From positions 1-34,818 of the forward strand of contig WTFW01000097.1 of assembly GCA_011523785.1 (NCBI GenBank): DNA of 34,818 nucleotides, read 5' to 3'. Below, one piece after another: positions 1-34,818 of the stretch. Both the position numbers and the translations under genes were made by a program. The notes under the pieces are model-generated. The model was not told where the DNA came from and did no database searches. It saw only the letters and a program-made list of their open reading frames with translations. The DNA is from Chloroflexota bacterium. GTDB lineage: Bacteria > Chloroflexota > UBA11872. The stretch's first letter is position 1. The number at the start of each line of letters is the position of its first letter.

Positions 1-566
1 TGCCCCCGCGCCTCCGGCATCACGTCCATCCCGATTTCCTCAACGCCATCGCTGCAATGAAGCACCCCCGCCAACGCCACCAGCTCGCCGTCCTCGATCA
101 CGCCGTACCCCTCGTGCGCCTCGCCGTCGTAGCAGTGCCAGAACCGCTTGTAATCCACCTCCGCCAGGTCATCCGCACCCAGGCTCACCACCCGTGGATC
201 CGCCGGATCGTTCCAGGTCGACGCGTCGCCAAAAAAGAAGAACACAGGCCCCCACGCGCTGACGCCGTCCGGCTGCGTCACCCGCGCCAACTCATAGGCT
301 CCGAACGTTGAGAACAGCATGTCTGCATGCATATTCGTCACCACCGGCCGCAGCGCGTCCAGCCATTCGTTCCGCGCGCTCACCAGCGCGCCCCGGTCCA
401 GCCGAATCGCCGCCAGCGGCAACCCGTTGAACCCGGGCGCCTGCCCAATCACGGGAATCGGGTCGGCGCCAAACGCATCCAGCCCCGCACCCAACGTGGC
501 CTCGATCAGGGTCACCACCCCCGGCGGCAGGAACGGTCGCCCGCCATCGTGGATTGTCGCGCTCAT
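1..566 (-). CDS. GNAT-like N-acetyltransferase, C-terminus cut by window edge
   Basis: The reading frame starts at ATG 566-564 and stays open to the left edge, so about 188 N-terminal residues are visible and the stop lies outside. GGAGG lies about 3 nt before the ATG. The last visible part reads GYGVIEDGELVALAGVL, then HCSDGVEEIGMDVMPEARG. That is the usual GNAT layout: a strand with 'V.dGelva.agv' followed by 'eigm.v.p.aRG', leading into the acetyl-CoA-binding RGxG/A loop that would lie just beyond the edge. The first 120 residues have no motif I recognise. Substrate unknown. The family assignment rests on the truncated C-terminal part. The next gene (HNH) is on the same strand, 43 nt upstream. 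Confidence 0.6.
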   Translation of the reverse strand, partial: MSATIHDGGRPFLPPGVVTLIEATLGAGLDAFGADPIPVIGQAPGFNGLPLAAIRLDRGALVSARNEWLDALRPVVTNMHADMLFSTFGAYELARVTQPDGVSAWGPVFFFFGDASTWNDPADPRVVSLGADDLAEVDYKRFWHCYDGEAHEGYGVIEDGELVALAGVLHCSDGVEEIGMDVMPEARG

Positions 567-609
567 TGGCCTCCGGCTCCCTTGGCGCTTCGCGCCACCA
601 GCAACCGCC

Positions 610-1134
610 TCAACTGGCTCGCTGCAGTTGGGCAGGCAGGTAAGGCGCCCACGCGGGGTCCAACCTGCCGTTGAAGAATCGGCCGATCAGGTGCGAATAC
701 GGTGAACGAGGGTGCGTCGGCCGCCGCAGCAGGCGCATGTTGGCGCCAAGCGGCGTCCGCCCGGCCTTTCGCAGGTTGCAGGGGCGGCACGCCGTCACCA
801 GGTTGTCCCACCGCCGCCGCCCGCCAAGCCGCCGCGGCTTGACGTGGTCGATGGTCATGTCAGTGCCGCGCGTTCCGCAGTACTGGCAGGTGTGGGCATC
901 GCGTACCAGGACCTCGCGGCGGCTCAGCTTGATCGTGGGTCGCGGCCGCCGCACGTAGTAGCGCAGTCGAATCACACTGGGCCGTGGCACTTCGTGGGCC
1001 GGCGTTCGCAGCGGACGCTTATGGTGCGCCAGCGGCTCGGCCTTGCCCTTGGCCAGCAGCACGATCGCGCGGCGCACGCGGCAGACGTTCAGCGGCTCGT
1101 AGTTCTGATTCAGCAGCAGAACCGGCGTGTCCAC
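610..1134 (-). CDS. HNH endonuclease domain protein
   Basis: A small protein of about 174 residues. The N-terminal part begins VDTPVLLLNQNYEPLNV and is followed by a basic stretch. The HNH core has a CxxC (CQYC), the catalytic 'TIDHVKPRRLGG' segment, an Asn in 'RRWDNLVTAC', and a second CxxC (CRPC); the two CxxC pairs should hold a structural zinc. This is the stand-alone HNH family common in Actinobacteria, Cyanobacteria and Chloroflexota, whose physiological DNA target is largely unknown. I chose GTG 1134 because it follows a GGGGG stretch and matches the usual family start ('..vLvLNanYePLnv'). An in-frame TTG at 1167 would add 11 residues. No restriction or modification partner is adjacent, so I do not call it a restriction enzyme. 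Confidence 0.82.
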   Translation of the reverse strand: MDTPVLLLNQNYEPLNVCRVRRAIVLLAKGKAEPLAHHKRPLRTPAHEVPRPSVIRLRYYVRRPRPTIKLSRREVLVRDAHTCQYCGTRGTDMTIDHVKPRRLGGRRRWDNLVTACRPCNLRKAGRTPLGANMRLLRRPTHPRSPYSHLIGRFFNGRLDPAWAPYLPAQLQRAS

Positions 1135-1230
1135 AAGCCCCCAGTGCGTCGCGGCTAGCCGCGGCAATGGTACAGGTCAGCCACCTTTCCGCAGTCGTCG
1201 TCCTTCCACCCTTGCCCCGTATCCTTGCCC

Positions 1231-1866
1231 ATGCCATCGGAACATGAAGCGCCGGACTGCTGGTATTTGGTCCGATTCACCAAGACGGGCGCCGCGCGCT
1301 TCCTGTCCCAGCACGACGTGCGACGGGCCTGGGAGCGCGTAACCCGTCGCGCCGGGCTGCCCCTGGCCTACAGCCGAGGATTCAGCCCTAAGCCCCGCCT
1401 CAGCTTCGGCCCGCCGCTCCCTGTCGGCGCCGAGGGCCGTCGCGAGTACATGACGATGGCCCTTCGCGAACCTCTGGACGCTACGCAAGTTCAAGCGCGT
1501 CTGTCTGCCGCCGCCATCCCCGGCATGGCGGTCGTTGAGGTCGCCCGCGCGCCCGGCCGCCGTGTTCGCACTACATGGGCCGACTACGAAATTACCGTCG
1601 ATCCACCCCCGCCCGACCTAGCCGACCGCGTGGATCGCCTGTTGTCCAGGGACGAAGTGGAAATCGAACGCGCTCGTGACCCGGAAGGCGTCAAGCGCGA
1701 CATCCGGCCCGGTGTGAAAACTCTTCAATCTCAGAATGGCCGAATCGTTGCACGGCTCCGACTCGCCCAGGACCAGATCGTGACCTCGCGTGACCTCGCC
1801 CTCGCCCTGGAAATCGAACCCGCCATAACTGTCCGGACTGACATTGAGCTCGAGCCCGTCGCTTGA
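1231..1866 (+). CDS. Stand-alone DUF2344 (TIGR03936-type) radical-SAM-associated protein
   Basis: About 211 residues starting at ATG 1231 (an in-frame TTG at 1225 adds two). The N-terminal block reads WYLVRFTKTGAARFLSQHD, followed by AYSRGFSPKPRLSFGPPLPVG. This is the signature of DUF2344/TIGR03936. In many Firmicutes and Chloroflexota the domain is fused to, or sits next to, a radical-SAM protein of the TIGR03960 type, often near ribonuclease G and ribosomal protein genes. Here it is alone: no radical-SAM CxxxCxxC motif is nearby. Its molecular function is unknown. It is divergent from the HNH gene, and its end overlaps the next gene by 23 nt, which suggests co-transcription. Confidence 0.85.
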   Translation: MPSEHEAPDCWYLVRFTKTGAARFLSQHDVRRAWERVTRRAGLPLAYSRGFSPKPRLSFGPPLPVGAEGRREYMTMALREPLDATQVQARLSAAAIPGMAVVEVARAPGRRVRTTWADYEITVDPPPPDLADRVDRLLSRDEVEIERARDPEGVKRDIRPGVKTLQSQNGRIVARLRLAQDQIVTSRDLALALEIEPAITVRTDIELEPVA

Positions 1867-2752
1867 GACCGGGGCCCGGATCAGGGCGGTCCTGGTCGCA
1901 GCCGACCAGCCCAGCGACGGACGATTACGACGCATCCGTCAGGGTCTTTGGCGCTGGACGGATGGCGATGCCGATCTGGCGCTCAAGCTCTTCGACGGAC
2001 CCAACGCGCACGAGCGACTGCGAACCGAAGCCGCGCTCTATCGCGATCTCGGTCGTGCCGGTGCCCCGGTGCCTGAATTCGTCGCCAAGGCCGCCGACGC
2101 CCGAGCGATCGCGCGGGTCTGGATTCCAGGTCGGACGGTCTTCCAGCGGCTGCTCGCTGCAGATGTCCCGAATGCAGCTGAAGCGCATACCGTGCGCCGC
2201 GCCTGGCTGCGGCTGCTGCAAGCGCTGGCTCCGTGGAACGCGCGCATCGCCGAGTGCCGGCGCCATGAAGCCCTGCACAAGCGCCAGATGGAACTCGCAG
2301 CGGTGGCGCATGGGGTGGCCCAATTCCTTCCCACGGTTCCGTCAGACGCCATCGACGACCTGCGGCAGACCCTGGCCTCGGACGATCTGGCCCTCGTACC
2401 CCTCGACGCCTCGCCGTCGAACATCGTCGTTGACGGGGACCGGGCTACGTTCATTGACCTGGAGATTCTGGGCCTGGATTTCGCCGACTGGACTTACGCC
2501 AAATATGTAACCGCCGTGGCAGAGACAGGCGCCGTGCTGAGCCTTGCCGACCACCAAACGGACGAGTCGGCGTCGGATGGCCTGGATGCAGCACTCACGC
2601 TCCTGGCCCTAGCCCGCGCGGCTGGTCTGTGGGGTGAGTCCCGAAACCTCCCCACGGACCTGGCGAACCACATCCCTGGCCGATCGCGCGCGGCACGACG
2701 GATTCGCGCGGGGCTTCGTCTAGAATCAAGTGTCACGTCCGATTGCGGATAG
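1844..2752 (+). CDS. APH/choline-kinase-like phosphotransferase
   Basis: A 302-residue protein with the eukaryotic-kinase-like layout of the aminoglycoside phosphotransferase superfamily. Visible elements are Lys48 in ADLALKLF (ATP lysine), Glu62 in TEAALYRDL (helix-C glutamate), a catalytic-loop equivalent DASPSN with Asp188 and Asn193, and Asp205 in FIDLE (the DFG-like magnesium ligand). The usual 'HGD' is changed to 'VPLD', so the His is missing. Such proteins phosphorylate small hydroxyl substrates or act as homoserine, choline or fructosamine kinases; the substrate here is unknown. The start is TTG 1844, inside the end of DUF2344. A shorter start is possible, but Lys48 must be kept. Probably one transcript with the preceding gene. 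Confidence 0.62.
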   Translation: MSSSPSLETGARIRAVLVAADQPSDGRLRRIRQGLWRWTDGDADLALKLFDGPNAHERLRTEAALYRDLGRAGAPVPEFVAKAADARAIARVWIPGRTVFQRLLAADVPNAAEAHTVRRAWLRLLQALAPWNARIAECRRHEALHKRQMELAAVAHGVAQFLPTVPSDAIDDLRQTLASDDLALVPLDASPSNIVVDGDRATFIDLEILGLDFADWTYAKYVTAVAETGAVLSLADHQTDESASDGLDAALTLLALARAAGLWGESRNLPTDLANHIPGRSRAARRIRAGLRLESSVTSDCG

Positions 2753-2768
2753 CGGAAACGAGCAAGCC

Positions 2769-3062
2769 ATGGCTGCTAGCAACGACTCCGGGACCAACCA
2801 GACCTTCCAGCCGCGGGGACGCGATCTGGTGATCGGCGGCATTCCGTGGATCGCCCGCATGTCGGACAAAGCCCGCGCCAAGGCGGACGGCACCATCGAC
2901 GACTATATCTACCCGTGCCCCATCGACCGGCGCGTTCTGGGTGAACTGGGGATGAGCGCCGACGAGTTCATGGAAATCTCGGTCTCGTCGGACACGGACG
3001 CCGAGCTCGTTCGCCAGGTACGCGAACGCAGGGCGGCTCACGAACCGGCGGCTGGTGCCTGA
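2769..3062 (+). CDS. DUF5069 family small protein
   Basis: A 97-residue protein. The central block GGIPWIARMSDKARAKADGT followed by YIYPCPIDRRVLGELGMSADEF is characteristic of DUF5069, a small uncharacterised bacterial family with conserved 'DKaRak..G' and 'Y.YPCPiDrr.L..lG'. I chose ATG 2769, preceded by a weak purine stretch (GGAAACGAG), over an in-frame GTG at 2730 because family members begin close to this point. No catalytic residues are known. It overlaps the start of the Nif3-like gene by 8 nt, so the two are probably translated together. Confidence 0.8.
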   Translation: MAASNDSGTNQTFQPRGRDLVIGGIPWIARMSDKARAKADGTIDDYIYPCPIDRRVLGELGMSADEFMEISVSSDTDAELVRQVRERRAAHEPAAGA

Positions 3063-3819
3063 ACCCCGCGACGATGTCGTCACCCATCTGAATAGAGTTC
3101 TCGAGGTCCAGGCCTTTCCGGACTACGGTCCGATGGGCCTGCAAGTCCACGGGCGCCCCGTGGTCAGCACCGTGGTCACGGCCGTGTCCGCCAGCCGAGC
3201 CCTCTTTGAAGCCGCGGCTGAAAGGGACGCGGGTTTCGTCGTCGTGCATCACGGCCTGTTTTGGAACAGCGACTCACGCGTTGTCGACCCGATGCTGCGT
3301 GAACGCTTGCGTGTCCTTTTCGATTACGACATCAGCCTTGCGGCCTACCACCTGGCTCTGGATGGTCATCCCACGCTCGGCAACAACGCACGCATCATTC
3401 AGTCGCTGGGCTTTCAGAAGGAGCGCGTTGGATTCGCATGCGCAGGCGAGCGGCCGGTCGGCTGGTTCGGCTCGGTATCTGACCCGGTGCCGGCTGAGGA
3501 GCTTGCTCAGCGAGCGAGGGACGCCATCGGTCCTCTACACGCGTTCTATGCCAACGGCCCCGCCGATATCCGGCGAATTGCCGTCTGTAGCGGCGGCGGC
3601 CCCAAGTACTTTCAAGAAGCCGCGGCCAAGGGCTGCGAGGCGTTCATCACCGGCGACTTGTTTGAACCGGTCGAAATGTGGAGCCGCGAGCTTGGTGTCC
3701 ACTTCCTGGCCGCTGGCCACTACGCGACAGAGGTTTTTGGCGTCCAGGCCCTGGCCAAACTGATCAGCGCGGAACTCGACTGCGAGGCCGAATTCTTGGA
3801 CCTTCCAACGAACGCCTGA
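3055..3819 (+). CDS. Nif3-like dinuclear metal-centre protein (YbgI/NIF3 family)
   Basis: A 254-residue protein that matches the NIF3/YbgI family along its length. Metal-binding positions are visible: His65-His66 in VVVHHGLFW, His99 and Asp103 in AAYHLALDGH (family form 'H.nlD'), and His222 with Glu225 in AAGHYATE near the C-terminus. The family forms hexameric toroids with a two-metal site. Members have been linked to GTP cyclohydrolase-like or hydrolase roles, but a general function is not settled. The start is GTG 3055, overlapping the DUF5069 gene. The stop lies 3 nt from the stop of the convergent membrane-protein gene, leaving almost no room for a separate terminator. Confidence 0.88.
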   Translation: MPEPRDDVVTHLNRVLEVQAFPDYGPMGLQVHGRPVVSTVVTAVSASRALFEAAAERDAGFVVVHHGLFWNSDSRVVDPMLRERLRVLFDYDISLAAYHLALDGHPTLGNNARIIQSLGFQKERVGFACAGERPVGWFGSVSDPVPAEELAQRARDAIGPLHAFYANGPADIRRIAVCSGGGPKYFQEAAAKGCEAFITGDLFEPVEMWSRELGVHFLAAGHYATEVFGVQALAKLISAELDCEAEFLDLPTNA

Positions 3820-3822
3820 GCC

Positions 3823-4461
3823 CTAGCGTCTCGTGGCGCTGCCCGCTCCGATAACAGCCACGGCCTGATTCGCCGCCGGGATCGCGAGCACCTGTGTGAG
3901 CAGGCTTGCCGCTCCCAATACCAGCAGTGACGCAACCAGCGCCATGAGTGACGCACTCGTTGATTCACCGGAGACCGCTGTGCGGCCGAGCTCAATTGCC
4001 GCCGAGACGGCAGCCAGACACGAGGCAAGCCAGGCACCGCGCACCGCGACATAAACGAAAGTCAGCGGTGCCATGGCCAGTACATTGACGCCGTGGCTCC
4101 GCAGTCGCGGATAGCGCAGGGTGCCAACGGCGCCATCCTGGCAATTGGCGGCGGCGTGCAGAGCGCTGCCAGGGCCAGCCTTGACCACCAGCGCCTCGAA
4201 CGCCCGCAATCGTCCCGGCAAACGCCAAAAGGCCTCAAAGTCCACCGCGAGGTTAGTCATGGTCCAGCCAAAGAAGTAGCCGATGAGCACAATGGCCAAC
4301 AAGTAGATCACCGGCAAACTGGCGCCCCAGCTTCCTGGATCCTCCGGGTCGAGAAAACCAGCCGCAACGGCCCCAAGTGCATAGAGGGGCCCCATCCCAA
4401 CCGTGGTAAAGATGATGATGATGACCAGCGCCTCGACGAGATCATGCCGGAAAGTACGCAT
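3823..4461 (-). CDS. Hypothetical multi-pass membrane protein
   Basis: A 212-residue protein starting at ATG 4461-4459. Hydrophobic segments are visible at about residues 9-34 (ALVIIIIFTTVGMGPLYAL and on), 48-70 (LPVIYLLAIVLIGYFFGW), 128-150 (VLAMAPLTFVYVAVRGAWL) and 168-205, giving roughly four or five membrane passes. Between passes two and three is a hydrophilic section with FWRLPGRLRAFEALV. I recognise no family and no catalytic motif. It is convergent with the Nif3-like gene and lies 84 nt downstream of the next minus-strand gene, with which it may be co-transcribed. Confidence 0.6.
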   Translation of the reverse strand: MRTFRHDLVEALVIIIIFTTVGMGPLYALGAVAAGFLDPEDPGSWGASLPVIYLLAIVLIGYFFGWTMTNLAVDFEAFWRLPGRLRAFEALVVKAGPGSALHAAANCQDGAVGTLRYPRLRSHGVNVLAMAPLTFVYVAVRGAWLASCLAAVSAAIELGRTAVSGESTSASLMALVASLLVLGAASLLTQVLAIPAANQAVAVIGAGSATRR

Positions 4462-4545
4462 TCCACCGCCACCTGGCCGGGTTTGCCGGCGACTACGCGA
4501 ACACTCTACCCGTGCGGCGCGGGCGGGCAGGCCGGATGAATCGCC

Positions 4546-5223
4546 CTAGGACCCTGAGCGCGACCGGGCGCGCATGCCCTCCAGCATCTCCGAGAGGCGC
4601 ACGTCCAGCAGGTCCATCGACCGGGCAACGTAGCCGTCGCCGTCACGCTCGGCGATCACAATTGCCGCCGCGCCCACCTCCGGCTCAATGCCTGATTCGA
4701 GCTGGCTGAGGTCAATGGTCACCTCGTTGCCCAGCATGGTGAACATCTCGATGACGCCGTCGCGCACGGCCGTGACCTCGCCTACGGCAATCACCATGCC
4801 GCCGGGCTGTGCGACTTGCCGCTCTGGCGCGACGCGCTCGAATCGGCGCATGAAAGGAGAGTCGCCACGATAGAACTCACGCGGAAACACCTCAATCCGC
4901 GGCACGACAATCACGCGCCGGGAGCCCCACCAATCGTGGAAGCGACCACGACCGTCCTTGCTCCGCTCGTACCGATCGCCAGAGCGCTGTCGCTCGGAGC
5001 GCGAATAGCGGTCGTTATCCCACTCGTCGTGACCCGGCCCGGACACTCGCGAATCGGCCTTGGTCTTGGACCGCTCGTTCTCCATGTGCGCAACTACTCG
5101 TTCGGAGGAGTCGGCCGATCCGCCGCGAGCCAGCGCCAGACCAAGCGCTGCCCCGCCGACGGCCAGCGAGATCACCGCCAATACGATTACCGACGTCAAA
5201 CGAGCCGAAAACTTCCACCGCAT
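4546..5223 (-). CDS. Membrane-anchored charged protein with DUF5666-like C-terminal domain
   Basis: About 225 residues from ATG 5223-5221, chosen because GGGTG lies about 5 nt upstream; in-frame ATG 5235 and GTG 5250 are alternatives. The first 35 residues are a short basic start and one long hydrophobic segment (LTSVIVLAVISLAVGGAALG), so it is a signal anchor or uncleaved signal peptide. Residues about 45-105 are strongly charged and low in complexity, rich in Arg, Asp, Ser and Lys (for example RYSRSERQRSGDRYERS). The C-terminal 85 residues (IAVGEVTAVRDGVIEM... then 'EPEVGAAAIVIAERDGDGY') resemble small OB-like domains of the DUF5666 type found in secreted proteins. Function unknown. Confidence 0.55.
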   Translation of the reverse strand: MRWKFSARLTSVIVLAVISLAVGGAALGLALARGGSADSSERVVAHMENERSKTKADSRVSGPGHDEWDNDRYSRSERQRSGDRYERSKDGRGRFHDWWGSRRVIVVPRIEVFPREFYRGDSPFMRRFERVAPERQVAQPGGMVIAVGEVTAVRDGVIEMFTMLGNEVTIDLSQLESGIEPEVGAAAIVIAERDGDGYVARSMDLLDVRLSEMLEGMRARSRSGS

Positions 5224-5386
5224 GAGGACACCCATCAAGCAAGCCGCCACACCACTATCGTCTCACCATCGAGCCGGGTGAATCGTGAAGCGCCTCACGT
5301 TTCAGTCCGGAGACACTCGGAGCCGACCGTCGGTGTTGCTACCATCGTCGGCGTCGCTCGCGGGCTCCGGCTCCGCGAACGCGCGA

Positions 5387-5459
5387 GCCTCCGTAGCTCA
5401 ATTGGAAGAGCAGCTGACTCTTAATCAGTTGGTTGTAGGTTCGAGTCCTACCGGGGGTA
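5387..5459 (+). tRNA. tRNA-Lys (anticodon CTT)
   Basis: The cloverleaf folds by eye. The acceptor strand GCCTCCG pairs with CGGGGGT (two G-U wobbles). A D-arm with GCTC/GAGC follows. The anticodon stem GCTGA/TCAGT encloses the seven-base loop CTCTTAA, giving anticodon CTT, which reads the lysine codon AAG. A five-base variable loop follows, then a T-arm GTAGG/CCTAC around TTCGAGT. The discriminator base is A and CCA is not encoded (next bases CCT). No other tRNA lies nearby. Confidence 0.95.
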
Positions 5460-5612
5460 CCTACTTCCGCTTTTCCGCCAATCCTCGCGTTGTAGCGCCC
5501 TCCCGGCTCGGTCGCGCCCAGTGCCAAAAGAGGAATGCGTGGGACGTACCAGACGCCGCTCACTCAGTTTCGTTCACTGTTCCGAACCTGACTGGCAGCC
5601 GCTCCGGGTATT

Positions 5613-5634
5613 CTTACCTTGTCACCGAGGTAAG
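5613..5634. promoter_or_regulatory. Inverted repeat ahead of the antitoxin gene, candidate operator
   Basis: CTTACCT and AGGTAAG form a perfect 7-bp inverted repeat with an 8-nt centre. The right arm runs into the AAGGAG ribosome binding site of the AbrB-type gene (start 5645). A TATTCT hexamer just upstream could be a -10 box. Toxin-antitoxin operons of this type are usually repressed by the antitoxin or its complex at palindromes over the promoter or start. Binding here is inference. Confidence 0.4.
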
Positions 5635-5644
5635 GAGATCTTGT

Positions 5645-5893
5645 ATGGACGTTTCGGCTCGGGTCACCTCAAAGGGCCAGATCACCATTCCTCGTGCAGT
5701 GCGAAAGGCACTGGCGATCGAAGCGGGCGACGAGATTCACTTCAGGGTCGACGGCCAGCGCGCCACGATTGCGCGCAGCCCTGACCTGCTTCAACTCGCC
5801 GGCTCGGTGAGCGTGCCGGCGCCCAGGCGTGGTACTCCCTGGAACGTCGTCCTGCGCGAAACACGACGGATCCGCGCAGCCAGAAACCAATGA
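5645..5893 (+). CDS. AbrB/MazE/SpoVT-fold antitoxin (VapB-like)
   Basis: An 82-residue protein. Its first 45 residues are a typical swapped-hairpin AbrB domain: VSARVTSKGQITIPRAVRKA, then LAIEAGDEIHFRVDG. The consensus for the family is 'tSKGQitiP..vRk.lgi..Gd.v.f'. This part should bind DNA as a dimer. The remaining tail (PAPRRGTPWNVVLRETRRIR) is probably the segment that covers the toxin active site. ATG 5645 is supported by AAGGAG 7 nt upstream; the frame is open further upstream but through the tRNA. The last four bases overlap the start of the toxin gene (ATGA). Confidence 0.92.
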   Translation: MDVSARVTSKGQITIPRAVRKALAIEAGDEIHFRVDGQRATIARSPDLLQLAGSVSVPAPRRGTPWNVVLRETRRIRAARNQ

Positions 5894-6285
5894 CAGCCTT
5901 CGTCGACACCAACGTGCTGATTCGGCACCTTACGGGCGACCCTCCCGCTCAGGCCCGTATGGCGACTCGCTATCTCGATCAAGCCAGCCAGTTGTTGCTG
6001 CCGGATCTCATCTTTGCCGAAGTCGCATACGTCTTGGAGTCCTACTACGAAGTCGCGCGTCTCCAGATCGCCGAGATACTGCGATCCCTACTCGCCTTCC
6101 GCGCACTTCGCGTGGTCGACGACGTACTCCTTCAGCGCGCGGTCGAGCTGTACGAAGCGTATGGCCTGGACTTCGCCGATGCCTATCTCGTGGCGAGCGC
6201 TGAGCGAACCGGCGTTGGGGTCGTGGCTTCCTTTGATCGCGGAATCGATCGCGTCGGAACAGTGGCACGCGAGGAACCCACATGA
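5890..6285 (+). CDS. PIN-domain ribonuclease toxin (VapC-like)
   Basis: A 131-residue PIN domain. All four acidic residues of the metal site are present: Asp6 in FVDTNVLIR, Glu44 in FAEVAYVL, Asp97 in DFADAYL and Asp116 in SFDRGID. VapC toxins cut tRNA or rRNA in the anticodon or sarcin-ricin loop; the target here cannot be inferred. The start codon overlaps the antitoxin stop as ATGA, the usual coupling for VapBC pairs. The pair lies about 185 bp downstream of tRNA-Lys. I see no sign of inactivation. Confidence 0.92.
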   Translation: MTAFVDTNVLIRHLTGDPPAQARMATRYLDQASQLLLPDLIFAEVAYVLESYYEVARLQIAEILRSLLAFRALRVVDDVLLQRAVELYEAYGLDFADAYLVASAERTGVGVVASFDRGIDRVGTVAREEPT

Positions 6286-6339
6286 GATGCGCCTTGCACG
6301 GCACCGCGGTGCTAGCCCAGCAGTAGGGAACCTCATCCA

Positions 6340-7206
6340 ATGACGATCGTCGAGGAACCGACCGATGGCCGCGGGGTTTGGGCCGGCCGCACAGACGAGC
6401 GCGAGGCGAACCTAGCCAACTGGAATGACCGCGTGGCGGCGCACCTTGCATCGCCTGGCTATGACGTCGAAGGGTTTATCGCGGATTCCAGCCGGGTTGG
6501 TAAGGCCGTCGGGCTGGATCTCGAGGAAATCGGCGACGTCCGCGGCCAGTCTCTTCTACACCTGCAATGCCACATCGGCCTGGACACGCTCTCCTGGGCC
6601 CGGCTTGGCGCCCAGGTAACCGGTCTCGACTTCTCGGCGCCGGCAATTGACGCAGCACGCGAAATCAGCCGCCGCACGCAAACATCCGCGGAATTCGTGC
6701 TGGCTGATGTATATGAATCGCCAGAGGTTCTCCGGCGGACCTACGACATCGTTTACGCCAGCGAAGGCGTGCTGTGCTGGCTGCCGGATGTCGACGCCTG
6801 GGCGCGCGTCCTGCGTCGTCTCACTCGACCGGGCGGAACGGCATACATCCGGGATGGGCACCCGATCTTTCATACGCTCGATCACGATCGCGCCGACGGC
6901 CGGCTCGAACTCGTCGGTTCGTACTTTGAAGGCCCGGCACACCGATACGACGAGCCTGGAACGTACGTCGATAGCGATGTACAAATCGAGCACACCGTGA
7001 ACTACGAGTGGGATCACGGCCTCGGCGAGATCGTGAACGCCTTCATCCAGGCGGGCTTCCGGATCGAGTCTCTGCGGGAGTATGGCGTGTCGGCCTATCA
7101 GGCCTTGCCGGGCATGGTCAGGGGGCAGGACGGCTGGTGGCGCTTGCCACCTGAATCTGGCCAGGTCCCGTCCATGTTCTCGCTCCGGGCAACGCTGCCC
7201 GACTAG
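6340..7206 (+). CDS. Class I SAM-dependent methyltransferase
   Basis: A 288-residue protein from ATG 6340. Motif I is LLHLQCHIGLDTLSWARLGA (residues 72-91), a variant in which the usual 'DlGCG.G' reads 'LQCHIG'. It is followed by Asp97 in TGLDFSAPAI, which should bind the ribose of SAM, and by VLADVYE and YDIVYASEGVLCWLPD (motifs II and III region). The variant motif I is normal for a broad environmental methyltransferase subfamily. The C-terminal part is rich in aromatics (EGPAHRYDEPGTY, NYEWDHGLGEI). The methyl acceptor is unknown. It stands 54 nt after the toxin gene and may be read from the same transcript. Confidence 0.85.
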   Translation: MTIVEEPTDGRGVWAGRTDEREANLANWNDRVAAHLASPGYDVEGFIADSSRVGKAVGLDLEEIGDVRGQSLLHLQCHIGLDTLSWARLGAQVTGLDFSAPAIDAAREISRRTQTSAEFVLADVYESPEVLRRTYDIVYASEGVLCWLPDVDAWARVLRRLTRPGGTAYIRDGHPIFHTLDHDRADGRLELVGSYFEGPAHRYDEPGTYVDSDVQIEHTVNYEWDHGLGEIVNAFIQAGFRIESLREYGVSAYQALPGMVRGQDGWWRLPPESGQVPSMFSLRATLPD

Positions 7207-7212
7207 AAGGGC

Positions 7213-7241
7213 TCGACGCCGGTCACCCGCCGGCCCGTCGA
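7213..7241 (+). terminator. Hairpin after methyltransferase gene, possible terminator
   Basis: TCGAC-GCCGG pairs with CCGGC and, after a two-base bulge, GTCGA around a 7-nt loop: ten base pairs in total. It begins 6 nt after the methyltransferase stop. No T-run follows, so it is only a candidate. The remaining bases up to 7407 (about 165 nt) hold nothing else I recognise. Confidence 0.35.
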
Positions 7242-7407
7242 CACGACCACCGCGCTGCCAGGTTGAAGCAGGGCCCGTTGGTCCACGACCGAACGCAAGA
7301 GCGGCGCCTCGTTAGACTGGCAACGCGATGGCTATTCACGCGTCGGTTCGGCGGTCGTCCCGGCTGTGCCGGGCGCGACATTCGGGCTGCCGCAAGGTGT
7401 GACTGCG

Positions 7408-8388
7408 ATGGCGCAAGATTTCACGATGTTTGTGGGAACGGTCGGCGGCGGCTTGAACGTGAGTGCCGATGGCGGTGCCAGCTGGAATCAGGTTCGAAGT
7501 CCGGTGCCGACCGAGAGCAACGTCCGAGCTGTCACGGTCTATCCCAACAACCCCAACCGTGTAATAGCCGGCACCGATGTCGGCGTCTTCCGGAGCGAAG
7601 ACCAGGGTGAGACCTGGGAACAGCTCGACACGCCAATTGACGGCATCCACATCTGGACCATCACGGTCGATCCGGTCGATCCGAGCATTCTCTTTGCCGG
7701 AACACGCCCCGGCGTATTCCGGTCCAAAGACGACGGTGAGACCTGGGAAGAGCTGCCGGTCAACGTCAACCTGAACGGCCCGATCGTCCCGCCCCGCACG
7801 ACCACAGTGCTCGTCGACCCGCGTGACCATCAGACCGTCTGGGCGGGGGTCGAAGTGGCTGGTCTCTATCGAAGCAAAGACGGCGGCGACTCCTGGACAG
7901 CGCTCGCCAACGTCGGTCCGCAGCTGATGTACGACGACATTCATGGACTAGCCATCCGACCCGGCGATCCCACGCTGGTCTACTCCACCAGCCCCTTCGG
8001 CCTGGCCATCAGCACGGATGAAGGCGATAGCTGGGACCACCACAAGTTCCCCAGCTTTGATCCCGGCGGCTCGTCCTACTGCCGCAATATCCTGGTTCGC
8101 CCGGACAATCCCGACGTCATGTTCGTGGGCAACGGCAACGGCATTCCCGGCGTCACCGGCGCAATCCGCCGCACCGTCGATGGCGGCGCGACCTGGGACA
8201 CGCCCGAGCTGCCCGTAACACCGAATTCCGTCGTCTACTGCTTTAGCGCGCACGTGGATGTGCCGGACTGCGTCGCGGCGGCCAGCATTTACGGCTACAT
8301 CTACTTGAGCAATGACGGCGGCGCGACCTGGAGCAAGCTGGAACGGGAATTCGGCGAGATCCGGACGGTGGCAATCAGTCCCAACTAG
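7408..8388 (+). CDS. Asp-box (BNR) beta-propeller protein, intact copy
   Basis: About 326 residues from ATG 7408, with AAGGTG upstream; an in-frame GTG at 7366 is possible. It carries seven Asp-box motifs of the form S-x-D-x-G-x-x-W: SADGGASW, SEDQGETW, SKDDGETW, SKDGGDSW, STDEGDSW, TVDGGATW and SNDGGATW. Between them are 'V.P.nP..v.aGt..GvfrS' strands, as in sialidase, VPS10 or YCF48-like propellers. No sialidase Arg triad or Glu/Tyr pair is apparent, so binding or scaffolding is more likely than hydrolysis. I see no signal peptide. Its last 708 bp are repeated exactly 933 bp downstream. It converges on the ABC-2 permease operon. Confidence 0.85.
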   Translation: MAQDFTMFVGTVGGGLNVSADGGASWNQVRSPVPTESNVRAVTVYPNNPNRVIAGTDVGVFRSEDQGETWEQLDTPIDGIHIWTITVDPVDPSILFAGTRPGVFRSKDDGETWEELPVNVNLNGPIVPPRTTTVLVDPRDHQTVWAGVEVAGLYRSKDGGDSWTALANVGPQLMYDDIHGLAIRPGDPTLVYSTSPFGLAISTDEGDSWDHHKFPSFDPGGSSYCRNILVRPDNPDVMFVGNGNGIPGVTGAIRRTVDGGATWDTPELPVTPNSVVYCFSAHVDVPDCVAAASIYGYIYLSNDGGATWSKLEREFGEIRTVAISPN

Positions 8389-8391
8389 GGG

Positions 8392-8415
8392 CCGGACGGG
8401 TCCCGACGGGTCCGG
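8392..8415. terminator. Small hairpin in convergent gap (duplicated at 9325-9348)
   Basis: CCGGAC pairs with GTCCGG a few bases after the propeller stop, enclosing a 12-nt loop. GACGGGTCC also occurs twice in direct orientation at a 10-nt step. A CTTTT run follows about 25 nt later. It may work as a weak bidirectional terminator for the convergent genes. The same structure is present in the second repeat copy. Confidence 0.25.
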
Positions 8416-8475
8416 TTCTCGGACGGCCGATTCAGCTTTTCGCGGGCGTCGGCCGACCGCGCGTGCCGCGCTTTC

Positions 8476-8613
8476 TTATGTATACAGTCCGATCAGCCCA
8501 CGTCGCGTGGCCCTGTTCGCCACGCGGTTGAAAAGCCAGATCCCACCCAGCACCCCGCCAACCGCGCTGGCGGCCAGCACTCCCAACTCGACTTCGAGGG
8601 GCACGATCGTTGG
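8476..8613 (-). pseudogene. Duplicated C-terminal tail of ABC-2 permease (45 codons)
   Basis: An exact copy of the final 45 codons and stop of the permease gene at 9409-10239, created by the 933-bp duplication. It lacks the first five membrane segments and any start of its own. Upstream in the same frame the sequence runs into the antisense strand of the propeller copy and gives a chimeric open frame (8476-8877) with no plausible start signal. It is very unlikely to be expressed as a useful protein. Confidence 0.85.
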
Positions 8614-9321
8614 CCGAGCATTCTCTTTGCCGGAACACGCCCCGGCGTATTCCGGTCCAAAGACGACGGTGAGACCTGGGAAGAGCTGCCGGTCAACGTC
8701 AACCTGAACGGCCCGATCGTCCCGCCCCGCACGACCACAGTGCTCGTCGACCCGCGTGACCATCAGACCGTCTGGGCGGGGGTCGAAGTGGCTGGTCTCT
8801 ATCGAAGCAAAGACGGCGGCGACTCCTGGACAGCGCTCGCCAACGTCGGTCCGCAGCTGATGTACGACGACATTCATGGACTAGCCATCCGACCCGGCGA
8901 TCCCACGCTGGTCTACTCCACCAGCCCCTTCGGCCTGGCCATCAGCACGGATGAAGGCGATAGCTGGGACCACCACAAGTTCCCCAGCTTTGATCCCGGC
9001 GGCTCGTCCTACTGCCGCAATATCCTGGTTCGCCCGGACAATCCCGACGTCATGTTCGTGGGCAACGGCAACGGCATTCCCGGCGTCACCGGCGCAATCC
9101 GCCGCACCGTCGATGGCGGCGCGACCTGGGACACGCCCGAGCTGCCCGTAACACCGAATTCCGTCGTCTACTGCTTTAGCGCGCACGTGGATGTGCCGGA
9201 CTGCGTCGCGGCGGCCAGCATTTACGGCTACATCTACTTGAGCAATGACGGCGGCGCGACCTGGAGCAAGCTGGAACGGGAATTCGGCGAGATCCGGACG
9301 GTGGCAATCAGTCCCAACTAG
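8614..9321 (+). pseudogene. Headless copy of the Asp-box propeller gene
   Basis: The duplicated 3' part of the propeller gene (235 codons plus stop), in the same frame as the parent from PSILF onward. It lacks the first 91 residues, including the first two Asp-boxes and the native start. The nearest in-frame start is GTG 8740, which would give 193 residues without a clear ribosome binding site. Its sequence is identical to the parent, with no decay at all, so the duplication is either very recent or an assembly artefact. Confidence 0.85.
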
Positions 9322-9546
9322 GGGCCGGACGGGTCCCGACGGGTCCGGTTCTCGGACGGCCGATTCAGCTTTTCGCGGGCGTCGGCCGACCGCGCGTGCC
9401 GCGCTTTCTTATGTATACAGTCCGATCAGCCCACGTCGCGTGGCCCTGTTCGCCACGCGGTTGAAAAGCCAGATCCCACCCAGCACCCCGCCAACCGCGC
9501 TGGCGGCCAGCACTCCCAACTCGACTTCGAGGGGCACGATCGTTGG
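8614..9546. repeat. 933-bp direct repeat, copy 2
   Basis: The second unit of the tandem duplication. It begins directly after copy 1 with no spacer and ends within the permease gene (position 9546), where unique sequence resumes. It contains the headless propeller copy and the genuine 3' end of the permease. See copy 1 for boundaries. Confidence 0.95.
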
Positions 9547-10239
9547 CGTTCCCAGCAAGGTGTGCCGCATGGCGTCGATCACGTAGGTATAGGGCAGCGC
9601 CAGGCTTACCCAGCGAACTTCCCACGGCAGCATCGCCACGGGAAACGTGGATCCCGCCATGGTGAATATCAGGACGACGAAGATTGAGGCCAGGGCAGGC
9701 TGCCGTTGGGCAAGCCCCACCCCCGCAAAGGCGATTCCAAGTCCCCAGAACGCGATCAGGGCCAGAGCGAACACGGGAATGACCAGCGGATTGAACGCAG
9801 CGGGCGCCGCGCCCGGCAAGAAGAGCAACGCTACCGCCAGCACGCCCAGCATGGCGGTCCACTGGGCAGTCTCCCAGCCCGTCACGCCCACGATCGGGAT
9901 CCAGCGCGGACACGGCGTGGCCCAGATGTGTGGAAGCACGCCGGCCTCGCTTGCCCAGCGAAGGTAGCCCTGGCCGCTGTAGAGCCCCTGCTGCGCAATT
10001 TGCAAGGCCAGCCATCCCAGCGCCACGTAGCCGATGAAGTTCGACCCGCCTCCACTGGCTTCAAACCCCTCGCTTCCGAACGCGCGCTCGGCCAGCAGCC
10101 GGGTCGTCAACAGCAGGGCAAGCGCCAGCAGCGTCGAGACGTAGAACAGCTTCTGCCGCCCGAACTCCCGCCACTCGCGGACGAACGAGGCCCAGGCGGC
10201 CAGGGCCAGCGCGCGTCGTGTGCCTGCGAAGGGTTTCAT
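9409..10239 (-). CDS. ABC-2 type transporter permease (second of pair)
   Basis: A 276-residue membrane protein. Hydrophobic segments are visible around residues 30-50 (FYVSTLLALALLLTTRLLA), 68-85, 118-142 (WTAMLGVLAVALLFLPGAA), 150-172 (LVIPVFALALIAFWGLGIAF), 184-205 (ASIFVVLIFTMAGSTFPVAM) and 240-260 (LGVLAASAVGGVLGGIWLF). This is the six-pass ABC-2 exporter layout. Its ATG overlaps the stop of the upstream permease as ATGA, so the two are translationally coupled and probably form a heterodimeric channel driven by the ATPase at 11077-12111. Its last 138 bp are part of the 933-bp repeat. Substrate unknown; such exporters commonly move lipids, drugs or peptides. Confidence 0.85.
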   Translation of the reverse strand: MKPFAGTRRALALAAWASFVREWREFGRQKLFYVSTLLALALLLTTRLLAERAFGSEGFEASGGGSNFIGYVALGWLALQIAQQGLYSGQGYLRWASEAGVLPHIWATPCPRWIPIVGVTGWETAQWTAMLGVLAVALLFLPGAAPAAFNPLVIPVFALALIAFWGLGIAFAGVGLAQRQPALASIFVVLIFTMAGSTFPVAMLPWEVRWVSLALPYTYVIDAMRHTLLGTPTIVPLEVELGVLAASAVGGVLGGIWLFNRVANRATRRGLIGLYT

Positions 10240-11090
10240 ATCGCGTCAAGAACGCCATGACGTCTGGCGGACCGCTCGAGCGCCCCGAAGACCCAAATCG
10301 AAATCGCCCCGTAGGCAAACGCCATAAGGAGCAGCACACCGGCTGACAGCACGGCCTCGCCTGCGTCGGCGAACACCAGCGCGGCGCGCAATCCGCGCAG
10401 TATCCAGGTAAGCGGAACGAACTGGGCCACGACCTGGGCCCACTCGGGAAGGACGCCAACGGGATGGGCAACGCCGGCAAAGATCCCCGAAGCGATGACC
10501 GCGAGGTTGGACAAGGCCGCCGCCGCGCGATAGCGCACAACCAGCCCCGCGAACGCTACGCCAACGGCGAGGTTGGCGGCGTACGACGCTCCGAGCACCA
10601 GCAGGAGGGCGCCGGCTTCCAACGTCAGCGTGAATCGAAACACCGCCCAACTCGCGGCGAACATCGTGAGCGACTGCACCGCGATCCCGATTGAGCTGCC
10701 CATCGCGCGCCCCACGATCAGCAGGGGTTTGGCAAGTCGCCCGGTCCAGATCGCGCTCAAGGTGCCTTGCTCTCGTTCACGCTGCAGCGCAATCGAGAGC
10801 AGGGTCAGGGTGGCTCCGGCCCAGGTCATGCCAATCACGCCGATCGTTACAAAAGCCAGGTAGTTCTCCGTCCCCGCCACCGACGCAAACCGTGCCGCCT
10901 GCTCGTGATTCGGGCCGGCCAGCGCACGCGCCCCCAGGATCCCCGGCAGCACCAGCGCGAACGCCGAGATCACGAGCGTGGTGACAAAGGCCCATTCGCG
11001 GCGGTGCACCTTCCAACCCATCACGGCCAGCGAGGCCACGGCCTGCCCGCCGCGCGCCAAACGCATCCCAGGAGCGTCAAATTGATTCAA
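10236..11090 (-). CDS. ABC-2 type transporter permease (first of pair)
   Basis: A 284-residue membrane protein with segments near residues 36-55 (VTTLVISAFALVLPGILGA), 78-102 (YLAFVTIGVIGMTWAGATLT), 130-152, 162-185 and 255-275. After the second segment is LQREREQGTLSAIWTGRL, the 'REre.GTl..l..tp' element typical of ABC-2 permeases. The start is TTG 11090, strongly supported by GGGAGGG 4-5 nt upstream; ATG 11066 is the alternative. It overlaps the ATPase gene by 14 nt and the next permease by 4 nt, so the three form a tight operon. Confidence 0.88.
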   Translation of the reverse strand: MNQFDAPGMRLARGGQAVASLAVMGWKVHRREWAFVTTLVISAFALVLPGILGARALAGPNHEQAARFASVAGTENYLAFVTIGVIGMTWAGATLTLLSIALQREREQGTLSAIWTGRLAKPLLIVGRAMGSSIGIAVQSLTMFAASWAVFRFTLTLEAGALLLVLGASYAANLAVGVAFAGLVVRYRAAAALSNLAVIASGIFAGVAHPVGVLPEWAQVVAQFVPLTWILRGLRAALVFADAGEAVLSAGVLLLMAFAYGAISIWVFGALERSARRHGVLDAI

Positions 11091-12111
11091 GCGACCCTCC
11101 CAGGCGGCTTCCGGTCAGTTTGATGAAGGCGTCCTCCAGCGTGGCTTCCCGCAGGCGCGATTCAATCACGGTCACACCTGCCGCCTTGAGGCTGGCTGCA
11201 ATCCGTTCGGCGGATTGCCAGCCGCCGGGCGCGCTCGCCGCAACTGCGATACCGCCGTCGTCCTGAACATCGCCCCACCAAAGGGCGTCGGCACCGAGAA
11301 TCTGCCGAGCAGCCGCGGCGTCACCGTGTAGCTGCAACTCCAGCCGCGGCTCGACCCCGGCACTTGCGATCAGGGCGGCCGGCCGGTCTTCGGCCACAAG
11401 CCGTCCGTGATCGATGATTCCTACACGATCACAGACCTCGTCGGCTTCGTGCATGTTGTGGGTCGTCAGCAGCACCGCTTTGCCGGCTCCCTGCAGCGTC
11501 CGTATCAACTCACGGGTCGCCCGCGCGGCGGCCGGATCGAGCGCCGCGGTGGGTTCGTCCAGCAGTAGCACCGGTGGGTCGTGCAGCAACGTCCGCGCCA
11601 GGTTCAGCCGTTGCTTCATGCCGGTGCTGTACGTTTCCGCCAGGTCGTCGGCTCGCTCCGCGAGCCCTAGCTGCTCGAGCAGAGCGGCCGATCGCTCCTG
11701 GATCGCGTGGCCCGGCATGAACTGAAGGCGACCGAAAATCTCCAGGTTTTCCCGGCCTGTCAGCCGCCAATAGACCCCGCGCTCCCCGGCGAACATGACA
11801 CCAATGCGCGCCCGCACCGCACCGCCGTCTCGCAGGGTGTCATGTCCGCAGATTCTGGCCGTGCCAGCCGTTGGCTCAAGCAGGGTTGCAAGCATGCGAG
11901 CCATAGTCGTCTTACCCGCGCCATTTGGCCCCAACAGGCCGTACACCTCGCCGGCGCCGACTCCCAGTGTCACGTCGTCAACAGCTATGACCGAGTCTGG
12001 CGCCGGGACGGATCGACGCGTCAGAACGTCCCAAGGCCGGCGCGAAGGCCGCCGGCGCTCGAACCGCTTCGTTAGCCGCTCGACTTCAATCAACATCGCC
12101 GCGTTTTCCAT
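11077..12111 (-). CDS. ABC transporter ATP-binding protein (ABC-2/NatA-like exporter)
   Basis: A 344-residue ATPase. Walker A is GPNGAGKT (residues 61-68), the signature is YSTGM (161-165), Walker B is VLLLDEP with Glu186, and the switch His218 is in TTHNM. The Q-loop region reads VMFAGERGVYWRLTGRENL, a form seen in NatA-like exporters. The N-terminus contains an inserted basic stretch (ERRRPSRRPWDVLTRR). The C-terminal 110 residues form an extra domain ending ATLEDAFIKLTG, common in this subfamily. It powers the two permeases downstream. The gene starts at ATG 12111. The 223-bp gap to the divergent aldolase gene probably holds promoters in both directions, but I cannot point to convincing boxes. 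Confidence 0.93.
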   Translation of the reverse strand: MENAAMLIEVERLTKRFERRRPSRRPWDVLTRRSVPAPDSVIAVDDVTLGVGAGEVYGLLGPNGAGKTTMARMLATLLEPTAGTARICGHDTLRDGGAVRARIGVMFAGERGVYWRLTGRENLEIFGRLQFMPGHAIQERSAALLEQLGLAERADDLAETYSTGMKQRLNLARTLLHDPPVLLLDEPTAALDPAAARATRELIRTLQGAGKAVLLTTHNMHEADEVCDRVGIIDHGRLVAEDRPAALIASAGVEPRLELQLHGDAAAARQILGADALWWGDVQDDGGIAVAASAPGGWQSAERIAASLKAAGVTVIESRLREATLEDAFIKLTGSRLGGSLESI

Positions 12112-12334
12112 GAGGCTTCAAGACGCGCTCGACTCGGACGCAGTCTGTCAGGTGAGGCACGCGCGCTGTTCGTACTGTGCCACGCACCGATCCCCGGTCT
12201 TGGGCGAACTACCCGTTCCGACGACCACCCGGCAGCCTTCACTTCTCCTAGTTGAACGAATTGCGGCGCTCTGTTCCAATGCAGGTGATCGGCGGCTCCG
12301 GCGCCTTCGTCGGGTCAGCGCGAAGGGATCGCGA

Positions 12335-13222
12335 GTGAGGGACCGCGAAGAAGTACGCGCCCTGCTGAGCGGCCCCGTCAATCCGCTGCCGACGAAGTTT
12401 CACAGCGACGGGACCATCAACTTCGACGGCATGCACGCCGTCATTGACTGTTCCCTGGAGGCTGGTTGCCAGGTCATCATGCTGACCTGGGGCGAGACGC
12501 TCGTCTCACTGCTAAGCGACGCCGAACTGGCCGAGGTTCACCGCTCCGTCATCGAACACGTCGGCGACCGGGCCCTGACGATCGCCTGTGACAACATGTG
12601 GGGTCTGCACCAGACGCTGGAATTCGGCGACCGGGTGCGCGACCTGGGCTTCGATCTCTACATGGTCCGGCCAGCCGACTGGGCCCGCGGAACACCCCAA
12701 TCCCTGGCGGATTTCTACCGCGCCGTGGCCGAACGAACCCCCGTGATGCTGGTTGGCGACGTTCCGATTGAAACCTGCGAACTCATCGAGGACGAACCGG
12801 GAATCCTGGCGTTCAAGGAGGACAGGCAACTCGACTATGCGCACGAAGTGCTGATGCGCTGGGGCGACCGCTGGCCGATGGTTGGGGGAGGCGGCATGAA
12901 GCGCCACCTCCTGCTCTGGCCGCATGGATGCCGCGCCTGGCTGGAGCCCTTCGTGCGCTGTTACCCGGAGCCGGCCATGCGGTATTGGCGAGCGCTGCAG
13001 CGCGACGATACCGACACAGCCTGGGCGATCATCATGCGCATCGAAACTCCGGTACGAGCGGCGGGTCACCGCTTCTCCGCCGGATACAACGGCTTCGCCC
13101 AGGCCATGATTGAGGTCTACGGCATTGCTCCCCGCTGGCGCCGCTCGCCAGCCCCGAACGCGACCGAAGCGGAAATGGAGGATGTACGCGGCGTGCTGCG
13201 TCGACTCGGCATTTGGCCATGA
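12335..13222 (+). CDS. DapA-like (DHDPS/NAL superfamily) aldolase, atypical active site
   Basis: A 295-residue TIM-barrel protein of the dihydrodipicolinate synthase family. Lys161 in ILAFKEDRQ is the Schiff-base lysine. The 'GTTGE' strand reads LTWGET at 50-55. The usual 'YN.P' strand reads LVGDVPIE, so the conserved tyrosine is absent and Gly-Asp takes its place. A true DapA function is therefore unlikely. Relatives act on sugar acids, hydroxyprolines or acyl-pyruvates. The start is GTG 12335 with AAGGGA about 6 nt upstream; the frame is open further 5' but only through non-homologous sequence. The next gene follows after 19 nt. Confidence 0.8.
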   Translation: MRDREEVRALLSGPVNPLPTKFHSDGTINFDGMHAVIDCSLEAGCQVIMLTWGETLVSLLSDAELAEVHRSVIEHVGDRALTIACDNMWGLHQTLEFGDRVRDLGFDLYMVRPADWARGTPQSLADFYRAVAERTPVMLVGDVPIETCELIEDEPGILAFKEDRQLDYAHEVLMRWGDRWPMVGGGGMKRHLLLWPHGCRAWLEPFVRCYPEPAMRYWRALQRDDTDTAWAIIMRIETPVRAAGHRFSAGYNGFAQAMIEVYGIAPRWRRSPAPNATEAEMEDVRGVLRRLGIWP

Positions 13223-13241
13223 CACGCAGCGCCAATCTCCG

Positions 13242-15026
13242 ATGACCCAACCGGCGGCCGACTTCTTCGGCGACCGCGGCTTCAGCCAGCCCCCGGTTTA
13301 CCTCACCGAACTTGACCGCTGCACCCCGGCTGGCGCGCTGTCCTCGGATCCACGCCGCCATACCTGGCGCACCCTCCCTTACCGCACGAGTGGCTTCAAT
13401 GGCGTGATGCTCCTGGCCGGTCCCGAGACCGCCGCACCGGAAGTCACCCTTCACTTGAACGCCACCGGCTGGCATGCCGTCTCCATCGGGGTCTACCCCT
13501 TCTGGTCCGAGCCCGAAGGCCGGCAGCTCGAGCTGCAACTCAAGCTCAGCCGGCCTGGTCCACATACCGTCCTGTCCCACCCGCGCGTTCCCTTTGCGAG
13601 CCATTCCGAATGGCTTCACGAGATGTTCTGGGACGTAGCTGACCTCACCGGCCGGGACCTGGTCATCGGGCAGCCAACCGCGCGCTCATCCCCCGGCGAC
13701 GGCCCCGGCTCGTTCCTTGGCCAGCCTGCACGAATCGCTTATGTCAAGTTAGTGCCGTTGACGCCGGCCGAGGTGTGCGCGCTGACGACCGACCGCGCCG
13801 GCACCGCGACCCGACGCCTCTTCGCCCACCAGGACGCCCACGGACCGCACTCCGCCTGGCGGCTGACCAGCGCGGCCGAAATCCAGCGCGAAGTCGAGCC
13901 ATACGGACACACCGACTTCTCCCGCCTGTATTGGGAATGCGGCTCCGGCGACCTGATGAACTATTTCACACAGATCGGCCGCATCCCCGCCTACGACGTC
14001 CTGGAGGACTTCGCGCGGCAGGCCGACCGCTTCAATGCCGAGAGTTGGCGGATCCTGCGCGACCGCGGAATAGACCCGCTGCGCGTGGCTGCCGACCACG
14101 CACGAGACGTGGGCATTGAGTTTCACGCCAGCTATCGCGTCGCCGGCTTCCACTACCCACCGCCGTTGGACCACTTCAACCATGGCGACGCCGTCTATGA
14201 CCGGCGGCCGGAGTGGCGCGGTGTCGACCGCGAGGGTCGCCGCACGCCCCGCTTTGCCTACACCTATCCCGAAGTCCGCGCCTATGTCGTTTCGCTCTTG
14301 CGCGAGGTCGTGCAGTACCCCGTGGACGGCGTCTGCATGCTCTACAACCGGCGCCTCCCCGTGGTGGAATACGAACCAGAACTGGTTGAGGGATTCCGTA
14401 CCGAGCACGGCGTCGATCCACGAACGCTCGACTCGCTCGACTCCGCCTGGCTCCGCTACCGATCGGGCGTGCTCACCCAGTTTCACCGCGAATTGCGAAT
14501 CGCGATGGATGAGGAGACGCAACGACAGGGCCGCAGCCGTCGCCTGCAGATTTCGGCCGTCGTCGCGGGCAGCGAATCTGAGAACCTGAAGTTCGGGGTC
14601 GACCCCAGGGCATGGGTGGACGAGGGCCTCGTCGACACCCTGATTCCGTACTCATCGGCGCCGAATTTCAACAGCAGCGTCGACGCCTGGGCCGACCCGC
14701 GGGCAATTGACTACTTCCTGAATGTCGCGCGCGGCAGCAACACGATCGTTGCGCCGAACATGATGCCGCGCCAGGTTTCGCCTGAGCATTTGCGCCTACG
14801 CGCCTCCGGTCTCTATCGAGCCGGCGTCCAGCACCTATTCTTCTGGGACTGCGCCGGTGGCTCCGGGCGAGCAAACTACGCCGACATGTGGAGCGCCTTG
14901 CGCCGCCTCGGACACAAGGACGAGATCGAAGGCTGGCGAGCCGCCGGCGAGCCTGACCTTGCTTTGCCGCGCCACGAAATGCGCTCGCTCGGCGACTGGA
15001 ATCTCGACTACCAAACGCCGGGCTAG
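13242..15026 (+). CDS. Glycoside-hydrolase-like TIM-barrel protein (GHL10-like)
   Basis: A 594-residue protein from ATG 13242. Residues 1-175 look like a beta-rich accessory domain (for example VTLHLNATGWHAVSIGVYPF). From about residue 250 a TIM-barrel-like region follows. It contains GIEFHASYRVAGFHYPPPLD, then TYPEVRAYVVSLLREVVQYP, VDGVCMLYNRRLPVVEYEP at 361-379, FGVDPRAWVDEGLVDTLIPY, and LFFWDCAGG near the end. The series 'P.vR.y....l.e.v..y.vDGv...y.R' and 'd...Wv..GlvD..iPy' is typical of hypothetical glycosyl hydrolase family 10 (GHL10/DUF187) and related sets. There is no signal peptide, so it is probably cytoplasmic. Substrate unknown. Confidence 0.68.
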   Translation: MTQPAADFFGDRGFSQPPVYLTELDRCTPAGALSSDPRRHTWRTLPYRTSGFNGVMLLAGPETAAPEVTLHLNATGWHAVSIGVYPFWSEPEGRQLELQLKLSRPGPHTVLSHPRVPFASHSEWLHEMFWDVADLTGRDLVIGQPTARSSPGDGPGSFLGQPARIAYVKLVPLTPAEVCALTTDRAGTATRRLFAHQDAHGPHSAWRLTSAAEIQREVEPYGHTDFSRLYWECGSGDLMNYFTQIGRIPAYDVLEDFARQADRFNAESWRILRDRGIDPLRVAADHARDVGIEFHASYRVAGFHYPPPLDHFNHGDAVYDRRPEWRGVDREGRRTPRFAYTYPEVRAYVVSLLREVVQYPVDGVCMLYNRRLPVVEYEPELVEGFRTEHGVDPRTLDSLDSAWLRYRSGVLTQFHRELRIAMDEETQRQGRSRRLQISAVVAGSESENLKFGVDPRAWVDEGLVDTLIPYSSAPNFNSSVDAWADPRAIDYFLNVARGSNTIVAPNMMPRQVSPEHLRLRASGLYRAGVQHLFFWDCAGGSGRANYADMWSALRRLGHKDEIEGWRAAGEPDLALPRHEMRSLGDWNLDYQTPG

Positions 15027-15027
15027 A

Positions 15028-15043
15028 AGAGCCGACCGGCTCT
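15028..15043. terminator. Hairpin between convergent genes, possible bidirectional terminator
   Basis: AGAGCC-GACC-GGCTCT forms a 6-bp stem directly after the stop of the GHL10-like gene, in a 26-nt gap before the end of the convergent dehydrogenase gene. No T-run follows on either strand. It is a weak candidate supported mainly by its place. Confidence 0.35.
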
Positions 15044-15052
15044 CGGCCCGCT

Positions 15053-15997
15053 TCAGGCCACGCGGTACTTCAGCGGCTGGCCAGCCTCCATCCGCTCGAT
15101 GTTCCCGCGAACGACCTCCGTCGTGCCCCGCAAGAAGATGTCGCAGGCCGATGCCCCATGCGGCGTGGCGAACACCTCGCGTTCAAACACCGGATCGGCG
15201 GGATCCACGGGTTCCTCCCAGAACACGTCCAACCCCGCGGCCCGCAGACGGCCGCTGTCGAGCGCGTTGATCAGGGGCTGCCGCTCGACCACGGGGCCCC
15301 GCGACACATTGACCAGAACCGATCCGTGCGGCATGGCGTCAAGCACGGACTGATTGACCAGCCCTTGTGTCTCGTCGGTGAGCGGCACCGACAGCACGAC
15401 AAACCCGCAATCACGCACCGCATCGGTCAGTCGGTCGGCGGTGAATAGCTCGGCCAGTCCCAACTCGTCAGCCAAGTTTGGATCCGGTGTTCGCTTGACG
15501 CCGATCAGTGTTGCTCCGAACGGCTTCAGCAAGCGGGCAATTTCACTGCCGACGCCACCAACGCCGACAATGCAGACTCGCGCCCCAAAGAGCGACGCGC
15601 CAAATGGAACGGCGATCGAGCGGGCCGCCAGCGTACGAAAGTGGGTTGGCAGTTGGCGTCCGGCCGCTATCAGGTGCATCAGCGCAAACTCGGCCACGGC
15701 CTTGCCAATCCCCGAGGGGCCAGCCGGCGCGTTCGCCACGGGAACACCCCGGGTACGCGCGGCTTCAAGGTCAACGTGATCGACCCCGATTCCGAATTGC
15801 TGAATCAGGCGCAGTCTCGAAGCCGACGTAATGGTGGCGGCGTCGATGGGGGTACGTGCCGGGATAATCACCTCGGCGTTCGGCGCCTCCCGGGCGAGCG
15901 CGTCAGGTTCGGTCGGAATGATTTCGTGCTCGGGCAGCGCCTCTCGCAGCACATCCGTGATCGCCGCCAGGTCCGGGCTGCACATCAGTACCCGCAT
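15053..15997 (-). CDS. D-2-hydroxyacid dehydrogenase (NAD-dependent)
   Basis: A 314-residue protein of the D-isomer-specific 2-hydroxyacid dehydrogenase family. The nucleotide-binding motif GVGGVG is at 145-150. The substrate Arg is in VNVSRGPVV (Arg233), the catalytic Glu is in the EEP at 261-263, and the proton-donor His280 is in FATPHGA. Early parts (LIQQFGIGVDHVDLEAAR) match the family. It should reduce a 2-oxoacid to the D-hydroxyacid, or the reverse; glyoxylate, hydroxypyruvate or phosphoglycerate-type substrates are all possible. It lies 36 nt downstream of the aminotransferase on the same strand, so they likely form a two-gene unit acting on a shared 2-oxo or amino intermediate. Confidence 0.92.
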   Translation of the reverse strand: MRVLMCSPDLAAITDVLREALPEHEIIPTEPDALAREAPNAEVIIPARTPIDAATITSASRLRLIQQFGIGVDHVDLEAARTRGVPVANAPAGPSGIGKAVAEFALMHLIAAGRQLPTHFRTLAARSIAVPFGASLFGARVCIVGVGGVGSEIARLLKPFGATLIGVKRTPDPNLADELGLAELFTADRLTDAVRDCGFVVLSVPLTDETQGLVNQSVLDAMPHGSVLVNVSRGPVVERQPLINALDSGRLRAAGLDVFWEEPVDPADPVFEREVFATPHGASACDIFLRGTTEVVRGNIERMEAGQPLKYRVA

Positions 15998-16033
15998 TGG
16001 ATGTCCCTTTCTTAGGATGCGCCGCCGTCAGCC

Positions 16034-17353
16034 CTACTTCGCCGTACAGGCCCCCAGCGCCTCGTCCACAATCTCAAGCGTTCGGTCCACGTCGTCCTCG
16101 CTGTGCGCAATCGAGATATAGAACTTCTCGTTCGGCACGATCAAGATCCCCCGCTTGACGCATTCGATGGCGAACTGTGTGCCCATCTCGCGGTCGTTGT
16201 CCAGCAGGTCGACCCACTGTGTGGGATTGGAGTTTTCCATGAAGCGCACGCCGAACACCATGTCCTCGCCAAGCGCCTGCACGGGAATTCCGTGGCGACG
16301 GCCGGCTTCTTCGATCCCCGCACGTAAACGCCCGCCGATGCGGTGCAGCTGGTCGTAGACGCCTGGCTCGCGCAGGATGTCCATCGCGGCCAGCGCGGCC
16401 GTCGCAGCCACCGGGTTGCCGTTAAACGTTCCGCTGGCCCAGGCAATCGTGTTCGGCGCCCGGCCCACGTTGCCGTAGAGATCCATGATGTCGCGGCGTC
16501 CGGCGATAACGGCCAGCGGAAACCCGCCGGCCATCGCCTTGCCGTAGCAGGCCATGTCCGGGACCACCCCGTAAGCCTCCTGCGCGCCTCCCCACGCAAG
16601 CCGGAAACCGGTGACGATCTCGTCATAGATCATGATGATCCCGTGTCGGTCGCACGCCTCGCGAACGGCTTCCAGGAAACCCGGCACTGGCCGCAGCACG
16701 CGCTGCAGCGGCTCAATGATGATCCCCGCCAGTTCGTCCGCGTACTCCTCGATCACTTGCAGGGCGAACTCGGTGTCGTTATACGGCGCGACCAGGATCT
16801 CGTCGGCCAGCACGCCCGGTACCCCCAGCGAGTCGGGCTCGGCGTGCGGATAGTCGCTGGCTTCACCCGGCACCGTGCCGAACATCGCGAAGTCGCCGGT
16901 CCCATGCCAGCCGCCTTCGAACTTCAGAATCTTGGGCCGGCCCGTGAATGCCCGCGCCGCGCGAAGTGACAGGAATGTTGCGTCCGATCCAGTCGTCACA
17001 TACCGAACCTGCTCGGCACACGGAACCGCCTCGATTACTTGCTCCGCCAGCCGGATCGCCGGTTCGTTAAGGAAATAAAACGTCGTGCCTTGCCGAATCT
17101 GGTGCTCGACGGCTTCCAGGATGCGCGGATGGCAATGACCGACCAGCATTGGGCCGGAGCCCATCAGGTAGTCGATGTACTCACGGCCGTCAACGCTGAT
17201 CAGGTGGCTCCCTCGGCCCTCGCGAATGACCACGTCCTCCGAACGCGGGAGCATGAGGAATCCAAGAGCCCCGCCGCTCATCACGTTTCCGGCAAGTTCG
17301 AGGAGCTCGCCATTCGAGGCCGACGTCTGGCCCGGTTGTGTCGAAGCTTCCAC
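16034..17353 (-). CDS. Class III PLP aminotransferase / glutamate-1-semialdehyde aminomutase-like
   Basis: A 439-residue fold-type I PLP enzyme. Landmarks are TTGSDATFLSLRAARAFTGR (phosphate-binding region), KILKFEGGWHGTGDF, MIYDEIVTGFRLAWGG with Asp244 (pyridine-N ligand), and Lys272 in CYGKAMAGGFPL (Schiff base). These match the GSA-aminomutase branch of class III aminotransferases. No haem-pathway neighbours are present, and it pairs with a 2-hydroxyacid dehydrogenase. A catabolic or amino-acid transaminase role is therefore more likely than hemL. It starts at ATG 17353-17351 and is divergent from the Gfo/Idh/MocA gene across about 130 bp. Confidence 0.9.
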   Translation of the reverse strand: MEASTQPGQTSASNGELLELAGNVMSGGALGFLMLPRSEDVVIREGRGSHLISVDGREYIDYLMGSGPMLVGHCHPRILEAVEHQIRQGTTFYFLNEPAIRLAEQVIEAVPCAEQVRYVTTGSDATFLSLRAARAFTGRPKILKFEGGWHGTGDFAMFGTVPGEASDYPHAEPDSLGVPGVLADEILVAPYNDTEFALQVIEEYADELAGIIIEPLQRVLRPVPGFLEAVREACDRHGIIMIYDEIVTGFRLAWGGAQEAYGVVPDMACYGKAMAGGFPLAVIAGRRDIMDLYGNVGRAPNTIAWASGTFNGNPVAATAALAAMDILREPGVYDQLHRIGGRLRAGIEEAGRRHGIPVQALGEDMVFGVRFMENSNPTQWVDLLDNDREMGTQFAIECVKRGILIVPNEKFYISIAHSEDDVDRTLEIVDEALGACTAK

Positions 17354-17482
17354 CGCTTACCTAGCCTTCAGGAAGTCGCCGCAACAGCCCGCGGCGCTGG
17401 GTCGCGCATACTACACGCGGCATCGATTCGGTCGGCTGCCAGACCCAAGGCGCGGAGAATTCGATATGGCGGAGATCGGGTT

Positions 17483-18532
17483 GTGAGCGGCGGCGTTCCC
17501 GAGTCATCCCGCCTTCGGATTGCGCTTGTAGGCGCGGGCGGCTTCGGCACCTATACCTGCGAGCTGATCGATCGCCAGCCCGAGATCGAGCTGGTCGGTG
17601 TGGCCGACACCGACGGCGGCAAGGCTCGGCGCCTCGGAGTCGATCGCGGCGTGCCGTACTGGACGGACCACCGGGCGCTGCTCGACGAGAGCGACTGCGA
17701 CGCCGTGGCCATCGTGACCACGCACTCCACGCATCGCGATATCGCGGTGGACGCCGCGGCGGCGGGTCGGCACATCTTCTGCGAAAAGACCATGGCCATT
17801 ACTGTGGCCGACTGCCACGACATGGTGGAATCCGCAAACACGCACGGCGTCAAGCTCATGGTTGGCCACAAGCGCCGCTTTCGTCCGGCCTCGGCTGCCA
17901 TAGGGCGCGCACTGACAACCGACGGGCTTGGCCGCCCCCTCGCCGTCAACGTTCGCGGCTTCTTTGGCCGGCAAATCACCGGCTTCTGGCGCGAGCGGTC
18001 GCTGTGCGGGGGGCTGCTCTACTGGGCCGGGGTTCACGATGTGGACACGCTGCGGTACCTCTTTGGCGAAGTCGCCTCCGTTTACGCGGTACTTGGGCCC
18101 AAGTTGCGTCCCGAGGTCTCCGACCAGGAGGACGCAATATCTGTTGCCGTGACGTTCCATAACGGCATGGTCGGCTCACTGCAGGTATCCACCTTCTATC
18201 CGATGGCCACCTATCAGACCGCCTTCGGCTTCGACATCGTCTGTGAGCGCGGCGGTATCAGCTACAACCCGCACGACCACACCATCACAACTCAACTCGA
18301 AGACCAACCTCCAAGCGTGGTTCGCCTTGAGCACAATTCGCCCGACGGCGCATATGACAAGGAGTGGTCCAGCTTCGCCGCCTGGGTGCTGCGAGACGAA
18401 ACTCCGGTCCTGACCGGCGAGGACGGTCTTCGCTGCGTGGAAATCCTGCAGGCCGCCTACTTGAGCGCCGCCACTGGAACGCGAATCGACCTTCCGCTCG
18501 ACCGAAACGAGCGGCGTCCGTTTGACGGATAG
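17483..18532 (+). CDS. Gfo/Idh/MocA family NAD(P)-dependent oxidoreductase
   Basis: A 349-residue protein from GTG 17483, supported by GGAGATCGG 3-11 nt upstream. The Rossmann motif is ALVGAGGFGTYTCE (Gly-rich loop 17-22), with Asp42 in GVADTDGGKA selecting the adenosine ribose. EKTMAITVADC (101-111) is the variant of the family 'EKP' motif with the catalytic Lys102. GHKRRFRPA and AGVHDVDTLRYLFGEV (family 'GvH.iD..r.l.G') follow in the C-terminal alpha/beta domain. These enzymes oxidise or reduce hydroxyls on sugars, inositols and related rings. It is followed by the amidase gene after 11 nt. It likely heads a long plus-strand operon through the transporter genes. Confidence 0.92.
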   Translation: MSGGVPESSRLRIALVGAGGFGTYTCELIDRQPEIELVGVADTDGGKARRLGVDRGVPYWTDHRALLDESDCDAVAIVTTHSTHRDIAVDAAAAGRHIFCEKTMAITVADCHDMVESANTHGVKLMVGHKRRFRPASAAIGRALTTDGLGRPLAVNVRGFFGRQITGFWRERSLCGGLLYWAGVHDVDTLRYLFGEVASVYAVLGPKLRPEVSDQEDAISVAVTFHNGMVGSLQVSTFYPMATYQTAFGFDIVCERGGISYNPHDHTITTQLEDQPPSVVRLEHNSPDGAYDKEWSSFAAWVLRDETPVLTGEDGLRCVEILQAAYLSAATGTRIDLPLDRNERRPFDG

Positions 18533-18543
18533 ACGCTGGCACC

Positions 18544-19386
18544 ATGCGCGTTGCCTGCGTGCAGGTCGCAGCGGTCGACGGCGAAATCGACGCGAATCGC
18601 GCACGTGCCCTGCGCCTAACGGAGCAGGCCCTGGCGAGTAGCCCGGACCTGGTCATTCTTCCCGAACTCGTTACCACCGGCTATTGCACCGACGACTACT
18701 CCACGGTCGCGGAGCACAGCGAAGGCCCGACGGTGCGAGCCTTTGCAGAACTGGCAGCGTCGTCTGGTGCCTGTATCGCCGTAGGCCTGGTGACCGTCAC
18801 GGCCAGCGGCCGGCCGCAGAACGGCAGCGTGGTCATTGGCCCGCGCGGCGTCATCGGCACATACGCCAAGTCCCACATGTGCGTAAACGACGATCCTCGC
18901 GTCGACGAATCCACCGCATTCGCCCGCGGCGAGACGCTGGGGCTGTTTGACCTCGCCGGCCTAAGGATCGGAGTGATGATCTGTTACGACGGCCAGCACG
19001 GTGAACTGCCGGTTGCACTGGTCGCCCGAGGTGCCGACCTGTTGATCTGGCTGAACAACAGGACCTCAATGCCGGTCTGGGAGGCCGCCGCCATTGCCAG
19101 GTTCAATCGAGTGCCGGTCGCCGCCGTCAACCGAGTCGGTGAAGCCGGCTGGCAGCCGGCCGGCGCGCCGCCACGGGTCTTTTCGGGAGTCTCGGCGATC
19201 GTCGATCACGAGGGCGAAACCATCGCCGCGGCTCACGGCGGGGAAGAGACCGTGGTCATCGGAGACGTGGATATCGAGGCCGGACGCCGCCGCCGAGACA
19301 GTCACGTGCTGAACACCCTGCAGAGTCGCAGGCCCGACCTTTACGCCCTGGCCTGGGCAGCGACGCCGCGAGTCCCTCCGCACTAG
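18544..19386 (+). CDS. Carbon-nitrogen hydrolase (nitrilase superfamily amidase)
   Basis: A 280-residue protein with the full Glu-Lys-Cys triad: Glu41 in VILPELVTTGY, Lys109 in TYAKSHM and Cys147 in VMICYDGQHGE. Typical surrounding strands are present (MRVACVQVAAVDGEIDANRA at the start, NNRTSMPVWEAAAIARFNRV later). The CYDGQHGE form lies between amidase and N-carbamoyl-amino-acid hydrolase types. With hydantoinase-family subunits in the same island, hydrolysis of an N-carbamoyl or amide intermediate is attractive but unproven. It lies 11 nt after the oxidoreductase gene and 63 nt before the permease gene. Confidence 0.9.
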   Translation: MRVACVQVAAVDGEIDANRARALRLTEQALASSPDLVILPELVTTGYCTDDYSTVAEHSEGPTVRAFAELAASSGACIAVGLVTVTASGRPQNGSVVIGPRGVIGTYAKSHMCVNDDPRVDESTAFARGETLGLFDLAGLRIGVMICYDGQHGELPVALVARGADLLIWLNNRTSMPVWEAAAIARFNRVPVAAVNRVGEAGWQPAGAPPRVFSGVSAIVDHEGETIAAAHGGEETVVIGDVDIEAGRRRRDSHVLNTLQSRRPDLYALAWAATPRVPPH

Positions 19387-19449
19387 CGGTCGATGCGGCT
19401 ATGATGCGCGCCGGAATCCGGGCACAACCGCTTGAATCGGGGACGCAGC

Positions 19450-20391
19450 GTGGCAGCAGTCGGGCAGTTTGTGGGTCAATCCGCGTCCGAAGCGCCAGTT
19501 CGCAGCGAATGGAACCTGGCCTGGCGCCGGTTGCGACGCAACAAGGCTGCGATGGCCGGTCTCGTCGCGCTGATCCTGATCTCGCTGGCCGCGATCTTTG
19601 CCGACGTGATCGCCACCGAGACCGAGAACCACTTCGATATTGCGTCTGAGGGCTTGCCGCCGCTCGCCGAGCGCCTTGATCCAATCGATGACTGGCGTCC
19701 CTGGGGCCAGCGACACCTCCTGGGAACGGACGACATTGGACGGGATGTTTTCAGCCGCATCGTGCGAGGTGCACGCATTTCGCTCCGAATCGGCTTTTCA
19801 GCCGTGACCATCTCGCTAATTTCGGGCAGCATTCTTGGACTGGTGGCGGGTTACTTCCGCCGCTGGCCGGACATGCTGATCAGCCGCATTCTCGACGTGA
19901 TGCTGGCTTTTCCCGGAATCCTTCTGGCGATGACCGTTGTCGCGTCGCTCGGACCCGGCCTCAATAACGCCATGCTTGCCCTGGGTGTCGCTGGCATTCC
20001 CTTCTACGGTCGAGTCGTGCGAGGCACCACCCTTGCTGCGAGGGACCTCACCTATGTCCGTGCGGCACGTGCCGTGGGAATGTCAGACGTACGTATCATG
20101 CTGCGTCACATCCTTCCCAATGTAGTCAGTCCCGTGCTCATCATGGCGACTCTTGGCTTGGGTGGAGCAATCCTGGCGTCGGCCACCCTCAGTTTCTTGG
20201 GCCTTGGCGCCGAGTCGCCCGCGCCTGAGTGGGGCTATGAACTTTCCAAGAGCCGCAATCTGTTGCGCGCCTATTGGTGGATCGCCACTTTCAACGGCTT
20301 TGCCATCGCAATTACGGTTCTCTCGATCAATCTCCTGGGCGACGGGCTTCGCGAAGCGCTCGATCCCCAGGCAAGTTCATGGTCGGACTAG
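19450..20391 (+). CDS. ABC transporter permease, DppC/OppC type
   Basis: About 313 residues. I chose GTG 19450 because GGGGA lies about 6 nt upstream; TTG 19432 would add six residues. It has a cytoplasmic N-terminus ending in LAWRRLRRNKAAMAGLVA, a first membrane segment (LILISLAAIFADVIA), a periplasmic loop with GTDDIGRDVFSRIVRGARIS (the family 'GTD..GRDv.sr...G.r.sl'), then five more segments. The EAA loop, which contacts the ATPase, reads ARAVGMSDVRIMLRHILPN. This is the C-type permease of a dipeptide/oligopeptide/nickel-type importer. It precedes the binding-protein gene, an uncommon order (usually binding protein, B, C). Confidence 0.93.
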   Translation: MAAVGQFVGQSASEAPVRSEWNLAWRRLRRNKAAMAGLVALILISLAAIFADVIATETENHFDIASEGLPPLAERLDPIDDWRPWGQRHLLGTDDIGRDVFSRIVRGARISLRIGFSAVTISLISGSILGLVAGYFRRWPDMLISRILDVMLAFPGILLAMTVVASLGPGLNNAMLALGVAGIPFYGRVVRGTTLAARDLTYVRAARAVGMSDVRIMLRHILPNVVSPVLIMATLGLGGAILASATLSFLGLGAESPAPEWGYELSKSRNLLRAYWWIATFNGFAIAITVLSINLLGDGLREALDPQASSWSD

Positions 20392-20486
20392 TTCGTCCAC
20401 GACTCCATAGCACTGCGCGCCGGTATTAGGTACGCTGGCGCATTCGTCGAGGCGCCGTAGTTCTGCGCCTCAAGGGGAGGGTGCAC

Positions 20487-22475
20487 ATGATCAAGACGCC
20501 GAGCGTGAGTCGGCGGGCCGTTATCCGAACTGGCCTGGCCGGCCTGGCCGGTGGCGTCGGCGCCGCAGCGCTGGCTGCGTGTGGTGAGACGCAGGTCGTA
20601 ACGAAGGAAGTCCCGATCGAAACGACCGTGGTCAAGGAAGTTCCGGTCGAGAAGATCGTCCGTGAGACCGAGGTCCGAGAAGTCCCGGTCGAGAGAATCG
20701 TGACCCAGCAGGTCGACAGGGTCGTCACCAAGACGGTCGAAGTCCAGAAGGTCGTCGAGGTTCCGGTTGAGGTCCAGGTCGAGAAGGTCGTCGAGGTCGA
20801 GAAGGTCGTCGAGAAGGTCGTGGAGAAGATCGTCCAGCAGGCCGCCGAGCGCGCGCCGGGCATCGACATCTACAACCTTGACGAGTCCGTACCCATTGGC
20901 GCCAAGCCGTGGGATCCCAAGCCCGGTGGCGAAGTCAGCTACATGACCTTCGGCAACCCCACCGGCTTTGACCCGGCAACCTGGGGCGGCCGCAGCGCCG
21001 AGCCGGCAGCGGTGATGTACGACCTGCTCTATACCTACGGCAAGGGCAACCTGATCTACCCGCATTTGGCTTCGGATCTGCCGGAGCCGGCAGACGACAA
21101 ACTCTCCTGGGTGATCCCGTTGCGCAACGACGTCGTCTTCCACGACGGCGAACCGTTCAATGCCGATGCGGCCGTCTTCAACTTCCAACGCTTCCTGGAC
21201 CCGGATCTGGCCCGAGGTCATGTGATCCGTGACGTGGCATCCATGGGCGGCGTGGAAAAGGTGGACGACTTCAAGATTCGTATCCACACCGCGCAGCCGC
21301 AGTCACCCCCCTCATTCCTTCACTCGATTGCCCACCAGCACACCGGCATGGCATCGCCCAAGGCGGTCACCGAGCGCGGCGAAGCCTTCAGCCGTGACCC
21401 GGTCGGAACCGGCCCCTTCAAGTGGTCGGGTGTGTGGGAAGACGACGTCAAGGTCGTCTTCGACCGCAACGAGGACTACAACTGGGGTCCGTCATTCCTC
21501 GCGCACCAGGGCGCGCCGTATCCGGACCGGTTGCGTATCCAAATCCTTGGGTACAACATGACGGACAACGCCGCTGCCTTTGAAGCCGGCGAGGTGGACA
21601 TCTGCCTGAACTGGTCGTTCGCGGACTACAAGCGCGTGTCCGAGAACGCCAAGTACCACGTCATCGGCTACGCGGCCCCCGGCATGGGCCAGTACATGCC
21701 GCTGCACACGCAGCTCTGGCCGCTGGATGACCTGAACGTGCGCAAGGCGTTGCTCTTCGGCGTCGACCGCCGCACCGTCACGGTGCGCGCCAACGGCGGC
21801 ACCGCCCCGCTCAACATCAGCAACCTGCTGGTGCCGGGCACAATCGGCCGTAGCGCCGCGGCAGGCGAGTTGTACACGTACGACGTCGGGATTGCCAACC
21901 AGATCCTCGACGAGGCCGGCTACGCCAAGGGCGAGGACGGTTATCGCTACGCCTCGGACGGCCGGCGGCTGGAAATAAGCTACCCGGACCGCGGCGACCC
22001 GGTGGTCGAGCTGTTCAAGCTGGACGTGGAGAAGAACCTCGGAATCTTCGTGGACATCCCGAAGATGGACGGCGCCACGCACCGCGAGGGCGCCTCCAAG
22101 GGTCTCTACCACACCACCTGGATCGGCGTTGCGGCGCCGAGTGGCGACGTGATGTACGACCGCTTCCACACCGCCTCGTACGGTGGAGCGAACCGCTCAT
22201 ACTCGTTCTTCGAGTACGACGGGATCCCCGAGTCGGCAACGCCGAACGCGAAGATCGATGGGCTGCTCGAGGCGGCTCGCGCGAGCTTCGACGCGGAAGA
22301 GGCCAAGGCTCTCTGGGAAGAGGCCGAGCTCTACCTGATGGAGAACGCGGTTGCCATCCCGTTGGTCCACGACTACCTGCCGTGGCTGACGAACCCCGAC
22401 CGCATCGGCGGCGAGTTGTTCCTCGGAATCGACTACCTGCCGTTCTTCGGTCAGTTCTACAGCACCCAGGAGTAG
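20487..22475 (+). CDS. Family-5 extracellular solute-binding lipoprotein with long charged stalk
   Basis: 662 residues. ATG 20487 is chosen because the strong AGGGGAGG lies 6 nt upstream; GTG 20481 would touch it. The N-terminus has twin arginines (VSRRAVIRTG), a hydrophobic stretch and a lipobox LAAC with Cys32. It therefore looks like a Tat-exported lipoprotein. Residues 35-118 are a low-complexity Val/Glu/Lys stalk (EVPVEKIVRETEVREVPVER, VEKVVEVEKVVEKVVEKIV), probably a coiled coil or rod holding the binding domain away from the membrane. From residue 140 the SBP_bac_5 domain follows (LASDLPEPADDKLSWVIPLR, VVFHDGEPFNADAAVFNFQR, FSRDPVGTGPFKW). Such stalks are common in Chloroflexota. Ligand: a peptide-like or other small solute, not predictable here. 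Confidence 0.93.
   Translation: MIKTPSVSRRAVIRTGLAGLAGGVGAAALAACGETQVVTKEVPIETTVVKEVPVEKIVRETEVREVPVERIVTQQVDRVVTKTVEVQKVVEVPVEVQVEKVVEVEKVVEKVVEKIVQQAAERAPGIDIYNLDESVPIGAKPWDPKPGGEVSYMTFGNPTGFDPATWGGRSAEPAAVMYDLLYTYGKGNLIYPHLASDLPEPADDKLSWVIPLRNDVVFHDGEPFNADAAVFNFQRFLDPDLARGHVIRDVASMGGVEKVDDFKIRIHTAQPQSPPSFLHSIAHQHTGMASPKAVTERGEAFSRDPVGTGPFKWSGVWEDDVKVVFDRNEDYNWGPSFLAHQGAPYPDRLRIQILGYNMTDNAAAFEAGEVDICLNWSFADYKRVSENAKYHVIGYAAPGMGQYMPLHTQLWPLDDLNVRKALLFGVDRRTVTVRANGGTAPLNISNLLVPGTIGRSAAAGELYTYDVGIANQILDEAGYAKGEDGYRYASDGRRLEISYPDRGDPVVELFKLDVEKNLGIFVDIPKMDGATHREGASKGLYHTTWIGVAAPSGDVMYDRFHTASYGGANRSYSFFEYDGIPESATPNAKIDGLLEAARASFDAEEAKALWEEAELYLMENAVAIPLVHDYLPWLTNPDRIGGELFLGIDYLPFFGQFYSTQE
20590..20840. 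repeat. Low-complexity repeat coding for the Val/Glu/Lys stalk
   Basis: Imperfect short repeats built on GTCGAGAAGGTCGT and GAAGTCCCGGTCGAG recur many times, coding for EVPVE, VEKVV and EKVVEK units. The DNA repeats follow the protein heptad-like pattern and the codon choice (GTC, GAG, AAG). They make the region prone to slippage or length change between strains. The antisense frame yields a spurious Asp/Leu repeat. Confidence 0.8.
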
Positions 22476-22494
22476 ATTCGAAGGTAGTGCGAAT

Positions 22495-22526
22495 GACGCC
22501 CGGCCGGCATCAGCCGGCCGGGCGTC
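22495..22526 (+). terminator. Strong intercistronic hairpin between binding protein and permease genes
   Basis: A perfect 14-bp stem (GACGCCCGGCCGGC against its complement) with the 4-base loop ATCA, followed by TTCTTCTC. It lies 19 nt after the lipoprotein stop and 35 nt before the DppB-type start. Hairpins at this place in transporter operons usually protect the upstream message and partly stop transcription, so the binding protein is made in excess over the membrane subunits. The T content after the stem is modest, so a partial terminator or RNA-stability element is more likely than a full stop. Confidence 0.75.
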
Positions 22527-22561
22527 TTCTCACAGCGCACCGATCGGGAGACGTCTGAGCG

Positions 22562-23539
22562 ATGGGCTCATACATTCTGCGCCGCGGTCTCTACACCATC
22601 CCCGTGCTCTTCGGGGTGTTGCTGACCGTATTCGTCCTGATGCGCCTCGTTCCCGGCGATCCCATCGCGCTGTTCTATGCGACCGGCGGAGTCGGCGACT
22701 CAGGCGCCACCGCGGGTAGCGGTGGTGAAGTAAGCCGGGCGGCGCTCGAGAGGCTGCGCGAGAGCTACAACCTTGACAAATCCGTTCCACACCAGTTTGT
22801 GCTGTATGTGCGGGATGTTTTTCGCGCCGATTTCGGCAACTCGATCCAGTACCGTCGCCCCGTCACTGACATCATCAAGGATCACGCACCAGCGACCATC
22901 CAGCTAACCGTCGCGGGCATGGCCGTGGCTCTGGTGATTGGATTCGGAGCCGGCATCATCTCGGCGATTCGCCGCCACTCGATGGCCGACTACAGCGCCC
23001 AGGTCTTCGCCATTCTTGGCGTGTCCTTCCCCAGCTTCTTCCTGGCCACGATCCTCATCTTGATCTTTGCTATCAACCTCAACTGGCTGCCCGTAATCTC
23101 AAACGGAATCGGGCCGCAACTCCTTATGCCGGCCATCACCCTCGGTGCCGCCGCGGCGGCCATTCTGGCCCGGCTCACTCGCTCATCAATGCTCGACGTC
23201 CTATCCCGGGACTACATCCGCACGGCCCGAGCCAAGGGACTCATCGAATCGAAGGTCATTTGGATACACGCGCTGCGAAACGCCCTCATACCAGTCATCA
23301 CCGTTGTTGGCCTTGAGTTCGGCTCGCTGCTGGGTGGCGCTGTCGCAATTGAAGCGGTCTTTTTCCGCCAGGGCCTGGGAATGCGACTTGTTGAAGCCAT
23401 TGAAGCGCGCGACTACCCCGTCATTCAGGCCCTGGTCTTGCTTGCCGCTGTCGTCTACGCCGTCGTCAATCTGCTCGTGGACATCCTGTACACGTATGTT
23501 GACCCACGCGTACGCCTGACAGACCAGACCGCAAGGTAG
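22562..23539 (+). CDS. ABC transporter permease, DppB/OppB type
   Basis: A 325-residue membrane protein from ATG 22562. The opening SYILRRGLYTIPVLFGVLLT and MRLVPGDPI are the classic B-type permease start. FGNSIQYRRPVTDIIKDHAP is the family 'fG.S......Pv...i....p.Tl.l' stretch. Six membrane passes follow. The EAA-type loop reads TARAKGLIESKVIWIHALRN, and the end contains YPVIQALVLLAAVVYAVVNL, then DILYTYVDPRVR. It should form the channel with the DppC-type permease at 19450-20391 and use the two ATPases coded on the opposite strand at 29873-31962. A strong hairpin precedes it. Confidence 0.95.
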   Translation: MGSYILRRGLYTIPVLFGVLLTVFVLMRLVPGDPIALFYATGGVGDSGATAGSGGEVSRAALERLRESYNLDKSVPHQFVLYVRDVFRADFGNSIQYRRPVTDIIKDHAPATIQLTVAGMAVALVIGFGAGIISAIRRHSMADYSAQVFAILGVSFPSFFLATILILIFAINLNWLPVISNGIGPQLLMPAITLGAAAAAILARLTRSSMLDVLSRDYIRTARAKGLIESKVIWIHALRNALIPVITVVGLEFGSLLGGAVAIEAVFFRQGLGMRLVEAIEARDYPVIQALVLLAAVVYAVVNLLVDILYTYVDPRVRLTDQTAR

Positions 23540-23581
23540 ATTCCTCCGGACTCCTGGGTCCCGGCTTGTTGGCGTGGTTGC

Positions 23582-24523
23582 ATGAAACTCTGCATTTCGA
23601 CAGCCTGCTATCGCTGGATGCTCGACGCCCATCGACGCCGGGATCGGCCTGAACACCGCAACTTCGGTTGGCCCCCAGCGTTTGTTCAGTCGCTTCCCCC
23701 TCCGCCACCAGACGTTACGCGCCACGACTGGATGCTGGCCAAGACTCGCGACCTGGGACTGGAAGGCTTCTACATGCACGCCGCCGACGTGGGTGACGTC
23801 GCGACAGTCGAAGACTTCGGCGCCCGCATGCGCGCGGCCGGTCTCATCTTCAACGGCGGCCTGACCGCCAATTGGGCGGCCGCGGCCGATGAGTGGGACC
23901 GCGACTTCCGCGAACGGGCCATCGAACACGTCGAACTCAACGCCCGCAGCGGCGCGACCATCGCCACGGTCACCCACCTCATGGCCGGCGTTCACAACCA
24001 CTTCTCGACCGATCCCCCCATCGACGAACAGATTGAGCGCGCCATTCGCAACTTCAGCACTGTTCTCCCGGCCTGCCGCCAGCACGGAGTCACGCTCGCA
24101 TTCGAGAATCACATGGACTATCGCCTTAGCGAAGTTGTGGCCGTTGTAGAAGGCCTCAGCTCCGAGTTCGCCCGCATCACCCTCGACACCGCGAACCCAT
24201 TCCTGGTGCTGGAAGACCCCCTCGAAGGCGCCTGCCTGGCGGCGCCCTATACCGTGGCGGTGCACCTCAAGGACTTCTCGGTTCATCCGCTCACCGACAC
24301 CTGGGAACCCGAACTCCATTGGGCACCCGTCGGCCGCGGCGACTCGCCGATTGCCCAGATTCTCGATCTGCTCCAGGCCCAAGCGCCCGACCCGGACAAT
24401 CTTCTTGCGCACATTGAGATCGCCGGTCTCCCTCAGACTGATCCCGACCAATGGGTCCGCTCAAGCGCTTCGCACCTTCGCCGGCACGCAGCCGACCACT
24501 TCCCCAATCAGGCTGCGGCGTGA
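23582..24523 (+). CDS. Xylose-isomerase-like TIM-barrel protein (sugar isomerase/epimerase), copy 1
   Basis: A 313-residue AP-endonuclease-2-fold protein. The metal ligands expected for this fold are present: Glu175 in TLAFENHMD, Asp202 in ITLDTANP, His228 in VAVHLKD and Glu279 in LAHIEI. A Pro-rich loop (SLPPPPPDV) is inserted early. Enzymes of this fold interconvert ketoses, inosose or keto-sugar acids, or act as dehydratases, using a divalent metal. It follows the DppB-type permease after 42 nt and overlaps its paralogue by 4 nt. The complete ligand set suggests an active enzyme. Substrate unknown; it is probably the imported solute or its first product. Confidence 0.87.
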   Translation: MKLCISTACYRWMLDAHRRRDRPEHRNFGWPPAFVQSLPPPPPDVTRHDWMLAKTRDLGLEGFYMHAADVGDVATVEDFGARMRAAGLIFNGGLTANWAAAADEWDRDFRERAIEHVELNARSGATIATVTHLMAGVHNHFSTDPPIDEQIERAIRNFSTVLPACRQHGVTLAFENHMDYRLSEVVAVVEGLSSEFARITLDTANPFLVLEDPLEGACLAAPYTVAVHLKDFSVHPLTDTWEPELHWAPVGRGDSPIAQILDLLQAQAPDPDNLLAHIEIAGLPQTDPDQWVRSSASHLRRHAADHFPNQAAA

Positions 24524-25533
24524 GGCTCGGACTCGCGGCCGACACCTATCGGTGGATTGCCTATCCCTGGATGCGTGCGGACCGTCCGGACTTCCGCGCC
24601 ACCAGCCACTACGCTCCGCACGTCCTCTCAGTCACCCCGCCGCAAGCTGACTCGGACGTACCCGACTGGCTCCTCGACCGGGTCCTGGCGCATGAACTCA
24701 CCGCGCTGACGATGGACTTAGGTTTACTGGGTAGTCGGGAGCAGGCATCAACGCTCGGGGCCCGCTGTGCCGACGCCGGTGTCGACTTGCTGGGCAGCGT
24801 GTCGGTTGACCTGGTCGCCGCGCCCAGTCGCTGGGGGACCGTGTCGCCTGATGTGTCAAATGCCCGCTTCGACCCCGCGAGCGCTGGCGTGTTGCGGACT
24901 GGCTGGACTGGCGACAGCGAGGCGGCGATAGCCGCCACAGCCATGCGCTGGGCCGCCGAGGCCGGCGTGCCCATACTCAGCCTCGTCCACGGCCAGCCGG
25001 ACCGCGCCAACCGCTATTCGCCCCAGCCCAGCCTCGACGACCAACTACAACGCATCGAGTCCAATGTGCGCACGCTTCTCCCACTCGCAGCGGATTTGGG
25101 CGTGACGCTAGCCCTCGAACCGCACATGGACTTCCGCTGCGCCGAACTCGTCCGCGTCGTTGAGGCCATCGCGTCGCCCAATCTTCGCCTCGTCCTCGAC
25201 ATCGCCAGCCCGCTGGCGGTCAACGAAGACCCCCTCGACGCCGCCCGTCTCGCTGCACCCTATGTCGTGGCCACCCACCTTCGCGACATGCGCGTCCAGG
25301 CCCTGACCGAAGTCGCCACCGGGGCGCTCTTTCACACCCCAGTAGGCGAGGGCCACGTCCCAGTAGGTCAAATCCTGGACACCCTCTACGACCAATCGCC
25401 GGACTCGAGCACGGTCATCCACTGCCTTAAGATCGTCACTCGGCCGGAACTCGATGCCGAAGCCTGGCTCGGCGCCTCGCTGGCTACGGTTCGGAATTAC
25501 GCCTCGCACAAAGCGTCTCGCGGCTCGGCGTGA
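24520..25533 (+). CDS. Xylose-isomerase-like TIM-barrel protein, copy 2 with incomplete metal site
   Basis: 337 residues from GTG 24520, whose last two bases start the TGA of copy 1 (GTGA overlap). It is clearly a paralogue: TLALEPHMDFRCAELVRVVE, LVLDIASPLAV and LAAPYVVATHLRDMRVQALT align with copy 1. Glu200, Asp227 and His253 are kept, but the final Glu (HIEI in copy 1) reads HCLK, with Leu303 at the ligand place. It may bind metal differently, work with copy 1 as a non-equal dimer, or be a regulatory partner. No frameshift or stop disturbs it, so it is under selection rather than decaying. The PhyH gene follows after 22 nt. Confidence 0.83.
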   Translation: MRLGLAADTYRWIAYPWMRADRPDFRATSHYAPHVLSVTPPQADSDVPDWLLDRVLAHELTALTMDLGLLGSREQASTLGARCADAGVDLLGSVSVDLVAAPSRWGTVSPDVSNARFDPASAGVLRTGWTGDSEAAIAATAMRWAAEAGVPILSLVHGQPDRANRYSPQPSLDDQLQRIESNVRTLLPLAADLGVTLALEPHMDFRCAELVRVVEAIASPNLRLVLDIASPLAVNEDPLDAARLAAPYVVATHLRDMRVQALTEVATGALFHTPVGEGHVPVGQILDTLYDQSPDSSTVIHCLKIVTRPELDAEAWLGASLATVRNYASHKASRGSA

Positions 25534-25555
25534 TCAACGCCGTCGGGAGGAACGA

Positions 25556-26302
25556 ATGAACGACCACGATCGCTACCTGTTTGACCTACAGGGTTACGTC
25601 ACCACTCCCAACGCGATTGACGCCGACACGGTCGCCGCGCTGAACGCCATCCTCGACCAGAAGATCGCTGACGAAACGCCCCCCGACGCCACCACCCATC
25701 GATTCGTCAACCTGCTCGATTGGGGTCAGCCATACATCGACTTGCTTGATCCTCCGAAGATCGTTCCTTACCTGGAGGCCATCCTTGGATCCAGGTTCCG
25801 GTTGGACCACACATACCTGGACATCATTCGCGGCGGGCTAAGCCCCATCGGTGCGACGCTCCACGGCGGCGCCATGCCCTTCAACCCGGTGCAGTACTTC
25901 CACTACAGCAACGGCGAGTTTCACAACGGCTTGTCCGTCGTCGCGTTCAACCTCGCCGACGTCAATCCCGGAGACGGCGGCTTTGCCTGTGTGCCCGGCA
26001 GTCACAAGAGCAACCTGCCATTCCCGGATGAATGGAAGGACCTCACCGACGAGCACGACACCGTCAAGCGAGTGACCGGGCCGGCCGGTACGGCCATCAT
26101 CTTCACCGAGGCACTAACCCACGGCCCCCTGCCGTGGACCGCCGACCACGAGCGACGCACGATCTTCTACAAGTACAGCCCTAACCCCTTGGCCTGGTGG
26201 GGCGAGTACCCGACGCCCGCCGGCCTGGATGGACTCACCGAGCGCCAGCGGGCGATCCTGGAAGGTCCCAACGCCCGCTATCCCCAACGTGGTATCCGCT
26301 AG
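25556..26302 (+). CDS. Phytanoyl-CoA dioxygenase (PhyH) family protein with HxG motif
   Basis: 248 residues from ATG 25556 with GGGAGG 6 nt upstream. Family landmarks are LADVNPGDGGFACVPGSHKS (residues 133-152, the 'v.p.nG.l.~vPGSH' strand), His189 in EALTHGPLPW, and Arg200 eleven residues later, which fits the distal iron His and the 2-oxoglutarate Arg of PhyH. The proximal iron motif, normally HxD, reads HGG (His103-Gly-Gly105). Spacing to His189 is 86, against 89 in human PHYH. So the Asp ligand is replaced by Gly, as in Fe/2OG halogenases, or this branch uses other ligands such as His123. It ends the plus-strand operon, 9 nt from the convergent gene. Confidence 0.85.
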   Translation: MNDHDRYLFDLQGYVTTPNAIDADTVAALNAILDQKIADETPPDATTHRFVNLLDWGQPYIDLLDPPKIVPYLEAILGSRFRLDHTYLDIIRGGLSPIGATLHGGAMPFNPVQYFHYSNGEFHNGLSVVAFNLADVNPGDGGFACVPGSHKSNLPFPDEWKDLTDEHDTVKRVTGPAGTAIIFTEALTHGPLPWTADHERRTIFYKYSPNPLAWWGEYPTPAGLDGLTERQRAILEGPNARYPQRGIR

Positions 26303-26311
26303 CGCCTGCCG

Positions 26312-27955
26312 TCAGTTGACGGGCGGGAAGTAAGCCAGCCCCGCGCCCAGATCGTCCATCGCCACAACCGCGTCGCCCCGCAAGCGCGCCCCAATCTCGT
26401 GGTCCTGGTGGCGAATCGTCAGGTCGCGCTCTGCCAGCGGCAAACGGATTCCCACCGCGTTCCCAACACGCGGTCCACGCAGCAAGATTCGCCCGTCAGC
26501 GACGAATTGTCGGGCCTGCAGACCATCCACCGACAGTTCGTCCAAGTTGGCCCAGGACGGAACACGCACCGCAATATCCCCCTCGACCTTTGGCGTAATA
26601 CGCAGGGCATCGCCCGTGTACGGCGACTCAACCCGCACCGCATCACTCTCGTAGTCGAACAGCATGTTGATCTTCGTCACCCCACCGCCGGTCGCGGCAA
26701 CTTCTCGATGTACCGCGCAAAGTGAGGCGGTGGCGCCGCCCACGATGTCAATGCTCGGAGTGACTTCGTTCTTGCCCAGCGGCAGATGGCCGTACACGGC
26801 ATTGAATCCGAACAGCCCGAGCAGACGCATGCGCAAATCCCGGCGCTCATCGCCGCCCGGTACCTGGTCCATGAAGCTCAGATCCCTAACCTGCGACGGC
26901 AGCAGCTGGGACCGCAGGTATCGCTCGGCGTCCTCAAAATACGAGTCACCGAAGTAGCGTCCAAGGATCAGCGCCGTCTCGATCACGTCGCCCACGTTAT
27001 TCATCTCACCCTGTTCCGGGTGAAAGTTGGGATGGTGGCGCTCGCGCACCCAGCCCACCTCGTCGCGAATCACTCGCAGCCCGTTGTCATAGAAGGCCCG
27101 CACTCGGCTCAGCAACCCACGGTCGTCCGACAGGCTGCCCTGCAGGGCCATCCCTGACAGCGTGCAGGTCGTCGAATGCGTGTGCGCGCCCAGCCTGTCT
27201 GCGTCGTAGGAACCATCGGAGGGGAAAAACCGATTCGTGGCGTGTGCCGCTAAGTCCGCTGCCAATTCCAGCGCGGCGTCGGACCCGGTTGCGTCGTAGA
27301 GCTTCGTCAACGGCCCGATGGCCCGCCCGATACCCTCCACGAACGTTGGCCTCGCGGTCATTGGCAACCCGTAGGCCGCTTGCAGGCCGTCCTGGTCCCA
27401 ATCGCGTTCGGCGCTCCAGAACCGCCGAACGTCGGCAATCAGGGCCTCAGCCGCATGCACTGCCCGGTCGGATGCCCGATACCGAGCCAACGCATGCAGC
27501 CCGTGCACGGCCTCCCGGATCGAGTGCTCGTCCACCGAGGTCAGCGGTCCGCCCGGTGCGCTGTGGTTGCACGGCAGCGGTCCAGCGCTCAGCGAAAAGA
27601 ATGACGCTTCCGTGTGTTGCCTCACCATGTCTTCGTCCGCTTCGATGCCCAGCGCATCCTCCGCAGAAAGCAGCGCGTCCAGGTGGCGTCCTGACAACTG
27701 AATAGCCCCGTGATAGGGACTGAACCCAAGCCATCCGTCCGGCCAGATGCGCGTGTACATGTACGGATAGCCTTGATCCGCGGGATTGAACACCTGCCCC
27801 ATCGCCCGACAGGCCAACTCGACGGCCGCGGGAATGCTGGTCGTGTTGACGTTTGCCACCCGCGCCGGCGGGATGCGCGACTTGTCAAACGGCGGTCCTG
27901 GAATGAACGCGTGAGCGGTCGGCGACGGCGGTTGGCGCAGCGGCACGTCGGTCAT
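26312..27955 (-). CDS. (alpha/alpha)-barrel glycoside-hydrolase-like protein (GH127/DUF1680-like)
   Basis: 547 residues from ATG 27955-27953. The central 350 residues are helical-repeat-like, with paired-helix stretches such as SIREAVHGLHALARYRASDR and AIGPLTKLYDATGSDAALEL. MYTRIWPDGWLGFSPYHG and HPNFHPEQGEMNNVGDV are the most His/aromatic-rich places. The C-terminal part has VEGDIAVRVPSWANLDELSV and ILLRGPRVGNAVGIRLPL. These resemble the GH127/DUF1680 beta-domain pattern 'l.lRiPsWa...v.vnG' and 'gd.v.l.lP'. No signal peptide is present. Its ATG overlaps the stop of the propeller gene (ATGA), so it is the last gene of the minus-strand operon. Family level is tentative. Confidence 0.6.
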   Translation of the reverse strand: MTDVPLRQPPSPTAHAFIPGPPFDKSRIPPARVANVNTTSIPAAVELACRAMGQVFNPADQGYPYMYTRIWPDGWLGFSPYHGAIQLSGRHLDALLSAEDALGIEADEDMVRQHTEASFFSLSAGPLPCNHSAPGGPLTSVDEHSIREAVHGLHALARYRASDRAVHAAEALIADVRRFWSAERDWDQDGLQAAYGLPMTARPTFVEGIGRAIGPLTKLYDATGSDAALELAADLAAHATNRFFPSDGSYDADRLGAHTHSTTCTLSGMALQGSLSDDRGLLSRVRAFYDNGLRVIRDEVGWVRERHHPNFHPEQGEMNNVGDVIETALILGRYFGDSYFEDAERYLRSQLLPSQVRDLSFMDQVPGGDERRDLRMRLLGLFGFNAVYGHLPLGKNEVTPSIDIVGGATASLCAVHREVAATGGGVTKINMLFDYESDAVRVESPYTGDALRITPKVEGDIAVRVPSWANLDELSVDGLQARQFVADGRILLRGPRVGNAVGIRLPLAERDLTIRHQDHEIGARLRGDAVVAMDDLGAGLAYFPPVN

Positions 27956-29829
27956 GCGGTATAGCGCCAAACTTCGCCACGCCCCAGGGCGGCATGAATC
28001 GTTCGCCGCTCTGCGTCCCCCGCCGCAATGCTCACCCGTTCCACCGCGTGCCCTTCCAGCGGCCCATCCATGCGAGACCACTCGCGGCCTTCGCTGCTCG
28101 AGAGATAAACCCCGTCGCTGGTGGCCGCCGCGGCAAGTCCGTCTCGCGCGAAGTCAGGCGAAAGTGTCACCTGGCGCATGGCCACGCCGCCCTCCGCCAC
28201 CCGGACGCCTGACCATGGACCGCGGCCCGACGATGGCGGCATCGCAATGCGGTCGCGGGCGGCAAGGAGCAATGGCCCAATGTCAGGCTTGAAGGTTGGG
28301 AGTATTGCCAGCGAAGCCCAGCCCAAAGCCGAGTCGTACTCGACCCAGGGCTTCCATGTTTCTCCTGCGTCGTTGGACCGGATCACCACCAGGCGCTCTG
28401 AATCGCCCGCGGCGGCAACCATCGCGCGGTCCCGGGCAAAGTTGGGCGAATAGGCCAGTGCGTGCACGTCGCTGCGGTCCAGTCCCGTCCAGACCGAGCG
28501 CCACGATTCACCGCCGTCATGTGAGAGATGCAGAAGCCCGTCCTGTCCTCCGACGGTCACCTGACCATCGGCAGGGAAGTCGGGCGAAAACTCCAACAGG
28601 GTCGCCGCCGACTCAGCGGAAATGCCCCCGATTCGGACCCACGACTGCGCTCGGTCAACGCTCCATATCACTTGACCGCCGGCGACTCCGCCGGCGATTC
28701 CGTCATCCGAGAAACCCGGCGCCAGTCTGATCGCCGTCACCGGTCCCAGACCCGGGTCTTCCAGCGTTGTCGCCCAGCTTGCCCCCGCATCGCGTGAAAC
28801 CAACACGCCGTCCTGTAGCGTAGCGAGCGCCAGGGTGCCGTCCGCGGCGAACGTCGGCGACACGGAAAGATCAAGGATCGGCCGATTCACCAGCCCCGAG
28901 TTGGCCGCAGCCGGTGGGCCATTCCCTGCTTGTCGGTAGACGCCGCCCTTGTTGGTCCCAACCAGCACGCAACCATCGGAAACTGCGACGCACAGGGCCG
29001 AGACGTTACCTCCGAGAGCGACGGGTTCTTCCTGCCAGGTCATTCCGTCGTTGCTCGAGCGAACCAATCGGCCGCCGCCCGTCACGGCGACAATCTCCCG
29101 GCCTGCGGACACGGCGACTCCGTTGACCGTATCGCCGTCCGCCGTCCAGACCGCTTCCCAGTGTTCGCCGCCGTCGGTCGAGCGCAACAGCCGCCCGGAA
29201 ACCGTTCCCGCAATCGCGGTCGCCCGGTCGACCCAGGCGCAACACTCCAGCGGATCGGCATCGGCGCGCGCAACCCGCTGCCACGTCCGGCCGACGTCCG
29301 TCGATCGCAGCAGGACTCCCGTCGCGGTTGCGGCCAGAATTGCGCCGCCGTCCGAAGCGCCGGGAGCGATGGCCACGGCTGAGACTTCAGTGTCTTCCAA
29401 TCCGCTGGCGAAGCCATTCCAGCTCCGGCCCCGGTTTCGGGAGACGTAAACCCCCTCGTGTTGGGTTCCGGCCACGACTACTTCGTCGCGCGCAAAGTCC
29501 GGAGAGATGGCAACGCGCGTTACAGTCGGCCGCACGCCCCAGAATTCCTGCCGGAACCAGCTTGCGCCACGGTCGTACGACATGTGCAGGCCTGACACCG
29601 CCGTCGCGGCCGCCACGACGCCATCGCGCTCGAAGTCCGGTGAGACGGCCACGTCCTGGACGAAGGGGCTGATCAGCCCCTTCCCAAGCCAATCCCATCG
29701 GTCGCCACGATCAACGGACCGAAACACCCCGGCCAGGGTCGCGGCAAAAGCTGTGCCATCGCGGTCGCTTGCGCAGGCGATTGACCCAACCGTCCCGCCT
29801 TCAAGGGCGAGCAGGCGCTCCCAACTCAT
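27952..29829 (-). CDS. Asp-box (BNR/VPS10-like) beta-propeller protein, 11 repeats
   Basis: 625 residues from ATG 29829. I count eleven Asp-box-like motifs: SVDRGDRW, SYDRGASW, SRNRGRSW, STDVGRTW, STDGGEHW, SSNDGMTW, SRDAGASW, SVDRAQSW, SHDGGESW, SNDAGETW and SSSEGREW. Between them the strand 'v..SPdFa.Dg.v.aat..GvyrS' recurs. This suggests one large or two stacked propellers. No signal peptide is evident. It is coupled by a 4-nt overlap to the hydrolase-like gene and lies 43 nt after the OppF-like ATPase, so it belongs to the transporter-hydantoinase operon. It is a distant relative of the smaller propeller at 7408-8388. Function unknown; ligand binding or a scaffold is plausible. Confidence 0.87.
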   Translation of the reverse strand: MSWERLLALEGGTVGSIACASDRDGTAFAATLAGVFRSVDRGDRWDWLGKGLISPFVQDVAVSPDFERDGVVAAATAVSGLHMSYDRGASWFRQEFWGVRPTVTRVAISPDFARDEVVVAGTQHEGVYVSRNRGRSWNGFASGLEDTEVSAVAIAPGASDGGAILAATATGVLLRSTDVGRTWQRVARADADPLECCAWVDRATAIAGTVSGRLLRSTDGGEHWEAVWTADGDTVNGVAVSAGREIVAVTGGGRLVRSSNDGMTWQEEPVALGGNVSALCVAVSDGCVLVGTNKGGVYRQAGNGPPAAANSGLVNRPILDLSVSPTFAADGTLALATLQDGVLVSRDAGASWATTLEDPGLGPVTAIRLAPGFSDDGIAGGVAGGQVIWSVDRAQSWVRIGGISAESAATLLEFSPDFPADGQVTVGGQDGLLHLSHDGGESWRSVWTGLDRSDVHALAYSPNFARDRAMVAAAGDSERLVVIRSNDAGETWKPWVEYDSALGWASLAILPTFKPDIGPLLLAARDRIAMPPSSGRGPWSGVRVAEGGVAMRQVTLSPDFARDGLAAAATSDGVYLSSSEGREWSRMDGPLEGHAVERVSIAAGDAERRTIHAALGRGEVWRYTA

Positions 29830-29872
29830 GCGAGAACAGCGAGCGACCGGCCGACCTCTCCCATCGCCGGCC

Positions 29873-30970
29873 TCAGTCGCTACGGGCCTCGCCGCCGCGC
29901 AATGCCTCCGACACGGTCACGGGAGGAACCCCGCCGGAGTCCTCGATCTCGCGCCAGAAATGACAAGCGACCGCGTGACCATTGCCCGTCTCGGACAGCA
30001 CGGGCTCTTCCGTCGTACAGCGTTCCTGGGCCCAGGGGCAGCGAGGATGGAAGCGGCACGCCGAGGGCGGATTCACCGGACTTGGCACATCCCCCGGCAG
30101 GATAATCCGCTTGCGCTTGGCCTCCACCACCGGGTCGGCCACGGGTACCGCCGACAGCAGTGCCCGCGTATACGGATGCAGCGGGCGCTGGTACAGCGTG
30201 TCGCTGTTCGTGACTTCGACCAGCTTGCCCAGGTACATCACCGCGACCCGGTGGCTGATATGGCGCACCACCTTCAAGTCATGCGCGATGAAGAGGTATG
30301 CCACTCCCAGCCGCTGCTGCAGATCCTGCAGCAGATTGATGATCTGGGCCTGGATCGACACGTCCAGCGCCGATACCGGCTCGTCGCAAACGATGAACGA
30401 CGGCTCCACCGCCAGCGACCGCGCCGTGGCAATGCGCTGGCGTTGCCCGCCCGAAAACTCGTGCGGATACCGTGATGCCTGCGTACGGCTCAATCCAACG
30501 AGCTCAAGGATTTCCTGCACGCGATTGCGTCGATCCTGGCGGCTCTCGTAGAGCTTGTGGACCATCATCGGTTCTTCGATGATCTTGCCCACCGACATGC
30601 GTGGATTCAGCGACCCGTACGGATCCTGGAAGATCATCTGCATCCGGCGTCGTGCCCGCCGCTGCTCGTCTGATTTGAGCTTTGTCAGACTCCGTCCTTC
30701 AAAGACCACTTCGCCCGCCGTCGGAAGTTCCAGCTGCATGACGGCATTGCCGGTCGTGGTCTTGCCGCAGCCCGATTCACCGACCAGCCCCAGCGTTTCG
30801 CCCGCCTCGATACTGAACGACACGTCGTCCACGGCCCGCACCCAACCGGCGTGGCGGCGGATAAGTGCCCCGCGTGTGACTGGAAAGTGCTTGACCAGGT
30901 TCTTGACGTCCAGCAAGGCGCCGTTGGATCCGGCGGCCGTCGCAGGCGCGGATTGGGCCGATACGCTCAC
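29873..30970 (-). CDS. ABC transporter ATPase, DppF/OppF type
   Basis: 366 residues from GTG 30970-30968, which overlaps the stop of the DppD-like gene as GTGA. Walker A is GESGCGKT (64-71), the Q-loop is [14 protein letters not shown], the signature is EFSGGQRQR (171-179) and Walker B is [12 protein letters not shown] with Glu197. The C-terminal Cys-containing oligopeptide-transporter extension ([19 protein letters not shown], then AVACHF) is present; in relatives it can hold an iron-sulphur cluster or zinc. It works with the DppD-like ATPase and should serve the permeases on the plus strand at 19450-23539, since none is encoded in its own operon within the window. Confidence 0.95.
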
Positions 30971-31962
30971 CGCAACTCTCCTGTCGCTGGATCGACGATG
31001 CAGCGAACCGGGTGGCCGGCCCCACGGTCCACCAGATCCGGCACCATTGTGAGACACGCGTCGCGAACGTAGGGACAGCGCGGCGCATAGGGGCAGCCCT
31101 GCGGCAGACCGATCAGGTCGGGCGGCGAGCCCGGAATGTTGGACAGTTTTTCGGATCGGTCGCCGGTAATCGTTGGTACCGCCTGCATGAGGCCAAGCGT
31201 GTAGGGATGCTGCGGCCGCGCGAATAGCTCGTGCACCGGCGCGTACTCGACGATGAAGCCGGCATACATCACGGCCACTCGGTCGCAGAAGCCCGCTACC
31301 AGGGCCAGTTCGTGGGTAATCAGGATCACCGCCATGCCCAGTTCGCGCCGCAGTTCCGCCAAGAGCTCGATCACTTGCGCCTGAATCGTCACGTCCAGCG
31401 CGGTCGTTGGCTCGTCCGCGATCAGCAGGTCCGGCTGGCAGGAAATGGCCATTGCGATCATGGCCCGCTGCTGCATGCCGCCCGAAAGTTGATGGGGGTA
31501 ATCCTTCACGCGTTCTTCCGGCGCCGGGATGCCCACGGTGTCCAGCAGCTCCACGGCCTTGGCGCGGGCCTGCGCCTTATCCATCCCGAGGTGCAATTGC
31601 ACCGACTCTTCGATCTGTCGGCCCACCGGGAACACCGGGTTCAGCGAACTCATGGGGTCCTGGAAGATCATGGCGATTTGCTTGCCGCGAATCTGGCGCA
31701 TCGCATCCGCCTCGACCTTGAGCAGGTCCCGCCCGCGGAATTCAATCGATCCGCGTGAGACCTTCCCCGCCGGGCGCGCCACCAGTCCCATGATCGCCAG
31801 CGAACTCACGCTCTTACCGCAGCCCGACTCGCCAACGATTCCCAGTGAATCCCCCGCGTTCAGTTCATACGAGATTCCGTTCACGGCGTGGACCACGCCC
31901 TCGTCAGTGTTGAACTCAACCGCCAGGTCGTCTACGCGCAGCAGCGCGCCGTTGTCCGCCAT
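30967..31962 (-). CDS. ABC transporter ATPase, DppD/OppD type
   Basis: 331 residues from ATG 31962-31960, which shares one base with the TGA of hyuB. Walker A is GESGCGKS (44-51), the Q-loop Gln101 is in [12 protein letters not shown], the signature is [10 protein letters not shown] (158-167), Walker B is [12 protein letters not shown] with Glu184, and LITHEL is the switch. The C-terminal oligo-HPY extension has the four-Cys pattern in [19 protein letters not shown] and VRCIV. The in-frame region upstream of this ATG overlaps hyuB and does not belong to the protein. It forms the ATPase pair with the next gene. Confidence 0.95.
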
Positions 31963-34019
31963 CAGACCCTCAAATCGGCTCGCTGCCCGTAGCGCGGCAG
32001 CCAGTATGTGCGGTAGCGCTCGTCGCAATCCTGTGAGCAGAACTGGCGCCCGTCGCCGGCTCGCCAGATGTCGCTCGGAATAACCTGTCCGCAGAACTCG
32101 CAGTTCGTCACGTCGGTCTGCCACCAGTCACCCGAATGGCGTTCCCAGTGGCCGCCAGCCGGCGGCCGGTCATCGGATTGCATTGCCATCAGTTGGCCGG
32201 CGGCACGGGTATCGGTTTGCTTCACAGGCTGATCCGTGCGCAACGCTGACGTACCCGCCGGATCGACGATGTACCGGCCGTCGCCTTCCTCGATAGCCAC
32301 TCGATAGACGTCGCGCGCCGCGGCAATCGACACAAATCCCTCGCTCACGTCACGCAGCACCTGGTCCGGTTCCCGAAGTTCCGGCGCACCGTAGCCTCCG
32401 CCGCCGGGACTGCCAATCAACACCTCGTCGCCCTCGTGGAGCTCGATGTTCGCGATGCGTGAGTTGCTTGTCGTCCCAAACGCCTCGCCGAAGGTTTGGA
32501 AGGTCGGCGTTCCAGCCCTTCGAACGAGCAGTCGCGACGAGTCGCCCGTGCGTCCCCCATACAGACCCCACGGCCGCGACACCATGCGGTCAAACAGCGC
32601 CGAGACGGTAATGGACGGCGCTCGGACCTCCAGGATTCGGTCCGACCCAAGACCGCCACGCTGCGCGCCCGCCCCGCCGGAGTCCGTGCGCAGCCGGTAG
32701 GCGCGCGCCATGAACGGATAGCGTGTCTCAAAAATCTCCACCGGTGTCGCTGGGCAATTGCCGTTGGGGACGACCTGGTGGCTATTGCCGTCGGCCGCGG
32801 CCCGACCGCCCCAGCCTACCCCGTCGAAGTGGTAATGCACGTAGTACTGCCCCGTATCCGGGTGCGTGCCGCCGAACAGGAAGTTGCACGACGTGCCGCC
32901 GGTTGCCGCGGATACGCGGTCCGGCACCGCTTGCGCCAAGGCCCCCATCACGATGCCCCAGATTCGCGGGTGGGTCTCCGTGTTCCCGCCTACCGACGCT
33001 CCCGGGTGGATCACGTTCACGATTGAGCCCGGCCGCGCAATCACTGTGATCGGCCGGTATGCCCCGTCGTTGTGTGGCACGTCGTTGTCCGCGAAGTGGA
33101 AGATCGCGTTGTACACGCCGGAGGCCGTCACGCCGTACGTGCAGTTCAGCACGTGCGCCGCCTGCGGATCGCTCTCCGTGAAGTCCGCCACGATTTCGCC
33201 GTCGTTCACGATCAGCCGCAGCCGAATCCAATCCCGCGCCGGCGGATCACGCGCGTCCTCCATGTGGTCGGCAAACTCGTACTCGCCGTCCGGAATCGAA
33301 CGAATCTCGTTCCGCATCCAGCGCTCGGCGTGGTCCATGAGCGCGCTGCTCACCTGCCGAACGGTCTCTAGGCCAAACTCGTCCAGCAGCTCGTGGCAGC
33401 GTCGCTCGGCCACCGTCAAGGACGCGATCATCGCGTGAAGGTCGCCCCACGAGTACCGGGGAGCTCGATGGTTCGACATGATCACGCGCCACACATCGTG
33501 GTTGTACTCGCCCTCGCGCATCAGCCAGACCGGCGGCAGCCGCAGACCCTCCTGGTAGACCTCCGTCGCCGTGGCGGCAAACCCGCCAACGGCCATGCCG
33601 CCAATCTCCACCAGGTGCGCGATGTTGGCCACGTAACCGAATAGCTCACCGTCGTGATACACCGGCTTGATGACCACGTGCTCGGGCATGTGCACGCCCC
33701 CGCGGTAGGGGTCGTTGTGCACGATCACGTCGCCCGGCTTCACCGCGTCGTCGCCCAGTTCCGCGATCAACCACTTCACCACGAACCGGATAGCGCCCAC
33801 TTGTGCCGGGCAAAACTCCGTCTGCGCCAGCATCCGGCCCTCGCGGTCAAACAGCACGCACGAAAAGTCCCGGCTCTCGCTGAAGATCGGCGAGTACGCC
33901 GTCCGCATCATCGTCGTGCCCATCTCACGGCACACGCCCACCAGCCGGTTGTACAGCACGGTCTGCGTCACCAGGTCGCGCGCCGGGTCCTCGCCCACGG
34001 CTACCTGCGTCGCGCTCAT
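31962..34019 (-). CDS. hyuB: Hydantoinase B / 5-oxoprolinase beta-type subunit with Cys4 tail
   Basis: 685 residues from ATG 34019-34017, overlapping the hyuA stop by 4 nt (ATGA). The body matches HyuB/oxoprolinase B: MMRTAYSPIFSESRDFSCVL, GDVIVHNDPYRGGVHMPEHV, SASVGGNTETHPRIW-like text (GASVGGNTETHPRIWGIVMG), and the ATP-dependent ring-opening family ending EGDEVLIGSPGGGGYGAPE. HyuAB-type enzymes open hydantoin, 5-oxoproline or N-methylhydantoin rings, or carboxylate ketones (acetone/acetophenone carboxylases). The last 110 residues go beyond the usual end and finish with Cys640-x2-Cys643 (CEFC) and Cys661-x3-Cys665 (CSQDC), a zinc-finger-like tail. It is co-transcribed with hyuA and both ATPases. 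Confidence 0.9.
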   Translation of the reverse strand: MSATQVAVGEDPARDLVTQTVLYNRLVGVCREMGTTMMRTAYSPIFSESRDFSCVLFDREGRMLAQTEFCPAQVGAIRFVVKWLIAELGDDAVKPGDVIVHNDPYRGGVHMPEHVVIKPVYHDGELFGYVANIAHLVEIGGMAVGGFAATATEVYQEGLRLPPVWLMREGEYNHDVWRVIMSNHRAPRYSWGDLHAMIASLTVAERRCHELLDEFGLETVRQVSSALMDHAERWMRNEIRSIPDGEYEFADHMEDARDPPARDWIRLRLIVNDGEIVADFTESDPQAAHVLNCTYGVTASGVYNAIFHFADNDVPHNDGAYRPITVIARPGSIVNVIHPGASVGGNTETHPRIWGIVMGALAQAVPDRVSAATGGTSCNFLFGGTHPDTGQYYVHYHFDGVGWGGRAAADGNSHQVVPNGNCPATPVEIFETRYPFMARAYRLRTDSGGAGAQRGGLGSDRILEVRAPSITVSALFDRMVSRPWGLYGGRTGDSSRLLVRRAGTPTFQTFGEAFGTTSNSRIANIELHEGDEVLIGSPGGGGYGAPELREPDQVLRDVSEGFVSIAAARDVYRVAIEEGDGRYIVDPAGTSALRTDQPVKQTDTRAAGQLMAMQSDDRPPAGGHWERHSGDWWQTDVTNCEFCGQVIPSDIWRAGDGRQFCSQDCDERYRTYWLPRYGQRADLRV

Positions 34020-34818
34020 GCCGACACCAGGCTGGCCAGTCCCCGGGAACCCACCGTCAGTGTCTGTCCCGGATGCACCAGGGTCGTCGAGTCCAGTTCT
34101 TCGATCACGGCCGGACCCTGGATCACGTCGGCGGGCGAGAGATCGCCCCGCTCGTAGATTGGACATGCCACCGGTTCACGCGGGTCGAAATAGACATTCC
34201 GATGTGCATGCGGCGCGGCCGGCCTCCGTTCAGGCAGCGGCGACAGCTGCGGCTTCGAAGCCGATCCCACCGCACTCACGTTCAGCTGCACGACTTCAAT
34301 CACCTCGTTCGCGATGCGATAGCCGTACTCCGCCTCATAGTGCTGCTCGAATCCGTCGATCAGCGCCTGCCACGCGTCCTGCGACAGAGGACCGTCGGGG
34401 ATCGGAATCTCTTCTTCGTAATTCTGCCCGAGGTACCGCATGTTGGCCGACCTGTGAATCGCCGGCGCACCCTCGAATCCTTCACGTCCAAGGTCTTCAA
34501 CCGCCTCGCGAACCAGACCATTCAGGCGCCCATCCAGATCTGCCAAGTCGGGAGCATCGGAGCGCACGAGATGCGTCCAAGTCTTGTCGACACGAATGTC
34601 GGCCAGCAGCGTGCCGAACGCCGAGCAGAGTCCCGGATGCGGGGGGATTAGGGTCGCTTGCGTCCCAATAACCCGGGCTATGGCCGCCGCATGCAGGGGC
34701 CCCGCGCCGCCGAATGCCACCAAGCTGAACACGCGCGGATCCAGTCCACGCTGCACTGTCAGCAACATTGCCGAGGCTATGCGGTTGCTGACAGTGCAGC
34801 GTGGACTGGATCCGCGCG
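34016..34818 (-). CDS. hyuA: Hydantoinase A / 5-oxoprolinase alpha-type subunit, N-terminus cut off
   Basis: About 267 C-terminal codons are visible. RIASAMLLTVQRGLDPRVFS, then LVAFGGAGPLHAAAIAR and PPHPGLCSAFGTLLADIR are the conserved end of the HyuA catalytic domain ('fGGAGplHa', 'p..~G..sA.G.l.ad.r'). QNYEEEIPIPDG and HYEAEYGYRIANEVIEVVQL follow, then GPAVIEELDSTTLVHPGQTL, the usual C-terminus. HyuA binds ATP and works with HyuB. The last 35 bases at the window edge (34784-34818) are the exact reverse complement of bases 34732-34766. Codons upstream of NRIASAM do not look like HyuA and may be artefactual. It is the first visible gene of the minus-strand operon. Confidence 0.88.
   Translation of the reverse strand, partial: RGSSPRCTVSNRIASAMLLTVQRGLDPRVFSLVAFGGAGPLHAAAIARVIGTQATLIPPHPGLCSAFGTLLADIRVDKTWTHLVRSDAPDLADLDGRLNGLVREAVEDLGREGFEGAPAIHRSANMRYLGQNYEEEIPIPDGPLSQDAWQALIDGFEQHYEAEYGYRIANEVIEVVQLNVSAVGSASKPQLSPLPERRPAAPHAHRNVYFDPREPVACPIYERGDLSPADVIQGPAVIEELDSTTLVHPGQTLTVGSRGLASLVSA
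34732..34818. repeat. Perfect 35-bp inverted repeat at window end
   Basis: The left arm 34732-34766 and right arm 34784-34818 are exact reverse complements, with a 17-nt spacer (34767-34783). The left arm codes for the conserved LLTVQRGLDPR part of HyuA. The right arm runs to the last base and could continue. Because the left arm is a normal coding stretch and the right arm breaks the expected HyuA reading, a fold-back artefact at a contig end is the likeliest reading. A genuine inverted duplication is possible. Confidence 0.95.

Follow-up and report, generated by a model that had tools for sequence, protein, structure and literature searches.

The window, by which we mean the whole stretch of DNA analysed (34,818 nucleotides), contains a run of plus-strand genes that ends in a PhyH-family gene whose product reads HxG at the iron-binding HxD motif. 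The run consists of the following genes, in order:

19432–20391, plus strand: OppC-type ABC permease (Pfam)
20481–22475, plus strand: family-5 solute-binding protein of an ABC transporter (Pfam)
22562–23539, plus strand: OppB-type ABC permease (Pfam)
23582–24523, plus strand: xylose-isomerase-like TIM barrel 1 (PF01261, E = 1e-23)
24451–25533, plus strand: xylose-isomerase-like TIM barrel 2, start codon uncertain (PF01261, E = 1e-19)
25556–26302, plus strand: HxG PhyH-family Fe/2OG oxygenase, 248 aa (open reading frame; PF05721, E = 4e-8; AlphaFold2 model)

The operon described in the original prediction, with a transporter and two isomerases, is thus real, the “isomerases” being the two xylose-isomerase-like TIM barrels recognized by Pfam; for the second of these, L-ribulose-5-phosphate 3-epimerase models match far under their cut-offs. 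Upstream of the run lie a Gfo/Idh/MocA oxidoreductase and a carbon–nitrogen hydrolase. The oxidoreductase (17039–18529, plus strand) is nearest to inositol 2-dehydrogenase models, below their cut-off, and because its Gfo/Idh/MocA domain begins 158 residues into the frame, the true start is probably later. Directly downstream of the PhyH gene, on the opposite strand, is a 589-codon frame (26312–28081) with no Pfam or NCBIfam match, which recurs in five of the loci compared (the window included). No natural-product cluster, of the orthosomycin kind or another, was seen in the neighbourhood within the window, in keeping with the earlier remark that the setting is not typical of one. The neighbours differ in other genera, where we found a sugar-type solute-binding protein (L212), a sulfatase (L214), and a dehydrogenase (L217), so the substrate may differ too. 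In several of the Chloroflexota loci examined the HxG gene lies near uptake genes, and in one it lies beside sulfatase genes.

The gene itself begins at an ATG (25556) immediately preceded by GGGAGG, a good ribosome-binding sequence. PF05721 (PhyH) is the sole Pfam match of the protein at E ≤ 1, scoring 34.2 bits against a curated cut-off of 22; the same search gave no match to PF05118 (AspH). The AlphaFold2 model has a mean pLDDT of 88.7, falling to 79 over residues 101–110, the stretch containing His103, where confidence in the model is middling. For comparison with the family, 220 PhyH-matching open reading frames were reduced to 163 by removing identical sequences and matches shorter than 150 residues, and the addition of HygX (see below) gave an alignment of 164 rows; one row gapped at His103 (L201) was set aside, leaving 163 scorable rows. 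The residues of interest are:

25862–25864, plus strand: His103, predicted proximal iron ligand (His in 163/163 scored rows; gapped in the one further row)
25865–25867, plus strand: Gly104, middle residue of the HGG motif
25868–25870, plus strand: Gly105, at the Asp place of HxD (Gly or Ser in 49, Asp in 113, and Glu in 1 of the 163 rows)
26108–26110, plus strand: Glu185, acid four residues ahead of the distal histidine (position −4), proposed carboxylate substitute (Asp or Glu in 49/49 HxG/S rows, which are not independent, vs. 2/113 HxD rows)
26120–26122, plus strand: His189, predicted distal iron ligand (invariant in the alignments)
26153–26155, plus strand: Arg200, binding the C5 carboxylate of 2-oxoglutarate by homology (invariant in the A1 alignment and in the HxG and HxD clusters)

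The role given to Arg200 is taken from PHYH and AspH. The HxD…H facial triad is absent from the window protein, which has HGG instead: His103, His189, and Arg200 align with the canonical PhyH HxD…H…R in the 164-row alignment, so that His103-Gly-Gly105 falls at the HxD site as had been proposed from spacing, and the spacings used there (86 residues between the histidines, and +11 from the distal histidine to the arginine) are correct.

The motif is well conserved. On the question, raised earlier, of whether HGG is fixed in the family, relatives at ≥41% identity read HGG in 34 of 36 rows (a count that includes the window protein twice) and HGS in the other two, both close copies; a sequencing accident is not the explanation for a motif kept across so many rows. 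In more distant members the motif is HLG, HSG, HRG, HTG, or HDG, with glycine at +2 in all. Ten relatives at 92–98% identity were found, all in Chloroflexota/Chloroflexi MAGs. For five of them (92–94% protein identity) pN is 0.03–0.04 against a pS of 0.40–0.45, and for a sixth (98% identity) 0.009 against 0.15, indicating that the gene is maintained under purifying selection. We reject a degenerate or inactive protein on account of this selection together with the clade-wide conservation of the motif. Within its own genome the protein stands apart: among the 20 alignable of 24 PhyH matches it is the sole HxG protein, the other 19 being HxD. A congeneric genome (G273) carries the HGG gene as a tandem duplicate (L085, 3983–5773).

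In a tree of 98 cluster representatives, 25 HxG rows, HygX among them, group with one HxE row in a single clade with support of 100/95, and the split persists with an SH-aLRT of 80 when the motif columns are masked. As judged from the sequences, HxG is therefore a trait of a whole clade within PhyH. By sequence comparison, HygX is the closest protein of solved structure (phmmer E = 1.8e-5; profile E = 1e-29, vs. 5e-16 for the next), and it is also the best fold match of the AlphaFold2 model (Foldseek E = 4e-17; VIA Z 25.2 with an rmsd of 3.2 over 221 residues, the next enzyme reaching Z 22.3). HygX has HGG at 102–104, Glu202, His206, and Arg217 (numbering from our alignment), and so shares with the window protein the HGG motif, the glutamate at −4, the arginine at +11, the clade, and the fold. 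According to their PDB titles, the HygX crystals (4xc9, 4xca, 4xcb, 4zpi) hold nickel with 2-oxoglutarate, and iron; metal and cosubstrate are thus bound by an HGG member of the clade that lacks the HxD carboxylate. The two proteins nevertheless have only 20–22% identity, and HygX belongs to an aminoglycoside pathway, whereas the window gene lies in a transporter/isomerase operon. The abstract of the 2015 HygX study by McCulloch is said to describe variation in metal coordination, and that work may already cover Glu202. HygX and its relatives are presented as oxygenases proposed for orthoester formation, HygX itself in hygromycin B, in excerpts from a review (PMC8234114). For the clade defined here, we found a proposed reaction for HygX and for no other enzyme. 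A copy of HygX, 96.5% identical over the 228 aa searched, lies on a Streptomyces sp. SAT1 plasmid (L231, 8589–9365), beside APH(7'') in a cluster that also has glycosyltransferases and a gene for a radical SAM enzyme, an arrangement resembling a plasmid-borne hygromycin B cluster. The plasmid, phage, and viral collections yielded few relatives outside Chloroflexota. A 229-kb contig classed as viral (IMGVR_UViG_3300028592_000004; L117, 2818–4571) has a tandem pair of PhyH genes that read HGG and encode Glu at −4; the second of them had no match in the phage collection.

The feature that most clearly sets the HxG proteins apart, besides the motif itself, is the acid at −4. When rows are grouped into clusters at 80% identity, Asp or Glu occupies this position in 25 of 25 HxG clusters vs. 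2 of 72 HxD clusters, a pattern that has to be read in the light of a tree consistent with one origin of HxG, with the 49 rows not independent and the number of independent pairs being 1. No column other than that of Glu185 has an acid in 100% of HxG clusters and only rarely (3%) in HxD clusters; the other class-skewed acid columns are Asp140 (92% vs. 1%), Glu199 (76% vs. 8%), and Asp84 (72% vs. 10%). Aspartate replaces the glutamate in 3 of the 25 HxG clusters, and it does so in the lineage of L076–L078, so that the negative charge survives the change of residue. PHYH, EctD, and the other canonical PhyH oxygenases share with the window protein PF05721, the jelly-roll fold, the distal histidine, and the arginine, but combine HxD with a non-acid at −4 where the window protein combines HGG with Glu185; in the solved HxD enzymes the residue is Cys (EctD), Pro (PHYH), or Gly (DhiD). 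Three further plasmid PhyH proteins outside the 163-row table, all HxD and read by eye, have Gly, Asp (a Rhodococcus protein with HTD), and Cys at this position.

The canonical enzyme appears to depend on its carboxylate: PHYH D177A/G is reported as inactive in excerpts from PMC12816917, which implies that PHYH needs it. The original prediction had allowed that another carboxylate or a histidine might serve in the window protein, naming His123, Asp135, and Glu185. Glu185 is the best supported of these, given the invariant −4 acid of the HxG rows. His123 falls away, as it is not conserved and is Tyr in many close relatives, and so does Asp135, which is found in 82% of HxD clusters and 84% of HxG clusters and, being equally common in both classes, replaces nothing. 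We also considered His116 as a substitute ligand and rejected it, as it varies in close relatives. It is very improbable that the carboxylate comes from Asp140, in the PGDGG turn, or from some other residue: an acid is present at 140 in 23 of 25 HxG clusters and in 1% of HxD clusters, a skew second only to that of Glu185, but some members of the clade lack the acid (L070 has Gly and L068 has Gln), and the residue sits in the turn before the model strand 142–145, where HxD clusters most often have Asn (33/72) and which would presumably be far from the metal.

A precedent for an acid at this very place comes from another family. Human AspH has an HXG…H motif (excerpts from PMC12816917 and PMC10947486), and as described in the available part of PMC13168262 its iron ligands are H679 and H725, while Asp721 hydrogen-bonds an iron-bound water in the vacant carboxylate site; the D721A variant is substantially less active. 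The same excerpts record no halogenation by AspH, and the authors suggest that a water held so tightly makes it harder for a (pseudo)halide to bind. Asp721 sits four residues ahead of the distal His725. As far as these partial sources go, AspH thus has in common with the window protein the HXG…H motif and the acid at −4, and it is a hydroxylase whose iron lacks a carboxylate ligand; it differs in the arginine, which is at +10 from the distal histidine in the hydroxylase vs. +11 for Arg200, in the acid, which is Asp and not Glu, and in belonging to a separate sequence family.

The bacterial PF05118 proteins sampled show a like pairing. Among 17 rows, 11 are HxG, 5 are HxD, and 1 is YFG, proportions in which HxG is over-sampled, the query having been an HxG protein. 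The sample comprises 15 of 40 listed records, from 102 matching plasmids and with the LpxO copies of clinical strains omitted, and 2 of 4 extra loci, the other two being weak matches that were left unused. Asp stands at −4 in 10 of the 11 HxG rows; in the eleventh (L238) a stop precedes the position, and the same frame read past the stop has Asp there. In the five HxD rows the residue is a non-acid in three (Tyr, Thr, Asn) and Glu in two. The YFG row (L250) has Tyr for the proximal histidine and Asp at −4. Its gene, on an Aulosira laxa plasmid (283–858), adjoins an adenylation-domain gene; here the proximal histidine itself is lost. The PF05118 tree is weakly supported, with strong support for 1 of its 12 inner branches, and places two of the HxD rows that have a non-acid at −4 within the HxG rows; such nesting would mean that switches have occurred within the family.

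We therefore consider the window protein to be a HygX-like Fe(II)/2OG oxygenase rather than a halogenase, in which Glu185 functionally replaces the lost carboxylate, directly or through a water molecule, and we put the probability of this reading at roughly 70%. Our own observations supply the motif and its covariation with the acid, the clade, the gene neighbourhood, and the fold of the model, while the mechanism of AspH comes from the published work. The iron would be held by His103 and His189 and the 2-oxoglutarate anchored by Arg200, with Glu185 standing in for the carboxylate lost in the change from HxD to HxG. This could happen in two ways. Glu185 might itself bind the iron from the side of the distal histidine, which is conceivable because glutamate is one methylene longer than the Asp721 of AspH; or, like Asp721, it might hydrogen-bond a water in the carboxylate site and so keep halide out. 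With the vacant site filled by a carboxylate or a tight water, halide would be excluded and oxygenation would be expected. The ferryl intermediate would then oxidize a C–H bond in a small polar compound. This substrate, probably derived from a sugar or a cyclitol, would enter through the adjacent transporter and go on to the pair of isomerase-like enzymes. Both the type of reaction and the class of substrate are inferred, the latter from HygX, for which a sugar substrate is assumed, together with an operon that has an importer and sugar-isomerase-like enzymes.

The original prediction had put first a SyrB2-type halogenase. In this rival reading, extended to the SyrB2/WelO5/BesD type, chloride would fill the site left by Gly105 and be transferred to the substrate. 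HxG/HxA is indeed the published motif of 2OG halogenases (excerpts from PMC10947486 and PMC2767507). SyrB2 and CytC3 (TIGR01762) share with the window protein a PhyH-like fold and the want of a carboxylate at +2 from the proximal histidine, and SyrB2 is among the matches to the A1 profile (E = 6e-12), though below HygX, EctD, PHYH, and others. The HxG motif, however, is also found in AspH and HygX, and SyrB2 reads HxA where the window protein reads HGG (PMC2767507, in part). The Asp-to-Gly change is moreover insufficient on its own, judging by the P4H D414G variant in the same excerpts. The invariant acid at −4, in the place where the hydroxylase AspH holds its water by the partial account in PMC13168262, may likewise exclude halide. 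The neighbouring genes are a transporter and isomerases, with no natural-product cluster seen in the window. The position in SyrB2 equivalent to −4 (four residues ahead of H235) is Ser231, which we take to line the chloride pocket; the −4 position would then lie beside the vacant site, and an acid there should repel halide. The window protein is not listed by the NCBIfam chlorinating-enzyme model TIGR01762 at E ≤ 1, a negative to be read with the HMMER filters in mind, which can drop weak matches; across 400 Chloroflexota genomes the same model gave weak matches (E ≤ 0.001) in 83 and matches above its cut-off in none. Taken with the kinship to HygX, an orthoester-forming oxygenase according to the proposal in the review excerpts, the missing TIGR01762 listing and the invariant acid leave the halogenase reading unsupported, and we regard it as quite improbable.

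Somewhat less improbable, but still unlikely, is an iron site of just two histidines whose third place is taken by water alone, Glu185 being a substrate-binding or structural residue outside the metal site. It is common for residues to be specific to a clade, and a single HxG origin fits the tree; the Asp-to-Gly variant of FIH retains some activity (PMC10947486, in part), so a carboxylate is not strictly needed; and an acid at −4 does occur in a few HxD proteins (2/113 in the PhyH table, 1/3 of the further plasmid proteins, and 2/5 in PF05118), which means that it can have other roles. What argues against such a site is that the charge is kept through the exchange of Glu and Asp, in every scored HxG/S row, and that the pairing recurs in the AspH family, where the residue, in the part of PMC13168262 cited above, is shown acting on the iron-bound water.

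Returning to the oxygenase reading with Glu185 as the substitute, the window protein adds a member to a kind known from HygX, and we found no statement of the covariation between HxG and the −4 acid in the literature searched, which was covered through listings and passages, with subscription papers mostly outside. Genome mining commonly takes HxG as the sign of a halogenase. We tentatively suggest that HxG…[DE]xxxH may be a second predictive form of the facial triad, arisen at least twice (in HygX-like PhyH proteins and in AspH) and marking oxygenases that dispense with the HxD carboxylate, as opposed to HxG halogenases, and that in the Glu-bearing PhyH branch the glutamate may bind the iron directly, the ligand having been relocated to the strand of the other histidine. 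If HxG with a −4 acid does mark enzymes of the hydroxylase type, sequence alone would be enough to re-annotate many PhyH proteins from the environment. HygX, known from an antibiotic pathway, is placed in a branch lying near uptake genes in several of the Chloroflexota loci examined.

The system also bears on the way in which a carboxylate ligand could shift from one strand of a fold to another. Two of the HxD paralogues in the genome of the window (HVD; L005, 2547–3458, and L019, 1054–2091) also have Glu at −4 and are possible intermediates bearing both carboxylates. The single HxE row, from Cupriavidus, combines HHE with Glu at −4. On Cupriavidus necator plasmids, an HHG protein (L118, 5974–6603) and an HHE protein (L119, 5890–6771) are 78.5% identical, both with Glu at −4; having Gly in one and Glu in the other at the key place, they offer a naturally occurring comparison for tests of the ligand swap.
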